The notes beneath the pieces were generated by a model that had not been told where the DNA came from, ran no database searches, and saw nothing but the letters and a program-made list of their open reading frames with translations. This document shows positions 1 to 64,000 of a stretch of 64,000 bases of DNA, piece after piece. This DNA comes from Ensifer adhaerens. GTDB lineage: Bacteria; Pseudomonadota; Alphaproteobacteria; Rhizobiales; Rhizobiaceae. Positions within the stretch are counted from its first letter, which is position 1. The number at the start of each line of letters is the position of its first letter. Location of the stretch: assembly GCF_028993555.1 (NCBI RefSeq), contig NZ_CP118612.1:496001-560000 (forward strand), given 5' to 3'. The position numbers and the translations under genes were made by a program.

Positions 1-294
1 CGGAGTGAGCGTGTTGATTGTGTCCTTCTAATTGACTGCTGCTCGAACCTGCGGAACAACTCGCAGAAACGGCTATAGCCATCCAACCACAAAGGGTGCT
101 GAGCGGCCATAGGATCGAGACCCCGGAACATCCGCTTCTATTGAATTCTGCTCCGCCCCAACCAGGGGCCCCTCTCGTTTGACCTGGGTCAATTGCAACG
201 CGGCTCCGCTGGTTCAGTGTTGCTGGTGGGTGCCCGGTACCTAAGCCTTGCGCTTGCCTCCGCAAGACCACGATCCAACTCGGAGGAGGCCGAC
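1..294. other. left-edge region without a recognised gene
   Basis: No frame here resembles a known protein. The last 15 bases carry the GGAGGAGG ribosome-binding site of the next gene. Nothing else was recognised. Confidence 0.5.
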
Positions 295-1332
295 ATGAAA
301 TCAATTCGAATCGTTGCTCGTCGTTTTGGCGGGCCGGAGGTGTTGGAAACGGTTCAGGAAGAGGCGCCAGAGCCAGGCCAAGGCGAAGTGCGGGTGCGCG
401 TGTTCGTTGCTGGCGTCTCCTTCGCAGAAATGCTGATGCGGGAAGGCATTCATCCGGAAAAAACCACCCTGCCATTCACGCCGGGCTGGGACATTGTCGG
501 TGCCGTCGAAAAAGCCGGAGAAGGAGCCTCTAAGTTGACCGTCGGTCAAATCGTTGCGGCACTGCCAATACATGGCGGCTACGCTCAATACATTTGCCTG
601 CCAGAGAGTGAACTCGTTCCTGTTCCCGCTGGCCTCGATCCCGCCGAGGCCGTAAGCCTTGTGCTTAACTATGTAACGGCCCATCAGATGATCCATCGCC
701 TTGCACATGCAACAGCAGGACAACGGGCACTCGTTCATGGTGCCGCCGGAGGAGTTGGCACCGCCTTGCTGCAACTTGGTCGCCTGGCATGTCTGGATAT
801 GTATGGCACCGCATCTCTGGCGGATCATCAGATCGTATCGGATTTGGGCGCCACTCCGATCGACTATCAGAAGAGCGACTTTGTCGAAGAGATTCACCAG
901 CTAACTGGTGGAGGCGTCGATATCGTCTTCGACGGAGTTGGAGAAGCCAATGTCTGGCGCTCATTTCAGGCTCTGAAGCCGGGTGGCTGTGTTATTGCTT
1001 ATGGCTTCACCTCGTTCTTACAAAAAGGAAAGCTTTCAGGTGGTTTGCGCTACCGTCTTCGCGGCATACTGCGCCCCGCATGGTACGCGCTCCGCGCTTT
1101 CCTTTCGCCCGGCAGACGACGCATTCTCCCCTACAGCATACAGTATCTGAAACGGTGGAGACCCGCATGGTTTCGGGAAGATTTGAGCACGTTGCTTAAT
1201 CTCCTCCGGGACAAAAAGATCAAGCCAATGATCGCTGACCGGATTCCGCTCGGTGAGGCTCGCCGTGCACAAGAACTGATCGGCCGGGGATCAGTGAGGG
1301 GCAAGCTCGTGCTGGTTTGCAATGCCGGCTAA
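295..1332 (+). CDS. zinc-less MDR alcohol dehydrogenase / quinone oxidoreductase family protein
   Basis: A 345-residue medium-chain dehydrogenase/reductase. The N-terminal GroES-like half is followed by a Rossmann segment with the nucleotide-binding motif GAAGGVG near residues 149-155 and a GGVDIVFDGVG stretch, as in NADPH:quinone oxidoreductases (QOR/zeta-crystallin-like). The zinc-binding Cys/His set of classical alcohol dehydrogenases is not evident, so a quinone or enone reductase is more likely than an alcohol dehydrogenase. The frame is open further upstream, but ATG at 295 is chosen because GGAGGAGG lies about 6 nt before it and the family similarity begins there. It stands alone and converges with the methyltransferase gene. 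The substrate cannot be read from the sequence. Confidence 0.85.
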   Translation: MKSIRIVARRFGGPEVLETVQEEAPEPGQGEVRVRVFVAGVSFAEMLMREGIHPEKTTLPFTPGWDIVGAVEKAGEGASKLTVGQIVAALPIHGGYAQYICLPESELVPVPAGLDPAEAVSLVLNYVTAHQMIHRLAHATAGQRALVHGAAGGVGTALLQLGRLACLDMYGTASLADHQIVSDLGATPIDYQKSDFVEEIHQLTGGGVDIVFDGVGEANVWRSFQALKPGGCVIAYGFTSFLQKGKLSGGLRYRLRGILRPAWYALRAFLSPGRRRILPYSIQYLKRWRPAWFREDLSTLLNLLRDKKIKPMIADRIPLGEARRAQELIGRGSVRGKLVLVCNAG

Positions 1333-1350
1333 GGCGCGTCGCGTTCCGGC

Positions 1351-2364
1351 TCAGTCGGGCTTGAAGCCGATCACCATCGAGTCCGGCCCCAGCAACGGCT
1401 CAACGCGTGTGGACACGAAACCGGCGTCGCGCATCCAGGCCTGGCAGTCGGCGCCGGTGTAGTCGAACCCACCGCGGGTCTCGATCAGCATGTTTAGGCT
1501 CATCAGCAGGCCGAAGGCGTTGCTGCGGCGCTCGTCATCGATGACGGCGTCGTAGACGATCAGGGCCCCGCCGTTCGGCAGCGCGGCGAAGGCCTTTTCC
1601 AGCAGCATCCTCTTCTCGGCAAGATCCCAGTCGTGCAGGATATGCCCCATCACGATCACATCCGCATTCGGCATCGGGCCGTCAAAGAAGTTTCCGCTTT
1701 GGAAGCGGATGCGGTCAGCGAGGCCCTGCCGGGCGACGAACTCGTCGAATATCGGCTGCACGGCGGGCAGGTCGAAGCCGATGGCCTTAAGATGCGGATG
1801 GGCTCGCGCGATCGCCACCGGCACCATGCCCTGCGCAGCGCCCACATCGGCGAAGGTCGTGTATTTCGACCAGTCGAACCTGGCAGCGATCGCCTGCGCC
1901 GCATCGGCGCTGATCCCGCTCATCGCCTCGAGGAACCCGCGCAGCCGTGCCGGCTCCGCATAGATCGCGGCAAAGAAGTCCTCGCTGTGCTTGGCTTCGT
2001 TCTGCGGCTCTCCGGTGTGCAGGGCTTCGGTCAGCGAGCCCCAGAAACCGTAGAGCCGGGCATTGGCCATTTCGAGGATGCCGCCGATATAGGACGGCTT
2101 CGCCTTGTCGAGGAAGAGGTCCGTATCAGGGGCGTTGCGATAGCGGCCGTCCTCGCGTTCGAGCAGCTTCAGGGCCACCAGCGTGTCGAGGAAGTCGCGG
2201 GCCGAGCGGGGATGCAGTTTCAGCCTGGCCTGCAGGTCGGTGAGGTCGGCCGGGCCGGCTGCGAGCTCGGTAAAGACGCCGAGCTCGACCGCGCTGAGCA
2301 TGGCTTTGGAGGCCCAGAACCCCATGCCGAGCTGCATGATGTTGTCCGGCGTCGTTGCGCTCAT
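1351..2364 (-). CDS. SAM-dependent O-methyltransferase (acetylserotonin/hydroxyneurosporene type)
   Basis: A 337-residue class I methyltransferase of the COMT-like family. The N-terminal winged-helix dimerisation region ([18 protein letters not shown] onward) is followed by a Rossmann methyltransferase domain with the SAM loop FADVGAAQG and the family motif GHILHDWD. The His in HDWD matches the catalytic base of plant and bacterial O-methyltransferases, and the C-terminus has an [10 protein letters not shown] stretch usual in this family. Start at 2364 is supported by AAGGAGA about 9 nt upstream; the longer frame to 2481 is unlikely to be translated. The gene is isolated, so the acceptor (a phenolic or enol hydroxyl is usual) is unknown. 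Confidence 0.85.
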
Positions 2365-2555
2365 CGCTCGTCTCCTTGTGGATCGTGTCGTCGAACGGCA
2401 TCTGGGATTGGTGCGGAAACCGAAGCGGTCCGGCGGCGCCGCGAAGCCGAGGACGTTCCGCCTCGTCGAGGCACCCTGCAAGGGAAAATAGAGCTTTTTA
2501 CGATGAGGTGCAATTGATCAGGAATCACTAATAAAAACCCAATGGCAGCCACAAA

Positions 2556-2780
2556 TCAGGCTGCAGCAATTATGATGTCGTCGCGGATCAGTCTTGCTAG
2601 TTCGACTTCGTCGGTTACGCCAAACTCATACCAGTTGATCAGCGATTTGGCGGTTCGCCCGCCTTCCTGGCTATCGGCGCGATATCCGCGCGCGTCACAC
2701 CAGTCTCGCAAGATCCGGCGAAGCACGACAATCGTTTCTGACTGTGACACTCCCGACGGAAGAGCGGCACGTTCGATCAC
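2556..2780 (-). CDS. small conserved-looking hypothetical protein
   Basis: A 74-residue frame beginning with GTG. Its composition is protein-like (amphipathic helices such as VLRRILRDWCD and VELARLIRDDI) and differs from the low-complexity Arg/Ser/Pro shadows in other frames here. No domain was recognised. There is no clear Shine-Dalgarno sequence, so the start and the gene itself are tentative. It lies between the methyltransferase and the cyclase gene. Confidence 0.4.
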   Translation of the reverse strand: MIERAALPSGVSQSETIVVLRRILRDWCDARGYRADSQEGGRTAKSLINWYEFGVTDEVELARLIRDDIIIAAA

Positions 2781-2970
2781 GAATAGGGCGTGTCGAAGGC
2801 CGGGTAATCAGAGGCTGCGAACGGCGATGAGCGAGCTCGCCTGGCTGCGGCTGCGCCATCGTGAGTGCTATGCGATGTAAGATCGCAATGGCTTCATCCG
2901 GAACTTGCGATGCCTGCGCGCCTTCAAAATGGTACGATAGAGTTGGCCATTGAAATCGTGGGCAGGGGAA

Positions 2971-5157
2971 ATGGACAGGCGGCTCACCGCAATACTTTCT
3001 GCTGATGTGGTTGGTTATAGCCGGCTCATGGGAGAGGACGAGGTTGGCACGCTGGAGCGCCTGAAGGCCTGCCGCCGGGAGTTGATTAATCCCGCAATAG
3101 CCGACTTTCATGGCCGCATCATCAAGCTCATGGGCGATGGTGCGCTCGTTGAGTTCGCGAGCGTTGTGGATGCAGTTCAATGCGCCGCCGTGATCCAGCG
3201 GAGAATGGACAACTTCAACCAACCTGCTTCTGCGGCGCAGCGAATTCGGTTCCGTATTGGCATCAATCTCGGGGACGTGATCGTCGAAGGCGATGACATC
3301 TACGGCGATGGCGTGAACATAGCCGCCCGGCTGCAAACCGTCGCTCAGCCTGGCGGTATCTGCGTATCCGGGACTGCGTTCGATCATGCCGTCCATAAGG
3401 CCGATGTCGGCTTCTCCGCTCTGGGTGAGCAGCGCCTGAAAAACATAGCCGACCCTGTCCGCGTCTATCGCGTTCTCCTTGATCCGTCCGAGGCGGGGAA
3501 GGTCGTAACGGCCGCTCGCAAACCCGGTCGCCAGGCTATTGTCGTTGTTGCAGGCCTCGCCGCGCTGCTGATCGGAATTTTTGTGATCGTCATGGGATGG
3601 CAATGGTCATTTACCCCGCAGCGTACATCGGTTGCGGTGCTGCCATTTGGCAACCTGAGCGGAAACCCAGCCGAAGATTATTTTACAGATGGCATTACCG
3701 ACGACCTGATCACCGACCTCGCCAGCCTGCCGGATCTGGCGGTCACCGCCCGGAATTCGGCTTTCGCGTACAAAGGCAAAGCCGACGCAGCGGCGGACAT
3801 AGGACGCGAACTCGGCGTCCGCTTTGTCGTCGAGGGCAGCGTTCGACGAGTAGGGGATCAAATCCGCATCAATGCACAACTGATCGATATCGCATCCGGC
3901 GACCATGTTTGGGCTAAGAGGTTCGACCGCGACGCGGCGGAGGTGTTCGTCTTGCAAGACGAGATGAGCAGGCAGATTGCCAAGGCGCTCGGGTTAGGGT
4001 TGACACGGTCCCAAACCGAACGGATTGCCCAGCCGCCCACCGCAAACCTTGAAGCCTATGACAATTATCTGCGGGCCGAGCAGGCGACAAGGACCGGACG
4101 CCCTTCAGAGCTGCTGGGGGCCTTGGCACTGTTTGATAAGGCGGAGGCGCTGGACCCCGGTTTTGCTGAAGCCTTCGCGGCCGACGCGCGCGCCACAGCT
4201 TACGTCTGGCGAAACGCCTTTGACGATGTTCTCCAGAGCGCGCTGGCGCGAAAACGGGCGTACGACAAAGCAAGCCGAGCCTTGGCGCTCGACCCCGGTC
4301 TCGCATCGCCATACGCAATCCTTGCCGTCATTCAGGTCGTGGAGCGACGCTATGATGAGGCCATCGCCTCAGCACGTCAGGCGGCAATGCTCGGGTCTGC
4401 CGATGCCGAGGCGCAGATGGCCATCGCATACGTCCAACTGTTCGCTGGAAATCTTGCCGAAGCCGCTGCGGCCGTCGAGACGGCGCTCAAGCACGATCCG
4501 AACCTATCGGCTGTGGACCGGTACACTGCCGGCTTAATCTTCTATCTGCAGCGCGACTACGTGAAGGCCATCGAAAGTTTTGCGAACGCGCGCGATAGTT
4601 CGCCCGGAAACGGGTACTTCATTACCCCTCTCGCTATGGCTTATGTCCGGGTTGGCCGGCTTGAGGATGCGCGTGCCGCTGTCGCGGAAGGAATCCAGCT
4701 GCTTGGCGGAAGTAAATCTGCAGAGTCCCTGGCGGGCTGGCGGATGAGTCATGCCCACTTTCGAAACGAGCAGGACTTGGCATTCATCCTTGATGCCCTG
4801 CGCGAGGCCGGGATGCCAGAGTGGCCATTCGGATTCCAGGGCGATCCGCACGACCAGTTGAAGAGCGAGGAAATAGCGAGCACCGTCCTGGGGAAGCTTC
4901 TACGGGGCAAGACGGGCCCCTCCGGAAGTCCAGCACTTCTGCAGATTGGCCGCGATGGTAAGGCGGCATTCCGCTCCGCAACGCAGATGATGACCGAAAC
5001 GGTTTTCATCAAGGGAGACTTGCTCTGTGAGCAGAGCGAAAACGCTTTTGGTCAAGCCGATTGCGGCCCGGTCTACAAACGTGCGAGTTCGACCGATGAA
5101 GTCAGCTATGCTTACGTCAATTCGAGCAAGGTCTTCTATTTTTCGCCGGTCAAATAG
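2971..5157 (+). CDS. class III adenylate/guanylate cyclase with TolB/FlgO-like and TPR regions
   Basis: A 728-residue membrane-anchored signalling protein. Residues ~1-165 form a class III cyclase catalytic domain, seen from LSADVVGYSRLMGEDE (first metal Asp), IKLMGDGALVEF (second metal Asp) and the RIGINLGDV and GDGVNIAARL segments. One transmembrane helix follows (~200-220, VVVAGLAALLIGIFVIV). Next is a SVAVLPFGNLSGN...FTDGITDDL region typical of TolB/FlgO-like adenylate cyclase accessory domains, then TPR-like repeats to the C-terminus. This architecture is common in Ensifer and Rhizobium, which carry many cyclases; the product would be cAMP or cGMP. ATG at 2971 with CAGGGGAA upstream is preferred to a TTG at 2950. 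Confidence 0.9.
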   Translation: MDRRLTAILSADVVGYSRLMGEDEVGTLERLKACRRELINPAIADFHGRIIKLMGDGALVEFASVVDAVQCAAVIQRRMDNFNQPASAAQRIRFRIGINLGDVIVEGDDIYGDGVNIAARLQTVAQPGGICVSGTAFDHAVHKADVGFSALGEQRLKNIADPVRVYRVLLDPSEAGKVVTAARKPGRQAIVVVAGLAALLIGIFVIVMGWQWSFTPQRTSVAVLPFGNLSGNPAEDYFTDGITDDLITDLASLPDLAVTARNSAFAYKGKADAAADIGRELGVRFVVEGSVRRVGDQIRINAQLIDIASGDHVWAKRFDRDAAEVFVLQDEMSRQIAKALGLGLTRSQTERIAQPPTANLEAYDNYLRAEQATRTGRPSELLGALALFDKAEALDPGFAEAFAADARATAYVWRNAFDDVLQSALARKRAYDKASRALALDPGLASPYAILAVIQVVERRYDEAIASARQAAMLGSADAEAQMAIAYVQLFAGNLAEAAAAVETALKHDPNLSAVDRYTAGLIFYLQRDYVKAIESFANARDSSPGNGYFITPLAMAYVRVGRLEDARAAVAEGIQLLGGSKSAESLAGWRMSHAHFRNEQDLAFILDALREAGMPEWPFGFQGDPHDQLKSEEIASTVLGKLLRGKTGPSGSPALLQIGRDGKAAFRSATQMMTETVFIKGDLLCEQSENAFGQADCGPVYKRASSTDEVSYAYVNSSKVFYFSPVK

Positions 5158-5177
5158 GCATTCTCGTCCGGGCCGGG

Positions 5178-5690
5178 TCAGTGATATTGATCCCGCTCGA
5201 GGTTAGCCGCGATCTTGGGCCAATTGTTATCGGCTTTGGATACTGCTTCTGCCGCGTGGGCTGCAAACCAGTTGGCACCGCCCTTATCGTAGGTCAAGTA
5301 AAGCTTGCCCTCGATAATCTTGAAAGCTTCTGGATCAATGTTGACGGTGACCGACCCGAATGCGACCTCGCCCGCGCAGTAGCCGCCATACTGCGGCGCA
5401 TACCTCATGGGCTCGCTTATAAACATTTCGCGGTGTTTGGCATTGGCGAAATGCCACGGCGTTCCCAGCCATTCGTAGGAGAATTTTTCGGAGCCTTTCA
5501 TCGCCTTGCCTTCGGTAAAGTAGGCGACCGGGTCATATCCCATAATTGCCACGCCACCGAAGTAGCCCGTGTTCACCGAGTCATCGGCAAAAGCCGATGG
5601 CCCACCGACATTCGCTGTGATCACAAGAACGAGTATCGCCCAGAAGCCGCGATGTCTCCGCGTCGAGATGCGTTCATTCGGGGTCTGCAT
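5178..5690 (-). CDS. exported YHS-domain protein
   Basis: A 170-residue protein with an N-terminal signal sequence (hydrophobic run FWAILVLVITANV ending near a PSAFA cleavage site) and a YHS-type domain (AIMGYDPVAYFTEGKAMKG, then WHFANAKHREMF and YAPQYGGYCAGEVAFG). YHS domains occur in metal-handling proteins and the short form is widespread in alphaproteobacteria; the exact role is not established. AGGAGG 8 nt before ATG 5690 fixes the start. It lies 13 bp downstream of the ankyrin gene on the same strand, so the two probably form an operon. Confidence 0.85.
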   Translation of the reverse strand: MQTPNERISTRRHRGFWAILVLVITANVGGPSAFADDSVNTGYFGGVAIMGYDPVAYFTEGKAMKGSEKFSYEWLGTPWHFANAKHREMFISEPMRYAPQYGGYCAGEVAFGSVTVNIDPEAFKIIEGKLYLTYDKGGANWFAAHAAEAVSKADNNWPKIAANLERDQYH

Positions 5691-5703
5691 CGTTCCCTCC
5701 TGC

Positions 5704-6297
5704 TCAATCGTGGATTCCCATACACTTCGTGTAATCCTCGTTGCCAAGTACACTGGCCGGAGGACAGGTCGCGCCATGTCGCTTGAACAGCCGGACGATG
5801 TCGATATTGCCTTTCCACAGGGCCCGTGTGATGGGCGCATAGCCGTGAACCTCGACGTGGCGGACATCGGCTCCCCGGGTGAGAAAAAATGTGGCGAGGG
5901 CGACATGGTTTTCTTCTGCGGCAACCAGCAGCGGCGTCACACCCGCCTTGTTGGCCGCGTCGTCAAGCGTCGCGCCGTGGTCGAGCAGTAGTTTGCTGAT
6001 CGGCAAGCTGCCAGAGAAGGCTGCGGCATGGAGTGGGGTAAAGCCGCCAGAGTTTCGCGCCATAACGTCGGCACCTTTACCGATCAGCAATTCTGCGATC
6101 GCGAATTGGTCGGTCAGGGCAGCGTTTATCAGAGGCGTTGCCTCATCGCGCGCCCGGCTGTCGACGTCGGCACCCGCGGCCAGAGCCTTCTCAACTGCAA
6201 CCAAATCGCGGGTCATTACGGCATCGAGCAAGGGACTCCCCGCGGCGGCGATTGTCGCCGTGAAGAGCAGCGCTACCAATGCCAATAACCCGCGCAT
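5704..6297 (-). CDS. periplasmic ankyrin-repeat protein
   Basis: A 197-residue protein with a signal peptide (MRGLLALVALLFTATIAAAG) followed by about five ankyrin repeats, visible as DEATPLINAALTDQFAIAELL, GFTPLHAAAFSGSLPISKLLL and GVTPLLVAAEENHVALATFF. It probably binds another protein in the periplasm. GGAAGG precedes ATG 6297. It is the first gene of a two-gene unit with the YHS protein. Confidence 0.85.
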   Translation of the reverse strand: MRGLLALVALLFTATIAAAGSPLLDAVMTRDLVAVEKALAAGADVDSRARDEATPLINAALTDQFAIAELLIGKGADVMARNSGGFTPLHAAAFSGSLPISKLLLDHGATLDDAANKAGVTPLLVAAEENHVALATFFLTRGADVRHVEVHGYAPITRALWKGNIDIVRLFKRHGATCPPASVLGNEDYTKCMGIHD

Positions 6298-6356
6298 GGC
6301 CGGCCTTCCAAGGTTTCTAAAAATAGCATGGACCCTATTTCTTGGGTAGGCGGCGA

Positions 6357-6446
6357 CTCCTTAGTCTCCACATAGCTATGAACATGACCGGTCAAAGTCA
6401 CGATCCCGTTTTCGACCGTCACGCCAATGTTCGCCGCGTCAATGAT
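6357..6446 (-). pseudogene. BON-domain fragment
   Basis: Within a longer minus-strand frame, about 30 residues (IDAANIGVTVENGIVTLTGH and the HSYVETKE after it) match the start of a BON lipid-binding domain as found in small rhizobial BON proteins. The residues before it are unrelated to the family, and the C-terminal part of the domain is missing. This looks like a remnant rather than a working gene. Confidence 0.5.
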
Positions 6447-6790
6447 GCCGAAAAACCCGGACAAGATTCCAGTGAGCGGCAGTTTTCCTTCCATAGTACC
6501 GGACGGCAAGAAAAACGGGTGGAGCCGGAGTATGAAGCGAACCGGAGTAGCCACTGCAAACCAGGCGGTCAGCTCTAACCTTCGTGCCATGTGAGCATCT
6601 TGATTCTGCATTCCAACAACATTTGCTGCCATGCAGGGAACTGGGCCGTGATCAGTTGATATGGCGCAAGGAACCGGCTCGGTCTTAGAGGTAGTCTGGT
6701 GCTTGTTTGGATATCGCACGCGCGCCAAAGCGAGGACGCAAATTTAGGGTCTTTGGCAGCAGATATCCTGTGATTGACAGGAGAACGCAG

Positions 6791-7150
6791 ATGACCACGA
6801 CGAGATCCGCATATGTGGCGATTATCGCCGCGTTCTTATCCGCCAGCCCCACATTGTCCTTCGGCCAAGATACCCCGGCGGAGAAACAAGCTGAGCAACC
6901 TGGATCCTCTGAGATGATGCCGGGAGCGATGATGGGAGGGCAACAATACGGCATGATGGGGCGGATGCGGCAAAGCATGATGCATGGCCACATGATGAAA
7001 ATCATGTTTGCCGTTGCCGACAGCGATGGTGACGGTGCGCTTTCGTTCGAAGAAGTCACCGCAATTCATAAGAGGATCTTCGACAAGGTCGATGCAAACA
7101 AGGACGGCAAGGTAACGCCCGAAGAATTGCAGGGCTTCATGCGCGATTAG
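6791..7150 (+). CDS. exported EF-hand protein with Met/His-rich linker
   Basis: A 119-residue protein with a signal peptide (AYVAIIAAFLSASPTLSFG) and a Met/Gly/His-rich stretch (EMMPGAMMGGQQYGMMGRMR, then MMHGHMMK). Two EF-hand calcium loops follow, DSDGDGALSFEE and DANKDGKVTPEE, both with the expected Asp/Glu ligands. The Met/His-rich linker could bind Cu(I) or another soft metal; that is inference. AGGAGA 6 nt before ATG 6791 supports the start. The next gene, a DUF4405 membrane protein, is 369 bp downstream. Confidence 0.85.
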   Translation: MTTTRSAYVAIIAAFLSASPTLSFGQDTPAEKQAEQPGSSEMMPGAMMGGQQYGMMGRMRQSMMHGHMMKIMFAVADSDGDGALSFEEVTAIHKRIFDKVDANKDGKVTPEELQGFMRD

Positions 7151-7519
7151 CGGCGGCGTCTGAGGTCGGATCAAGTAGAGGTGAATTTCACCTTGCGGCA
7201 TTGTGGGCTCAAGAGCGCATTTTCGACGTGCGGTCGCGCGGCGCCAGATCTGCTATTCGGCGACCCCTCGTGCCTGATGTGGGGTGCATCACTGCTTCGA
7301 GCGTGAGGAAGCGATACGCCGCGCTATTCATGTGTGACTTGGCTCGCCGAGGACGGCGTTGCCCCGAAATATGGTGCCGACAGAAGCCCCCCGCACCGGG
7401 TCGTCCCCTGGTCACGGGCTGTCATACCGTCCTTTGCCATACTTTATTACGGGAATTTAACTGGTATTTTCACGACGTGGGACGCACACCTTGAGCGTTG
7501 AACTTTCCCGAGGACAGTC
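7151..7519. other. intergenic region
   Basis: No convincing gene. One 97-codon plus-strand frame (7201-7494) has Arg/Cys-rich composition and no ribosome-binding site. The AT-richer stretch near 7440-7470 probably holds the promoter of the DUF4405 gene. Confidence 0.5.
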
Positions 7520-8014
7520 ATGAAGTCGCTCATTTTGAAGTACGCCACGCCTCTCACCGCAACATTCTTTCTCGTCTCTCTAATCAGTGGAGTTTCACTT
7601 TTCATTCATGCAGGCCCGGGCGCGATGCACGGCATTCATGAGTGGCTGAGCATGGTTCTTGTTGCGCCGATCATGTTTCATGTCTTACGCAACTGGCGTG
7701 CGTTCAGTTCCTATTTCAAGCACGTCCCGATGGTCGTCGCGTTTGGTATCGCTAGCGCCGCAACAGGATTGTTCTTCATTCCTGCGACCGTGCCGACAGG
7801 GAGCAAAGACGGGCCGCCGCAGTTCGCCCTTGCCAGCGTTGTGCTTGAAAACTCAGTGGCGAGCGTTGCCCCGATCCTTGGGAAAACACCCGATACCCTG
7901 GTCGCCGAACTCAATGCCGCCGGATTTCCAGCGACGCCTGAAGCAAGGCTCTCGGATCTGCCAGCGAAATCACAAAAGACGGATCGGGATTTGTTGCGTG
8001 CGCTCCTGCCATAG
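7520..8014 (+). CDS. DUF4405-type inner-membrane protein
   Basis: A 164-residue protein whose first half has three hydrophobic segments (PLTATFFLVSLISGVSLF, EWLSMVLVAPIMFHVL, MVVAFGIASAATGLFF). The His in MHGIHEW and the His in MFHVLRNW are spaced as in small DUF4405/cytochrome-b-like bundles, so haem binding is possible. The C-terminal half is soluble and ends with a FPATPEARLSDL region. AGGACAG precedes ATG 7520. The function is not known. Confidence 0.75.
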   Translation: MKSLILKYATPLTATFFLVSLISGVSLFIHAGPGAMHGIHEWLSMVLVAPIMFHVLRNWRAFSSYFKHVPMVVAFGIASAATGLFFIPATVPTGSKDGPPQFALASVVLENSVASVAPILGKTPDTLVAELNAAGFPATPEARLSDLPAKSQKTDRDLLRALLP

Positions 8015-8228
8015 CAGGGGACAAGTGTCCGGAGCACGGGAGTTTGGGACTGGCCCGAAAGCTCAAACCTTGCGCAGAGGACGGAGCTCAAGCTCGCGCC
8101 ATAGGTCAGATCCCGGAAGTCCCATATATAGATTCCGCCTCAAACTCCGCTCGACGAAGCGCCCGTTACAGAAGATCGCATACTGTATCGTCGGGAATGG
8201 CGTTGTGCGCGCTGGCGCGGATGGCCCT

Positions 8229-9263
8229 TCAGATGTTCGCAGCCGTGAAGATCTCGAAGGGCAGCGTGTGTTGCGAGACGGTTGGGCTGCGGTTTGTTTG
8301 TACCGCTTCGGCCATGGCGCGGACGAGGGTGTCGGCCAACATGCGAGCCGGGTGAGATAGCACGACCTTTATGACGCCCTCTGCCAATCCAGCACGAGTT
8401 TCGTTGGTGAGTTCGTGGCCGACCACAATCATTTGTTTGGCAACCGGGCTACCGTCTTCGCGTAACGCGCGCATCACGCCGGTAATGCCCCCGCCAGCGA
8501 CATAGAGGCCGACGAGATCCGGTTCCGTCTGCAGCAGCCGTCGGGTGATATCGTAGGCGATGTCGGGCTCCTCGAGGGTGACCATTGTTTCCATCATCTG
8601 AAACTCGGCGCCGCTCTCGCGGAAAAAAGAACGAAAGCCGGTTTCTCCGAGTTCCTGTGAAAGGTAGCGATGGCTGCCGACGAAAACGGCGACCTTTCCG
8701 GGGCGTCGGCTCATATTCGCGACGAACCAGGCCGCGGTCCGGCCCTTCTTGACGTTGTCGTTGCCGACATAGCCCGCCCGTCCGGGGGCGCTTAGGTCCG
8801 AGATCATGGTGAAAACAGGGATGCCCTCCGCCTCGAGCCCGTCGACTGCGTGGTTGATTTGCGGGTGATCGGAGGTGATGACGCCGATCGCGTCGACGTC
8901 ACGGCTGAGCGCCAGCATGGCATTGGCGGTGTTTTCCGGCGCGAGCTCGTCGACGAAGCGGACGATTGCCCGCCCATGGGCGTCCGGATAGGTTTCGGCC
9001 GCCTTCGTCAAAACCTCCGCCCACATCTGGTAGAGCTTTCGGTGCGATTGCTTCAAAAGGAAGCCGAACTTCATCACGGGCTTTTCGTTTTCTAGGCGGC
9101 GGCGAATGGCCGTCACGCCATGAAAGCCTATGCGTTCGGCCGCTTCCAGGACGCGTTCCGCCGTCTGAGGCCGAACCGGATCCCGCCCGTTCAGCACTCT
9201 GTCAACCGTTGAAATACCGACGTTTGCGGCCTCTGCGAGGTCTGCGATGGTGGGGCGGCGCAT
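8229..9263 (-). CDS. LacI-family transcriptional regulator of the adjacent sugar operon
   Basis: A 344-residue LacI/GalR repressor. The HTH is at the N-terminus (RRPTIADLAEAANVGISTVD, then RVLNGR as hinge-side signature), followed by a periplasmic-binding-protein-like ligand domain (PDLVGLYVAGGGITGVMRAL). ATG 9263 has GGGAGAA just upstream. It is divergent from the ABC importer operon starting at 9428, which it most likely controls. An inverted repeat TCTCCCAAA/TTTGGGAGA lies in the shared promoter region and overlaps its own ribosome-binding site, suggesting autoregulation. The inducer is presumably the imported sugar or polyol or a derivative. Confidence 0.9.
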   Translation of the reverse strand: MRRPTIADLAEAANVGISTVDRVLNGRDPVRPQTAERVLEAAERIGFHGVTAIRRRLENEKPVMKFGFLLKQSHRKLYQMWAEVLTKAAETYPDAHGRAIVRFVDELAPENTANAMLALSRDVDAIGVITSDHPQINHAVDGLEAEGIPVFTMISDLSAPGRAGYVGNDNVKKGRTAAWFVANMSRRPGKVAVFVGSHRYLSQELGETGFRSFFRESGAEFQMMETMVTLEEPDIAYDITRRLLQTEPDLVGLYVAGGGITGVMRALREDGSPVAKQMIVVGHELTNETRAGLAEGVIKVVLSHPARMLADTLVRAMAEAVQTNRSPTVSQHTLPFEIFTAANI

Positions 9264-9269
9264 CACGAT

Positions 9270-9310
9270 TCTCCCAAATAATGAAAGTAATTCTGGTATG
9301 TTTTGGGAGA
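9270..9310. promoter_or_regulatory. inverted-repeat operator between lacI-type gene and sugar operon
   Basis: TCTCCCAAA at 9270-9278 is perfectly complementary to TTTGGGAGA at 9302-9310, with a 23-bp AT-rich spacer. The left arm overlaps the GGGAGAA ribosome-binding site of the LacI-family gene. A TTGACA hexamer at about 9328 could be a -35 element for the importer operon. The arm spacing would suit a dimer bridging two half-sites or a tetramer binding two sites. The assignment as operator is inferred. Confidence 0.5.
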
Positions 9311-9427
9311 TAAATCCAGCGAATAATTGACAGAGTTGGCAAGAAGGACGATGAATTGTCTCCAACGAAAGGCCAGCTGGTGGGTTGGCCGGCGGCGCGA
9401 GGAGCGCCGCATTCGGGAGGAAATTCC

Positions 9428-11008
9428 ATGTCTGGATCGTCTGAGTTGGCGGCCGTCGCGGCACGCCCCGACAGCGCACGCGCCTACGAAGCAACTGCAA
9501 GCGCGGCGGCGTATGTGCTCGAAATGCGCGGTATCACCAAGGCATTCCCCGGCGTTCTGGCGCTCGATGGGATGAACCTGAAGGTCCGTCCAGGCACTGT
9601 GCATGTGCTTGTCGGCGAAAATGGCGCCGGCAAATCTACCCTCATGAAGATCCTGAGCGGTGTCTACACGATCGATGCCGGCGAGGTGGTCTTTCAAGGC
9701 GAAGCGCTCGACCACCAAAGCACCGCCGAAGCGCTCGCCCGCGGCATATCGATGATCCATCAAGAGCTTAGCCCGGTCCTCGATATGACGATCGCCGAGA
9801 ACATCTTTCTTGGCCGCGAGCCGGCGCGGGCTGAAAAGGGACCGTTGTCGCGCTTCGTCGATTTCCGGAAGATGAACGACGATACCAGGGCCTTGCTCGA
9901 TCGTCTGGGATTGAGGTACCGGCCCGACGAGAAGATGCGTGATCTCAGCGTCGCCGGCATGCAGCTGATCGAAATCGTGAAAGCGATCTCGCGCAATGCC
10001 TCGCTTGTGATCATGGACGAGCCGACCTCGGCGATCAGCGATACCGAGGTCGCTATGCTCTTCCGCCAGATCGCCGATCTCAAGGCGAACGGTGTCGCAG
10101 TGATCTATATCACTCATAAAATGGATGAAATCTTTCAAATCGCCGATGACATCACGGTGATGCGCGATGGCCAGTTCGTGGCGGCCGGTCCCGCTAGCGA
10201 ATACGATGAGAACAAGCTCATCGCCCAGATGGTTGGCCGCACCATCACCAGCATCTTCCCCAAGGAAGAAGTCGAGATCGGCCCGGAAGTTCTTTCCGTC
10301 CGCGGGCTCACGCGCAACGGCGTCTTTAAGGATGTCAGCTTTACCGTCCGCGCCGGCGAGATCGTCGGACTTGCAGGGTTGATCGGCGCCGGTCGTACCG
10401 AAGTGTCTCGCGTCATCTTCGGCCTCGATCGGGCGGACGGCGGCGAGATCTTCCTGAACGGCGAGAAGCTGACGCTGCGCTCGCCAACCGATGCGATCAC
10501 GCGTGGTATCGCCATGGTCTCCGAGGACCGCAAGGCGGAGGGGCTCGTGCTCTGCCGCTCCGTTCTCGAGAACATCTCGCTCGCCAATCTCGGCAAGTTC
10601 GCCCCTGGCCCCTTCGTCAATGCGGCGGCGGAAGAGAAGGCGGCGCAGGACATGATCAAGATGCTGCAGATCAAGACGCCGAACTCGGCGATGATCGTCG
10701 AGAACCTCAGTGGCGGCAATCAGCAGAAGATCGTGATCGCCAAATGGCTGCTACGCGATCTGAAGCTCCTCATTCTCGATGAGCCGACGCGCGGTATCGA
10801 TGTCGGCTCGAAGTCGGAAATCCACAAGCTCATGGTCCAGTTCGCCCGGCAGGGGCTGGCGATCGTCATGATCTCCTCCGAGCTGCCGGAGATCCTCGGC
10901 ATGAGCGACCGCGTCGTCGTCATGAGCGAGGGGCGCGTCGCTGGAGAGCTGACGCGGGCTCACGCCAATCAAGAGAGCATCATGCGGCTCGCCACGGGAG
11001 GACACTGA
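9428..11008 (+). CDS. sugar ABC transporter ATP-binding protein (CUT2 type, two ABC domains)
   Basis: A 526-residue ATPase of the ribose/xylose (RbsA/XylG) class. The first ABC domain has Walker A GENGAGKST and Walker B-like SLVIMDEPTSAIS. The second has the degenerate P-loop GLIGAGRTE typical of CUT2 ATPases, the signature LSGGNQQKIVIAKWL and the Walker B LLILDEPTRGID. It would energise import with the next two gene products. ATG 9428 follows GGGAGGAAATTCC; the first ~30 residues are extra relative to most homologues. It overlaps the permease gene by one base. Confidence 0.93.
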   Translation: MSGSSELAAVAARPDSARAYEATASAAAYVLEMRGITKAFPGVLALDGMNLKVRPGTVHVLVGENGAGKSTLMKILSGVYTIDAGEVVFQGEALDHQSTAEALARGISMIHQELSPVLDMTIAENIFLGREPARAEKGPLSRFVDFRKMNDDTRALLDRLGLRYRPDEKMRDLSVAGMQLIEIVKAISRNASLVIMDEPTSAISDTEVAMLFRQIADLKANGVAVIYITHKMDEIFQIADDITVMRDGQFVAAGPASEYDENKLIAQMVGRTITSIFPKEEVEIGPEVLSVRGLTRNGVFKDVSFTVRAGEIVGLAGLIGAGRTEVSRVIFGLDRADGGEIFLNGEKLTLRSPTDAITRGIAMVSEDRKAEGLVLCRSVLENISLANLGKFAPGPFVNAAAEEKAAQDMIKMLQIKTPNSAMIVENLSGGNQQKIVIAKWLLRDLKLLILDEPTRGIDVGSKSEIHKLMVQFARQGLAIVMISSELPEILGMSDRVVVMSEGRVAGELTRAHANQESIMRLATGGH

Positions 11009-12021
11009 TGAGCACTGATCCAACGATGACCGTCGGCAGCACCGCCACAGGTGCCAGCCATTCCAAGAGGACCGACATGAACTTCGCGCAGGTCTATCGC
11101 AAGTATGGCACGATCCTGATCTTCGTCGGGATTTGCATCCTGGCCTCGCTGCTAAGTCCGACCTTTCTGACCGAAGCGAACTTGACCAACGTGTTGCGCC
11201 AGGTCGTGGTCGTCAGTCTGCTCGCCTGCGGCGTCACCTTCATCATCATTCTCGGCCATATCGACGTCTCGCTCGGCTCGGTTCTGGCGCTCGCCGGTGT
11301 GATGGCGGCAAGCGTCATGGCGATGACGGGGAGCATCACACTGGCTGTCATCGCAGGCATTCTCGTTGGTGCGGTGACTGGCCTTATCAACGGCCTCGTC
11401 ATCACCTTCTTCCGCATTCCGTCCTTCATCATGACGCTTGCGACGACCACGGTGGCGCGCGGTCTTGCGCTCCTCTACACCGGCGGTTCGCCGATCTCGG
11501 GTCTTGGCGATTTCAAGCTGATCGGCCAGGGCTCGATCGGCCCCTTTCCGATCTCGGTCCTCATCCTCGTCATCTTCGTCGCGATCTCCTGGGTGCTTCT
11601 GAACAAGACGAAGTTCGGGCGCTATGTCTATGCGGTTGGCGGCAACCAGCGGGCAGCGCTTGCTTCGGGCATCAATCCCGACAGCATTGTCATCAAGGCC
11701 TTCATCTTCAACGGCATCCTTTGCGCCGTCGCCGGTATCGTCTTGATGTCCCGCATCAATTCCGGTCAGCCGGCCGCCGGCGTCGGCTACGAGTTCGACG
11801 CGATCACCGCGGTCGTCGTCGGCGGCACCAGCCTGATGGGCGGGACGGGCACGATCACCGGGACGATCATCGGCTCGATGATCATCGGCGTCATCAACAA
11901 CATCCTCAATCTCATGAATGTCAGCTCCTACTGGCAGCAGATCATCAAGGGTCTGATCATCGCAATCGCCGTGATCCTCGATGTCTGGACGAAATCGGCC
12001 CGCACGAAAAAGAAGGCCTGA
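11008..12021 (+). CDS. sugar ABC transporter permease (RbsC type)
   Basis: A 337-residue integral membrane protein with about ten hydrophobic segments and the BPD_transp_2 landmarks GHIDVSLGSVLAL, GLINGLVITFFRIPSFIMTL, GRYVYAVGGN and AVVVGGTSLMGGTGTI. It is the transmembrane channel for the CUT2 ATPase upstream. ATG 11008 overlaps the ATPase stop (ATGA) and has GGGAGG 6 nt before it, so the two are translationally coupled. The first ~28 residues are hydrophilic and cytoplasmic. Confidence 0.93.
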   Translation: MSTDPTMTVGSTATGASHSKRTDMNFAQVYRKYGTILIFVGICILASLLSPTFLTEANLTNVLRQVVVVSLLACGVTFIIILGHIDVSLGSVLALAGVMAASVMAMTGSITLAVIAGILVGAVTGLINGLVITFFRIPSFIMTLATTTVARGLALLYTGGSPISGLGDFKLIGQGSIGPFPISVLILVIFVAISWVLLNKTKFGRYVYAVGGNQRAALASGINPDSIVIKAFIFNGILCAVAGIVLMSRINSGQPAAGVGYEFDAITAVVVGGTSLMGGTGTITGTIIGSMIIGVINNILNLMNVSSYWQQIIKGLIIAIAVILDVWTKSARTKKKA

Positions 12022-12067
12022 TCCCTAAGCCCAAAGCGGCAGCAGCCGCACCTCAACTTGATGTGTC

Positions 12068-12086
12068 GGAGCGGGCTTCCCGCTCC
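12068..12086 (+). promoter_or_regulatory. intra-operon hairpin before the binding-protein gene
   Basis: GGAGCGGG and CCCGCTCC form a perfect 8-bp stem with a 3-nt CTT loop, between permease and binding-protein genes. No U-run follows, so it is not a full terminator. Such hairpins often mark an RNA-processing boundary that lets the binding protein be made in excess; that role is inferred. Confidence 0.5.
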
Positions 12087-12122
12087 AGCCAACAGACTTG
12101 TGTCATCGAACGGGAGGAACCC

Positions 12123-13040
12123 ATGAAATCGATCGTGAAACTTGCCCTGGCCTGCGCGGTCTCCGTCGCAGCGCTTTCCGCCTCTGCCTTCGCCGCGGAC
12201 AAATTCGTCGTCGGCTATGCCAACATGGCCGATACGGATGTCTTCGTCATGGCGCGCAAGACCGCCTTTATCGAAGCCGCCAAGGCCGATCCGGATGTCG
12301 AGATCAACTTCACCGACGCCAACAACGATATCTCCAAGCAACTCGACCAGATCGACAACCTGATCGCCCAGAAGGTGAATGCGATCGTCGTGGTGCCGGT
12401 TGATTTCGAAGGCATCGTTCCCGGGGTCGAGAAGGCCAATGAAGCCGGTATTCCGGTAATCGCGCTCGGTATCCAGTCCGCCGGCGGGAAATCGACTTTC
12501 GTCGGTTCGAAGAACATCGATGCCGGCCGCATGCAAGGCGAGTTCATGAAGGAGAAGCTGCCGAAGGATGCCAAGATCCTCTATCTGCAAGGCACGCCCG
12601 GCCTCTACCATTCGCAGGAGCGTTTGAAGGGCTTTGAAGAAGCGCTGCAGCGTCCTGACGTCACGGTACTCGCCAATCTTTCCGGCAACTATGACCGTGC
12701 CGAGGGCATGAAGGTTACGGAAGACTGGGTCCAGAGCTTCCCGCAGTTTGATGCCATCGTCGCTGCCAATGACCAGATGGCGCTCGGCGCCCTGCAGGCC
12801 CTCCAGGCGGCCGACCGTCTGAAAGGCGTGATGATCTCAGGCGTCGACGGCACGAAGGACGCGCTTAATGCGATCAAGGCCGGCGAGATGTCGCAATCGA
12901 TCTTCCAGAACGCCGCGGGCCAGGCAACTGCCGCCTTTGAGGTCGTCGAAACGATCAAGAAGGGCGAGGAGCCGCCGGCCGAGAAGCTCGTGCCGTTCGA
13001 GTCGATCACCGCCGAAAACGTCGACAAGTACATGAACTAG
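12123..13040 (+). CDS. periplasmic sugar-binding protein (ribose/rhizopine type)
   Basis: A 305-residue Peripla_BP_4 protein with a signal peptide (LALACAVSVAALSASAFAA). Family landmarks are NDISKQLDQIDNLIAQKVNA, IVVVPVD, the hinge-region SAGGKSTFVGSKN and FDAIVAANDQMALGALQAL, then GVDGTKDAL. It captures a monosaccharide, inositol or related polyol for the importer. GGGAGGAACCC precedes ATG 12123. It is flanked by hairpins at 12068-12086 and 13047-13075, consistent with separate mRNA stability. The exact ligand is not readable; with two dehydrogenase/epimerase pairs downstream, an inositol-like or 3-keto-sugar precursor is plausible. Confidence 0.92.
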   Translation: MKSIVKLALACAVSVAALSASAFAADKFVVGYANMADTDVFVMARKTAFIEAAKADPDVEINFTDANNDISKQLDQIDNLIAQKVNAIVVVPVDFEGIVPGVEKANEAGIPVIALGIQSAGGKSTFVGSKNIDAGRMQGEFMKEKLPKDAKILYLQGTPGLYHSQERLKGFEEALQRPDVTVLANLSGNYDRAEGMKVTEDWVQSFPQFDAIVAANDQMALGALQALQAADRLKGVMISGVDGTKDALNAIKAGEMSQSIFQNAAGQATAAFEVVETIKKGEEPPAEKLVPFESITAENVDKYMN

Positions 13041-13046
13041 TTCCTC

Positions 13047-13075
13047 CCGGGCAGCGTGTCGGGCCGACTGCCCGG
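13047..13075 (+). promoter_or_regulatory. hairpin after the binding-protein gene
   Basis: CCGGGCAG (13047-13054) pairs perfectly with CTGCCCGG (13068-13075) around a 13-nt loop, 7 nt after the binding-protein stop codon. No poly-U follows. It probably protects the binding-protein mRNA from 3' decay and lowers read-through into the catabolic genes. Confidence 0.55.
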
Positions 13076-13111
13076 CGCGCTGCCTTCGCAGCCACAACCG
13101 GAGTACCTGAA

Positions 13112-14053
13112 ATGATGAAAATGAGCCTTGTGACCGATATCCTCGGTTATCTCCCCTTCGAGGAGATGCTGGACACGGTGTCTGGACTGGGTTTCGAGGC
13201 CGTGGAGCTTGGGTGTGGCAACTGGTCGAAGGCCTCGCATCTGCGTTTAGACGAACTGCTTGCGAGTGAAGCTGCGCGGACCGCCTATCTCGACGCTCTG
13301 AAGCGGCGCGACCTTTCGATCTCGGCACTCAATTGCTCCGGCAACCAACTTCATCCAGGCCCTTCGGGTGCCGCACATCGCGCAGTGGTCGAAAAGACCT
13401 TCCGGCTTGCCGAAAAGCTCGGCGTCAACACCGTGGTGATGATGTCCGGTTGCCCCGGCGGCACGCCGAAGGACGAGCTTCCGAACTGGATCACCCACGT
13501 CATCCTGCCCGAGCACGAACAGGCGTTGGACTATCAGTGGAACGAAGTTCTGATCCCCTATTTCCAGAAGGCGGGCACGCTTGCGAAGGAGTGCGGGATC
13601 CGCATCGCGATCGAAAACCTCGGCGCGACGATGATCCATAACCCGGCGAACATGCTGCGCCTGCGCGAGCACGTGGACCCGGTGGTCGGCATGAACTTCG
13701 ACCCAAGCCACCACATGTGGATGGGTGGCGATCCGATCGCGGCCGTGCGCCTGCTGGGCGATGCCATCCATTACATGCACGCCAAGGACGTCCGGCTGGA
13801 GCGCACGCTCGCTGAGGCCAACGGACTGATCGACACCTACTGGATCAACGACGTCGCGAAACGCTCCTGGAACTACGTTGCTCTCGGCCACGGCCACGAT
13901 GTGCAGTGGTGGAAGGAGTTTTTCGCCGTGGCGCGTCTCATTGGCTACGACGGTCCGGTCAGCCTGGAGATGGAAGACGCCGGCATGGAGCCGATCGTCG
14001 GCGTGAAGAAGTCGCTTGCCACCCTGAAACTCGCGCTGCCGCGCGACCTCTAA
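13112..14053 (+). CDS. sugar phosphate isomerase/epimerase family protein (xylose-isomerase-like TIM barrel)
   Basis: A 313-residue AP_endonuc_2/IolE/IolI-type TIM barrel. Visible are the substrate/metal segments [29 protein letters not shown] (metal Glu), [17 protein letters not shown] (Asp/His ligands), [12 protein letters not shown] and [12 protein letters not shown] (last metal Glu). Family members isomerise or epimerise sugars and inosose-type ketones using a divalent metal. It is the first catabolic gene after the importer. CCGGAG lies upstream; ATG 13112 is followed by an in-frame ATG at 13115, and either could start translation. Confidence 0.88.
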
Positions 14054-14073
14054 CCCTGATCCGGATTGAAACC

Positions 14074-15108
14074 ATGACCCTCAAAATCGGTGTTATCGGC
14101 ACTGGCGCCATCGGCCAGGAACATATCGAACGGCTTCACAACCGCCTCGTCGGATCGACGGTCGTCGCGGTCAACGACATCAACCTCGATCAGGCTCGGG
14201 CGGTTGCTGTGCGCCTGACGCCGGCTGCACGCGTCCATGAAACGGGGCAGGGGGTGGTTAGCGATCCCAATGTCGATGCTGTGGTCGTCACCTCCTGGGG
14301 GCCGACGCACGAGGAATTCGTGCTCGCCTCGATCGCTGCCGGCAAGCCGGTCTTCTGCGAGAAGCCTCTTGCCACCACGGCCGCGGCTTGCCTCAACATC
14401 GTCAACGCGGAGGTCGCAAGCGGTCGTCATTTCGTCCAGGTCGGTTTCATGCGACGCTATGACAAGGGGTATCGCCTGCTCAAGGCTCAGATCGACAACG
14501 GCAATCTCGGGGCACCGCTGATGGTGCATTGTGCACATCGCAATCCGAGCGTTCCCGAGGTCTACGCCGGCGACATGGCGATCACCGACAGCTTCGTCCA
14601 CGAGATCGACGTGCTACGCTGGCTGCTCGACGACGACTATGTTTCCGCCCAGGTGATCCTGCCGAAGAAGACGCGGCATTCCCGGGCCGATCTCGACGAC
14701 CCCCACATGATCCTGCTGGAGACCGCGAAGGGTATCCGTATCGACGTCGAGGTCTTCGTCAATTGCCCCTACGGCTACGACATTCAATGCCAGGTCGTCG
14801 GCGAAGACGGCGTCGGCTATCTGCCGGAGCCGATGAGCGTGCTGACCCGCAAGGACGCCAGGCTTTCCCATGAGATTCTCCAGGACTGGAAGCTGCGCTT
14901 CATCGACAGCTACGACGTCGAACTCCAGGAATGGATCGAAGCGGTGAAGATTGGCGAGGTCTGGGGCCCGACCGCTTGGGACGGCTATTTCGCCTCCGTG
15001 ACGGCGGAAGCCTGCGTTGAGGCGAAACACTCCGGTCGGATTGTGCCGATCAAAATCGGACAGCGCCCCGCATTTTATGACCGGAAGCCGAAAAGAGCGG
15101 CGGCTTGA
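14074..15108 (+). CDS. Gfo/Idh/MocA family oxidoreductase (inositol 2-dehydrogenase-like)
   Basis: A 344-residue NAD-dependent dehydrogenase. The N-terminal Rossmann fold has [20 protein letters not shown] carries the conserved catalytic-region Lys of the EKP motif, and [11 protein letters not shown] and [16 protein letters not shown] (Asp/His pair) are as in IolG-type enzymes. It likely oxidises a ring hydroxyl of the imported polyol or sugar to a ketone, which the neighbouring TIM-barrel proteins then isomerise. The frame is open further 5', but similarity begins at ATG 14074, 20 bp after the preceding stop; the ribosome-binding site is weak (GGATTG). Confidence 0.9.
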
Positions 15109-15143
15109 TCAATCACATCTGACGACTTGGTGAGGACACCTTG

Positions 15144-16049
15144 ATGAAAATCGCACTCGACCCCCACATGCATCGCCATCTGCCGCTCGACCAACTGTGC
15201 CGCAAGGCGGCAGAACTCGGCTACGACCATATCGAGCTATCGCCGCGAGACGACTTCCTCCCGTGGTGGGTGCGTCCGCGCGCCCACAAGGAACGCGTTC
15301 GCGAGTTCAAGAAAGCGCTCAATGACCATGGCGTCAAACTCGCGTCCCTCTTGCCCATGTATCGCTGGGCTAGTCCACATGAAGACGAGCGCCAGGCAGC
15401 CGTTCGCTACTGGAAGGAGGCGATCCGGATTGCCGTCGAGATGGACTGCGACACGATGAATTCGGAGTTCGGTCGCGGCCCCTCGCCGGATCGCGGTCAC
15501 CGCTCGAGCTGCTGCGGCGGCATGCACACGCATGAGCACAGCGAAGCGGCCTGGTGGCGCTCGATCGAGGAGCTGGTTCCCGTCTTTGAGAAGGAAGGCG
15601 TGACGCTCAACATGGAACCGCATCCGGAGGACTGGTGCGAAACACTGCATCCGGCAATCGACATGCTGAAGACGATTGACTCCGACAAAGTGAAGTTCCT
15701 CTATTGCGCGCCGCACACCTTCTATTTCGGTGACAACATGGCGCAGATGATCCGCGACGCCGGACCTCTGATCAACCATGTCCATGTCGCCGACACCTAT
15801 AACCACAAGGCATCGTCGGGCCTGCGCTACATCATCAATCCGCCCGGTGCGAAGGTGACGATCCACCAGCATATGGACATGTACCAGGGCGAGATCGACT
15901 GGGACGTCTTCTTCTCGACGCTTGCGGAAGTCGGCTTCGACGGCATCGTGACGGCCTGCGTCTTCGGCTGGGAGGAGCGGGCTGATGCCTCGGGGAGGTT
16001 CATGCGTTCCGAGATCCAGAAGTACGTCTACAAGTATTTCAAGAAGTAG
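15144..16049 (+). CDS. second sugar phosphate isomerase/epimerase family protein
   Basis: A 301-residue TIM-barrel protein of the same superfamily as the 13.1 kb gene but divergent. Key segments are GYDHIELSPRDDFLPWW, VTLNMEPHPEDWCET (metal Glu), VKFLYCAPHTFYFGDN, INHVHVADTYNHK and a final DGIVTACVFGWEERAD. An unusual Cys/His-rich insertion (SSCCGGMHTHEHSE, ~residues 124-137) lies in the middle and could bind an extra metal. ATG 15144 (after TTG 15141) has GAGG about 10 nt upstream. It pairs with the dehydrogenase that follows. Confidence 0.86.
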   Translation: MKIALDPHMHRHLPLDQLCRKAAELGYDHIELSPRDDFLPWWVRPRAHKERVREFKKALNDHGVKLASLLPMYRWASPHEDERQAAVRYWKEAIRIAVEMDCDTMNSEFGRGPSPDRGHRSSCCGGMHTHEHSEAAWWRSIEELVPVFEKEGVTLNMEPHPEDWCETLHPAIDMLKTIDSDKVKFLYCAPHTFYFGDNMAQMIRDAGPLINHVHVADTYNHKASSGLRYIINPPGAKVTIHQHMDMYQGEIDWDVFFSTLAEVGFDGIVTACVFGWEERADASGRFMRSEIQKYVYKYFKK

Positions 16050-16071
16050 CCAGGCGGAGAGGGGACGCGGC

Positions 16072-17097
16072 ATGCGTATCGGATTGGTCGGATATGGAAC
16101 GGGCGGGCGACATTTCCACGCCCCCTTCATTGCCGCTGCACGTGGCGTCGAGCTGGCGGGCGTGGTGGCGCGCGCTCCGGAAACGATTGCCGGGGTACGG
16201 ACGGATCTACCGGATGTTCCTATCTATCTGAGCCTTTCGGCGATGATCAAAGCCGGCGGGATCGATGCGGTGACGGTCACCACGCCACCGCAGACGCGCC
16301 GGGAACTCGTCCTCGAAGCCATTGACGCCGGACTTCACGTCGTCGCCGATAAGCCCTTTGCACCCAGTGCCGAGGCTGGCCGGGAGCTCGATCTTGCCGC
16401 AAAGCGAAGGGGCATCGTCCTCGGCGTGTTCCACAATCGGCGCTTGGATGCTGATGTTCTCACGCTTCGCAAGGTGCTGCTATCCGGTCGGCTCGGGCGC
16501 CTCTGGCGTATCCACTCTCGAATGGATCTCGACGATCCCCATACGCTGGAGGCTGGACCGACCGGCGGTCTGCTTCGGGACCTCGGCAGTCATCTGGTCG
16601 ACCAGATGCTCTGGCTCCTCGGCCCGGCTCAATCGGTCACAGCTCATTGGGACCTCGTCGAGCGGGCGGAGGGCCAGACCGATGCAAGCTTCGTCCTGGC
16701 GATCGCGCATGCCTCCGGCGTTCATTCGCACCTTTCGGCTAGCAAGCTCAACCGCCTTGCCGTCCGAGAGTTTCGAGCTTACGGCGCAGAGGGAAGCTAT
16801 GTTTCTTCCGGAACGGACGTGCAGGCGCAGGCAATCTTCGCCGGGAAGCGCCCGGCCGACGACCTCGAAGCCTGGGGATACGAGGCCCCTGACCTTTGGG
16901 GAACCCTCAGAACGGCCGAGGTCTCGGAGCGCATCCCGTCCGAACAAGGCCGGTATCACGACTACTATGAAGCTTTCGCCCGGGCGGTCGCGACGAACGG
17001 GCCGGCGCCCGTGACGGCCGAAGAGGCGATCGCGGCTCTTGCAGTACTCGATGCGGCAAGGCAGAGCGCAGCCGAGGGGCGCACTGTCCATATCTGA
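16072..17097 (+). CDS. second Gfo/Idh/MocA family oxidoreductase
   Basis: A 341-residue NAD(P)-dependent dehydrogenase with GLVGYGTGGRHFHAPF at the nucleotide fold, VVADKPFAPSAEAGRELD as the DKP variant of the EKP motif, and LGSHLVDQMLWLLG with the catalytic Asp/His-region motif. It is the last enzyme gene of the operon, 22 bp after the second TIM-barrel gene. Two dehydrogenase/epimerase pairs in one operon suggest sequential oxidation, epimerisation or elimination, and re-reduction of a polyol or glycoside. ATG 16072 follows GGAGAGGGG. Confidence 0.9.
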   Translation: MRIGLVGYGTGGRHFHAPFIAAARGVELAGVVARAPETIAGVRTDLPDVPIYLSLSAMIKAGGIDAVTVTTPPQTRRELVLEAIDAGLHVVADKPFAPSAEAGRELDLAAKRRGIVLGVFHNRRLDADVLTLRKVLLSGRLGRLWRIHSRMDLDDPHTLEAGPTGGLLRDLGSHLVDQMLWLLGPAQSVTAHWDLVERAEGQTDASFVLAIAHASGVHSHLSASKLNRLAVREFRAYGAEGSYVSSGTDVQAQAIFAGKRPADDLEAWGYEAPDLWGTLRTAEVSERIPSEQGRYHDYYEAFARAVATNGPAPVTAEEAIAALAVLDAARQSAAEGRTVHI

Positions 17098-17184
17098 CCT
17101 CCTACCTGAGCCATGACGGCCACAACGGGACGTTACCGCGATCTTTCTGGCGGTGCTCAACCGATTCTCAAAAAGGGGGCGCGA

Positions 17185-17463
17185 ATGCGGTTCTCGGACC
17201 TAAAGATTAATCAGAGCGTAGATGATCTGAAACGGAAAATTGTCTCTGGCAGGATCGCAGTGCGTGGCGCTCAGGGGACGGTTTTGGGGATGCTCTTGGC
17301 CCGTCCCGATCTCGTTGCGTTTGGAACGGTGCAGTCTGTCGCCAGCGAATGCGGAGTCTCTGGGACCACGATCGTTCGGGTTGCATGCAAGGTCGGCTAT
17401 TCCAACTTCAGAGAAATGAAGATTGCTTTTCAGAAGCACATTGTTGAGACCCGCAAAGGGTAG
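17185..17463 (+). CDS. HTH-only RpiR/MurR-like regulator, possibly truncated
   Basis: A 92-residue protein. Residues ~20-90 match the N-terminal helix-turn-helix of RpiR-type regulators (SVASECGVSGTTIVRVACKV, then GYSNFREMKIAF), but the ~180-residue SIS sugar-phosphate-binding domain that normally follows is absent. An AAAAGGGGG ribosome-binding site precedes ATG 17185, 87 bp after the dehydrogenase. It may bind DNA without sensing a sugar phosphate, or be a decaying gene. No SIS-like sequence was found downstream. Confidence 0.65.
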   Translation: MRFSDLKINQSVDDLKRKIVSGRIAVRGAQGTVLGMLLARPDLVAFGTVQSVASECGVSGTTIVRVACKVGYSNFREMKIAFQKHIVETRKG

Positions 17464-17608
17464 GCGACAACACGTGCTCACTTTGTGGGCGCGAGCCGCC
17501 AAACCCGCGCTAGGCGGATAACTTGTCCAGGCTCACAGCTAGCACAAAACTTGCGCGCGACCGACGAAAGGAACTCCGCAGAACGCATAAAATATCGATC
17601 GGAACTGG

Positions 17609-17953
17609 CTATGCGGGTTGTTTCGGGTGCGACGATGCTAATGCTTCGATCATCAGGGCAATTCGCTGTAGGTCCTCGCTTTTCAAAGCCTTGAGCGCGA
17701 CAGCGATGCGGTCTTGGAATTGCTCTTCGACGGTGCGGACCTTGCTCTCGGTAGTATTCACTCCCAGTAGCTCGTCGACGCTGATACCTAAGACGTCGGC
17801 TATGCGGACCAAAGTGGAAAGGTCCGGTTCGCGCGCTCCGCTGACGTAGTTTCCATAGCGCCGGTCGCTCAGGCCGGCGCGGCGAGCCACTTCCGCGTTC
17901 GAAATTCCAAGCTGTTCAGCGCGGCGACGTAGGTTCAGGGCAAAGGTATCCAT
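17609..17953 (-). CDS. XRE-family transcriptional regulator
   Basis: A 114-residue protein with an N-terminal HTH_3 domain (NAEVARRAGLSDRRYGNYVS, then GAREPDLSTLVRIADVLGIS) and a short helical C-terminus (EEQFQDRIAVALKALKSEDL). It resembles small phage- and plasmid-type repressors. ATG 17953 is chosen; GTG codons at 17959 and 17980 are alternatives and no strong Shine-Dalgarno decides. It is divergent from the LysR gene, whose promoter region it shares. Confidence 0.8.
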   Translation of the reverse strand: MDTFALNLRRRAEQLGISNAEVARRAGLSDRRYGNYVSGAREPDLSTLVRIADVLGISVDELLGVNTTESKVRTVEEQFQDRIAVALKALKSEDLQRIALMIEALASSHPKQPA

Positions 17954-18001
17954 GCCCACATTTTGTTCATGACAAACCACACGGGTCTATGTACGATACG
18001 T

Positions 18002-18014
18002 GGTGTAATACACC
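18002..18014. promoter_or_regulatory. palindromic operator GGTGTA-A-TACACC
   Basis: A perfect 13-bp palindrome lies 21 bp before the LysR start and 49 bp before the XRE start. Its T/A-flanked symmetry is compatible with a LysR-type box or an XRE operator. The site is seen in the sequence; which regulator binds is inferred. Confidence 0.5.
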
Positions 18015-18034
18015 AACAAAACGTGGTAGTTGCC

Positions 18035-18925
18035 ATGGAACTCCGCCAACTTTCCTACTTCGTTGCGGTCGCTGAGGAACTGCATTTCAACCGTGCGGCT
18101 GCGCGGATGTGCATTGCCCAGCCGGCGCTGAGCGCGCATATCCAGGCGCTGGAGAAGGAGCTGGGGGTGCGGCTGCTCGAACGGTCGACGCGGCGGGTAG
18201 AACTGACGCGGGCAGGGGAGGCGTTCTACGATCGAGCCGTCCGGATCATTGGCGACGTCGGGCTCTCTATGGACGTGGCGCGATCGGTTGCGGGCAAGGC
18301 GGCGCGCACGATCAAGATCGGAACCGTCTATCCGGCGACCATTGGCGTGCTGCCGGCGTTCCTGGCTCGTATTGGCCGGAAGTTTCCGGACGTTACCCTG
18401 CATGTGACAAGCGGCTCGACCAGCGACATCATACGGTCAATCGAGAACGGCCAGATCAATCTCGGCTTCATCCGCCCGGTCGAAAACATCGGCTCCTTGC
18501 GCTTCTTCTCGATCGCACATGAGCGCTACCTGCTGGCGGTCGAAAAGAGGAGCCCGCTCGCACTTCGAAGCGAGGTCGACATCGAGGACCTTCGCTTAGA
18601 GAAGATCATCGCCTTTTCACGTCAGAACCTTTCCTATTCCGAACGCTATTTCTCCGAGATGTTCGAGACCCATGGGCTGACCGGCAACATCGCCTACAGC
18701 TGCGATGACACTTTCTCGTTGGTATCGCTGGTCTCGGCCGGCCTTGGCATCGGCTTTGCGCCGGAATGGATGAAGGACTTGCCGAACCGGAACTTCGAGC
18801 TCAGACCCGTGCGCGGTGTCGATCTGAAGATCGGGCTTGGGGTTGCTTGGAACAAAGACGATCCGACGGCGTCGCGCGACGACATCATTGACATTGCCCG
18901 ATCGCTGGCGCGGCCGGGCAGATAA
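18035..18925 (+). CDS. LysR-family transcriptional regulator
   Basis: A 296-residue LTTR with an N-terminal winged HTH (MELRQLSYFVAVAEELHFNR, AARMCIAQPALSAHIQALEK) and a LysR_substrate domain (TIKIGTVYPATIGVLPAFL onward). The HTH is of the BenM/CatM/CbnR-like group that usually governs aromatic or organic acid breakdown. ATG 18035 begins the conserved domain; the in-frame upstream codons are not conserved. No enzyme gene is adjacent on either side, so its target may have been lost in rearrangement. Confidence 0.88.
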   Translation: MELRQLSYFVAVAEELHFNRAAARMCIAQPALSAHIQALEKELGVRLLERSTRRVELTRAGEAFYDRAVRIIGDVGLSMDVARSVAGKAARTIKIGTVYPATIGVLPAFLARIGRKFPDVTLHVTSGSTSDIIRSIENGQINLGFIRPVENIGSLRFFSIAHERYLLAVEKRSPLALRSEVDIEDLRLEKIIAFSRQNLSYSERYFSEMFETHGLTGNIAYSCDDTFSLVSLVSAGLGIGFAPEWMKDLPNRNFELRPVRGVDLKIGLGVAWNKDDPTASRDDIIDIARSLARPGR

Positions 18926-18969
18926 GGGGAATTCAATGACGCGAACTCCCGAGGTGTGGAATGTGACGT

Positions 18970-19173
18970 TCAGGCTGACCTGACGTTTTCGGCCTTCGAT
19001 TTTCCGGTCTTGCGGTCCTGACCAAGCTCATAGCTGACCTTTTGACCGTCGCGCAGTGACGTCGCGCCTTGAAGCGCCGACACATGGACAAAGACGTCCG
19101 TTCCACCGTCGTCGGGCGTGATAAAACCAAAACCCTTGTCCTGGTTGAAAAACTTAACGGTACCGGTGGCCAT
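18970..19173 (-). CDS. cold-shock domain protein (CspA family)
   Basis: A 67-residue single cold-shock domain with RNP1 KGFGFITP and RNP2 VFVHV, beginning [11 protein letters not shown]. It binds single-stranded RNA/DNA and acts as an RNA chaperone. ATG 19173 is preferred because GAGG lies 6-9 nt upstream; an in-frame ATG two codons earlier is possible. CspA paralogues are common on rhizobial replicons. Confidence 0.92.
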
Positions 19174-19276
19174 GATCATCCTCGTCGGCAGAGTGGTTGC
19201 GTTTCGCGATTCGAGCTTACCCAGCGCCGGTCCTTACAGCAATCGCGCATGGCGTGCACTGTGGTTCGCGGACCTA

Positions 19277-19470
19277 GGGGGCGGCTGACGCTGCCCCCTT
19301 CGCCCCTTCGAGTACCTGCCGCTCAGCTTCCTTCACTCCATGACGTTGCGTTCCGTGCAGCCGGTTCCCCGCGCAGTCGCTTGCAGCCCAATCCCCCGCT
19401 GGTTCGCCCGAGTTCGGAAGCAGGAGCGAAGGGCTCCCGCTTCGCGAGATCAAGGGAAAGGGGCAAGGGC
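19277..19470 (+). promoter_or_regulatory. structured 5' leader of the ardC relic (same family as the DUF932 leader)
   Basis: GC-rich leader with a GGGGGCGGC/GCTGCCCCC hairpin (19277-19298), the conserved 19-mer CGTGCAGCCGGTTCCCCGC (19354-19372; one mismatch to 53829-53847), and a second hairpin GAAGCAGGAGC/GCTCCCGCTTC (19417-19443, one A.C mismatch). The second hairpin ends 27 nt before ATG 19471, and a purine-rich AAGGGAAAGGGGCAAGGG lies between. The order of elements matches the leader at 53760-53937. Confidence 0.6.
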
Positions 19471-19636
19471 ATGGCCAAGCAACAAGCAATCTCAACGATC
19501 AGTGGCATCTATGAACGCATCACCCAGCGCATTGTCGGGCAGCTCGAGGCCGAGATCTGACCGTGGATGCTGCCATGGGCGCCACGGGCCCATACGTCCG
19601 GCGGCCCATTTATGCGGAACGAACCGCCGGCCGAAT
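19471..19636 (+). pseudogene. ardC: ardC (DUF1738 antirestriction) 5' relic
   Basis: The reading frame starts MAKQQAISTISGIYERITQR and IVGQLEAEI, matching the N-terminus of ArdC-type antirestriction proteins. A TGA at 19558 replaces the expected Arg codon, and after it the same frame continues with PWMLPW, the family's RPW..PW segment, then loses similarity at the hisD-like 3' end. ArdC proteins are ~300 residues, so only about 50 residues' worth remains. This is a broken plasmid gene cut off by the junction with the hisD-like operon. Confidence 0.6.
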
Positions 19637-19637
19637 G

Positions 19638-20963
19638 TCAGCGGATAGCGGCAAGCCGCAGCGACGAAACCGAATTGGCGTGACCAACGAATCCCTCGTA
19701 GCGGCCGAGCCTTTCGGCATGCGGCGCGAACCGACTATACGCATCCTGCGACATGGAGGCGATCGATGTGCGCTTCAGGAAGTCGAATACGGCGAGCGGG
19801 GATGCGGTTTTGGCGGCGCCGCCAGTCGGCAGCACATGGCTCGGGCCAAGGACGAAATTGGCGATGCCTATGGCGGAATGCGGCCCGAGCAGGATCTCGC
19901 CGGCATGACGGATTTGCGGCAGGTATTGCCAGGCGTTTTCGGCGAGCACGGCCAGATGCTCAGCAGCATAGTCGTTGATAAAGGCGAAGGCCTCTTCTTC
20001 ACTGGGGGCGACAACGATGCCGCCTTTGCGGCCGGTCAGCACGGTACGCGAGAAGTCGGCGCGATTGGGCGTCATTCTTGCCCAGTGATCGGGAATGCGT
20101 TGGGCCACTTCCTCCGCGAAGATCTCGTTCGACGTTACGAGAAAGACCGATGAGTCGGGGCCGTGCTCGGACTCGACGCACAGATCCATCGCGACCAGGT
20201 CGGCAGAAACCGTCGCATCGGAATAGATGAGCAGTTCACTTGGGCCCGCGGGGCTACCGGGGTCGATTACCGACGAGAGGAGTTTTTTGGCGGCGACCAC
20301 CCACGGACTTCCCGGGCCGACAACCTTCGAGCATCTGGGTACGGTCTCCGTTCCGTAGGCCACCGCGGCAATGCCTTGTGCGCCGCCACATTTGAACACC
20401 GCCTCGACGCCTGCGATTTCGGCGGCGACCAACGTGGCCGGATCCACCGTGCCGTCCGGGCCCGGCGGGGTGATTACAACGACTTTTTTTACACCTGCCA
20501 CCTTTGCCGGGATTGCCGTCATCAGCACAGAGCTTGGAAACGAGCCTTTACCGCGTGGGACGTAACAGGCGACCGAATCGATCGGTGTCCAGCGATCGCC
20601 GACGATCACACCCTGGTGTGTCTCGTGCAGAGACAGGGTGTCGGGAAGTTGCTTCTCGTGGAAATGCCGGATGTTGTCGGCGGCAAAGTGGAGCGTCTCG
20701 ATCAGATCCGGATCGACCAGCGACCGAGCTGTGGCGAACTCCTGTGGTGTTGCCCTGATGTCCTTTGGCGACAGGTTCGCCTTGTCCAGCGTACGGGCAA
20801 AATCGGCAAGGGCTTCATCGCCTCTTACGCGTACGTCTTCGATGATCGGAACGACGCGGTCGGTGAAGGCGGTGATGTCGCTCTCGGCGCGCTGCAAGAG
20901 GTCGTTGCGCTGGTCCGGTGTCAGCTCTGACAGCCGATACATCGAGATCTTGGGGGTGGACAT
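19638..20963 (-). CDS. histidinol dehydrogenase family protein
   Basis: A 441-residue HisD-fold Zn/NAD dehydrogenase. Seen are CYVPRGKGSFPSSVLMTAIP, KCGGAQGIAAVAYGTETVP (Gln ligand region), GPGSPWVVAAKK, ESEHGPDSSVFLV (His ligand region) and the C-terminal GPSHVLPTGGAAKTASPLAV. Position at the end of an ABC-importer/amidohydrolase cluster, not in a his operon, argues for a catabolic paralogue oxidising an amino or hydroxy alcohol rather than L-histidinol; HisD homologues with such roles are known. ATG 20963 follows AAGGAG. Confidence 0.85.
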   Translation of the reverse strand: MSTPKISMYRLSELTPDQRNDLLQRAESDITAFTDRVVPIIEDVRVRGDEALADFARTLDKANLSPKDIRATPQEFATARSLVDPDLIETLHFAADNIRHFHEKQLPDTLSLHETHQGVIVGDRWTPIDSVACYVPRGKGSFPSSVLMTAIPAKVAGVKKVVVITPPGPDGTVDPATLVAAEIAGVEAVFKCGGAQGIAAVAYGTETVPRCSKVVGPGSPWVVAAKKLLSSVIDPGSPAGPSELLIYSDATVSADLVAMDLCVESEHGPDSSVFLVTSNEIFAEEVAQRIPDHWARMTPNRADFSRTVLTGRKGGIVVAPSEEEAFAFINDYAAEHLAVLAENAWQYLPQIRHAGEILLGPHSAIGIANFVLGPSHVLPTGGAAKTASPLAVFDFLKRTSIASMSQDAYSRFAPHAERLGRYEGFVGHANSVSSLRLAAIR

Positions 20964-21077
20964 GACAGGCTCCTTGGAATTTGAGGGTAAGCGCCAGCGC
21001 CTCAAGAATCCCTGAGTGAAGTTCGCCAGCAATGTCGTTTGGGTCAGGGACGCCGGCTTAGCCGCCGGCAACCCTTG

Positions 21078-21854
21078 TCAGTGATCGCGCATTTCGGACC
21101 GGATGCTGCCGAGGACGTCCGCCTGAAGGGCTGCAAACTCGGCGAGCCGATGCGTTTCCGGGCTTCTCGGGCGTGGAAGGGGCACATCGAAGATCTTCTT
21201 GATACGCCCGGGGTTGGAGGCCATCACGAAGATTCGGTCCGACAGGAAGACGGCTTCCTCCACGTCGTGCGTCACGAAGATGACCGTCAATTTCTCACGT
21301 TCCCAGACGCTGGTCAGCAATTCCTGCATCTGCACGCGCGTCAGGGCGTCCAGGGCCCCGAAGGGTTCGTCCATCAAAAGGAGCTTCGGCTTGTAGGAGA
21401 GCGCACGGGCGATTGCCACCCGCTGTTTCATCCCGCCGGAAAGCTGGGCCGGATAGCGGTCGGCGAAGGCTTCGAGACCGACCAGCTTCAATTGTGCCAT
21501 GGCCATGTCGCCGGTTTCCGATCGCGGATGGCCGGTCGCCTCGAGCGCGAACTCGACGTTCTTCTTCGCCGTCAGCCATGGCAGCAGCGTGTAGCTCTGG
21601 AACACCACCCCGCGGTCAGCACCGGGTCCGAGAATGTCCGTGCCATCGACCTTCAATTCGCCCTCGTCGTGCGTTTGCAGGCCGGCGATGATGGAGAGCA
21701 GCGTGCTCTTGCCGCAACCCGACGCGCCAACAAGCGAGATGAATTCGTTCTCCTGGATGGCCAAGGAGACATTGTCGAGAACCGTCAGGCGTTCCTTCTT
21801 GGAGCGGCTGGAGGCAAAGGTTTTCGTGAGGTCACGAATGAGAAGCTTTTCCAT
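21078..21854 (-). CDS. nitrate/sulfonate/taurine-type ABC transporter ATPase
   Basis: A 258-residue SsuB/TauB-like ATPase with Walker A GASGCGKST, Q-loop QSYTLLPWL, signature LSGGMKQRVAIARAL, Walker B LLLMDEPFGALD and the H-loop FVTHDVEEA. It powers uptake with the permease and binding protein of the same cluster. Its ATG overlaps the permease stop codon (ATGA), so translation is coupled. Confidence 0.92.
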   Translation of the reverse strand: MEKLLIRDLTKTFASSRSKKERLTVLDNVSLAIQENEFISLVGASGCGKSTLLSIIAGLQTHDEGELKVDGTDILGPGADRGVVFQSYTLLPWLTAKKNVEFALEATGHPRSETGDMAMAQLKLVGLEAFADRYPAQLSGGMKQRVAIARALSYKPKLLLMDEPFGALDALTRVQMQELLTSVWEREKLTVIFVTHDVEEAVFLSDRIFVMASNPGRIKKIFDVPLPRPRSPETHRLAEFAALQADVLGSIRSEMRDH

Positions 21855-22657
21855 CAGTGTTTCCCCTCGTAGCGGAACATGCGCTTGCCGAGAAATTTCA
21901 TGACCTGGTCGCTGATCAGCCCGAGGATGCCGAGCACCACGATGTAGCCGATGGCCGTGTCTGTCTGAAAATAGCGCTGCGCCACGGTGATGCGGTAGCC
22001 GAGGCCACTGTTGGCAGCGACAAGTTCCGCAAGGACGACCCATGTCCAGGCCCAGCCGAGCGATACTCTGAGCGTGTCCCAGATCTGAGGCGCGGCGGAG
22101 GGCAGGATGATCCTGGTGACAATCTTGAAGTCACTCAGGCCCACGGTTCTCCCAAATCCGATGAAATCCGGCGGTACGCGCTTGATGTTGTCCATGAACA
22201 TCAGTGCCTGCTGAAAGAAGGTGCCGATCCAGATGATCAGGAATTTCTGGGTGTCGGACGTCCCGGTCCAGAGGATCGTCAGCGGAACGAAGGCGACGAC
22301 GGGCATGTAGCGGATGAAGTCGAGAAACGGTTCGATCGCGGCGTCCCAGAACCTGTAGTTGCCGATGAGTACGCCTACGGCGAGTGCCGTGACCGACGCG
22401 GCGATGAAGCCGACACCGATGCGGTAGACGCTGCTTGCGACGTCGCCGGCGAGCGTGCCATCTGCGGCGAGGCTCCAGAGCCGGGCGACGATGGCGCCTG
22501 GCGAGGGGAGGAAGATCGGCCGTATGAGCCCGGCCTCCGCGATGCCCCACCAGAGCGCGAAGAAGATTGCAAACGAACATAGCGAGATGGTCGCATAGGT
22601 GGCGGGTGAGATCTCAGCCTGCATGCTGAGAATGGACTTCTTTCTTGGCTTGGCCAT
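21854..22657 (-). CDS. nitrate/sulfonate/taurine-type ABC transporter permease
   Basis: A 267-residue SsuC/TauC-type permease with about six hydrophobic segments and the EAA-loop region (LRVSLGWAWTWVVLAELVAA, then NSGLGYRI). It forms the membrane channel with the ATPase it overlaps. AGGAGCG lies about 12 nt before ATG 22657. It is 190 bp from the binding-protein gene. Confidence 0.9.
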   Translation of the reverse strand: MAKPRKKSILSMQAEISPATYATISLCSFAIFFALWWGIAEAGLIRPIFLPSPGAIVARLWSLAADGTLAGDVASSVYRIGVGFIAASVTALAVGVLIGNYRFWDAAIEPFLDFIRYMPVVAFVPLTILWTGTSDTQKFLIIWIGTFFQQALMFMDNIKRVPPDFIGFGRTVGLSDFKIVTRIILPSAAPQIWDTLRVSLGWAWTWVVLAELVAANSGLGYRITVAQRYFQTDTAIGYIVVLGILGLISDQVMKFLGKRMFRYEGKH

Positions 22658-22847
22658 GGATAGCCGCGCTCCTGTCGTTTCTACTTTCAGGCAACATTTG
22701 CCTAGGGGTTATCGTGGCGATCGGGCGACTGCGCGCCGCAAAACGCGGCAAGCCCGTAGGCTCGCGGCGACCTGTCTTGCGTATCAGAAACTTGGCCATC
22801 CGCCCGGCGAAGAAGCTCTGCCGGCGGCGCCGCCAGAGCTTTCGTCA

Positions 22848-23840
22848 TCAGAGCGAGGAAAGGGCTGTCGTATCGATCGCGTCCTTGGCTTCGAAAGACT
22901 TGGTGATGAGGCCGAGGTCCGTGCTGGCGACATTGACGGCAGGGAAGGTTTTCGTTGCGAAATCCCCGGTCAGAAGTGCCTTGTTCTCTGCAAGCGTGTA
23001 GTAGTGAACACCTGCGAATGTCGTGCCAAGTTCGCTTGCATCGGAGCCAACACCCTTGGCGATGATCGCCTGGCATTCTGCCGGGTTCTTGTTGTAGGCG
23101 TCCACTGCGTCCCCCCAGCTCTTTACCATTGCACGGACCTGGCCGGGTCGACCTTTGAGCGTTTCCTCTGTCACGACGAAGCAGTCGCTAATGAGGCCGG
23201 GGCTTTCAGCGGCCGTGTAGAGGAGCGAGAGGCCGGGATCGGCCTTGAGCGCGGCCGAGATGTAAGGCTCGTAGGTAACCATGGCGTCAGCCGAGCCCGA
23301 AAGGACTGCGGCCGCGGCCTGCGCCGCCGGCGTGTTGATTGTGGTGATGTCGTTCAGCGTCAGACCTGCCTTCTTCAGCGCGTCAGCAATAAGTAGGTGG
23401 CTTGTCGAGCCTTGCTCATAGGCAATGGACTTGCCCTTGAGATCTGTAATGCTGGCGATGCTCTTGGGGCTGACGACGGCATCGGCCGTCGAGCTGAAAT
23501 CTTCGAGAAGCACGATTTTGTAGTGGGCGCCCTGCTGCAAGTGCTGGAGCACGTTGTGCGTTGCGGCGTTCGTTGCCTGGACTTCGCCGCTGGCAAGGAT
23601 CGCAAGATCCGCCGCATCGTCCACATAGGGCACGAACTCGACGCCTTCGAGCCCATTGGCCGCGAAGATGCCTTTCTCCTGGGCCACGTACCACATGCCA
23701 TAGCCGATCCATGGCTGGATCGACATCTTGAAGATGCCGGGTTCGACGGTAGCGGCGGCAAAGGCCTTCGAAGAGATGACGTAGGGTGCGGCGACGGCGC
23801 CGCCCATCAGCATCATGAGGTTGCGTCGGGAGATGTTCAT
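22848..23840 (-). CDS. ABC transporter substrate-binding protein (NMT1/SsuA-like), possible Tat export
   Basis: A 330-residue SBP_bac_3/NMT1-type protein. The signal region contains a twin arginine (NISRRNLMMLMGGAVAAPYV) and ends at a SSKAFAA site, so Tat export is likely. The mature part has IQPWIGYGMWYVAQEKGIFA and SGEVQATNAATHNVLQHL, as in binding proteins for nitrate, sulfonates, taurine, riboflavin or pyrimidine precursors. Next to a dimethylformamidase-like gene, a small amide or amine is a reasonable ligand (inference). GGGAACG precedes ATG 23840. Confidence 0.88.
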   Translation of the reverse strand: MNISRRNLMMLMGGAVAAPYVISSKAFAAATVEPGIFKMSIQPWIGYGMWYVAQEKGIFAANGLEGVEFVPYVDDAADLAILASGEVQATNAATHNVLQHLQQGAHYKIVLLEDFSSTADAVVSPKSIASITDLKGKSIAYEQGSTSHLLIADALKKAGLTLNDITTINTPAAQAAAAVLSGSADAMVTYEPYISAALKADPGLSLLYTAAESPGLISDCFVVTEETLKGRPGQVRAMVKSWGDAVDAYNKNPAECQAIIAKGVGSDASELGTTFAGVHYYTLAENKALLTGDFATKTFPAVNVASTDLGLITKSFEAKDAIDTTALSSL

Positions 23841-23912
23841 TCTTTCGTTCCCTTTTATGTTGGCTGTTGCTTGAACCCGGCCGGAGCGCCAATTCTCGGG
23901 CCGTGCGTGGGG

Positions 23913-25919
23913 CTATTTGCCGAATCCCGCGGCAAGATTTTTCATGATTTGTCCGACGGCGTTCTGAGGGCCCGGGCCCGGCAGTGCACCGAGCCAGGCC
24001 ACCGAACCGGTGCAGAATACGTGGCCGCCTCCCTTGTGACGATAGATCGTCATGTCGGCGCGGCGAAGGGTTTTGCGTTCGACGTCGCCATCGGCGAGCC
24101 AGACGTCGGGGCGAACCTGGAAACTGTCATCGAAACCATCGGCCGTCGCGAGGACTACGAGGTTCGGCGGCGTCTCCTGCGAACGGACTACCGCGTCGAC
24201 TTCATATCCCGCTGCGCCTCCCAGCACCGTCCCGTCGTCTCCGATCGGTTCGTCGCCAATGCCTTCGAACAGCCAGGCGTAGCGGGGGTCGTGACTGCCC
24301 TCAAGCCGCCGGTAAGGACGGGAAGCTCCGAAGCTCATGATGAGGTAGGTAACGCCCAGATAGGATTGCGGGTTCGTGAGGCCGCGGTCCTCCCAGGCGC
24401 CTCCGGGTTCGCCGGTCATCGACATGTGGGCTTCCCCCGGGCGACCGCTCCAGATGTCGCTCTTTACGCGCCTGAGTTCCATCGTTTCACCTTCATAGGC
24501 GACAACCCAGTAGAACCCGTTCCCGCCGAGATAGGCGAGGTTACCGCCTGCATCGAGGTATTGGCGTATCGCAGCCATCATGGGCGTCGACCAATATTCC
24601 GGATGGCTTCCCGTCAGGACCGCTCCATAAGGCGCAACCGCGTCCAATCCCTCTTCATGCAGGTCTCTGTCGGTGATGATGTCGATCGCGATGCCTTCTC
24701 TTGCGTAGAACTTGAGCAGTTGCAGATCGACGGGCAAAAGGTGTGGGCTATTGGAAAGCGGGTAGTGATAGTCGTCGCGCACGGTTGCCTTCGGGCGCCG
24801 CGCCGATGTCAGGCTGACGCCGCTCAAGTCGCTGTGCACGTCGTAGAGGCACAGGAAATCATTATCGATGGCGAACCGGTGCCCACGATCGGTACCGTGC
24901 CACGGGTAGCGAACAGGGGGCAGGCGCTCGTCGGCATAGGCAAGATAGGTCGAGGTTGAAACGAGGAAGGTGAGTTTTGCCGCTGGCCGGCTTGGCCTGA
25001 CAAAGAACGGTAGCCGTTCGACGCCCTGCCGGGTGGAGATCTCGACCGCAAAAACGCCGGAGCGTGCCTCCACAGGAATGGTTACAGTGAGATCGGCGGT
25101 CCAGTCGAAGCCACCGAAATCGTCATCGTGGAGATGGATCGCATCGAACTGCGATGGATCGAGCCTCGGGTCATGGATCTCAGAGGTGAACCGGCGCGAG
25201 GCGACGGCGAAGGTCGGCATGTTATGGATAGTCAGGGCACGATCGGCGTCTTCGATGGAGCCAAGTTTACCGATCGGGCCGCGGGCCGGAAACTGCCAAT
25301 GGTGTTCCTGCCCATCGACGAGAAGTCCGATGCGGCCGACACGGGCGTTCAGTGTTTTTTCCTTGTGGGAACCATCGGACCCGATTGCCGCGGGGCCTGT
25401 GCCTTCGCCGCGCGGCACCACGATACGGGCAAGGGTCTGTCCATCCCCGGCAAAAAGCGTTGCCTCGATCTCGTTGCCGAGGGTGCGCAGGCTGAGTTCG
25501 TACCAGCATTCGTTGGAAACTGCCGTAAACGGATGGCTGCTTTTATCCGTGTGAATGCTGAGTGCGCCAGCTTCGCCCAGCCATACCGATGCTTCCGCGA
25601 AACGGCAGACTGGCTTTTTACCGTGATTTTGCGTGAACAGTACCTCGAACCGCAGTTCTGCCGCCGCTTGGGAAACCGGCATTGCCGGCAGCTCGATCCA
25701 TGAACCGAGATCGTAGTCGCGAACGGCAAAACCGTCACAATGCTTCCGGATCTGCCAAGCCATGACTTCGTGCTCGTCGCGATCAATAGAAACAATCCGT
25801 ATCGCCGCCTCGGCATCGACGCAGGAGACGTGGACATTCGCTTCTGCGCCGGCTCTCACCGACCACGGCTCGACAAACCCGACAGCGGGCATGGCTGAAT
25901 GGTTCAGCGTTCGTCTCAT
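23913..25919 (-). CDS. N,N-dimethylformamidase large-subunit-like amidohydrolase
   Basis: A 668-residue protein. The N-terminal half has a lectin/laminin-G-like region (SIHTDKSSHPFTAVSNECWY). The C-terminal half matches the DMFase large-subunit domain (YLAYADERLP, GHRFAIDNDFLCLYDVHSDL, REGIAIDIITDRDLHEEGL, LTGSHPEYWSTPMMAAIRQY, LGGNGFYWVVAY), with the Tyr/Glu-rich SHPEYWS stretch expected near the mononuclear iron. DMFase hydrolyses dimethylformamide to dimethylamine and formate; here the substrate may be another formamide or amide. No small subunit was found nearby. ATG 25919 with AAGGGG 9 nt upstream is chosen over longer frames. Confidence 0.75.
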   Translation of the reverse strand: MRRTLNHSAMPAVGFVEPWSVRAGAEANVHVSCVDAEAAIRIVSIDRDEHEVMAWQIRKHCDGFAVRDYDLGSWIELPAMPVSQAAAELRFEVLFTQNHGKKPVCRFAEASVWLGEAGALSIHTDKSSHPFTAVSNECWYELSLRTLGNEIEATLFAGDGQTLARIVVPRGEGTGPAAIGSDGSHKEKTLNARVGRIGLLVDGQEHHWQFPARGPIGKLGSIEDADRALTIHNMPTFAVASRRFTSEIHDPRLDPSQFDAIHLHDDDFGGFDWTADLTVTIPVEARSGVFAVEISTRQGVERLPFFVRPSRPAAKLTFLVSTSTYLAYADERLPPVRYPWHGTDRGHRFAIDNDFLCLYDVHSDLSGVSLTSARRPKATVRDDYHYPLSNSPHLLPVDLQLLKFYAREGIAIDIITDRDLHEEGLDAVAPYGAVLTGSHPEYWSTPMMAAIRQYLDAGGNLAYLGGNGFYWVVAYEGETMELRRVKSDIWSGRPGEAHMSMTGEPGGAWEDRGLTNPQSYLGVTYLIMSFGASRPYRRLEGSHDPRYAWLFEGIGDEPIGDDGTVLGGAAGYEVDAVVRSQETPPNLVVLATADGFDDSFQVRPDVWLADGDVERKTLRRADMTIYRHKGGGHVFCTGSVAWLGALPGPGPQNAVGQIMKNLAAGFGK

Positions 25920-26096
25920 GGCGTTACCCCTTGGATGGTTAGCACTTTTAGCCGTGCCTTTTTGCGGATTGGGGCTCATGGCCGGCTCTTCGACAAAACC
26001 AGGACGCATGAATTGCATCCGGACCTTCCATCAGAGCTTGGCGTCCATAACCCTTCCGTCTATGGTTTTGGACAATAAACTATCCTTGAGAGGGGC

Positions 26097-26942
26097 ATGT
26101 ATACCCCGGTGGGGGTACAGGACATGAAAAACTCCCTTCTGAACGCTCTTGCCGCGACGCTCGAAGCCGTCGGCTCGGACGACTTCTATCCGGCGATGTG
26201 CGAGTACCTGCGGCAGTGCCTGGAATTCGACAATGTGATTGCAATCGTCTTCGTGGGAACGAATGTCCCACACGTCGCCTATTCCAAGGCCTACGGCTCC
26301 GATGTCTTTCGCTATGTCGCTGAGCAATATCTCTCGGGTGCGTATCTGCTCGACCCAATTTACCACTTCCATCTGAAGCGGGGAGAGGAGGGCCTCTACA
26401 GGCTTCTGGATGTCGCGCCCGATCAGTTCCGCAGCAGCCGCTATTACAAATGGTACTACGGTCGGATCGGCATTTCCGACGAGATATCAGTCTTTCTGCC
26501 CATCAGCGCGAACGCCACCATTACCATATCCATGGGCAAGGATGGATTGTCGGGCACCTCGTTTTCGCAAAAGGCCGAAGATCACCTGAGGCAACACCAG
26601 CGCGTGATCCTTGCAACATTGAAGGCGCATTGGGCTGCATTGGGTGCGCCGGCGATCCAGATCGCGCAGGTGACATCGATTACAGAGAGCTTGCGCGATG
26701 AGGTGCACAGGCATCACAACATCAGCCTGAGTCCTCGGCAAGCAGAGGTTGCCCTGCTGATCCTGCAGGGACATTCCTCGCCGTCGGTTGCTCTTCAACT
26801 TGGTCTGAGTCCACAGACGGTGAAAGTCTTCCGCAAGCAGCTCTACCAAAGATGTGGCATTTCCTCCCAGGCAGAATTGTTCTCTCTGATGATGCCACTC
26901 CTTCGGGGAGCTAACGCTCCTAAAATCCCAGCTTCTCGTTAG
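26097..26942 (+). CDS. LuxR-family transcriptional regulator
   Basis: A 281-residue regulator with a LuxR HTH at the C-terminus (LSPRQAEVALLILQGHSSPS, then VALQLGLSPQTVKVFRKQLY). An N-terminal sensory part (AMCEYLRQCLEFDNVIAIVF) resembles GAF/autoinducer-type folds without the full acyl-homoserine-lactone signature. It is divergent from the amidohydrolase/ABC/HisD-like cluster and most likely controls it. Two starts are possible: ATG 26097 after GAGAGGGG, or ATG 26124. A TACCCC-GGTG-GGGGTA inverted repeat lies between them and would be untranslated if the second start is used. Confidence 0.85.
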   Translation: MYTPVGVQDMKNSLLNALAATLEAVGSDDFYPAMCEYLRQCLEFDNVIAIVFVGTNVPHVAYSKAYGSDVFRYVAEQYLSGAYLLDPIYHFHLKRGEEGLYRLLDVAPDQFRSSRYYKWYYGRIGISDEISVFLPISANATITISMGKDGLSGTSFSQKAEDHLRQHQRVILATLKAHWAALGAPAIQIAQVTSITESLRDEVHRHHNISLSPRQAEVALLILQGHSSPSVALQLGLSPQTVKVFRKQLYQRCGISSQAELFSLMMPLLRGANAPKIPASR

Positions 26943-27243
26943 CGGGCATCCGCCTTCGGTGGGCCTGGGAAGTGCGAGCTCGCGCAACCGCGCGGATTTG
27001 AGACCAGCTTACGGTCATGGTTCTCGCATACGCCAATCAAGACACTGATCGCTGCCGGGTTCCGACCGCGCTCTCGTGCTGCCGTGCTTCCAAGCGACAT
27101 CGCGGCGGGTAAAGCCGATTGGTAAGTAGAAGTTATTTTATGATGCAAAAGGATAATTAATATTGACTTTATTGCATTGATGCCTGAAAAGGCGAGCCTT
27201 CGCACGAGATGTCGCGACTGATGGCAGCCTAGAGGGGGTAGCA
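26943..27243 (+). promoter_or_regulatory. upstream region of the glutamate mutase operon
   Basis: No gene. The stretch 27126-27180 is strikingly AT-rich. It contains TTAT-N11-ATAA (27138-27156), a form compatible with LysR-type boxes, and an ATGCAA/TTGCAT pair. A TTGACT at about 27164 may be a -35 hexamer. No conserved cobalamin-riboswitch sequence was seen, although the first enzyme needs B12. GAGGGGG lies 6 nt before the TTG start of the next gene. Confidence 0.4.
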
Positions 27244-27708
27244 TTGGAAACTAAATTCAGGGTCGTGTTGGGAGTAATCGGTGCGGACTGCCATGCAGTC
27301 GGGAACAAGATCATCAAAAGCGTGCTTGAGCCGCTTGGCATAGACGTCATCAATCTTGGCGTGATGGTGAGCCAGGACGAATTCATCGACGCTGCGATTG
27401 AGACGAACGCCGACGCGATCCTCGTTTCATCGATCTACGGACACGGCGAAATCGACTGTGTCGGTTTTCGTGGGCGTTGCGTCGAGCGAGGGCTTGAAGA
27501 CATCATTCTCTACGTCGGAGGAAACCTTGTCATCGGCAAGGTCGACTTCGAGGACGTCGAAAAGCTCTTCAAGAACATGGGCTTTGACCGGGTGTTTCCG
27601 CCGTCGGTTGATCTCGAAGAGGTCGCCAAACTTCTCAAGGCTGACATCGTCAAGCAGGCCGCCATTCGTGCGGAGGCGGACTTCCTCGAGGTTCGGCTTG
27701 CGGGATGA
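27244..27708 (+). CDS. glmS: glutamate mutase S (sigma) subunit, B12-binding
   Basis: A 154-residue cobalamin-binding subunit of methylaspartate mutase (EC 5.4.99.1). The DxHxxG motif that replaces the lower B12 ligand is D15-C-H17-A-V-G20, followed by the SxL-type segment ILVSSIYGHGEID and the YVGGNLVIG loop, all at family-typical positions. With the E subunit it converts L-glutamate to (2S,3S)-3-methylaspartate by a radical rearrangement. The start is TTG, supported by GAGGGGG at suitable spacing. It begins the operon and its stop overlaps the MutL start. Confidence 0.93.
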   Translation: METKFRVVLGVIGADCHAVGNKIIKSVLEPLGIDVINLGVMVSQDEFIDAAIETNADAILVSSIYGHGEIDCVGFRGRCVERGLEDIILYVGGNLVIGKVDFEDVEKLFKNMGFDRVFPPSVDLEEVAKLLKADIVKQAAIRAEADFLEVRLAG

Positions 27709-29108
27709 CCATCGTCTCGATTGACATCGGTTCGACCTGGACAAAGGGCGCGGCCTTCAGCCTCAGTTCCGACGGCACCCTTGCACTACTCAACCGGGCC
27801 AGCCATCCGACGACGGTGCACGATCTCTCCGAGGGCTTTAGCCGTGTTCTAGGCGGGCTGGTCGGACACGATGACGAGTTTGAACTGTTCTACTCGTCGT
27901 CGGCCAAGGGCGGGCTGGCAGTTGCGGCGGTCGGTCTCGTCCCCGAACTCACAAGCGAGATGGCCAAGATGACCGCTTGCTCGTCGGGCGCGAAAGTAAC
28001 GCAAACTTTTGCTTATGAATTGAGCGATGATGATGTTTCGTCGCTTATGCTGTCTGCTCCGGACATCATTCTTCTGACGGGCGGGTCGGACGGCGGCAAT
28101 TCTTTCTATCCGGTGCGGAATGCTGGGCGGATCGCCGGAGCCGATCTGGCTGCGGCGATCGTGTTTGCGGGCAACAGGAGCGCGAAGGATGCAGTCGCTC
28201 GTATCCTTCAGGGAAAGCATCTGGTTTGTACGGAAAACGTTTTGCCGGCGTTGGACAGCCCGAACCCTGAGCCTGCCCGGGCAGCCATCAGGGACATCTT
28301 CCTCACCCGGATTACATCGGGAAAGGGCCTGGACCGCATCGTCGCGGACACCGGTCGGGAACCTTGTCCCACGCCCTACGCACTCTACGAGTTCTGCCAA
28401 TCGTTGGCTGCCCATGCGCCGGAGCTCGGAGAATTCCTGCTCGTCGACATGGGCGGCGCGACGACCGACGTCTATTCGGTCCACAATCAGGCCCCGACGC
28501 CAGGCACCGTCCATCGCGGATTGCCGGAGCCGAGACTGAAGCGGTCTGTGGAGGGTGACCTCGGAATGCGCGTGTCGGCAATCACGGCCGCAGAGGCGGC
28601 CCGTGAAGCGCTGGGTTCTGTCGAATGCGCGATTTCGGACCTGGCGTCCTATGCGGCCAAAGTAAAAGCTGCACCAGAGCATCTTGCGGGCTCTGTGGAG
28701 GAGCAGCATTTCGACGAGTTGCTTGCCGGGATCAACGTGGCAACTTCCGTCATGCGTCATGTTGGTCGCGCCCATGAGGTGGCAACGGCCGACGGTGTCG
28801 TAACGGTGCAGACCGGGCGCGACCTTTCCTCCGTGAGAACCATCATCGGTACCGGTGGCTATCTCTCCCATACCAGAGAATTCTCGCCCGCCATTTGGCT
28901 CTCCCAAATCGGCGTCGACAGGCACGGCAAGCGGGTCCTTTCCCCGAGGTGCGAGCGGTATCTGCGCGATCCCATGAACATTTTGCCGCTTCTCGCCAAT
29001 GTCTCGCGTGGATTTCCAGGCGCTGCGGCGAGGGCGGCGGTCAACCTCCTGACACCCAACCAACCGTCGAAACCACCGCTAACTACGAAGGTTTTGCTAG
29101 CGCAATGA
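27705..29108 (+). CDS. glmL: glutamate mutase-associated MutL/GlmL protein
   Basis: A 467-residue ASKHA-fold protein of the MutL family coded between the S and E subunits, the classical mutS-mutL-mutE order. The N-terminal phosphate-binding loop IVSIDIGSTWTKGA and the LLVDMGGATTDVYSV second phosphate loop show an actin/Hsp70-like ATPase. It is thought to act as a chaperone or reactivating factor for the mutase; that role is not firmly proven for the family. It overlaps both neighbours by ATGA, indicating coupled translation. Confidence 0.9.
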   Translation: MTIVSIDIGSTWTKGAAFSLSSDGTLALLNRASHPTTVHDLSEGFSRVLGGLVGHDDEFELFYSSSAKGGLAVAAVGLVPELTSEMAKMTACSSGAKVTQTFAYELSDDDVSSLMLSAPDIILLTGGSDGGNSFYPVRNAGRIAGADLAAAIVFAGNRSAKDAVARILQGKHLVCTENVLPALDSPNPEPARAAIRDIFLTRITSGKGLDRIVADTGREPCPTPYALYEFCQSLAAHAPELGEFLLVDMGGATTDVYSVHNQAPTPGTVHRGLPEPRLKRSVEGDLGMRVSAITAAEAAREALGSVECAISDLASYAAKVKAAPEHLAGSVEEQHFDELLAGINVATSVMRHVGRAHEVATADGVVTVQTGRDLSSVRTIIGTGGYLSHTREFSPAIWLSQIGVDRHGKRVLSPRCERYLRDPMNILPLLANVSRGFPGAAARAAVNLLTPNQPSKPPLTTKVLLAQ

Positions 29109-30586
29109 GTGACACGTCTACGTTCGAACTGTCCGACAAGAAACTCGACCGGTCGCAGTATGCCCGAGACCGGGATGCCGTCCTGATTACCTGGCACACA
29201 GGGAGGGACGTCGACTTTTCCCGTGGTCTCGCGCGCCATAGGGAAATGCCAGATTCCAAGAAGTTTTCAGTCGCGCTCGCTCAAGCCTCGAAGGAACACC
29301 GGACCCTGCTTCAACCGCGCGCCGGGGTCGCGTTGCTTCGCGAGCACGTCCAACTCTTGAACGATCTCACACCCTACTGTGACGTCCTTCCCACCACTGT
29401 CGACGCCTATACCCGTCACAACCGATACGAAGAGGCCGAAAAGGGCATTGAGCGGTCGCGGGCCGCAGGCAAATCCCTGTTGAACGGCTTCCCACCGGTC
29501 AACCATGGGGTCGGCGGATGCGAGCGGCTCGTCGACAGTGTCACGAAGCCTATTCAGGTTCGCCATGGCACCCCCGACGCCCGGCTCATGGCCGAAATCA
29601 CCCTGGCAGCGGGTTTCTCGAGCTACGAGGGCGGTGGAATTTCCTACAACGTTCCGTATTCGAAGAACGTGCCGCTCGCGCGATCCATTCGGCATTGGCA
29701 ATATTGTGATCGGTTGGTTGGCCTCTACGAAGAAGAAGGCGTGAGGATCAACCGTGAACCCTTCGGGCCACTGACCGGGACGCTCGTCCCGCCGTTCGTC
29801 TCGCATACCGTTGCGATCCTGGAGGGTCTGCTGGCGCTGCAGCAGGGCGTCAAATGCATCACGCTGGGCTATGGTCAGGCGGGGAACCTCGCCCAGGACA
29901 TCGCCGCCATGCGCTCCCTCAGGAAGCTCGCGAACCATTATTTTTCGATGTTCGGCTTCGAGGATTTCGCGCTGTCGACCGTCTTCCATCAGTGGATGGG
30001 CGGCTTTCCGCAGGACGAGGCCAAAGCCTATTCTGTGATCGCACTGGGGGCGGCAGCCGCGAAGTTCGGCGGTGCCACCAAGATCATCGTCAAAACCCCA
30101 CACGAGGCGAGCGGTGTTCCAACCATGGAAGCCAACCGCGCAGGCCTCCAGGCCACCGAGCAGATGATCAATATGATCGGCGACCAAGGGTTTCTGGCGA
30201 CCGAGGAGATCGACCAGGAAATGGCGCTCATCGAGCGCGAGGTTCATGCCGTGATGGACCGGGTGATCCTGCTGGGACAGGGGAATCTGGCGAAAGGTGC
30301 TGTCCTGGCGTTCGAGGCGGGCGTCATCGACATTCCGTTCGCGCCGGCAAGCGTCAACGCGGGCCTCATGACACCCGTCAGAGACAACAACGGTGCGATC
30401 CGCGTCTTCGACCGCGGGAACATCCCGCTGCCCGACGACGTCGTTGCCCTGCACAGAGACAAGATCTCAGAGCGTGCGGCCGCTGAAGGCCGACCCGCGT
30501 CCTTCACGATGGTCGTCGACGACGTCCGTGCAATCTCCGCAAGCAAGCTGGTCGGTCGACCCAAGACCGTCGCGCCGTCGCTGTAA
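29105..30586 (+). CDS. glmE: glutamate mutase E (epsilon) catalytic subunit
   Basis: A 493-residue TIM-barrel catalytic subunit of methylaspartate mutase. Family segments include LLQPRAGVALLREHVQLLND, PIQVRHGTPDARLMAEITLA, GGISYNVPYSKNVPL (substrate-binding Arg/Tyr region), ITLGYGQAGNLAQDIAAMRS and KTPHEASGVPTMEANRAG. Together with the S subunit and adenosylcobalamin it rearranges glutamate to 3-methylaspartate. ATG 29105 overlaps the preceding stop. Genes for this enzyme are best known from glutamate-fermenting clostridia and are uncommon in aerobic rhizobia. Confidence 0.93.
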   Translation: MSDTSTFELSDKKLDRSQYARDRDAVLITWHTGRDVDFSRGLARHREMPDSKKFSVALAQASKEHRTLLQPRAGVALLREHVQLLNDLTPYCDVLPTTVDAYTRHNRYEEAEKGIERSRAAGKSLLNGFPPVNHGVGGCERLVDSVTKPIQVRHGTPDARLMAEITLAAGFSSYEGGGISYNVPYSKNVPLARSIRHWQYCDRLVGLYEEEGVRINREPFGPLTGTLVPPFVSHTVAILEGLLALQQGVKCITLGYGQAGNLAQDIAAMRSLRKLANHYFSMFGFEDFALSTVFHQWMGGFPQDEAKAYSVIALGAAAAKFGGATKIIVKTPHEASGVPTMEANRAGLQATEQMINMIGDQGFLATEEIDQEMALIEREVHAVMDRVILLGQGNLAKGAVLAFEAGVIDIPFAPASVNAGLMTPVRDNNGAIRVFDRGNIPLPDDVVALHRDKISERAAAEGRPASFTMVVDDVRAISASKLVGRPKTVAPSL

Positions 30587-30609
30587 GCGTTCCGACCAAG
30601 AGGACAAAA

Positions 30610-31872
30610 ATGAAAATCACGAATGTTGAGTTCAGTGCCGGCGTTTCCTCGTTCTACTTCGACGATCAGGCGGCGATCAAAAGCGGCGCGGGCATGGACG
30701 GTTTCATCTATGTGGGCTCAGCGACCACGCCGGGGTTCGACGCGATCCGGCAGTCGGGTGAAGCGATCTCCGTCCTCATCGAACTCGAGAACGGTCAGTG
30801 GGCGGAAGGTGATTGCGCGGCGGTGCAGTATTCAGGTGCTGGCGGTCGTGATCCGTTGTTTACCGCGGACCGTTACATTCCCTGGATGCGCTCTGTCCTG
30901 CGCCCGCTCCTGATAGGTCGCGACGTCACGAAGTTCGCGGAAAACGCACGCTTGATCGATGAGCTTACGGAAGATGGCCGGCAGATTCACACGGCGATCC
31001 GCTACGGCCTGTCGCAGGCGTTGCTGGATGCGACCGCGAAAGCGACCAACCGACTGAAGGTCGAAGTCGTCTGCGATGAGTACGGATTGCCGATCGATGC
31101 TTCGCCGTTGAAGCTCTTCGGCCAGAGTGGCGATGATCGCTACAACGCGGTCGACAAAATGATCATGAAGCGCGTCGATGCCCTTCCGCACGGCCTGATC
31201 AACAATGTCTCGACCAAGCTTGGCGAAAACGGCGGCCGGCTCCAGGAGTACGTCACCTGGCTGACACAACGGATCAAGAAGCTTCGCGGCAGTGCTGCTT
31301 ATCAGCCCACGATCCACATCGACGTGTACGGGACCATCGGGCTGATCTTCCAGAATGATCCCGTCGCGATCGCGCGCTACCTGCGAGAACTGGAAGAACG
31401 CGCCGGCCAGTTCCCGCTTTACATCGAGGGGCCTGTCGACGTCGGCAACAAGCAGGATCAGATCGCGCTGCTCGGCGCGATCAAACGCCAGCTACGCGAC
31501 ATCGGCAGCGAAGTTCGGATCGTCGCCGACGAGTGGTGCAATACCTATCAGGACATCGCCGATTTCGTCGATGCCCAATGCTGCGACATGGTGCAGATCA
31601 AGACTCCCGATCTCGGCAGCATCCACAACGCCATCGAAGCGGTTCTCTACTGCCATTCTCACGGGGTCGAAGCTTACCTTGGCGGCACCTGCAACGAGAC
31701 GGATGTTTCCGCACGCGCTTGCCTCCACATCGCCCAGGCAACCCGGCCCCAGCGCGTGTTGATCAAGCCCGGCATGGGCTTCGATGAGGGGTTGACGATC
31801 GTCGCTAACGAGATGCGCCGCAACCAGACCATCCTCCAAGCCAAGCACGCGACTGCGGGAGTGGCACAATGA
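30610..31872 (+). CDS. mal: methylaspartate ammonia-lyase
   Basis: A 420-residue enolase-superfamily enzyme (EC 4.3.1.2) that removes ammonia from 3-methylaspartate to give mesaconate. The catalytic and metal residues fall at the same numbers as in the well-studied Citrobacter/Clostridium enzymes: His194, Lys331 (QIK331TPDLGS), Asp238 (HIDVYG), Glu273 (YIEGP) and Asp307 (VADEWCN). It lies 23 bp after the mutase E gene and its stop overlaps the CoA-transferase start. Intact catalytic residues make the function nearly certain. Confidence 0.95.
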   Translation: MKITNVEFSAGVSSFYFDDQAAIKSGAGMDGFIYVGSATTPGFDAIRQSGEAISVLIELENGQWAEGDCAAVQYSGAGGRDPLFTADRYIPWMRSVLRPLLIGRDVTKFAENARLIDELTEDGRQIHTAIRYGLSQALLDATAKATNRLKVEVVCDEYGLPIDASPLKLFGQSGDDRYNAVDKMIMKRVDALPHGLINNVSTKLGENGGRLQEYVTWLTQRIKKLRGSAAYQPTIHIDVYGTIGLIFQNDPVAIARYLRELEERAGQFPLYIEGPVDVGNKQDQIALLGAIKRQLRDIGSEVRIVADEWCNTYQDIADFVDAQCCDMVQIKTPDLGSIHNAIEAVLYCHSHGVEAYLGGTCNETDVSARACLHIAQATRPQRVLIKPGMGFDEGLTIVANEMRRNQTILQAKHATAGVAQ

Positions 31873-33044
31873 CCATCGATATGCACGACGTCGTTCACCC
31901 CACGCCCTATTCAGGCCTTCTTGTCGTCTCGATCGAGCAGGCAGTGGCTGCACCCCTGTGCTCCTGCCACTTCGCGGAAGGCGGCGCTAGGGTCATCAAG
32001 ATCGAACGCCCGGAGGGCGACTTCGCACGCAAGTACGACAAGGCGGTGAAAGGGGAATCGTCCTATTTCGTCTGGGCGAACCACGGCAAGGAGTCGCTCT
32101 GCCTCGACATCAAGGACAAGGCGGATGCCGAGCTGTTGCACGAACTGCTTTCTCGCGCGGATATCTTCATCCAGAACCTGGCACCGGGAGCGAGCGCCCG
32201 CGCCGGGTTTGACAGTGCCGAGCTGCGGCGACGCTATCCTCGCCTGATCACCTGCGACATCAGCGGATATGGCGAGACGGGTTCCTATCGCGACATGAAG
32301 GCGTACGACTTCCTTGTTCAATGCGAAAGCGGCCTCGTGGCGGTCAATGGAGCGCCCGGCGCTCCAGGAAGGATCGGAGTCTCGGTATGCGATATCGGGG
32401 CGAGCATGAATGCGGTCATCGGCATCCAGCAGGCTCTGTATCTTCGATCAAGAACAGGCAACGGCAGCGGGGTAAAGGTTTCGCTGTTCGACACGGCGGC
32501 CGATTGGATGACGGTTCCGCTTATGCACACGGTCTACGCAGGCAAGGCTCCTGAGCCAGTCGGGCTCAAGCACCCTTCGATCGCACCCTACGGTGGCTTT
32601 AACACCTCAGACGATCACGTCCTTGCCATCTCGATCCAGAACGAGCGGGAATGGGCGCGCTTGTGCGCAGTGGTGTTGGGTGACGGAGCGATCGCGACGG
32701 ACGCGCGGTTCAAGGATGCAGCCTGCCGCGTTCAGAACCGTCAGGAACTCGACGCACTCGTTGCTGAAGTCTTTGCCAAATCCACCCGCTCAGAACTGGA
32801 AGCCAGGCTCCGTGATGCCGGCATTGCATATGGCGGAGTGAATTCCGTCGAGACCTTCTCGAAACACCCGCAATTGCGTCGACGCACGGTGACCCTGGAG
32901 AGCGGTGAGCGTGCCGAACTCGCGGGGTCCCCGATCCAGTATTCCTACGAGGATCCGAGCGCGCCCCTCGGACGAATTCCAAGGGTGGGGGAACATACGG
33001 CAGCCATTCGGAGCGAGTTCGCGCGGATGCCTCAAGATGCATAG
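31869..33044 (+). CDS. family III (CaiB/BaiF) CoA-transferase, probable citramalate/mesaconate CoA-transferase
   Basis: A 391-residue formyl-CoA-transferase-like protein with the catalytic Asp at 175 (SVCD175IGASMNAVIG), GYGETGSY and NHGKESLCLDIKDK. In this operon the natural acceptor would be (S)-citramalate, with succinyl-CoA or acetyl-CoA as donor, giving citramalyl-CoA for the lyase coded next. Mesaconate is an alternative acceptor, but no mesaconyl-CoA hydratase gene is seen. It overlaps the ammonia-lyase by ATGA and the lyase by 8 bp, so the four enzymes are translationally linked. Confidence 0.9.
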   Translation: MTIDMHDVVHPTPYSGLLVVSIEQAVAAPLCSCHFAEGGARVIKIERPEGDFARKYDKAVKGESSYFVWANHGKESLCLDIKDKADAELLHELLSRADIFIQNLAPGASARAGFDSAELRRRYPRLITCDISGYGETGSYRDMKAYDFLVQCESGLVAVNGAPGAPGRIGVSVCDIGASMNAVIGIQQALYLRSRTGNGSGVKVSLFDTAADWMTVPLMHTVYAGKAPEPVGLKHPSIAPYGGFNTSDDHVLAISIQNEREWARLCAVVLGDGAIATDARFKDAACRVQNRQELDALVAEVFAKSTRSELEARLRDAGIAYGGVNSVETFSKHPQLRRRTVTLESGERAELAGSPIQYSYEDPSAPLGRIPRVGEHTAAIRSEFARMPQDA

Positions 33045-33921
33045 AACACGTGACATCCCCAGATGGCGATCAATGCTGTTCATACCCGCGCACGAGGAGC
33101 GCTTCGTCGCGAAGGCTCATTTGCGTGGTGCCGAGGCCATCATCCTCGATCTTGAGGACAGCGTTCCTCCTGCAGCCAAGGATCTGGCGAGGTCATCCCT
33201 GCGCTCGGCCGCAGCTCGCCTGAAGGAGCACGGGCTTGCCGTCCTCGTTCGCGTGAACCGCGGTCTCGCGAACTGCGTTGCTGACATAGAAGCGGCTGTG
33301 TTTGCCGGCATAGACGCAGTAATGTTGCCAAAGGTGAACGGGCCCGAACACGTTGCGCTCATCGACGAGTTCATTGGCGAGACAGAGGTTTCTGCAAGCC
33401 TCGGACACGGCGTCGTAGGCCTACTTCCTATTATCGAAACGCCCGGAGCTCTCGCTGTCGCGAGCCAAATCGCCTCGGTCTCGCCGCGCGTCGTCGGCCT
33501 GGCATTGGGCACCGAGGACTTCAGTGCCGCTTGCGGGTTCGAGCCGACCTTTCAAAACTTGTTTGGACCCAGCCAGCAGCTCATTTTCGGCAGCCGGTCC
33601 CATCATGTGCCTGCGTACGGCCTGCCGGGCAGCATCGCGAACATAGCTAACGCCGAAGAGTTCCGGCACTCCGTCCTTCAGGCAAAGGAGATGGGGTTTA
33701 ACGGCGTGCTTTGCGTCCACCCGGCCCAAGTTGCCGCGGTCAACGACGTATACCGCCCCACCGAACCAGAGCTGGCCCACGCCAGGCGCATCGTAGCCGC
33801 CTTCGAAGAAGCTACGAGACTGGGGAGAGGGGCGGTCGCCGTGGACGGATCGATGATCGATCTTCCCGTTGTCATGCGCGCAAAAGCTCTTTTGGAAGGT
33901 TTCCGAAGAAATCACGCATGA
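33037..33921 (+). CDS. HpcH/HpaI (CitE-like) CoA-ester lyase, probable citramalyl-CoA lyase
   Basis: A 294-residue TIM-barrel lyase of the citrate-lyase-beta/malyl-CoA-lyase family. Landmarks are RSMLFIPAHEERF, AIILDLEDSVPP (metal Glu/Asp), VLVRVNRG, VMLPKVNG, LLPIIETPGAL (Glu), LALGTEDFSAACG and CVHPAQV. In this pathway it would cleave citramalyl-CoA to pyruvate and acetyl-CoA. Malyl-CoA or beta-methylmalyl-CoA cleavage is possible for the family. ATG 33037 overlaps the transferase end; the 3' end overlaps the convergent LysR gene by 50 bp. Confidence 0.88.
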   Translation: MHRTRDIPRWRSMLFIPAHEERFVAKAHLRGAEAIILDLEDSVPPAAKDLARSSLRSAAARLKEHGLAVLVRVNRGLANCVADIEAAVFAGIDAVMLPKVNGPEHVALIDEFIGETEVSASLGHGVVGLLPIIETPGALAVASQIASVSPRVVGLALGTEDFSAACGFEPTFQNLFGPSQQLIFGSRSHHVPAYGLPGSIANIANAEEFRHSVLQAKEMGFNGVLCVHPAQVAAVNDVYRPTEPELAHARRIVAAFEEATRLGRGAVAVDGSMIDLPVVMRAKALLEGFRRNHA

Positions 33922-34828
33922 AAGCCGGGCCTTCGTTGACGACGAAGCCTCTGAAAGCCTCGGCTCCAGAACGCAGGGGCTTGCCCTTGAGATTGACCGT
34001 GAACCACTCCCGCATCGCGGGCATGTCCTCAGCCGGCAGAATTCGAAGTTTCTGCGCCTGACATTCGAGGGCGATCGTATGGGCGGAGATGAAGGCCAAC
34101 CCCATGTCAGCCATCACCGCCTGCTTGATGTTCTCGTTGCTGTCCATCACGAGGTAGAGGGGCGGGAGCGATACCGAGTGACTGGTAAAGTAGTAGTCAT
34201 GGATCATCCTCGTTCCGGACCCTGGCTCGCGCGCGAGGAACTTGAAGGTTGCCAACTCGTGCCTCGAGACGTGCTTCTTCCCGGCTAACGGATGCTCGGG
34301 GTGAGCGATAAGAACGTAAGGATGGGATGCAAACGGTACCGCATCAACGTCGATCGATTGAGGCGGGCGTCCCATCAACGCCAAATCGACGCTTCCTTCT
34401 TGCAGCAACTCAATAACGGTTTCCCGGTTCGCGATCGTGGTTTCGATCTGGATGTCGGGGTGCGTGCGGCTGAACTGCCGAAGGAGATGTGGGCCGAAGT
34501 TTCGCGAGGTTGTGACCATCGCTACCCGAACAAGGTGATCCAGCTTGCCCTGCAGGCCGTCGATGACATTGCACGCCTCGTGCAAAGCCTGTGTCATACG
34601 CTCCGCGTAAGGAACCAGCGCGGTCGCCGCCGCAGTCAGTTGGATGGACCGACCATCGCGGTCAAAGAGTGGCGCATCGAGGAACTCGGAAAGGCGGCTC
34701 ATCTGCATGGAGACAGCCGGCGGCGTGAGGTTCAGCTGCGTCGCGGCGGCTACGAAACTGCGGTGTTCGACTACCGCGAGAAAAATCTGCAGCTGGCGGA
34801 GCGTTATTTTCTCAAAGGCGTCAGACAT
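33872..34828 (-). CDS. LysR-family regulator of the methylaspartate genes (CbbR-like)
   Basis: A 318-residue LTTR with the HTH KITLRQLQIFLAVVEHRSFV, AATQLNLTPPAVSMQMSRLS and a substrate-binding domain (HLVRVAMVTTSRNFGPHLL), most like the CbbR/CysB-type group. It lies between the lyase and the fumarase gene, is divergent from the latter, and an inverted repeat CTTATCT/AGATAAG sits in the shared intergenic region. Its coinducer may be mesaconate, methylaspartate or glutamate (inference). ATG 34828 is chosen at the conserved domain; ATG 34855 is an alternative and neither has a strong ribosome-binding site. Confidence 0.88.
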   Translation of the reverse strand: MSDAFEKITLRQLQIFLAVVEHRSFVAAATQLNLTPPAVSMQMSRLSEFLDAPLFDRDGRSIQLTAAATALVPYAERMTQALHEACNVIDGLQGKLDHLVRVAMVTTSRNFGPHLLRQFSRTHPDIQIETTIANRETVIELLQEGSVDLALMGRPPQSIDVDAVPFASHPYVLIAHPEHPLAGKKHVSRHELATFKFLAREPGSGTRMIHDYYFTSHSVSLPPLYLVMDSNENIKQAVMADMGLAFISAHTIALECQAQKLRILPAEDMPAMREWFTVNLKGKPLRSGAEAFRGFVVNEGPAFMRDFFGNLPKELLRA

Positions 34829-35007
34829 ACTTTTGTAATCGCTCTCGGGCTTCATATACGTTGAACGCAAGCAACCGCTTTGCGCCCTCCGCATTCACAA
34901 GCCCCATTGATCATTTTATGTGACTCCGCACAAGGTAGCCTCGCGGTCCCGACGCTCGTCAACCGCAGCGGGCGTTGAATGGTCCTTCGCACATATAATC
35001 ACAATTT

Positions 35008-35033
35008 CTTATCTAAATGTATTTAAAGATAAG
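35008..35033. promoter_or_regulatory. inverted repeat CTTATCT-N12-AGATAAG upstream of the fumarase/mesaconase gene
   Basis: Perfect 7-bp arms at 35008-35014 and 35027-35033 enclose an AT-rich 12-bp spacer, 57 bp before the fumarase start and 175 bp before the LysR start. The TTA...TAA ends fit the T-N11-A-type boxes of LysR regulators, though the spacing differs from the classical one. Binding by the adjacent LysR protein is inferred. Confidence 0.55.
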
Positions 35034-35089
35034 CGTTATTATGACATACCCTTCGACGCCGCGGCATCTTCGTCGCCCTGGAGGGTCCC

Positions 35090-36592
35090 ATGCCTGTTAT
35101 CGCCGAATCCGACCTCATCGAGAGCGTGAGCGACGCGCTGCAGCACATAAGCTATTACCATCCGGAGGACTATGTTCAGGCGCTGGGAGAGGCGTACGAA
35201 AAGGAAGAGTCCCCGGCCGCGAAGGACGCAATCGCACAGATACTGACCAACAGTCGAATGTCGGCAATCGGTCACCGCCCGATCTGCCAGGATACGGGAA
35301 TTGTGACTGTCTTCGTGAAATGGGGGCAGGGATGCACGTTGGCGTCGAACAGCAGCCTTCAGTCCGTTATCGACGAAGGGGTCCGTCGGGCATACGCACA
35401 TCCGTCAAATCCGCTGAGAGCTTCGATCGTCAGCGATCCGGCGTTTTCGCGCAGAAACACGCGAGACAACACGCCGAGTGTGGTCCATGTCGAGTTGGTG
35501 CCGGGAGACTCTGTGGAGGTGACGGTAGCGGCAAAGGGCGGTGGCTCCGAGAACAAGACCAAGTTCAAGATGTTGAATCCTTCGGATTCCATAGTCGACT
35601 GGGTGCTTGAGACCGTTCCAACGATGGGCGCGGGATGGTGTCCTCCGGGGATGCTCGGAATTGGCATTGGTGGAACCGCGGAAAAAGCGATGGTCATGGC
35701 GAAGGAGTCCCTCATGGCTCCGATCGACATGGCGCAACTGAAAGCTCGCGGCCCCGAAAGTGACCTGGAGCGACTTAGGATCGAACTCCACGAAAAGGTC
35801 AACGCGCTCGGTATAGGCGCACAAGGGCTTGGTGGTCTGACGACTGTGTTGGACGTGAAAATTCTCGACTGGCCAACCCATGCTGCGTCGAAGCCTATCG
35901 CTATTGTTCCCAATTGCGCTGCCACGCGCCACGCCCATTTTACTCTTGATGGCAGTGGGCCGTCGTTCCTCCCGACACCCAATTTGTCCTCTTGGCCCGA
36001 CGTCTCCTGGGGCCCCGACAAACATGCGCGGCGCGTCGATCTCGACCGCTTGACCGACCGGGAGGTCGAAACATGGAAGGCAGGGGACCGACTGCTCTTG
36101 TCGGGAAAGATGCTCACGGGCCGAGATGCCGCACACAAGCGAATCCAGGATTTGCTGGGGCGAGGCGAACAATTGCCTGTAAGCTTCAAGGATCGGGTCA
36201 TCTACTATGTCGGTCCTGTGGACCCCGTCGGCGACGAACCAGTCGGCCCTGCAGGCCCGACGACGGCCACTCGGATGGACAAGTACACGGACATGATGCT
36301 CGGCCTCGGTCTGCTGGGAATGGTAGGAAAGGCGGAGCGCGGGGAGGCAACCGTGGCGTCGATTAAGGCGCATCGCAGAGCCTATCTCATGGCGGTGGGC
36401 GGAGCCGCCTACCTTGTTTCGAAAGCCATCCGCTCAAGTCGTGTGGTCGCGTTCGAAGACCTCGGAATGGAGGCCATCTATGAGTTCGACGTTAGGGATA
36501 TGCCGGTCACCGTGGCCGTCGCATCCGATGGCGAGAATGTCCATGCCTCGGGTCCCAGACACTGGCGACAAAAGCTTGCGTCGGGCCTTTAA
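35090..36592 (+). CDS. class I fumarate hydratase, probable mesaconase
   Basis: A 500-residue Fe-S hydro-lyase with fused alpha and beta parts, as in FumA-type fumarases. The three probable 4Fe-4S ligands are C66 (GHRPICQDTG), C184 (GAGWCPPGM) and C276 (AIVPNCAATRHAHF); the beta part carries SGKMLTGRDAAHKRI and YVGPVDPVGDEPVGPAGPTT. Class I fumarases with mesaconase activity are known, for example from Burkholderia xenovorans, in methylaspartate-pathway clusters. Placement here argues that it hydrates mesaconate to (S)-citramalate, though fumarate is probably also a substrate. GGAGGG before ATG 35090 is a good ribosome-binding site. Confidence 0.88.
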   Translation: MPVIAESDLIESVSDALQHISYYHPEDYVQALGEAYEKEESPAAKDAIAQILTNSRMSAIGHRPICQDTGIVTVFVKWGQGCTLASNSSLQSVIDEGVRRAYAHPSNPLRASIVSDPAFSRRNTRDNTPSVVHVELVPGDSVEVTVAAKGGGSENKTKFKMLNPSDSIVDWVLETVPTMGAGWCPPGMLGIGIGGTAEKAMVMAKESLMAPIDMAQLKARGPESDLERLRIELHEKVNALGIGAQGLGGLTTVLDVKILDWPTHAASKPIAIVPNCAATRHAHFTLDGSGPSFLPTPNLSSWPDVSWGPDKHARRVDLDRLTDREVETWKAGDRLLLSGKMLTGRDAAHKRIQDLLGRGEQLPVSFKDRVIYYVGPVDPVGDEPVGPAGPTTATRMDKYTDMMLGLGLLGMVGKAERGEATVASIKAHRRAYLMAVGGAAYLVSKAIRSSRVVAFEDLGMEAIYEFDVRDMPVTVAVASDGENVHASGPRHWRQKLASGL

Positions 36593-36727
36593 GAGCCAGT
36601 AACCGATAGATGGACACACCTTCGATACAGAAGGTTGGTCCGGCGCCTTTTGTTCACCGTCGGGACCAAAATGATCGCATAATGCATCGAGTGGAATTAA
36701 ATGACGGGTCGTCGATCGGCCCTGCTG
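36593..36727. other. short spacer after the fumarase gene
   Basis: No gene and no clear U-tracted terminator hairpin were seen between the fumarase stop and the broken EAL gene. Confidence 0.4.
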
Positions 36728-37228
36728 TTAGCGCATTTGGCCTGCCCGAGCCGTCTCGTGCCCTTTGAGCTGAACGAGCTCTCGAGCGTTCTGAGCGGGG
36801 AGGGGGCGAGCAATCAGGTATCCCTGAGCCTCATCGAAACCTTCGGCCTTGATCAGGTTGAGTTGGTTCTGGTGCTCTACACCTTCCACCGTTGTGATGA
36901 TCCCCAGGGAGCTGCCAATTGCTGCGACAGCTCTGACAATGGCCAGGCTCTCCTTGCTGCCTGGAAGATCTGCAACGAAGCTGCGATCGACTTTGATTTT
37001 GTCAAAGGGAAACGTTCTCAGATACCCGAGAGAAGAATAGCCTGTGCCGAAGTCGTCGATTGCAATTTTCACGCCGAGTTGTCGGATCGCGTTGAGTATC
37101 TGGAGATTGCCCTCACATTCATCAAGCATTACCGCACGTGCGCTTCCTTTCAGGGCGAACGGCCAAAAGCCCCCGGGCACGGAATGTCCGCCGAGCGTCT
37201 TCGAAGGGGAAAGGACGCACTCGTCCAC
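36728..37228 (-). pseudogene. EAL-domain (c-di-GMP phosphodiesterase) C-terminal remnant
   Basis: About 130 residues match the second half of an EAL domain: IAIDDFGTGYSSLGYLRTFP, FDKIKVDRSFVADLP and IITTVEGVEHQNQLNLIKAE, ending AQGYLIARPLPA. The EAL signature itself and the substrate-binding first half are missing, as is any GGDEF or sensor part. The N-terminal ~30 residues of the frame are unrelated. A protein of this kind could not hydrolyse c-di-GMP, so it is called a remnant. Confidence 0.7.
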
Positions 37229-37317
37229 CCCATTTGGGCTAAGCCCCCCCTTCGAACCTCAGCCGGCGCCATAAAACCTGATATACTCTCCGCTCGGCCA
37301 CTCTCGGGGGGCAAAGC

Positions 37318-38967
37318 ATGAGCGATCAATCAGTGCGCATATTGCTTGTTGAGGATAACCCGCTCCACGCAACGTTAATCCAGCGGCTCCTCGACGCCGA
37401 AATGCAGTCACGCTGTAGCGTGATCGCAGTGGACCGCTTGAGCGATGGGCTCGGACATCTTGAGCGGGGCGCCATAGATCTGGTGCTGCTCGATCTAATC
37501 CTGCCGGACAGTCAGGAACTGGAAACGCTATTCAGAGTTCGCTCGACTGCCCCGAATGTTCCGGTGGTGATCCTGACCGGTCTGGACGATGTGAAGTTGG
37601 CGGCGCGCGCCGTCGAGGCCGGTGCCAGCGACTTTCTGTTAAAAACGCGGCTCACGAGCATCGCACTTGATCGGGCCATCCGATACACGCTGTCACGAGC
37701 ACGCGCCCACGGTGGCGAATGGAACTCGCCGATGTTCCGCCTTGCCCAGCAGCAGTTTCTGAAGGCCGCCCAGATCATGAATCTGGACGACAACATCCGC
37801 CAACGGCTGCTATTCCCGCAGCGCACCCAGGTCGTGTCGTTCCCGTTCTTCCGCGACGACCGCGCGCAAGTCGAGACCGTCTTCGGCTACCGGGTGCAGC
37901 ATGTCCTGACCATGGGGCCAACCAAGGGTGGAATTCGTTATCACGAAGATGTCGATCTTGGTGATGTGGCGGCGCTGGCGAGCTTGATGACCTGGAAATG
38001 TGCCCTGATGCGATTGCCTTTTGGCGGTGCTAAAGGCGGTGTGCGCGTCGATCCCACCGTGCTTTCAAAAAGCGAGTTGCAACGGCTGACCCGACGCTAT
38101 ACCGCCGAGATCGTCGACATCATCGGGCCTGACAAGGACATTCCGGCACCCGACATGGGGACCGATGAGCAGGTCATGGCCTGGATCATGGACACGTACA
38201 GCCAGCAGGTGGGACATGCCGTGCCCGCGGTGGTGACCGGTAAGCCTGTCGTGCTCGGCGGCTCCCTTGGACGCAAGGAAGCGACCGGGCGTGGGCTGGT
38301 CTATGTCGTGGAGGCCGCGGCCGAAATGATCGGACTGGACCTGGCCAAATCGACTGCCGTGATCCAGGGGTTCGGCAATGTCGGTAGCTTCGCGGCGCGT
38401 TTTCTGGCCGAGGCGGGCGTCAAGATCATCGCTGTCAGCGACGTATCAACCGGGCTTTACAATCCCGGCGGCCTTTCCGTTGACGCGCTCGTGGAATACG
38501 TGGCCACCCACCGGGTGCTGACGGGATTTCCCGACGCTGAGCCAATCTCCAACGCAGAACTTCTGGAATTGGAATGCGATGTCCTGGTCCTGGCTGCGCT
38601 GCAAAATCAGGTAACCGCGGAAAACGCTGAACGGATTAAGTGTCGGCTGCTGGCTGAGGGCGCCAACGGCCCCACCACGTTGGAAGCCGATGAGATCCTC
38701 AACGAACGTGGCGTGCACGTCATCCCCGACATCCTCGGCAATGCCGGCGGAGTAACGGTATCCTACTTCGAGTGGGTGCAGGGCCTGCAGAACCTGACCT
38801 GGACGCTCGATGAAATCAATCACCGGCTCAGGGCGATACTATTGGATGCGTTCGCTCGCACGCGGCGACGCGCGGAGGGTGACAGATTGGACCTTCGCAC
38901 CGCTGCCTTGATCGAGGGCATCGCTCGCGTCACCGAGGCCAAGTTGCTGCGCGGCCTGTTCCCATAA
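37318..38967 (+). CDS. response-regulator receiver domain fused to glutamate dehydrogenase
   Basis: A 549-residue fusion. Residues ~5-125 are a REC domain with acidic pocket E12/D13, phosphoacceptor D59 (LVLLD59LILPDS), T87 (VILT87G) and K109. Residues ~135-549 are a full hexamer-type Glu dehydrogenase: GPTKGGIRYHEDV, MTWK227CALMRLPFGGAK239GG (substrate and catalytic Lys), PAPD279MGTDEQVMAWIMD, the Rossmann GFGNVGSFAARF and NAGGVTVSYFEWVQ. It would interconvert glutamate and 2-oxoglutarate plus ammonia, with activity or oligomerisation set by phosphorylation. The ATG follows GGGGGG and a TATACT -10-like element (~37283). The kinase gene begins 39 bp downstream. No frameshift lies at the junction. 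Confidence 0.92.
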   Translation: MSDQSVRILLVEDNPLHATLIQRLLDAEMQSRCSVIAVDRLSDGLGHLERGAIDLVLLDLILPDSQELETLFRVRSTAPNVPVVILTGLDDVKLAARAVEAGASDFLLKTRLTSIALDRAIRYTLSRARAHGGEWNSPMFRLAQQQFLKAAQIMNLDDNIRQRLLFPQRTQVVSFPFFRDDRAQVETVFGYRVQHVLTMGPTKGGIRYHEDVDLGDVAALASLMTWKCALMRLPFGGAKGGVRVDPTVLSKSELQRLTRRYTAEIVDIIGPDKDIPAPDMGTDEQVMAWIMDTYSQQVGHAVPAVVTGKPVVLGGSLGRKEATGRGLVYVVEAAAEMIGLDLAKSTAVIQGFGNVGSFAARFLAEAGVKIIAVSDVSTGLYNPGGLSVDALVEYVATHRVLTGFPDAEPISNAELLELECDVLVLAALQNQVTAENAERIKCRLLAEGANGPTTLEADEILNERGVHVIPDILGNAGGVTVSYFEWVQGLQNLTWTLDEINHRLRAILLDAFARTRRRAEGDRLDLRTAALIEGIARVTEAKLLRGLFP

Positions 38968-39006
38968 GCGTAAATAGAATCCCGTCCCGACGAGGAGGGA
39001 TTGAAG

Positions 39007-41973
39007 ATGACCAGAACCAAAGATGCCGATTCCAACGAGCATTCGAGCACCGCCCGCGCGCTCGCAGCGCAACTCGAGTGCGCTCGTGTGGCGCAGGCCG
39101 AGGCCGAAGCAGCGCGCGACAGGCTCCTGGACGGAATCGAGTCAGCTTTGGAAGGGTTCGTTCTCTATGACGCCGATGACCGCATGGTCGCCTTCAATTC
39201 TCGCTTTCAAGAATTGTTCGCCCCGAGCGCTAGGATCGGAATGAGTTTTGAGGACCTGATCCACGCCTCCGCAGAGAACGGATTGATACCATTTGGCGAA
39301 GTCCCTCCGGAGGCGTGGATTGCACAGCGCTTGAAGCGCCACCGCAACCCTGGCCAGCCGTTCACGCTGAGGCTCAATAGCGGGACGTGGATTCGAATTA
39401 GCGAGGGCCGGACCCGCGATGGCGGCCTCGTCGGCGCTTACACCGACGTTACCGAACAGGAGGAACAGCGCGCGCATCTGGAGGAACAGATTGCCGCGAC
39501 TGAAGCGGCCGTCACCCGCGCAAGAGCCGCTCGCAGACAGCTTTTGGACGCAATAGAATCAGCGCTGGAAGGCTTTGCGCTCTACGACGCCGACGATCGG
39601 CTTGTAGTCTACAACACGAGATACCGGGACATGTTCACCGGCGGTGCGGCACTTCCTAAGGAGCCTATCCTAGACAAGCCAGGTCCGCAGTTTGAAGAGC
39701 GGGCCCGCGCTTTTGCGGAGAGTGGGGATGTAGATCGAGAAGGCGTCACTGTCGAGGAATGGGTTGCGCGGCGAATGGCGCGTCATAGCAACCCCAGCGG
39801 GCCCTTCAAGCTGGTGCTCCGGGATGGAGTCACCCTTCGCGTCAGTGAACACAAGACCGGCGACGGCGGAACGGTTTGTGTCTATTCCGATATCACCGAG
39901 CTTGAAGAACACCGGGACCGCTTGGAAGAGCTCGTGGCCAAGCGTACTGCCAAGTTGCAGCAGCGCACGGAACAACTGCACAAGTCACGAGAGGACCTTG
40001 AGCGCGCCCGTGACGTGGCCGAGCAGGCTAGCAAAGCCAAGAGCGAGTTCCTTGCGAACATGAGCCATGAGATACGCACGCCGATGAATGGCGTGATCGG
40101 CATGGCGGAACTGCTCGCAGGAACCGAGCTTTCCGAACAGCAGCGCAGATATGTTTCGATCATCCTCCATTCCGCCGACACGCTCATGGATCTCATCAAC
40201 GACATCCTCGACTTCTCCAAGATCGAGGCCGGTCGACTTGAGCTCGAGGCAATCCCATTCGTGCTGCGTGATACACTGGGCGACACGCTGCAGACCCTTG
40301 CCAAACGCGCGGCCGACAAAGATCTTGAACTTGCCTGCCACATTTCTCCCGAGGTGCCGGACCACCTGGTTGGAGACCCGACACGCCTGCGGCAGATCAT
40401 CGTCAATCTGGTCGGCAATGCCATCAAGTTCACGGAGATCGGGGAGGTGGTGGTAGATGTGACACTGGATCAGCAGAATAGTACCGCCGTGCGCCTTCTG
40501 TTCCAGGTGCGCGATACGGGTATCGGTATCAAGAAGGCGCAACAGGAGCGGATTTTCGAGGCTTTCGCTCAAGCCGATACCTCGACGACGCGGCAATATG
40601 GCGGGACCGGGCTAGGCCTGGCGATCGCTGCGCAACTGGCCGAAAGGATGGGCGGGCGGATGGAGCTCGATAGCTCGCCGGGCTCTGGCAGCGTGTTTAC
40701 TTTCGCCGCCGATTTCGGACTTGCGCCGGAACCAGAAGTCACACGCCCCGCGCGCGAGGCGCAGTTGCGTGGCCGGCGCGTACTGGTGGTCGACGACAAC
40801 GCCACCAATCGACAGATTTTGGAGGAAATTGTCGTCAACTGGGGCATGACCCCGATAGTATCGCCGGACGGTGTGGCGGCGCTCCATGCACTCGATCAAG
40901 CTGGTGCATTGCCGGACCTCGCGATTCTTGACGTGATGATGCCCGGGATAAGCGGGTTCGACCTTGCCGCGTGCCTCCGACAACGAGCAGGCCTAAAGGA
41001 GATGCGGATCGTGATGATGTCGTCCGCCGGTCGGGCGAGTGACGAGGCACTGCTGCGCAAGCTCAGTATTTCGAGGCTCCTGGTGAAGCCGGTCAAACAA
41101 TCCGAACTCCTGAACGCTATTACCAACGCGCTAGGCGTCTCGATGAGGGAAGACGAGGGTGATAGAGCCGCAGGGCCGGTGCTATCGAAAGCAGTGGTCG
41201 GACTAAGTGTCCTGCTTGCCGAGGATGGTGCGGTCAACCGGCAGGTCGCGGTAGATCTTCTCACGAAGCGTGGCCACCGGGTCGAAGCCGTCGGGAACGG
41301 CCGGGAGGCAGTCGAAGCCGTCCAACATGGTCACTACGATCTGGTGTTGATGGACGTCCACATGCCTATACTGGACGGGCTTGCCGCGACTGCAGAAATC
41401 CGCGCGCTCCCCCGATCCGCGTGCGCCCGCGTGCCGATCATCGCGCTGACCGCGAGTGCTTCGCCGGCCGATCGCGAACGCTGTCTGGCGGCAGGCATGG
41501 ATGGTTTTGTGACGAAGCCGTTCCGCGCCACCGAACTGTTTGGCGTCGTCGAACAGTACGAGCCGGACATGGTATCGCTCGCCGCTGGACCGGCAACTGC
41601 AAGCCCAGTGGAAGCCCTGGCTGCAGACGAGCCTCCGCTGGACTGGAATGGCGCGCTGCGCAATCTTGATGGCGACGAGGCGCTTTTGCGCGAGTTAGTG
41701 GCGATGTTCCTTGCCGAATACCCGCAACTGATGGCCACAATCGACGCCGCGCATGCCAGCGGCGATACCAAGGAGTTGCGGCGCGCGGCCCATACCTTGA
41801 AAGGCTCAGCGGAGGTTATCGGCGCCGGCCAAGTAGGAATTGCGGCACAGCGGCTCGCGGATTTGGGCCGCGAGGGAGAGCTTGGACCCTTTCCGGAAGC
41901 TAGGCAGGCGTTGTCGGCCGCATTGGGTCGCCTGCAGCCAGTCCTTCAGCGAGCGAAATCGGACACCAAGTAG
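39007..41973 (+). CDS. soluble hybrid histidine kinase (PAS-PAS-HisKA-HATPase-REC-REC-HPt)
   Basis: A 988-residue multidomain kinase without transmembrane segments. Two similar PAS_7-type sensor domains (~40-150, ~180-298, each starting ESALEGF.LYDADDR) are followed by a coiled coil (~300-345), the H-box with H354 (NMSH354[11 protein letters not shown]) and HATPase boxes [16 protein letters not shown] and GTGLGL. REC1 has D642 ([10 protein letters not shown]), REC2 D783 (LVLMDVHMP), and a C-terminal HPt has H929 ([11 protein letters not shown]). All phosphorelay residues are present. It is 39 bp after the REC-glutamate dehydrogenase gene, its obvious partner. ATG 39007 after GAGGAGGGA is preferred to TTG 39001. 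Confidence 0.93.
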
Positions 41974-42402
41974 AGCGTTTTGACCAAGTTGAAGGTGCAT
42001 CAACGAATACAGAGAAATTTCGTGACTGCGTATCTGCGGGAGCCAGTGAAAGTAACATCGCGACGTATCCCGTGCGACATGTCGATCGGTCCGGGGCGCG
42101 CCATGAAAGAACCCGCCGCAGTCTTTTCGTTCCCGTTCGGCGGGCAGGTCGATGGTTGATCCCGCTTCGAGTTTGTTCCGTGCTCTTTGCCTTCGACCGC
42201 TGCGGTGGTTCAGGCGGTGATGCTCACGCATCTGTGGCGCCGGTCGCGCATCATGAAAGTGGCGATGAAAAAGGCTTGAGCCAACAAGAGTGCGTAGCCC
42301 CCGAGTATGATCCCGCACGGCGCCACGAAATTCAGTTGCGGCGCTCGGCTGCGGCTGAATTCTTCAAGGAGTGGAAACCGCGCGCAACTGAACGGGCCGC
42401 TG
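41974..42402. other. intergenic region after the kinase gene
   Basis: No convincing gene. Frames present here are Arg/His-rich and lack ribosome-binding sites. No strong terminator hairpin was identified. Confidence 0.45.
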
Positions 42403-43473
42403 CTACTCTTGTCTATCGAAACGGTAGACGGCTGCATTATCCTGGAACTCGCGCAGGCCCTTGTAGGAGGGATGCCGGAGCTTCTCGTCTGCCGTCCACG
42501 CTCGGTATTCGATCTCTGCTATGAGCGTCGGCTGGAGCCAAACGAGATTGCGTTTGTCTGAATAGGTGACTGGCGGCTGCTTCCCTCTCCAGGGCAGCTT
42601 GTCCATTTTCTTGCGCAGCTGCATCGCATCGCGCTCCTTAAAACCAGTGCCGACACTGCCAACACAGACCAGGTCCTCGTTCCTGTAGGCGGCAAGCAGC
42701 AGGGAGCCGAAACCAGCCCGAGATGCGGTGGACGGTTCATAGCCGACCACGATGAACGCGTGACTCTGGATGCACTTCAGCTTGATCCAGTCGCCGGTAC
42801 GCCCGGATCGATAGGGGCTGCCCTGACGCTTTCCGACGATGCCTTCCAGGCCCAGGCTGCAGGCGTGAGCAAGCAATTGCGCCGGGTCGGCGTCCACCTC
42901 TTCGGAAAGCAGGATTGCGCCGTCGTGACCACGAAGCGCCTCCTCAAGCAGATGCCGCCGGGCACGATACTCGACCTGGCGCATGTCATGGCCGTCGAGG
43001 TAAAGAAGATCGAACGCATAGAAGAGGGCAGGCGAGGCCCGGTTTCCGATCTTTTGTCCGGATGCTCCGAGCGATTTCTGCAGCAGGTTGAAGTCCGGTT
43101 TGCCTTGCTCATCGAGAACGACAGCTTCGCCATCCAGGATCATCGACGCCGGTCCCAAGGCCCGAGCAGCCTCGGCAATGGCCGGGAACCTGCTTGTCCA
43201 ATCGAAGCCGCCTCTGGTGAGAACTCTCACGCGACCGCCTTCGATGTGGACGTGCAGACGGTATCCGTCCCACTTTATCTCCCATCCCCAATCGCCGGTG
43301 ACTGGCGGGCTCTCGGTCAACAGGGCAAGCGCGGGCTCAACGCGATCGGGCATCGGATCGAATGGCAGTTTTGGCTGCGCAGGATCACGGCTGCTGATGC
43401 GGCCGCTCTGCATCGCAATCGTTTCGTCACGCAGCAGCGGCTTTGATCGGGGTGGGCGAGGGGGCTTCGTCAT
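42403..43473 (-). CDS. stand-alone ATP-dependent DNA ligase (LigD ligase-domain type)
   Basis: A 356-residue ligase with the nucleotidyltransferase core and OB fold but neither polymerase nor phosphoesterase domain. Motif I is EIKWDGYR with the adenylated Lys67; later motifs are LDGEAVVLD, FYAFDLLYLDG, LEGIVGKRQGSPY and WIKLKC, and the OB part includes VGSVGTGF. Such LigD-like proteins act in Ku-dependent end joining or other repair; no ku gene is nearby. The start at 43473 lacks a strong ribosome-binding site (ATG 43413 is an alternative). It is divergent from the SNase gene. Confidence 0.88.
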   Translation of the reverse strand: MTKPPRPPRSKPLLRDETIAMQSGRISSRDPAQPKLPFDPMPDRVEPALALLTESPPVTGDWGWEIKWDGYRLHVHIEGGRVRVLTRGGFDWTSRFPAIAEAARALGPASMILDGEAVVLDEQGKPDFNLLQKSLGASGQKIGNRASPALFYAFDLLYLDGHDMRQVEYRARRHLLEEALRGHDGAILLSEEVDADPAQLLAHACSLGLEGIVGKRQGSPYRSGRTGDWIKLKCIQSHAFIVVGYEPSTASRAGFGSLLLAAYRNEDLVCVGSVGTGFKERDAMQLRKKMDKLPWRGKQPPVTYSDKRNLVWLQPTLIAEIEYRAWTADEKLRHPSYKGLREFQDNAAVYRFDRQE

Positions 43474-43525
43474 TCGGCTAGTTTATCAGCAAAACTTAAA
43501 ATTGCTTCCGCGTCAGCGATTTGCC

Positions 43526-44383
43526 ATGACCAAGATGCTCGCCTTTGGTCCGGGTTGGGCTATGATCCATTTAGCTGGGGGGCTATTTTTGCTGAGCGAC
43601 GTCGAAGTCACCTATTATCGCAGTCGTATCGACGATGTCCTGCGTGAAGGGCGGCCGACCGCCTGGCAGCGCCAGTTCCTCATGGACATGCGCCAAAAGA
43701 TCGAGCGTTATGGCCCGCGTACGCGGCTCACCGGAAAGCAGATGGCGACACTCAGGAAGCTGACGAGGCTACCAGGTCATGCCGATCTTTCATTCATCAA
43801 ACCGATGCCTTCGAGCCAAGAACCGCGAACCCGCGGACGCCACCGCTACCATTGGCATAGAGGCGGCTACAGGCGCTGGGGTTATCGAGATTTCAAAATC
43901 CTTGCGTTGTTGCTCATGGTGATCACGATCGCCGGCGGGCAGATGCTGGCGGAACGGCTACCGGACGGCGGTCACATTGCTTTTCAGCCGGCAGCGTCAT
44001 CTGCGGGTTTTCAAACTCAATCATTCACGGTCACCGACGGCGACACGGTTCGGATGAGCGACGGCACGCGCGTTCGACTTGTCGGGTTCAACACGCCGGA
44101 AAAGTTCGAGCCGAAATGTTCGCGTGAAGCTGCACTTGGAAATCGAGCAAGCGACCGCCTGAGAGAGCTCGTTGCATCCGGCACGCCTGTCGTGACCAGG
44201 GTTGCTTGCTCCTGCAAACCCGGAACGGAAGGTACGAACAGATGCAACTACGGCCGGCGTTGCGGAAGGCTCACAGTAGATGGACGCGATGTTGGAGAGA
44301 TGCTGATCTCCGAGGGCCTGGCGGTTTCGTTCGTTTGCAGCGACACAAGTTGTCCGCCAACGCCACGCCCGTGGTGCAGGTGA
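43526..44383 (+). CDS. thermonuclease (SNase-fold) protein with N-terminal membrane region
   Basis: A 285-residue protein. Residues ~160-280 form a staphylococcal-nuclease-like domain (SFTVTDGDTVRMSDGTRVRL, VGFNTPEKFEP, then DVGEMLISEGLAV). A hydrophobic helix (ILALLLMVITIAGGQML, ~130-146) precedes it, so the nuclease is probably exported or membrane-tethered. The N-terminal ~130 residues (DDVLREGRPTAWQRQFLMDM) are of unknown function. Four Cys in the CSCKPGTEGTNRC region are unusual for the fold. ATG 43526 lies 52 bp from the divergent ligase start. Confidence 0.75.
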   Translation: MTKMLAFGPGWAMIHLAGGLFLLSDVEVTYYRSRIDDVLREGRPTAWQRQFLMDMRQKIERYGPRTRLTGKQMATLRKLTRLPGHADLSFIKPMPSSQEPRTRGRHRYHWHRGGYRRWGYRDFKILALLLMVITIAGGQMLAERLPDGGHIAFQPAASSAGFQTQSFTVTDGDTVRMSDGTRVRLVGFNTPEKFEPKCSREAALGNRASDRLRELVASGTPVVTRVACSCKPGTEGTNRCNYGRRCGRLTVDGRDVGEMLISEGLAVSFVCSDTSCPPTPRPWCR

Positions 44384-44447
44384 CAGGGGTTGCCTGGACT
44401 GAGGAGGACCCGGCCATATCGCCGGAGGGCGGCAGTGCTCCGCCGGA

Positions 44448-44936
44448 TCACTCTTGCCCGTCGAGCGTCATCTCGACCATCGTCGGGCGAAAGCCCGCTG
44501 TAGCAAACAGCCGTTGAGCAGCCTCGTTTCTATGCGCTGTGGAGAGCACAATCAGGTCCGCCCCTCGCGCTTTTAGCTCCGCAATGGCCGCATGGAGGAG
44601 CATCCGGCCAATACCCTGACTGCGCTTTTCAGGCGCTACGAAAAGATCGTGAATGACACCCGCCGGTCCTCGGAGCGCCATGTAGTCATAGCCCTCAAGC
44701 GAGGCATAGGCGTAACCTACAATTGCCGTTTGCTGTTCGGCGGCGAGAAGCACGACATCGGGATTTTCAAGCTGACTTCGCAGCCATCGGGCATAGGAAG
44801 CCTCCGTATCTGTTCCCGTCGCGATGAAGCGGTTCGGATCCCAGTGATGATGCAGTGCCATCAGCAGTGTTCCGTACCTGCCGAGCAGAGGCACATCTTC
44901 ATCGCGAGCGGCTCTGATCGTGATCGGTGATTGCAT
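44448..44936 (-). CDS. GNAT-family N-acetyltransferase
   Basis: A 162-residue acetyltransferase with the acetyl-CoA-binding motif RSQGIGRMLLHAA (Q/RxxGxG/A) and the IHDLFVAPEKRSQGIG strand-helix arrangement, then an AAQRLFATAGFRPT C-terminal segment. The acceptor is unknown. It converges with the SNase gene and has no partner gene on its strand. Confidence 0.88.
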   Translation of the reverse strand: MQSPITIRAARDEDVPLLGRYGTLLMALHHHWDPNRFIATGTDTEASYARWLRSQLENPDVVLLAAEQQTAIVGYAYASLEGYDYMALRGPAGVIHDLFVAPEKRSQGIGRMLLHAAIAELKARGADLIVLSTAHRNEAAQRLFATAGFRPTMVEMTLDGQE

Positions 44937-45121
44937 TTGCGGCGTGATCCATCGCGTTGTCGAGACAGCCTCGCATCGTAAAGAATTGCAGTCTGTCTCA
45001 ACAGATCGATTTTTCCGTCCGCTTTATCGAACTCCCGATGGCGGGCTCAGGCTTTCGGGGGTTCAGCCCCAAAAGAACGTGCCGTTCACCGATGCGGTCG
45101 TATCGCCGTAATGCCAGTGTT
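44937..45121. other. spacer
   Basis: Nothing recognised; overlapping short frames disagree and none has family features. Confidence 0.4.
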
Positions 45122-45310
45122 TCACGGCTTTGCGCTTGCCGCACTCCGAGACGTTTCCCCGTCTTCGTCGAAATCGACGGCGTTTTGGAGCGGGGCGGCC
45201 GCGATTGTTTTGATTTGTTCAGCGAGAGCCGAAAGCTTCTGGGCAATGTCTTTCAGTTCCGACGGCGAGTTTGCGTCCGAGGGGCTTGCGTTAGCTCCAT
45301 GTTTGTCCAC
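45122..45310 (-). CDS. small hypothetical protein
   Basis: A 62-residue frame starting at GTG 45310 with AAGGG about 9 nt upstream. The core ELKDIAQKLSALAEQIKTIA is a good amphipathic helix, so it may be a small coiled-coil protein. No family was recognised. Frames on the other strand compete for the same DNA. Confidence 0.4.
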   Translation of the reverse strand: MDKHGANASPSDANSPSELKDIAQKLSALAEQIKTIAAAPLQNAVDFDEDGETSRSAASAKP

Positions 45311-45591
45311 GTTCTCGTCCCTTGCGGTTGGCCTATGGGAGCTCAGTATATTTCTGAGTTCAAATATAAAGCCACCACGCCCCGCGCGCTTTTGCCTTTT
45401 CACACAACCGCCCATTCTGGTCGGGCCGTTGGCACCCCTTTGCTCCAGCTGGAATTGAGCGCGAAACATTGCTGCTTATGCGCCACACTGGAGCGTCGAT
45501 CGCTACAAAAAATGCTGCATGTGCGAAATAATCTGACTTGGCGCGCCGCAGCGCGGTAGCTTCATCCGTTAGTGCGTGCTAAATCACGGCA

Positions 45592-45963
45592 ATGCACCGA
45601 TCTGATACAAGCACCGTCATGAGCGTCGCCGACCTTGTGACGCAATTCAAAGTTGCCCAATGCCAATTGAGTGAGACGGCTGACGAGTACGAGAGTGCTG
45701 GATTCCGCGCACTCGAGGAGAGGATCGAGCAGCTGTTTCAATCGATCGAACGACGCGTGCCGCGCGACGCAGCCGAATTGCGGACGGTCGCGATCTTCTA
45801 TCTCGACCTGCTTGAGGACAGTGACGGTGGCTTCAACAAACGGCTTCATGATTGCCTGCGCCAGTTGGTCGACCGGCACATAAAGGATGCATATCCGAAC
45901 GAGGTTGGATCCGTCCGGGGCGGGCGACGGCATGTGCTGGCAGAGGGGCAGACGGAGAAATGA
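45592..45963 (+). CDS. hypothetical helical protein
   Basis: A 123-residue protein, mostly helical (VADLVTQFKVAQCQLSETAD, ALEERIEQLFQSIERRVPRD, NKRLHDCLRQLVDRHIKD), with no recognised domain. It overlaps the next gene (PAS protein) by ATGA, which argues for coupled translation and supports it as a real gene; a shared signalling task is possible. The ribosome-binding site before ATG 45592 is weak and ATG 45619 is an alternative start. Confidence 0.55.
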   Translation: MHRSDTSTVMSVADLVTQFKVAQCQLSETADEYESAGFRALEERIEQLFQSIERRVPRDAAELRTVAIFYLDLLEDSDGGFNKRLHDCLRQLVDRHIKDAYPNEVGSVRGGRRHVLAEGQTEK

Positions 45964-46370
45964 AGGAGGACGGAGAGCGCACGATCGTTGTCGAACTCTC
46001 CGATGCGGATACGGTGGATTCCGGGATCTTCACCTGGGACATAATTCGCGACCTCGTTTATGGAGATTCAGCCCTGGCAGAGCTCTTCGGTCTTGCCGCC
46101 AACGAGGTGAGCCAAGGATTGCCGCTGAAGCTATACCTCGACCGGGTCCATCCGGAAGATCGGCCATGGTTGGCAAAGACAATCACGGAAACGATCGTTG
46201 GAGGACGGGCCCAGCAGTCGTTCTATCGCGTCAAGACGCGCGGTGGCATCTATGTCTCGGTCGTTGCATTTGGTCGGTGTTTCCAGGATCGCGAGGGAAC
46301 ACCGATCTTGTATTCCGGCATCGTCGTTCTGGAAAGCGCAACTTCGACTAACGACAACCGACGGCATTGA
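45960..46370 (+). CDS. single PAS-domain protein
   Basis: A 136-residue protein that is essentially one PAS_3 fold: FTWDIIRDLVYGDSALAELF, YLDRVHPEDRPWLAKTITET and FYRVKTRGGIYVSVVAFGRC, ending YSGIVVLESA. It has no output domain, so it probably acts by binding another protein. GGAGAA precedes ATG 45960, which overlaps the preceding stop codon. Confidence 0.8.
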   Translation: MKEDGERTIVVELSDADTVDSGIFTWDIIRDLVYGDSALAELFGLAANEVSQGLPLKLYLDRVHPEDRPWLAKTITETIVGGRAQQSFYRVKTRGGIYVSVVAFGRCFQDREGTPILYSGIVVLESATSTNDNRRH

Positions 46371-46741
46371 CCGGAGGCCAACCGCATCGATGCCTGACGT
46401 GTCACGGACCTTTGGTTCCTTCCCCGAGGAGGCGGAGACGCGAATTGTTCCTCCTCCTTGCGGGCTAGCCCGGCATTAGAGTTCCTCCTTTCGTCCTGTG
46501 GATGTTCTCCACCCGTTCAAGACGCTTCAGATTTTTGAGGATTTGATCAAGCCGCAGGGCGGCAGGGGCGGCATCATTGTTCCACGGCTCAGTCGACCCG
46601 ATCCGCGATCCGAAGCTGCAATTTCAGTCCTTGGCGCACTCGGTTCGCTATCTACCGTCCTGAGTGGCGAAATGTTAGTTTCGGACTGTTAGTCGCAGAG
46701 GCTTAAATTTGAGTGAGCCGCACGCTTGGGGGGGCGCCGTC
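46371..46741. other. intergenic region with a palindrome flanked by CCTCC repeats
   Basis: No gene. CGGGCTAGCCCG (46461-46472) is a perfect 12-bp palindrome, flanked by two copies of TTCCTCCT (46448-46455, 46482-46489), sequences that could pair with ribosome-binding sites. A GAGGAGG upstream (~46425) could pair with the first copy. No terminator-like U-run follows. Confidence 0.4.
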
Positions 46742-47038
46742 ATGATTGCTTTCAATGTCGTCCGTTTCAAAGTCAAGCCAGGCATGGACGCAGCTTTTCT
46801 TGCCGCACACGAGGGCATTGCGGAAAGCTGGCCAGGCCTACGTCACGCCAACATTATTCAGACCGGAGAGGGACGTTACTGCATCATAGCGGAGTGGGAG
46901 AGCATGGAAGCGCTGGCTGCGAGCCGGCCCCAGATGATCGCTACGCTTGACAGTTTTCGAGAGACGCTAGAGGACCTCGGCGGAGGGATGGGTGTGACTG
47001 ACGCCGTCGGGGGGACTGTCGTCCTGTCACCGAAGTAG
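46742..47038 (+). CDS. antibiotic-biosynthesis-monooxygenase (ABM)-fold protein
   Basis: A 98-residue dimeric alpha+beta barrel type protein: FNVVRFKVKPGMDAAFLAAH, then GRYCIIAEWESMEALAAS and a C-terminal GGGMGVTDAVGGTVV. ABM-fold proteins include small monooxygenases and haem-degrading enzymes, but many have no known activity. A run of G (GGGGGGGCG) is the likely ribosome-binding site for ATG 46742. The gene is isolated. Confidence 0.7.
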   Translation: MIAFNVVRFKVKPGMDAAFLAAHEGIAESWPGLRHANIIQTGEGRYCIIAEWESMEALAASRPQMIATLDSFRETLEDLGGGMGVTDAVGGTVVLSPK

Positions 47039-47227
47039 CAGTGCGAACTTCAGGGCCATCTTCGTGTCCGCCGCGAAGGGATTGAGCCTTTGCGGTCGGC
47101 ACATCGCCCGCGATCCAAAGGGTCAGCAAAGCCTGGAACTCGGGATTTGGGGTCGACCGGAGACCACGGGCTTGCCACGGCAATCTCCTTGCGGATGGCC
47201 ACGCCCATTCCCTCTTGAATGAACCTA

Positions 47228-47518
47228 CTATCGCACCGCGTGTCTTTGCCGCGTTGGCGCGTAGCCTTGGTCGGCGTTGCCCTCGTCGGTCGCAATCGAA
47301 CTTTGTGGTTGGGGCGAAGCCGCAATTAGCTGCGCACCGATCTGCGTCGCTTGCTCGCCGTCCAATCTGAACTGCAGTGCAGATATATTGTCGAGAGCGG
47401 GATCGACGCTGAATTCAATTCTCAGCAAAGCGCCGCCCGTTTCCTCGATCGCAATTTTCCAACCGACGACCGTTGATGCCCTTACTTTGCCGTGCCTATC
47501 AGTGTTCCAAGCATTCAT
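47228..47518 (-). CDS. hypothetical protein
   Basis: A 96-residue frame with good coding character (ASTVVGWKIAIEETGGALLR, IEFSVDPALDNISALQFRLD) and a charged C-terminus. No domain was recognised. ATG 47518 has AAGG about 12 nt upstream. The region towards 47039 on this strand carries nothing convincing. Confidence 0.5.
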   Translation of the reverse strand: MNAWNTDRHGKVRASTVVGWKIAIEETGGALLRIEFSVDPALDNISALQFRLDGEQATQIGAQLIAASPQPQSSIATDEGNADQGYAPTRQRHAVR

Positions 47519-48159
47519 AAGCGTGCGACCTTGTTTGTGAGGAAATGAGCAAGGCTCGTCTTGACGATGCGCCGAATTTGCAGGTGCTTGATGGCCGGCG
47601 GCGTGGCGGCCCGAATGCAACGCGTTGTTCCGATGCCGGAGACGCGCCTCTTAGAGCGCCCGCCCGACGACCTGGACTGCCACTGTAACTATTGTGGCCG
47701 CAAGTGTGAGTGCTGCGCCAAAACGTGCAACCTTCATGCGGCGTTGACGCGCGCCGCTCCAGTCGTATCCCATCGATACACCTTTTGAACCGTGGTTTCA
47801 GGCTGCCCCGCATGTGTCGCCAGAACCGTAGCCCGTGGACGGGACTACGATTCCGAGGTGCCGTGATACGCTGGAATTCGATCAGCGACTGAGTGAAGTC
47901 TGCGATGCGATGGTTAATTTAGAGTTTACTAACAATGCGTTCGCATCTTTGGAACGAACGTTGTCGAACTTATAGCCCGAACATTTTATGCGTCGCAGAC
48001 GCTTGTAGCCTTAAGCGTGGTCAGTTTAGCGAACAAGCGTCCGTGTCGCTGATGGCCGTTGCGAAAGCCACAGAAGGTTGCGCCAAATGTAGCTTGTTCA
48101 TATCGCGCAGCAACCGCGACGCCGGCTGTGACGGGCTCTATCTATTGCCAGGGACACAG
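47519..48159. other. intergenic region
   Basis: About 640 bp with only short, compositionally biased frames on both strands. An AT-richer stretch near 47900-47950 could hold a promoter. Nothing else was recognised. Confidence 0.45.
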
Positions 48160-48465
48160 TCAGGCCAATGGCTTGTTGCCGTGAGGTCCCGAGCGCGCAT
48201 GATAGTGGGCAGCAACCGCTGACGTCGCCATGCCAGCCTCCAGGCACGCGCCGATGAAGGCCTCGCGCGCGACAGCAGATGGAACCGAACGGTTCAACGC
48301 ACCCCGGCACGCCACGACGGCTCGTTCATAGCCTTCTCCGTGCCGTATCGGCCATTCATGTTCCAGAAAATCCAACGCGTCGTAGACCGATGCGAAAATG
48401 CGGTTCGTTCCTGACTGCAAGCGAACAGATAGCGGAACCGTCCAAGGTATTTCAGGAAGGCGCAT
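48160..48465 (-). CDS. DUF982 family protein
   Basis: A 101-residue protein of the DUF982 family, which is largely restricted to Rhizobiales and often plasmid-borne. The family pattern is seen in VPLSVRLQSGTNRIFASVYD, ALDFLEHEWPIRHGEGYERA and AREAFIGACLEAGM. Function unknown. A strong AAGGAGG site 6 nt before ATG 48465 supports the start. Confidence 0.85.
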   Translation of the reverse strand: MRLPEIPWTVPLSVRLQSGTNRIFASVYDALDFLEHEWPIRHGEGYERAVVACRGALNRSVPSAVAREAFIGACLEAGMATSAVAAHYHARSGPHGNKPLA

Positions 48466-48923
48466 GATGTCCTCCTTCCGTGGGCTAACGGTTTGAAAAA
48501 ATTAAAATAAATTATAGGTAAACTATACAGCGATAAGCCCCGCCCTTCAACGTCGACACAGTAGTCCTCTCGGAGGGCAGGGCTAGTACCTTCGCCGTAC
48601 GGATTGCGAGAATGCGGTTAAGGGAACCTGGTGCCGGCCTCCGGCCATGGGCTATCGCGAGGTGTCCGCGGCGGACATCGGAAAGACGATGGAGCTTGTC
48701 TGATCGCTGTCGCGCATAGCACCTCCGAATTGTACGTAAGCGGCGCGCACTGCGCGTCAAGAGATCCGGGGCGTCACATGAGCAGATTGATATATTAGCA
48801 AAGCCGTACCGGAATCGCCGAAAGCGACCTTTCTTGCGGGGGGCTTTGTTCGTATCTGAGTGTATCGGTTTGGCCGATGGAGTTTTTCTTCCCCGCGTTC
48901 AGAGAGCCATCTGGGTGCGAGCC
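48466..48923. other. intergenic region upstream of the panD leader
   Basis: About 460 bp with no convincing gene. Short frames on both strands lack ribosome-binding sites. A small RNA ending at the terminator at 48924-48953 is possible but has no direct support beyond that hairpin. Confidence 0.4.
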
Positions 48924-48953
48924 TTGCCCCGCCTTCCCCGGCGGGGCTTTCTT
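48924..48953 (+). terminator. Rho-independent terminator upstream of panD
   Basis: GCCCCGCC and GGCGGGGC form an 8-bp GC stem with a TTCCCC loop, followed at once by TTTCTTTT. It points rightward and has no protein gene before it on that strand, so it either ends a small RNA or acts as an attenuator in the panD leader. Confidence 0.7.
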
Positions 48954-49057
48954 TTCAATCTTTACCGCTTGGCCATTGTCGGGACGCGAAGACTTTCACC
49001 TCCGTCCGCAGCGCCAAGATGGGGCGAACCCTGATCAAACGCGAGGTGTGGGAAAGC

Positions 49058-49510
49058 ATGAGAAAGCTGGTCGCAGGAAAGCTTCACGGCATCCACGTCA
49101 CCGAGGCCAACCTCAACTATCATGGGTCGATCACGCTTGACCCTGACCATTGCGAGGAGGCGGGCATCTTGCCGATGGAGTTCGTCGAGATCTGGAACAA
49201 GAACTCCGGGGCTCGCATCTCCACCTATGTCATCCTCGGTGAACGCGGATCCAGGTGCTGCATCCTCAATGGTGCGGCCGCACGGACCTGCCAGCGCGGC
49301 GACCAGATCATCATTTGCAACTCGGTCTACCTCGACGAAAGCCGGCTTACCTCCTTGAAGCCGAAGATCCTGACCTTCGACGAAAACAACCACGTACGAG
49401 ATCGCCTCAGTTATTCGGTTGGGGTCGATGCATCGGGTAAATACACCTTCGAAATCCTCGACGAGGCTGAGACGGCGTTGCCGATACCGCTCATGGTGTC
49501 CGGCAACTGA
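49058..49510 (+). CDS. panD: aspartate 1-decarboxylase precursor
   Basis: A 150-residue PanD, which makes beta-alanine from aspartate for pantothenate and CoA synthesis. The self-cleavage site is Y21-H-G23-S24, whose Ser becomes the pyruvoyl group; upstream are the conserved GKLHGIHVTEANLNY residues, and ARTCQRGDQIIICNSVYLDE follows in the core. ATG 49058 (GGGAAAGC before it) matches the family start; an ATG 39 bp upstream is less likely. No panB or panC is adjacent; in some rhizobia pantothenate genes are plasmid-borne. Confidence 0.9.
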   Translation: MRKLVAGKLHGIHVTEANLNYHGSITLDPDHCEEAGILPMEFVEIWNKNSGARISTYVILGERGSRCCILNGAAARTCQRGDQIIICNSVYLDESRLTSLKPKILTFDENNHVRDRLSYSVGVDASGKYTFEILDEAETALPIPLMVSGN

Positions 49511-49567
49511 TTGCGCGCAGAGGCGGCAGGGTCTGATGCCGTTGGCGCGACCGGCCTTTCGTCTTCC

Positions 49568-50650
49568 TCAAAGTGCGAACGAGAACTGCGGCGCGCTTTC
49601 GAGTTTTGCGCTTTCAAGCGACGACAGGGTCACGCCCAGCAACCGGATGCCTTTCGCAGCCGGGAAGAGCGGCGACAACAGCATTGTCATGACCGCGGCA
49701 AGCTCGGCGGCGCTCGCGATCGGTGCCGCGGTCGTCTTACTGCGCGTGATCTGCGTGAAGTCACCCCACTTTACCTTAAGCGTAGCGGTCTTGGCGCAAA
49801 TGTCGCTCGCCTCGCAATGGCGCCAGACCTTTTCGATCAGCGGTTCGAGGCCGGCCCGGGCGGTTTCGAAATCATGGACGTCCACCAAGAAGGTGTCCTC
49901 CGCACCAATGGATTTGCGCACCCGGTCAGCCCTCACCTGGCGTTCGTCAACGCCGCGGGCGATCCAGTAGAAGTAGGGGCCCGATTTTCCGAAGTGTTGC
50001 TGCAGGAAGTCGATATCGCGGGCCTTCAGATCGGCACCCGTTTCGATGCCGAGCTTATGCATCCGCTCCGCGGTCGCAGGTCCCACGCCATGGAATTTCT
50101 TGACAGGCAGAGCCTTCACAAAGGCCGCGCCATTCTTCGGGGTGATGACGAAGAGGCCGTCCGGCTTCCTCTGGTCGGAAGCCATCTTGGCGAGGAACTT
50201 GTTGTAGGAAACGCCGGCCGAAGCCGTCAGCCCGGTCTTTCCCTTGATCTTCGCCCGGATCTCCTCGGCAATCTCGGTCGCAAGCTCCATTCCCTTGAGG
50301 TTTTCGGTGACATCAAGATAAGCCTCGTCGAGCGAGAGCGGTTCGATCAGCGGCGTGTACTCGGCAAAGATCGCGTGGATCTGCGCAGACACCGCGCGAT
50401 AGGCATCGAAGCGCGGCCTCACGAATATCAGCTCCGGGCATTTCCGCTTGGCGGTAACGGACGGCATGGCCGAATGAACGCCGAACTTGCGCGCCTCGTA
50501 GCTTGCGGCGGCGACCACGCCGCGCGCCTCTCCGAAGCCGACCGCGATCGGAAGTCCGCGAAGCTCGGGATTATCCCGTTGCTCCACCGATGCGTAGAAG
50601 GCATCCATGTCGACATGGATGATCTTTCGTGGGCGCTCAGAGCGTTCCAT
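49568..50650 (-). CDS. dinB: DNA polymerase IV (Y family)
   Basis: A 360-residue translesion polymerase. The catalytic carboxylates lie in KIIHVDMDAFYASVE (first Asp) and PLSLDEAYLDVT (Asp-Glu); the palm, fingers and little-finger segments follow, with GVSYNKFLAKMASDQRKPDG and IGAEDTFLVDVHD near the C-terminal domain. It copies past damaged bases. A LexA-type box lies 106 bp upstream, so SOS control is likely. ATG 50650 is preferred over GTG 50653. Confidence 0.93.
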   Translation of the reverse strand: MERSERPRKIIHVDMDAFYASVEQRDNPELRGLPIAVGFGEARGVVAAASYEARKFGVHSAMPSVTAKRKCPELIFVRPRFDAYRAVSAQIHAIFAEYTPLIEPLSLDEAYLDVTENLKGMELATEIAEEIRAKIKGKTGLTASAGVSYNKFLAKMASDQRKPDGLFVITPKNGAAFVKALPVKKFHGVGPATAERMHKLGIETGADLKARDIDFLQQHFGKSGPYFYWIARGVDERQVRADRVRKSIGAEDTFLVDVHDFETARAGLEPLIEKVWRHCEASDICAKTATLKVKWGDFTQITRSKTTAAPIASAAELAAVMTMLLSPLFPAAKGIRLLGVTLSSLESAKLESAPQFSFAL

Positions 50651-51048
50651 CACCGATCACTCGCCCCGTGGCCGGTCATCGCAGCAGTTTTTCTTCGGGG
50701 AAGGCGGCAGGCTCTTCAACAACGAGACCAGCATGCTAACTCCGTAGGCCATCGAGAACAAACAAAGAACATATCAACGGGAAGCACTGATGCATAGCCC
50801 CCGAGAAGTTGTTCCTCCCAAAATGCCTGACGTTCGATCGTTGCCGAGCTACCGGACCGCATCCTTCGTCGCTTGCAGCTTGCTAGATAGACGTCCGCCT
50901 GACGGGCTCTGGCGGACGACGTCAGATCTTCTCGCTTGAAGCAAGCGTCGGGAGTCCCGGGAAGGATTCGACTTCGTCGCACTCGGCTCGTCAGAAAAGG
51001 AACACTGTTCAAATGACCGCTCAGTTCCATAATAACTCTTACGTGATC
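50651..51048. other. dinB promoter region and spacer
   Basis: No protein gene. It contains the SOS box at 50756-50770. The remaining ~280 bp carry nothing recognised. Confidence 0.5.
50756..50770 (-). promoter_or_regulatory. LexA (SOS) box upstream of dinB
   Basis: GAAC-AAACAAA-GAAC on the plus strand reads GTTC-TTTGTTT-GTTC towards dinB, exactly the alphaproteobacterial direct-repeat LexA consensus GTTC-N7-GTTC. Confidence 0.75.
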
Positions 51049-52302
51049 TTACATCGTCCACAGAACCGAAATCGGTGCGGCGTGCAATTTTTCGTCGAAT
51101 GGCGTCACGCGGTCGTGATCGTGCAAAACGATGCCGTGGAGGAAGCGGTCGCCCACCGCCTCCTGCAACTGACGCAGTCCTCTGAAGTCCTCAGCCTTGA
51201 CCGTTGACGATGCCTTGACTTCGATCCCGACGACGCGCCCGCGCCGGTCCTCGACAACAACATCGACCTCGGTCTGATCCTTCGTTCGATAATGAGAGAA
51301 CGAAAGTCGACGTTCGGACCATGATGCGAGCTTCATGAGTTCGGACACCACGAAGCTCTCAAGCAATGGACCGAAACGCGTCCTGTTTTCACGGATGCTG
51401 TTGACACCGTCTTCGCGCAGGGCTGCGAGCAGGCCAGTGTCGAGAAAATGCAACTTCGGTGTTTTCACCAGGCGGCTAAGCCGATTGTTGGACCATGGCG
51501 CGAGCGTTCGGACAAGGAAGAGCCGCTCGAGGATTGCGACATACTTTTGAGCGGTGACACTCGATAAGCCGAGAGCCGAGCCGAATCCACTGTGATTGAC
51601 CAACTGGCCGGCATGCTCTGCCAGAACATTAAGGAGGCGCGGCAACCTGCCCAACTGATCGATGTTGGCAATGTCGCGCACGTCTCTATCAAGGATAAGC
51701 GCCACGTAGTCTTCGAGCCATGCGGTGCGTCGGGCGGGCTGTGTCCTGCGTACGACCTCAGGGTACCCACCACGTACAACGGTCTCCAGAAGATCGTCGC
51801 CAAGGACAAATTCGTCCGCTATCACCGGTAACTCTCCCGCAAAGATGCGATCAAGAAAGTGGCCTGGGGTAGATCGGATTTCTGCCTGCGCAAACGGTAG
51901 CAATGATATCAGGGCCATGCGCCCGGCAAGAGAATCTGCCACCGCCGGCATATTGGCGAGGTTCGCTGAACCTGTAAGCAGGAAGCGGCCCGGCTCATCG
52001 CTGCGATCTACGCTTTCCTTTATCGCCAGCATCAATTCAGGCGCACGTTGAACTTCATCGATAACCGCGCGGTCGAGGCCGCGGACGAAGCCTACAGGGT
52101 CGGATTTGGCGGCGCTGAGTGTGCCGGCGTCATCGAGGGTATAATACGGTCGCTCGGTTCCTGAGAACTGTCGCGCAAGTGTGGTTTTTCCTGCTTGCCT
52201 TGGTCCGGCGACCAGAACGACGCGCGTGTCCGACAGCGCCGTCTCGACCATGGAGCGTGCCTTGCGTTTGATGAGTGTGTTCGGGCGATTTGCATCGGTC
52301 AT
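51049..52302 (-). CDS. AAA ATPase with DUF4143 C-terminal domain
   Basis: A 417-residue protein with an AAA_14 ATPase domain (Walker A GPRQAGKTTLARQF, Walker B-like AVIDEVQRAPELM, sensor LLTGSAN) and a C-terminal DUF4143 domain (VEVKASSTVKAEDFRGLRQL type nuclease-like fold, seen as IEVKASS). Members are widespread on mobile DNA; some are proposed to act as toxins or defence factors, but no role is established. ATG 52302 begins the conserved part, with a weak ribosome-binding site; the frame is open to 52566. Confidence 0.88.
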   Translation of the reverse strand: MTDANRPNTLIKRKARSMVETALSDTRVVLVAGPRQAGKTTLARQFSGTERPYYTLDDAGTLSAAKSDPVGFVRGLDRAVIDEVQRAPELMLAIKESVDRSDEPGRFLLTGSANLANMPAVADSLAGRMALISLLPFAQAEIRSTPGHFLDRIFAGELPVIADEFVLGDDLLETVVRGGYPEVVRRTQPARRTAWLEDYVALILDRDVRDIANIDQLGRLPRLLNVLAEHAGQLVNHSGFGSALGLSSVTAQKYVAILERLFLVRTLAPWSNNRLSRLVKTPKLHFLDTGLLAALREDGVNSIRENRTRFGPLLESFVVSELMKLASWSERRLSFSHYRTKDQTEVDVVVEDRRGRVVGIEVKASSTVKAEDFRGLRQLQEAVGDRFLHGIVLHDHDRVTPFDEKLHAAPISVLWTM

Positions 52303-52638
52303 GCGGCCAATATTAGGTCTTTTGTCGCCTAATTTAAAGCGAAATTCCGTCCAATTTAAAATGTGTCTCACCTTGCCGGGAGGCTGCTCGCTCGAAACAG
52401 GAGTGGGCACGGAACGCGACGGACCGGGGCAGTCGGTCCCGGCCATCTTCTTGGCCGGACGGTTCGCATTTCTTCGAATGTGCAGGGAATGATCAATGGG
52501 AAGGACTGATCGTTCCCAATGTGCGCGTGGAAGTCGATGAGACCAGCCTGCTTGCACAAGCGCCACTAGGTTCTGCCGTTCGAACGGGCACCAGGCTTGG
52601 CGTTCGGGGCAAGAAAGAAGATCGATTTGACAACGGGG
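52303..52638. other. intergenic region
   Basis: No supported gene. It includes an AT-rich stretch (52310-52365) with two AATTTAAA copies that may hold the ATPase promoter, and a plus-strand frame that is discussed among the rejected items. Confidence 0.4.
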
Positions 52639-52965
52639 CTATAGTCGTCGTGGACGATGGGCTGGTATCTTATCCGCCTCGCTCTCTATGTATTCCGGAT
52701 AACAAAACCAGTTGCCGCCCTTGCCGGTGCGGATAGCCCTTATTTCGCCAGCCCAGTCGTAGACATCCTGGAAGAAGTGCCGGTGAAGCGCGCGATAATG
52801 GGCAAAATCCAGCTCGCCGTCCGGCAGGTCTTCAGTTGCGCGAGAATCGAACATCAACTGCTCGAATTCATCAAGCTGGTCCTGATCTCAGATATCGGCC
52901 TCGTTGCGCAGAACATGGGTGCCGGGGTAGCACAGCGGGTCCTCGACGGCATTGTACCGGACCAC
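52639..52965 (-). pseudogene. fic (Fic/DOC-type AMP transferase) remnant
   Basis: From a GTG at 52965 the frame reads VVRYNAVEDPLCYPGTHVLR and NEADI, then meets TGA at 52888-52890, and resumes DQDQLDEFEQL and LDFAHYRALHRHFFQDVYDW, GGNWFCYPEYI, matching the N-terminus of Fic proteins. The TGA stands where an Arg codon is expected. The frame ends at 52639, before the catalytic HPFxxGNGR motif. So the gene is doubly broken (nonsense codon and 3' loss). Confidence 0.75.
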
Positions 52966-52967
52966 CG

Positions 52968-53177
52968 TCAGCCCTTCTTGAAGGCTTTAACGATCTCGCT
53001 GCGGTAGGCATCGCCCTTGAGCCCGCTTGCGCTCAGCTTCTGCGACAGCGCTTTCGAGGTGGCATTCATCTTCAGCCCTTCGACCTGGGCGAATTTTGCG
53101 GCCTTTTTGCCGCCGATAGGCTGGGTCACGACCTTGCCTGTTACGGCCGAGCGGGCTGATTTCGTAGATTTGGTCAT
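52968..53177 (-). CDS. small protein upstream of the broken fic gene (possible antitoxin)
   Basis: A 69-residue basic protein (MTKSTKSARSAVTGKVVTQP, ending YRSEIVKAFKKG). It is coded directly before the Fic remnant, with 2 bp between its stop and the fic GTG, the usual place of a Fic antitoxin (FicA/VbhA). The typical inhibitory S/TxxxE motif may be represented by S-E within AYRSEIV but is not certain. AGGG 7 nt before ATG 53177 supports translation. If an antitoxin, it now lacks an active toxin partner. Confidence 0.65.
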   Translation of the reverse strand: MTKSTKSARSAVTGKVVTQPIGGKKAAKFAQVEGLKMNATSKALSQKLSASGLKGDAYRSEIVKAFKKG

Positions 53178-53486
53178 GACTCACCCTATCATTTTCGTCG
53201 CACAGCTGCCTACTTCATTATGGGACTTGTGGGAAAGTGCAACTGCCGGCCACTCAGGCGGCACATGCCTGGCCCTTCCTGCGGCCTTGTTGCGGAAGAC
53301 GCTCGGTACCGAGCTGGAATAAGAAGACGAACGTCCTTATCGCCGGCAAGCCGCCCGTCCTTTCCCCTATGACCTCGAGCAGCCTGAATGCGTTTCCCGC
53401 TGAGATCCCCGGCGAGCCGTTGGCGAGCCTCTTCGTTCGGCAGCAACCCCGAGAAAAACGGGCGCGCGATAGTGCAACAGAAAGAA
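53178..53486. other. intergenic region
   Basis: No convincing gene in about 310 bp; short Arg/Gly-rich frames only. It precedes the repeat-flanked promoter at 53487-53544. Confidence 0.45.
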
Positions 53487-53544
53487 CCGATCGGGACGAA
53501 TTTGACGGTTTGCGAGTGGCGCGCGCTATAATCATCCCGATCGG
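53487..53544 (+). promoter_or_regulatory. promoter flanked by CCGATCGGGA inverted repeats
   Basis: TTGACG (53502-53507) and a perfect TATAAT (53527-53532) are 19 bp apart. CCGATCGGGA at 53487-53496 and its exact complement TCCCGATCGG at 53535-53544 flank them. The layout suggests a repressor binding both sides of the promoter. The transcript would run right through a ~400-nt leader towards the DUF932 gene. Confidence 0.55.
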
Positions 53545-53734
53545 GGCGGGTTGAAGCCGGTTAAACTGCGCGGAGGAGCGCTTCGGCCGGGGGCCGTCGG
53601 TCCCGCTTCCCCTTCGGGCCACGATGTTGAAGCTCCTGCGGCGGCCCTTTTTCCGCCCTTCGCGCGGCGCGAATTCCCGCTTTCCCGCTGACGCGTCGCT
53701 ATGCTGAAAGCTCCGATACGCTTCGTTGTTAGTT

Positions 53735-53756
53735 GACCGATCGAGCCCGATCGGTC
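53735..53756. promoter_or_regulatory. inverted repeat GACCGATC-N6-GATCGGTC
   Basis: Perfect 8-bp arms separated by GAGCCC. The core CGATCGG resembles the arms flanking the promoter at 53487-53544, so the same protein may bind both. It lies just before the structured leader of the DUF932 gene. Confidence 0.5.
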
Positions 53757-53759
53757 GAG

Positions 53760-53937
53760 GGGGCCGAGGGTCTTTGCCCCTTCTCTCCCCTAAACAGTCT
53801 TTCGCCCACCTTCCTTCGCTTCCGCTTTCGTGCAGGCGGTTCCCCGCAAAGACTGTTTTCCCCCTCCGTCCCCACCGCTCGCGCGGCCCCGGGAAGCAGG
53901 ACGCGGCCCTGCTTCGCGGTCCAAGGGAAAAGGAGAA
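53760..53937 (+). promoter_or_regulatory. structured 5' leader of the DUF932 gene
   Basis: A GGGGC/GCCCC stem (53760-53780) is followed by perfect 11-bp arms AAACAGTCTTT (53792-53802) and AAAGACTGTTT (53848-53858), closing a 45-nt loop that holds CGTGCAGGCGGTTCCCCGC. A compact hairpin GAAGCAGG/CCTGCTTC follows (53893-53915), ending 22 nt before ATG 53938, with AAGGGAAAAGGAGAA in between. The same order of elements occurs before the ardC relic and, more diverged, before DUF736. Confidence 0.65.
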
Positions 53938-54795
53938 ATGACAATGAGCATCTACGCCAAAACTGCCCGATTCGACACAGGTCGTGCTCTCACCGAGGAC
54001 GAGATGCGTGGCTTTGCACCCTCGATATTTGCCACCTCAGCGCACGAGAGCCGCTCTGAGCGCTTCAAACCGATCCCCACGATCGAGATCCTGCGCGGTC
54101 TCATGAAAGAGGGGTTCATGCCGATTGGGGCGCGCCAATCTGTTAGCCGCACCGAAGGAAAAGCGAATTTTACAAAGCACCTCATCCGGCTTCGCCGTCT
54201 CGACGATGGCAACGTCTATCACGTCGGCGATACCGTCTGCGAAATCCTTCTCAAGAATGCAAATGACGGAACAAGCGCATACGAGTTGCTCGCAGGGCTT
54301 TTCCGCGTGTGCTGCCTCAACTCGCTCGTTGCGCAAACGGGAACGATCGACGCGATCAAGGTCCGACACTCCGGTGATGTTCAAGGAAAGGTGATCGAGG
54401 GAACCTACCGCGTACTTGGGGAGGCGGAACGCACTCTGGCGGCGCCGCAGGACTGGTCGGGATTAAAAATGGGGCGTGAGGCAAGGGAAGTCTTGGCGGA
54501 GGCTGCACATCTCGTTCGCTTTGGCGACGCCGGAGGGTCGGTGACGAACCCGATCAAGCCGGAGCAATTGCTGGTGCCACGCCGCATCGAAGACCGGGCC
54601 GAAGATCTTTGGACCGTGTGGAATGTCGTTCAAGAGAACAGCATCAAAGGCGGATTGCGCGGTGTAAGGCGTGACGAGTTCGGCAGAGCGCGCCGATCGA
54701 CGTCTCGACCGATTAACGGCATCGATCAGGACATCAAGCTCAACAAGGCTCTTTGGCTCATTGGGGAAAGGATGGCCACGTTGCTCCGCCGCTGA
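53938..54795 (+). CDS. DUF932 domain-containing plasmid protein
   Basis: A 285-residue DUF932 protein (phage/plasmid-like TIGR03299 type). Seen are PIPTIEILRGLMKEGFMPIG, TKHLIRLRR, EILLKNANDGTSAYELLAGL, FRVCCLNSLV and a C-terminal INGIDQDIKLNKALWLIGE. These proteins are frequent on rhizobial plasmids and in phages, and their function is unknown. ATG 53938 follows AAAAGGAGAA; an in-frame ATG 6 nt later is possible. The long GC-rich leader before it contains strong secondary structure. Confidence 0.88.
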   Translation: MTMSIYAKTARFDTGRALTEDEMRGFAPSIFATSAHESRSERFKPIPTIEILRGLMKEGFMPIGARQSVSRTEGKANFTKHLIRLRRLDDGNVYHVGDTVCEILLKNANDGTSAYELLAGLFRVCCLNSLVAQTGTIDAIKVRHSGDVQGKVIEGTYRVLGEAERTLAAPQDWSGLKMGREAREVLAEAAHLVRFGDAGGSVTNPIKPEQLLVPRRIEDRAEDLWTVWNVVQENSIKGGLRGVRRDEFGRARRSTSRPINGIDQDIKLNKALWLIGERMATLLRR

Positions 54796-55015
54796 CCTTC
54801 TCGCGGCCGATCGACCTCCTCGCGTCCGGTATCCACCTGGCCGCGAGGCCATCCCGTGTCTTGAGGGGCGCCCCAAAGCCCCGCCCCTCAAACTCCCCTG
54901 CCCACCCGGAACATATCAGCTCGGAGGCCGTGCACGTCGAACTGGCGAGTTCGCCTGGTCGGCCGAGCATTGCAAGTGCAGCAGCATCGGATTGGGCCGG
55001 CGCTGTAGGCATCCA
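54796..55015. other. spacer between DUF932 gene and a convergent small gene
   Basis: Nothing recognised. The two genes converge here and no clear U-tracted terminator was seen. Confidence 0.4.
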
Positions 55016-55219
55016 TCAGGCTGCTGAAGGACGCTCGCTCTGGAGTTGATCGACGACGTCGCTGGCGGCGGTCGGACCCGGTTCTGCCGGAATGGTTGCA
55101 AGTGGCTCGTCGGAAACCCGCAGGTCCATCTTTCCCCAGATCGACGCCTTCTGAGCCTTGTTCCGCAGTTTTCTGGACTGTTTGATTTCGACGATGAACG
55201 GTCTTGTCTGCTGACGCAT
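55016..55219 (-). CDS. small conserved plasmid protein
   Basis: A 67-residue protein starting MRQQTRPFIVEIKQSRKLRN, then KAQKASIWGKMDL. The RPFIVEIK...IWG pattern recalls short hypothetical proteins found beside DUF736 genes on rhizobial plasmids. A very strong GGAGGAG site 3-9 nt before ATG 55219 fixes the start, although the frame runs further upstream. Function unknown. Confidence 0.65.
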   Translation of the reverse strand: MRQQTRPFIVEIKQSRKLRNKAQKASIWGKMDLRVSDEPLATIPAEPGPTAASDVVDQLQSERPSAA

Positions 55220-55496
55220 ATCTCCTCCAGGCGACGAATCGCGATCGAACGATTTCGTGCGGCAAGGCATTCGCAGCTGTGCCTTGATCGAGGATGGAGA
55301 CAACAACCGCACCAGTCGGATCCGACGACATTCACCGGTAGTGGACGGCCGCCGAACGTTCTGGACCACTATTGGACCTGCTTCGTCACTATGGCCGTGT
55401 TTCTTTCCTGTTGCGGTGCTCCCTGCGCGGGCTCGATGAGGCGTGTCTGACCGGAAAACGGCTGACGCCTCGATCGTCTGCCCGCAACGGCACGTG
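55220..55496. other. spacer between divergent small gene and the DUF736 leader
   Basis: No supported gene in about 280 bp. It should carry promoters for both divergent genes; no clear hexamers were singled out. Confidence 0.4.
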
Positions 55497-55671
55497 CACT
55501 TTTCTTGCCCCTGGCGGCCCGGGCCGCCATTCCCCGCCAACCAACAAAAGTGTGCCTTGCCGTCCTCCATTTCATTGCGGCCAATGGGTGCGGTCCGATC
55601 GTCCCCGGTCCTTTCGACAGCCATCGAGGCCGCGAAGGGCGCGGCCCGAAACAACAGAAAGGAATTTCGAC
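55497..55671 (+). promoter_or_regulatory. structured 5' leader of the DUF736 gene
   Basis: CACTTTT (55497-55503) and AAAAGTG (55546-55552) close a 42-nt loop that contains the perfect palindrome GGCGGCCCGGGCCGCC (55513-55528) and ATTCCCCGCC. A second hairpin GGCCGCG-AAGGG-CGCGGCC (55628-55646) ends 25 nt before ATG 55672. This parallels the DUF932 leader in order and spacing with little primary-sequence identity. Confidence 0.55.
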
Positions 55672-55983
55672 ATGGCAACCATCGGCTCTTTCACCTCCAC
55701 CGAAAATGGCTTTACTGGCTCGATCCGCACCCTGGCCCTCAACGTCAAGGCCCGCATCGCCCGGATCGAATCTCCCTCCGACAAAGGCCCCCACTTCCGC
55801 ATCTACGCGGGCAACGTCGAGTTCGGAGCGGCCTGGCAGAAGAACTCCGAGCAGACCGGTCGCGACTACCTCTCGGTCAAGCTCGACGATCCAAGCTTCC
55901 CCGCTCCGATCTACGCAACGCTTGCGGAAGTCGAAGGCGAAGATGGCTACCAGCTGATCTGGTCGCGCTCCATCCGGGACTGA
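55672..55983 (+). CDS. DUF736 family protein
   Basis: A 103-residue DUF736 protein: [20 protein letters not shown], then [20 protein letters not shown] and a C-terminal [19 protein letters not shown]. The family is small, beta-rich and characteristic of alphaproteobacterial plasmids and integrative elements; its function is unknown. AAAGGAA lies 7-13 nt before ATG 55672. A structured leader precedes it. Confidence 0.92.
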
Positions 55984-56029
55984 GCACAACTGGCCCCGTC
56001 TTCGGACGGGGCCCCATTCGGTCCAGCAT

Positions 56030-56317
56030 TTACAGCATTGCTGTAATTGCTGGATCTGTTGTAGCTGGGTGGCCGGCGACCGGCCGATAACCACGTGCTC
56101 GCTTGAGCCGGGCGATATCCAGAAAAAGCCTCACCGCATCGCCCTCTTGGGCGAAGTGGTGGACCCTGCGCTGTCCCGACGAGCCGATACGTCCCCACCG
56201 CCTCGTGAGACATGTTTGGCCGAATAGATCCAGTGAAATGTCCATGGCGTAGTACCGGGCCATGTTCTTCGCCGGATCCTTCCGTTCCGCGTAAAGGTGG
56301 TACGGCTGAGTGAGCAT
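56030..56317 (-). CDS. WGR-domain protein
   Basis: A 95-residue WGR domain: MLTQPYHLYAERKDPAKNMA, RYYAMDISLDLFGQTCL, RRWGRIGSSGQRRVHHF (the WGR signature) and AVRLFLDIARLKRARGYRPV. WGR domains bind DNA ends in PARPs and bacterial ligase/regulator proteins; single-domain copies near traG are common on rhizobial plasmids. ATG 56317 matches the family start. ATG 56437, overlapping the traG end and preceded by GGGAG, would add 40 unconserved residues. Confidence 0.82.
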   Translation of the reverse strand: MLTQPYHLYAERKDPAKNMARYYAMDISLDLFGQTCLTRRWGRIGSSGQRRVHHFAQEGDAVRLFLDIARLKRARGYRPVAGHPATTDPAITAML

Positions 56318-56414
56318 GACATGAGAATCGCCGATGCTCAGAATCTCGTCCAACGAGAGTTTTGAATCGATCCCTTCTGATCGATTCATGTTTGTGATGG
56401 GTCGCCTGGAAAGT

Positions 56415-58328
56415 TCAGACAGGCTCCGACGGAGCATGAAATCTGCTCCCTTTGACGCAGCCTTGCATGTCCTCTCGTCTGAACCATATGGCGCGACCGC
56501 ATCTAAGCGGCGCGTTTCCCGCCGTAAACACGATCTGCTCGTCGGCACGCATGCGCAGCACTTCGTCCGGCTGGATGAGCGGCCGGGCAGCAAGTTGCTT
56601 TGAGCGGGTGCGTGACGACCCACGTGATTGGAAACTGCGGCTGACCTGATCGACTTCGACGGTCGTCATGCCGCAACGCCTTGAAACATATTCGGCCGTC
56701 TCGGGATCGTTGATGGCGGCAAAGGAGACCCAGCTTGCACTCTCGAACCATTTGCTGGTTGCGTCGCGGCCGCCGAAAGTCTCGCGCATCTGGCCGATCG
56801 ATTGAAAGATCAGCGTGAGTGATATCCCGTACTTGCGGCCGGTGTCGCGCGCCGTTTCGAGGATGCGCAAGTAACCAAGGCGGGCAACCTCATCGAGGAG
56901 AAAAAGAGCCAGGTCGTCGCCTGAGCGATTGCGATTGTAGATCGCGTTCACAAAGGATCCGATGATGACGCGAGCAAGGCCCGAATGCGTTTCCAGCGTC
57001 TTCAGATCGATGTTGATGAAGACATCCAGAGATCCGGCCAGAAGCTGCTCGGTCGAGAAACTCTTAGATGACACCAGACCCGCGTAGTTCTCATAGGAGA
57101 GCCAATGGGTCTCCTTGACTGCGTTGGCATAGACGCCCGAAAAGGTCTCCGGCGTCATGTTGACGAATGCAGCGACATTTTCTCTCACGAAGCCCGAACT
57201 CGAGTTCGCGTGAATGGCCTGCAGGCGCTCGCGCAGCTTCGGCTCCGGCTCGGCGAGATTCCTGCGAACTTGCCTCAGCGTCTGGTCTTCCTTGCGGGTG
57301 TGGCCCGAAAGGCAGACATCGGCAATGAGTGCGGTCAGCAACTGCAGTGCGGACGCCCTGAAGAAATCGTCACGCACCCCGATTGCGCGACCGCTGTCGC
57401 TCATGATCCAGGAGGCCACCGCGGCGATATCCTCCTCCTTGCTTCGGCCGTAACGGCCGATCCAGTCCAAAGCATTGAAGCCCGCGTCGGGTTTCTTCGG
57501 ATCGAGAATTCGAACGTCCCGGCCAGCGCCTTTTCGATGGTCGATCACCATCGGGGCCACTTCGTTGGAGGGGTCGAGAACGACGAGCGTACTTCCCCAC
57601 TTGAGCGCCGTCGGTACCGTTACCGAGGTCGTCTTGAACCCGCCTGACCCCGCAAAGACGATACCGTGCGACGAGCCGAAAGAGCCGTCGAAGCACAAGA
57701 GCGGCGACCGGCCGCCAGCGCCCCAGGTCTCGGGCTTGTCTGCTCGAAATGGAATGGCCGCGACGCCGTCTTCATCGACCCGGTAGGCTTCTCCAATCAC
57801 GATGCCCGCCACCTCCGGAAAGAGCCTTTTCGCGCAGGAGAGCTTCATCCATTCGGCTTCACCGTAGATGGCGCGCTTGCCGCGAACGCGCTTCGGCGCA
57901 GATTTGGGGAAGGCGGCATTTCCGATCATCGCGACCCGCAATGCGAAGCCCGACGATAGAAGCGCCGCCACGGCTCCGACGACCGCTGCCGGTTCGAAGT
58001 CCAGCGTGTGGAACTGCCAGGACTGAGCGAGGCTCGTGTCTACAAAGCCGTCGATGAGGGCGACAGCGGCAGCGGTCAGCCCTCCCCCGAATGCGCCCCA
58101 TCCCGCAAAGCGGATGTTGGCGGATCCGGCCGCCGCAAACAGGAAGATGGCGCCAACGACCGCCGCCGAAACAGAGGGGATCGCGACGCCTGCCCGGATC
58201 AACGCCAGGCGTCCGGCTTCCCGCCCCGCGAAAGACGATAGCCAGTCGCCGGCTCCCTCCATTGTGACAAGGGCGAGAGCCATCAAGGCAAGTGGCGAGG
58301 CTGCAAGTGCGATCCTACTCACGCCCAT
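56415..58328 (-). CDS. traG: TraG, conjugative coupling protein (VirD4 family)
   Basis: A 637-residue type IV coupling protein. Several N-terminal membrane segments ([20 protein letters not shown] region) precede a hexameric ATPase with Walker A-like [11 protein letters not shown] and Walker [16 protein letters not shown], then [12 protein letters not shown]. It links the TraA-bound relaxosome at oriT to the mating-pair channel. ATG 58328, with GGAGG 9 nt upstream, overlaps the traD 3' end. Length and order traC-traD-traG match the Ti/Sym plasmid transfer region. Confidence 0.93.
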
Positions 58329-58530
58329 GGCGAAAGGCCTCCGCACCGATTTTCGCCAGCCGAATACGCTCGCCTTCGTCGATCTTCAGGCGCTGGCCAA
58401 GATCGATTAAAGCGCCAAGGAGGAGCGCGCGCGACTCGTAGCGCAAGCCCGCTTTGACGATGAGGCCCCCGAGTTCGATCTTTTCCCTGGTGTCCTTCCG
58501 CCGGGCATCGATTGTGCCTGCGCGCGCCAT
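58315..58530 (-). CDS. traD: TraD, conjugal transfer protein
   Basis: A 71-residue small helical protein ([40 protein letters not shown]) of the Ti-plasmid TraD family, which is unrelated to F-plasmid TraD. It probably acts in the relaxosome with TraC and TraA. It overlaps traG by 14 bp and follows traC by only a few bases. GAAGGGG lies upstream of ATG 58530. Confidence 0.9.
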
Positions 58531-58534
58531 CCGC

Positions 58535-58801
58535 TCAAGCCCCTTCAGCGCCGCCCTGAGGCGTGCCAGGCGTGAGCGACGGGGCCCTGCTCCCTTGGAC
58601 TGCCGTTCTCCTGCCTTCCCGAAAACGTGCCGCGAGCTTTTCGAAGACGGACTGCAGTTCGCCCTCATCGACCTCGATCTCCCCGAGACCGGCCTTCAGT
58701 GCGATGCGGCCAATCCGTTCGGCTTCGCGGGTTTCTGCATTCTTCAGTTGCTCCTGCAACCGGGCGATTTCTTCGCGGATTCGCGAGGACGGTTTCTTCA
58801 T
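58535..58801 (-). CDS. traC: TraC, relaxosome accessory protein
   Basis: An 88-residue protein matching Ti-plasmid TraC ([40 protein letters not shown]), with a basic coiled-coil N-terminus and a variable C-terminus. It likely helps TraA act at oriT. ATG 58801 matches the family start; ATG 58819 adds six residues. It is the first gene of traCDG, transcribed away from oriT. Confidence 0.88.
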
Positions 58802-58851
58802 TCCGGGTGGTCCTTTCATGCCGTTTCGTTTTCGACGGGCATTAAGGTCGC

Positions 58852-58976
58852 GTAGATCGGCGTGCCGATCTACCAGCACAAATGCGAGTTGGCTGAGCCA
58901 ACGCCTTTGATCATCATCCCGGCCGTTCCGAAGGAGCGGCACTGAAGGGCGCAATTATACGTCGCTGTTGCGACGT
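58852..58976. other. oriT: origin of transfer (oriT)
   Basis: Between the divergent traC and traA genes lie four stacked inverted repeats: GTAGATCGGC-GT-GCCGATCTAC (58852-58873), GTTGGC-TGA-GCCAAC (58888-58902), GCCGTTCC-GAA-GGAGCGGC with one mismatch (58922-58940) and ACGTCGC-TGTT-GCGACGT (58959-58976). The segment AAGGGCGCAATTATAC (58945-58960) resembles the nic core of Ti-plasmid and IncQ-type oriTs, so nicking by TraA is expected there. Confidence 0.75.
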
Positions 58977-59052
58977 CTCGGTTTGCTTCCCCGGCGTGCG
59001 CGTCCCTTCCAGGAACGCGTTGATCTCGTTTTCATCCGGGAGTGATGTCGCC

Positions 59053-62000
59053 GTGGCTGTCCCTCATTTCTCCGTCAACATCGTTGCCCGTGGCGCGGGA
59101 CGGAGTGCCGTCATGTCGGCCGCCTATCGCCACTGTGCGAAGATGGACTTCGAGCGCGAGGCCCGCGGGGTCGATTATCGCGCGAAGCAGGGGCTGCTCC
59201 ATGAAGAGTTCGTGGTACCAGCTGATGCGCCAGCCTGGCTTTCCTCAATGATTGCGGATCGCTCCGTCTCCGGCGCGTCGGAAGCGTTCTGGAACAGGGT
59301 CGAAGAGTTCGAAAAGCGCGCCGATGCCCAGCTTGCCAAGGATCTCACGATCGCGTTGCCGATCGAACTCACGCCCGAGCAGAACATCGGGCTTGTGCGC
59401 GAATTCGTGGAGAGACAAATCCTGTCAAAAGGCATGGTCGCCGACTGGGTCTATCATGACGCCCCCGGCAATCCGCATGTTCACCTGATGGCGACGCTTC
59501 GTCCTCTCACGGACGAAGGGTTCGGAGCCAAGAAGGTGGCTTTACTTGCACCCGACGGCCGGCCACTGCGCAACGACATGGGCAAGATCGTTTACGAGCT
59601 CTGGGCGGGCGGCGTCGACGATTTCAATGCTCTTAGAGACGGATGGTTCGCGTGCCAAAACAGGCATCTGGCGCTCGCCGGACTCGACATTCGCGTTGAT
59701 GGACGTTCCTACGAGAGCCAGGGGATCACGGTTGCGCCGACGATCCATCTGGGCGTTGGCGCCAAGGCGATCGAGCGAAAGTCCACCGCATCGCAGATGC
59801 CGGCTTCTCTGGAGCGTCTCGAACTCCAGGAGGCTCTTCGTCAGGCAAATGCGCGTCGCATCGAACGTCGTCCGCAAATCGTGCTGGATATGATAACGCG
59901 CGAAAAGAGCGTCTTCGATGAACGGGACGTCGCGAAGATCCTTCATCGCTATATCGACGATGCGGATCTCTTCGGCTCGTTGATGTTACGCGTGCTGCGA
60001 GATCCGAGCGCATTGCGCCTGACTGCAGAGGGTACCGACCTTGGAACGGGGCTCTATTCCCCGGCACGATACACGACTCGGGAACTCATCCGGCTCGAAG
60101 CGGAGATGGTAAACCGCGCTCTTTGGCTCGCGAGAAGAACTTCGCATGGTGTCCGCGGCGCTTTGCTGGAGGCAACCTTTTCTAAAAATCGAGGTCTTTC
60201 GGATGAGCAACAGGCGGCCATTGAGCATCTGACGACGGGGGCTGCCCTTGCTGCCGTCGTCGGTCGTGCAGGCGCTGGCAAGACAACGATGATGAAAGCC
60301 GCTCGTGAGGCCTGGCAGGCGGCGGGATATCGCGTTGTCGGCGGGGCTCTTGCCGGCAAGGCGGCCGAGGGATTGGAGAAGGAGGCAGGCATTGCCTCGC
60401 GCACGCTCTCGTCGTGGGAGCGTCGTTGGGCGCAAGGCACCGACTGCCTCGACGAAAAGACAGTGTTTGTCCTCGACGAGGCCGGCATGGTCTCGTCCCG
60501 GCAGATGGCATTCTTCGTCGAAGCCGTCGTAAGGTCCGGCGCGAAACTTGTCCTCGTCGGCGATCCCGAACAGCTTCAGCCGATCGAGGCCGGTGCGGCG
60601 TTTCGCGCGATCGGCGACCGGGTCGGCTATGCCGAACTCCAGACCATTTATCGCCAGCGCGCGCCCTGGATGCGCAGCGCGTCGCTTGATCTCGCCCGCG
60701 GCAAGATCGGCGAAGCGATCGATGCCTATCGCGCCAATGGCAAAATAGTAGGTGCGGAGCTCAAATCCGAGGCCATCGAACGCCTCATCACCGATTGGGA
60801 CAGGGAGCATGACCTGACAAAGACGAGTTTGATGCTCGCGCATCTGCGGCGAGACGTGCGCCTGCTCAATAGCCTAGCGCGCGCCAGGCTCGTCGAACGT
60901 GGGGTTGTCGGTGAAGGCGCCGCGTTCCGCACAGCAGACGGAAACCGCAATTTTTCCGCCGGCGACCAGATCGTGTTCCTGAAGAACGATGGCATCCTGG
61001 GCGTCAAGAACGGCATGCTTGGGCGCGTGGTGGAAGCGGGTCCTGGCCGCTTCATCGCAAGCATTGGCGAAGGGACACATCGACGCGACGTTACCGTTGA
61101 ACAGCGCTTGTACAACAATGTCGACCACGGCTACGCGACAACCATCCATAAGTCGCAAGGTGCGACCGTCGATCGGGTGAAAGTGCTCGCGTCGCTGTCA
61201 TTGGACCGCCATCTCACCTATGTCGCGATGACCCGCCACCGCGACGAACTTGCCGTCTACTACGGTCGCCGCTCCTTCGCAAAGTCGGGCGGCCTGGTGC
61301 CGATCCTGTCGCGTCGCAACGCTAAGGAAACGACGCTCGATTACGAGGCACGACCGCTCTACCGCCAGGCACTGCGGTTTGCGGAAGCACGCGGACTGCA
61401 CCTCATGAGCGTTGCCCGCACAGTCGTCCGTGACCGGCTTCACTGGATCGTCGGTCAGAAGCAAAAACTCGCGATGCTGGGCGCGCGATTGGTCGATCTG
61501 GCGTCTTCGATCGGGCTTGCCCGCGGCAAGCTTGAGCGCGCGGCCCCAGCAATCGGAGCTGCAAGACCGATCGTTTCCGCTATCACGGTTTTTGCCAAAT
61601 CTGTCGAGCAAGCAGTCGCTGACAGGCTCGCGGCGGACCTCAACCTGAGAGAAAGATGGCAGGACGTCTCGATGCGCTTCCAGCTGGTTTACGCTGATCC
61701 GCAGGTCGCGTTTGCCGCCGTCAAGGTTGATGCGATGTTGAAGGATACCTCGCTCGCTGCAACCGTCCTTCAAGAGCTTGCTGCCGAGCCACAGCACTTC
61801 GGCGCGCTCAGTGGCAGGACCGGGATGTTTGCGAGCCGTTCCGACAAAAAGGATCGCGACGCAGCACTTCTCAATGTGCCGGCGCTCGCCCGAAATCTCG
61901 CAGATTATGTTCGCGTACGCGCTGAGACTGAGCGAAGGTGCTTGGCTGAAGAAAATGCCGTTCGTTCGAAGTTGGCGGTAGAGATCCCGGCTCTTTCGCC

Positions 62001-62358
62001 AGTGACCAGACAGGCGCTCGAACAATTGCGCGAAGGGCTCGAGCGCGATGATCAGGCACGCCATGAACCGTCGCCGCTCCCCCCGTCAATCAGACAGGAG
62101 CTGGAGCGATTTTCAGCCGCGGTCAGCCAAAGGTTCGGCGAGCGCACCTTCCCGCAGATTGCTGCGAAGGCCCCGGATGGCGAGGTCTTCGCGGCCGTCA
62201 CGGCGGGAATGGCCCCTCAACAGAAGAATGAAGTGCGCCTGGCTTGGGACGCGATGCGGACGATCCAGCTGCTTTCTGCGCGTGATCGTGTCGCTGCCGG
62301 CCTCAAGCTGTCCGAAACGCAGCGTCAATCACAAGGCAAGGAACTCCGACTCAAATGA
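59053..62358 (+). CDS. traA: TraA, conjugative relaxase-helicase
   Basis: A 1101-residue Ti-type relaxase. The N-terminal MobA/MobL domain ([34 protein letters not shown] with candidate nicking Tyr) has the metal triad region [14 protein letters not shown]. It is followed by a TraI-like helicase with Walker [11 protein letters not shown], Walker [26 protein letters not shown] and [17 protein letters not shown]. It nicks oriT, attaches to the 5' end and unwinds the strand for transfer. The start is GTG 59053 (GGGAG 10 nt upstream), where Ti TraA proteins begin; the upstream in-frame part overlaps oriT. Confidence 0.95.
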
Positions 62359-62921
62359 CAAACGGATCCGCTCGTTCAGGAACAACGCGCCGGTGGCGTC
62401 AACGGCCGCTCCTTGTGGTGTTGGCCGGATTGCTGTCATCGCTCGTGATCGTCTTCTACGGATTGGCGTGCGGCTATCGCCTCAACTGGACGCCGAGCCA
62501 ATCGCTCGGTCTTTGGCGGATCCGTCCGCTGGCAGGTGCGGTCGCCACCGGTGACCTTGTCTTTGTTTGCCCGCCGGACACGCCGCGATTTCGCGAGGCG
62601 CACATGCGTGGTTATCTGCGGGCAGGCCTTTGCCCCGGCGGATACGGCCCGCTCATAAAGACGGTGGTCGCGCTTGAGGGACAACGTGTTGAGATCGGCC
62701 ACAAACTTGAGATCGACGGACGCGTGATTGCTCACGCCAACGTTCGGAAAAGCGATGGTCGTGGTCGCCCGCTTTCGTCTTTCAAGGGCGGGGTCGTTCC
62801 GGCCGGCCACGTGTTCCTGCATTCCAGTTTTTCAGCCTCCTGGGACTCCCGGTACTTTGGTCCAGTTCCTGCAGAGGGAATTCTCGGCTTGGCCGATGCG
62901 GTGCTGACCTATGCGCCGTGA
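62355..62921 (+). CDS. traF: TraF, conjugal transfer signal-peptidase-like protease
   Basis: A 188-residue S26-family protease with one N-terminal membrane anchor ([20 protein letters not shown]). The nucleophile Ser is in [12 protein letters not shown] (S48 or S50, probably S50) and the catalytic Lys is near K102 ([12 protein letters not shown]). Ti/RP4-type TraF matures the pilin TrbC by cyclisation. ATG 62355 overlaps the traA stop (ATGA). Confidence 0.92.
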
Positions 62922-64000
62922 TCTCGTGCTAACGGCCGTGCTGGCGGTCGCTGCCATCGTTGCCGGATGGATCGGTTGGAGCGGAAACCTGCTGCTGTTG
63001 CCGGCATCTTGCGCGTTTGCGCTGATCTGGTCGAAGGCGCCGAACCGGATGGCGGTCCTGATCGTCTCGGCCGCATACTTTCTGACGGCCTCTCGTGGGT
63101 TGCCGCTCGGCGTTCAGCAGTTCTATTCCACCGACGTCTGGCCGGGTCTCATCTTCTGGCTCGCAGCCTCAGTGAGCTTCGTCCTGGTACATCTGGCGGC
63201 CTGGAGCAAGCGCTCGGCCTGGAGGCCGTTCGGCTTTCTCGTTGCGATGTTTCTCATGGCGGTTCCACCCCTCGGGATAACCGGATGGGCACACCCGCTC
63301 ACCGCCTCAGGCATTCTGTTTCCGGGCTGGGGATGGTGGGGATTGGTTGCCATGACAGCCGGCCTCATGGGCCTCGCAACCCGTATGGGACCGGCTGTCG
63401 CCGTTGCCTTGACAGGCTTTTGGCTCTGGTCCGCCGCTATCTGGACCGACCCAAAGCTACCTGCGACATGGCGCGGCGTCGACCTCGAAATGGGGCCTTC
63501 GCTTGGTCGCGACGCAACTCTGAAGCGGCAGCGTGACTTGATTGCAACGGTCCATGAGATCGCGAGCCAAGGCGCAGGTTTCATCGTCTTGCCGGAGAGC
63601 GCCTTGGGGTTCTGGACACCGACGCTTGGCTCGTTCTGGAAGAAGAGTTTGCATGGGCGCGGGGTCACGGTCATGGCCGGCGCTGCGGTGCTAGACTCCA
63701 GTGGATACGACAACGTGCTCCTCATGATCGATGGTGACGGCAGTGACATTCTTTATCGGGAGCGGATGCCAGTTCCGGTTTCGATGTGGCGCCCCTGGGA
63801 TCCGTGGATCGGCGAGCGTGGAGCGGCGCGTGCGCATTTCTTTGCCAATCCTGTGGTCGAAGTGGGCAAGCGCCGAATTGCACCCTTGATTTGCTACGAG
63901 CAATTGTTGGTCTGGCCTGTTCTTCAGTCGATGCTCGCAGGTGCCGACGTCGTCGTAGCCGTTGGGAACGGCTGGTGGACTGCCGGCAGTTCGATCGTCG
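62911..64000 (+). CDS. traB: TraB, conjugal transfer protein, nitrilase-like (partial, runs off the window)
   Basis: The first 363 residues are present. About seven hydrophobic segments fill the first ~180 residues; a carbon-nitrogen-hydrolase-like domain follows with [12 protein letters not shown] (catalytic Glu) and [14 protein letters not shown] (catalytic Cys). At the expected Lys position the sequence reads YRERMPVP, with no Lys, which may be typical for TraB. The overall build resembles apolipoprotein N-acyltransferase. TraB is needed for efficient Ti-plasmid transfer, with unclear biochemistry. ATG 62911 lies 11 bp inside the traF 3' end. Confidence 0.9.

Follow-up and report, generated by a model that had tools for sequence, protein, structure and literature searches.

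A receiver domain fused to glutamate dehydrogenase recurs beside a hybrid histidine kinase and may form a two-gene phosphorelay with a metabolic enzyme as output

Introduction

Response regulators are mainly viewed as switches of transcription or of second-messenger systems. Within the 64,000-nucleotide stretch of Ensifer adhaerens DNA that was analysed as a whole (herein the window), one gene joins a receiver (REC) domain to a glutamate dehydrogenase (GDH), and the question arises whether phosphorylation might here act directly on an enzyme of central nitrogen metabolism, and which kinase would then serve it. The initial annotation of this locus knew of no characterised example. In the open-licence literature we indeed found none, but the kind of protein is already known: P2CS (2009) includes the GDH EC 1.4.1.3, rated “Probable”, among the enzymes that two-component proteins may contain (PMC2716373), and proteins that join a REC to a metabolic enzyme are recognised as a class, with presumed environmental control (PMC5847659). 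As far as the accessible part of the P2CS paper goes, its entry is a single table row, which specifies neither a gene or organism nor a kinase partner, a distribution or a function, and which reports no residue check. Section vii of PMC5847659 does not name GDH, and the word “dehydrogenase” is absent from the accessible main text of that paper; “glutamate dehydrogenase” was likewise not found in the accessible text of PMC1183210. The archaeal REC-enzyme fusions treated in the parts of PMC5847659 consulted have a narrow phyletic spread, whereas the REC-GDH fusion spans several bacterial phyla and comes with a recurring kinase. For this conserved kinase pair, its spread, its degenerate branches and its biochemistry, no description was found in the open-licence literature searched, the coverage of which is incomplete.

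Results

The fusion gene and its two halves

The fusion is encoded on the forward strand at 37318..38967 by one open reading frame (ORF call and Pfam) that begins with ATG, comprises 549 codons and a TAA stop codon and contains no internal stops, and the single in-frame gene of the initial annotation is thus correct in coordinates, strand and frame. The receiver domain (residues 8-110; 37339..37647, + strand; Pfam PF00072 Response_reg, 2.4e-18) has the acidic pocket E12/D13, the phospho-acceptor D59, the switch residue T87 and K109, as had been claimed, and judged by these residues it is a response-regulator receiver. A linker with helices at residues 114-133, 138-153 and 158-165 in the predicted structure follows (37657..37812, +), and leads into the dimerisation/substrate domain of the GDH (37816..38202, +; PF02812, ELFV_dehydrog_N at residues 167-295, 5.5e-51), which contains K203, K227, K239 and D279, and then into the nucleotide-binding domain (38257..38955, +; PF00208, ELFV_dehydrog at residues 314-546, 8.9e-76) with a GFGNVG motif from residue 351 and with S482. 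All three Pfam domains score far over their curated cut-offs. K203 and S482 are positions that we take to bind glutamate, and K227 and K239 are, per GDH structures, presumably the carboxylate/catalytic lysines. Both ELFV domains are full length and all five residues (K203, S482, K227, K239 and D279) are in place, so that the complete GDH of the initial annotation stands, and its sequence places it with the hexameric ~50 kDa GDHs of the ELFV family.

Among solved sequences, the GDH half is closest to the Thermotoga maritima enzyme (460 bits over residues 139-549), and the closest fold is 1b26 (53% identity). The stand-alone GDHs of T. maritima (1b26) and Thermus (GdhB, 3aog) share about 50% identity with the GDH half, their sequence matches covering fusion residues 139-549 and 160-549, respectively; they have no REC domain, and the sampled fused GDHs form a separate clade. 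Membership in the NCBIfam GDH equivalogs was rejected (475 of 620 bits for GdhB_Halo, 469 of 750 for GdhA_Arch), and by these scores the fusion GDH is related to, but outside, both subfamilies. The monomer, which is predicted with confidence (mean pLDDT 88.5, pTM 0.79), consists of the REC fold, the helices 114-133 and 138-153, and the GDH, in this order; as a monomer, it does not make visible how the REC domain would act on a hexamer.

Might such an architecture be a chance fusion, a sequencing fault or an annotation artefact? Two S. fredii database entries (P0073 and P0095) do give only a 411-aa GDH without REC. Against this stand eight plasmid records with a full-length copy at 90.7-93.1% identity, one of S. 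chiapasense and seven of S. fredii, all seven of which encode the whole 549 residues, as well as the near-constant length of the family and the grouping of the sampled fusions in one clade. A stop or frameshift between the two domains had been named as one outcome that would overturn the annotation, but the reading frame is uninterrupted, and the full-length fusion recurs in further genomes and plasmid records, with about 75-93% identity in the nearest of them. Because these records encode the full-length protein, a local fault or chance event was rejected, and we consider any artefact practically negligible as an explanation. On the S. fredii NXT3 plasmid pSfreNXT3a, which is typed as conjugative, the DNA encodes all 549 residues (L180, 8001-9650) and the PLSDB annotation agrees; the annotation there splits the partner kinase into two CDS that overlap, one for a PAS-domain protein and one for a kinase (L180, 9796-12643), and this kinase copy is possibly disrupted.

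Distribution and conservation

The genome of the window has 7.8 Mb, with the window on its contig C3, and the named best matches place it in the Sinorhizobium/Ensifer group. In this genome only the fusion matches the GDH half at E ≤0.001, and 35 other matches fall on the REC region; contig C1 encodes a further, large GDH of PF05088 type. The fusion was not found in the other 15 genomes searched from the genus of the window, and it occurs in 3 of 394 genomes of the family, 83 other genomes matching in the GDH half only; at phylum level, 398 genomes gave two with the fusion, one of them that of the window. This patchy presence, often on replicons classed as plasmids, suggests a horizontal spread of the fusion.

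Beyond these relatives, in a search among 5.8 billion proteins, fusions of 532-556 aa account for 118 of the 120 listed best matches (window included). Since the best 120 of 8000 and the best 120 of 3280 matches, plus loci, were used and only part of the database candidates was scored, the best-scoring matches dominate the residue counts and remote fusion members are under-sampled. In the family to which a Litchfieldella genome belongs, 16 of 275 sampled genomes have the fusion, and in two of these the GDH is degenerate. The phylum that includes a “Gemmatimonadetes” MAG has it in 9 of 64, with a degenerate GDH in one, next to three matches that are stand-alone GDHs. Sampling around a Planctomycetota MAG, again at phylum level, gave 6 of 294, of which one is cut off at the end of its contig, and another 12 matches to stand-alone GDHs. 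The best 80 of 142 named loci were examined, and 63 of them carry a fusion and 17 do not; they include loci of Alpha- and Gammaproteobacteria, Gemmatimonadota, Latescibacterota, Zixibacteriota, Planctomycetota and Myxococcota.

E12, D13, D59, K109, K227, K239 and D279 are invariant across the 118 listed fusions (window included), and position 87 is T in 104, S in 13 and A in one of them. In a wider set of 219 rows (204 distinct), D59 and K109 are found in all rows and E12 in 217, and on the GDH side K239 is kept in 218 and K203, K227 and D279 in 215 each. A tree of the GDH part with 68 rows contains one branch (99/98) that splits 31 fusions from 37 stand-alone enzymes, and as a single branch divides the two groups, the sequences fit one fusion event in the sampled set.

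The partner kinase and its pairing with the fusion

Only 39 bases past the stop codon of the fusion, a gene for a hybrid histidine kinase begins (39007..41973, +; the mechanical ORF start is TTG 39001), preceded by a probable ribosome-binding site GAGGAGG (38992..38998, +) 8 nt before the ATG at 39007. The kinase consists of two PAS_7 domains, HisKA, HATPase_c, two REC domains and an Hpt domain (Pfam), with H356 in the H-box, D644 and D785 in the REC domains and H931 in the Hpt (numbered from 39001), and it has no clear membrane span (maximal 19-residue hydropathy mean 1.52). The kinase matches itself with 2152 bits, and the second-best match in the same genome has 209 bits. The closest NCBIfam models are kinases of the BarA/TorS type, an identity that was rejected as the scores are below cut-offs (520 of 890 and 490 of 677 bits); the window kinase differs from these by its two RECs, its PAS_7 input and an enzyme as pair partner. 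Around this gene pair, a 166-aa ORF at 36728-37228 (- strand) aligns with the EAL domain over no more than the final 100 of its 236 positions and may be the remnant of a c-di-GMP phosphodiesterase gene, and downstream of the kinase gene an NHEJ-type ATP-dependent DNA ligase is encoded at 42403-43473 (-).

A homologue of the window kinase adjoins the fusion in 50 of 57 loci. This set is made up of the window, L146 and 55 from among the 63 loci with a fusion. In 43 cases the kinase lies downstream on the same strand, mostly less than 60 bases from the fusion, in four downstream on the other strand, and in three upstream; the loci belong to Alpha- and Gammaproteobacteria, Gemmatimonadota, Latescibacterota, Myxococcota and others. 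Eight fusion loci were left out of this count, five of which have a kinase match next to the fusion (L066, L072, L074, L084 and L094), and three of which show no kinase, with a fusion that reaches the contig end (L095, L097 and L099). By clustering, seven of the 57 loci have no homologue, including L083, with a different hybrid kinase without Hpt upstream, and L077, where the contig continues beyond the fusion for only about 560 bases. Judged by example coordinates of the 30 most widespread neighbour clusters, no other gene is comparably conserved near the fusion: the other widely shared clusters lie on top of the fusion or the kinase, in a different frame or on the opposite strand, and the most widespread cluster with an example outside of both is present in six loci. 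None of these listed clusters is that of the fumarase gene, which lies upstream in the window.

In the 40 kinases that were scanned (39 of the 50 and that of L083), HisKA, HATPase and REC are always found and Hpt in 37, and the input domains vary (PAS_7, CHASE, GAF, DUF4154, V4R and TorS-sensor). A constant output end combined with a changing sensor end is what would be expected if different signals feed the same enzyme.

Fusions without a kinase nearby

Five of the 57 fusion loci (L087, L091, L098, L105 and L146) have no homologous kinase neighbour in flanks of up to 8 kb, where “no kinase nearby” refers to homologues of the window kinase, an unrelated or distant kinase being possible; further loci with flanks of about 1.5 kb were not counted for kinase presence, as these flanks are too short. 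The neighbours tested by Pfam at L087, L091, L098 and L105 (10 genes) were unrelated, and Pfam was also run on seven neighbours of L146. Four of these five fusions retain E12, D13, D59 and K109, among them the fusion L142 of locus L146, which has a degenerate GDH; L105 has lost E12, D13 and T87, with its GDH residues intact. L105 and the five loci as such would agree with a REC domain that is a passive assembly or targeting module, which adjusts oligomerisation or recruits the GDH to the kinase and for which phosphorylation is irrelevant. However, fusions that have the kinase next to them retain E12, D13, D59 and K109, and the REC domains of L087, L091, L098 and L105 diverge faster, as would be expected if phosphorylation is the maintained function, so that a passive REC domain appears improbable. 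The mean ratio of REC to GDH identity is 0.50 for these four loci vs 0.72 for 27 others (31 loci, close proteobacterial relatives left out; about 0.70 by hand without the outlier L094 at 1.31), and the p-value of this contrast does not count as independent evidence, because the four kinase-less fusions group together on trees. On the basis of these sequences, the data fit a REC domain and a kinase that form one functional unit, a pattern that L142, which keeps its REC domain with no kinase nearby, does not follow.

A sister system without the enzyme

Eight of the 17 non-fused loci (L100-L104 and L107-L109) encode a solo REC of 123-127 aa that is 47-54% identical to the REC domain of the fusion. 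In seven of the eight, a kinase of the same type begins 2 nt downstream, with 48-51% identity to the window kinase over the matched part; in the eighth (L101) the contig ends. The kinase of L109 has the full REC-REC-Hpt tail, that of L103 is matched in two overlapping ORFs, and the match at L107 is cut by the contig end. These loci thus represent a sister system without an attached output enzyme. In a Phycisphaeraceae MAG, a related REC and a related kinase are joined in one ORF (L116, 7785-10382). Probably, the GDH was grafted onto the C-terminus of a solo REC that was already paired with this kinase type; REC and kinase first and GDH later is the simplest history, its direction being inferred from unrooted comparisons. 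A REC/kinase pair that is older than the fusion would favour the GDH as output.

The linker

If the REC domain acts on the GDH, its switch would have to pass through the connecting helices. A motif around EW..MFRLAQQQFLKAA is kept in the linker of the fusions, as contrasted with stand-alone GDHs. The mean entropy of residues 139-175 relative to the rest is 0.79 in the fusions (34 sequences, mean identity 0.72; L095, L097, L099 and the pseudoenzymes left out). Three stand-alone sets gave 1.60 (30 sequences, mean identity 0.61), 1.07 (19 sequences, mean identity 0.80) and 1.33 (6 sequences, mean identity 0.80), and a fourth, whose three sequences are too few to rely on, gave 0.81; in stand-alone GDHs the corresponding segment thus mostly varies more than the remainder. 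Within the fusions this region is averagely conserved, 40% of the equal-length windows being more conserved. As the compared sets are unmatched in overall divergence, these ratios lend modest support to a linker that may transmit the REC switch to the GDH.

Lineages with a degenerate dehydrogenase

In three lineages, the GDH has lost active-site residues and the REC domain is intact, and in two of these the kinase is adjacent. The halomonad proteins P0121, L067 and L068 have K203L, K227Q, D279G and S482A and keep all named REC residues; L067 and L068 have the kinase next to them, and their genomes each hold a separate, distant GDH with 33% identity. L094, from a Myxococcales MAG, has K203L, K227Q, K239Q and a gap at D279 and is shorter, with the kinase adjacent. 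L142 has K203L and K239M with an intact REC domain, and a homologous kinase was not found on its 11-kb contig (L146). The tree of REC plus linker requires three separate losses and places L094 beside L081, which has kept its active site (100/100). The GDH-only tree, which groups L094 with the halomonad pseudoenzymes (99/89), argues against three separate losses, but this grouping is probably due to long-branch attraction, given the very long L094 branch on the GDH tree and the position of L094 by L081 on the other tree.

The dN/dS of the GDH half between L067 and L068 is 0.14, as compared to 0.055-0.16 in five pairs with intact active sites, and the fold of P0121 is still predicted confidently (mean pLDDT 85.8). 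Such purifying selection indicates that this GDH half is maintained and has some role without that chemistry. Given the active-site losses with an intact REC domain, catalysis is not always the maintained trait, and it may not be the only output of the fusion. The initial annotation, in which the enzyme was the direct output of the REC domain, is borne out with respect to a complete REC and a complete GDH in one frame, to which the conserved adjacent kinase, not mentioned there, is added, but as the whole story everywhere it does not hold.

Discussion

Intact REC and GDH parts, a conserved pairing with a hybrid kinase and a single clade of sampled fusions characterise this family. With a probability of about two in three, we consider the gene pair to be a two-gene phosphorelay that has the enzyme as its terminal response regulator, in which transfer of a phosphate from the Hpt domain to D59 would change the GDH activity. 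A signal would be read by the PAS domains of the kinase and lead to phosphorylation of H356, from where the phosphate would pass to an Asp of the kinase REC domains, to H931 of the Hpt and finally to D59 of the fusion. The switch face of the REC domain, together with the long helix towards the N-terminal helices of the GDH, would then shift the presumably hexameric enzyme between a low- and a high-activity state, and the glutamate/2-oxoglutarate flux would be set without a transcription step. With regard to the sign of this effect, we favour that phosphorylation would activate the GDH or relieve an inhibition.

The strongest rival to this phosphorelay output is a GDH half that senses metabolites. 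In such a trigger enzyme, the GDH ligands (glutamate, 2-oxoglutarate, NAD(P)H) would control whether the REC domain takes, keeps or returns its phosphate, and the GDH half would be a phosphorelay input or a regulatory platform and not, or not only, a catalytic output. The three degenerate lineages, the purifying selection on the GDH half of L067 and L068 and the retained fold of P0121 speak for it, and there is a precedent in Bacillus, where GDHs inhibit the regulator GltC, as described in the consulted part of PMC6794564. On the other side, the retention of K203, K227 and D279 in nearly all fusions goes beyond the needs of ligand sensing alone, lysines for glutamate binding are among the losses of the pseudoenzymes, and the related solo-REC systems lack a GDH. 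Such a sensing or platform role of the GDH half is conceivable, with a chance well below that of the phosphorelay output. Both directions could also be combined, in that the REC phosphate sets the GDH activity and the GDH ligands feed back, with at least three lineages in which a pseudoenzyme half serves as output or sensing element with a GDH fold; we put forward this two-way phosphorelay as a tentative extension.

How does the phosphorelay with GDH as its output relate to other links between signalling and glutamate metabolism? GarA is an FHA-type protein. In the mycobacterial GarA/PknG system, a phosphorylation signal shifts metabolism to glutamate catabolism, involving enzymes that include GDH (PMC5448819, in the part consulted); it uses a Ser/Thr kinase and a separate protein that acts in trans, whereas in REC-GDH the receiver is fused to the enzyme. 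Two further candidates were set aside, each judged from the accessible part of its source: the ammonia-sensing GrtK/GrtR (PMC12918730) involves an ordinary DNA-binding regulator and is unrelated, and the gdhB-hp-pleD gene order of Wolbachia and kin (PMC4426382) contains no fusion. While the kind of fusion was thus already on record through the P2CS listing and the REC-enzyme class, its conserved kinase pair is undescribed in the open-licence literature searched.

That the same kinase and REC-GDH pair recurs in distant phyla suggests, as far as sequences can tell, that a sensor directly tunes a core enzyme of nitrogen metabolism. The pair makes the phosphorelay control of a central metabolic reaction testable with two genes, and culturable hosts that carry it are available in Halomonas, Zobellella and Sinorhizobium. 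The natural variants, i.e. the degenerate GDHs, the diverging REC domains without a kinase and the solo REC with its kinase, are controls that would separate catalysis from signalling.
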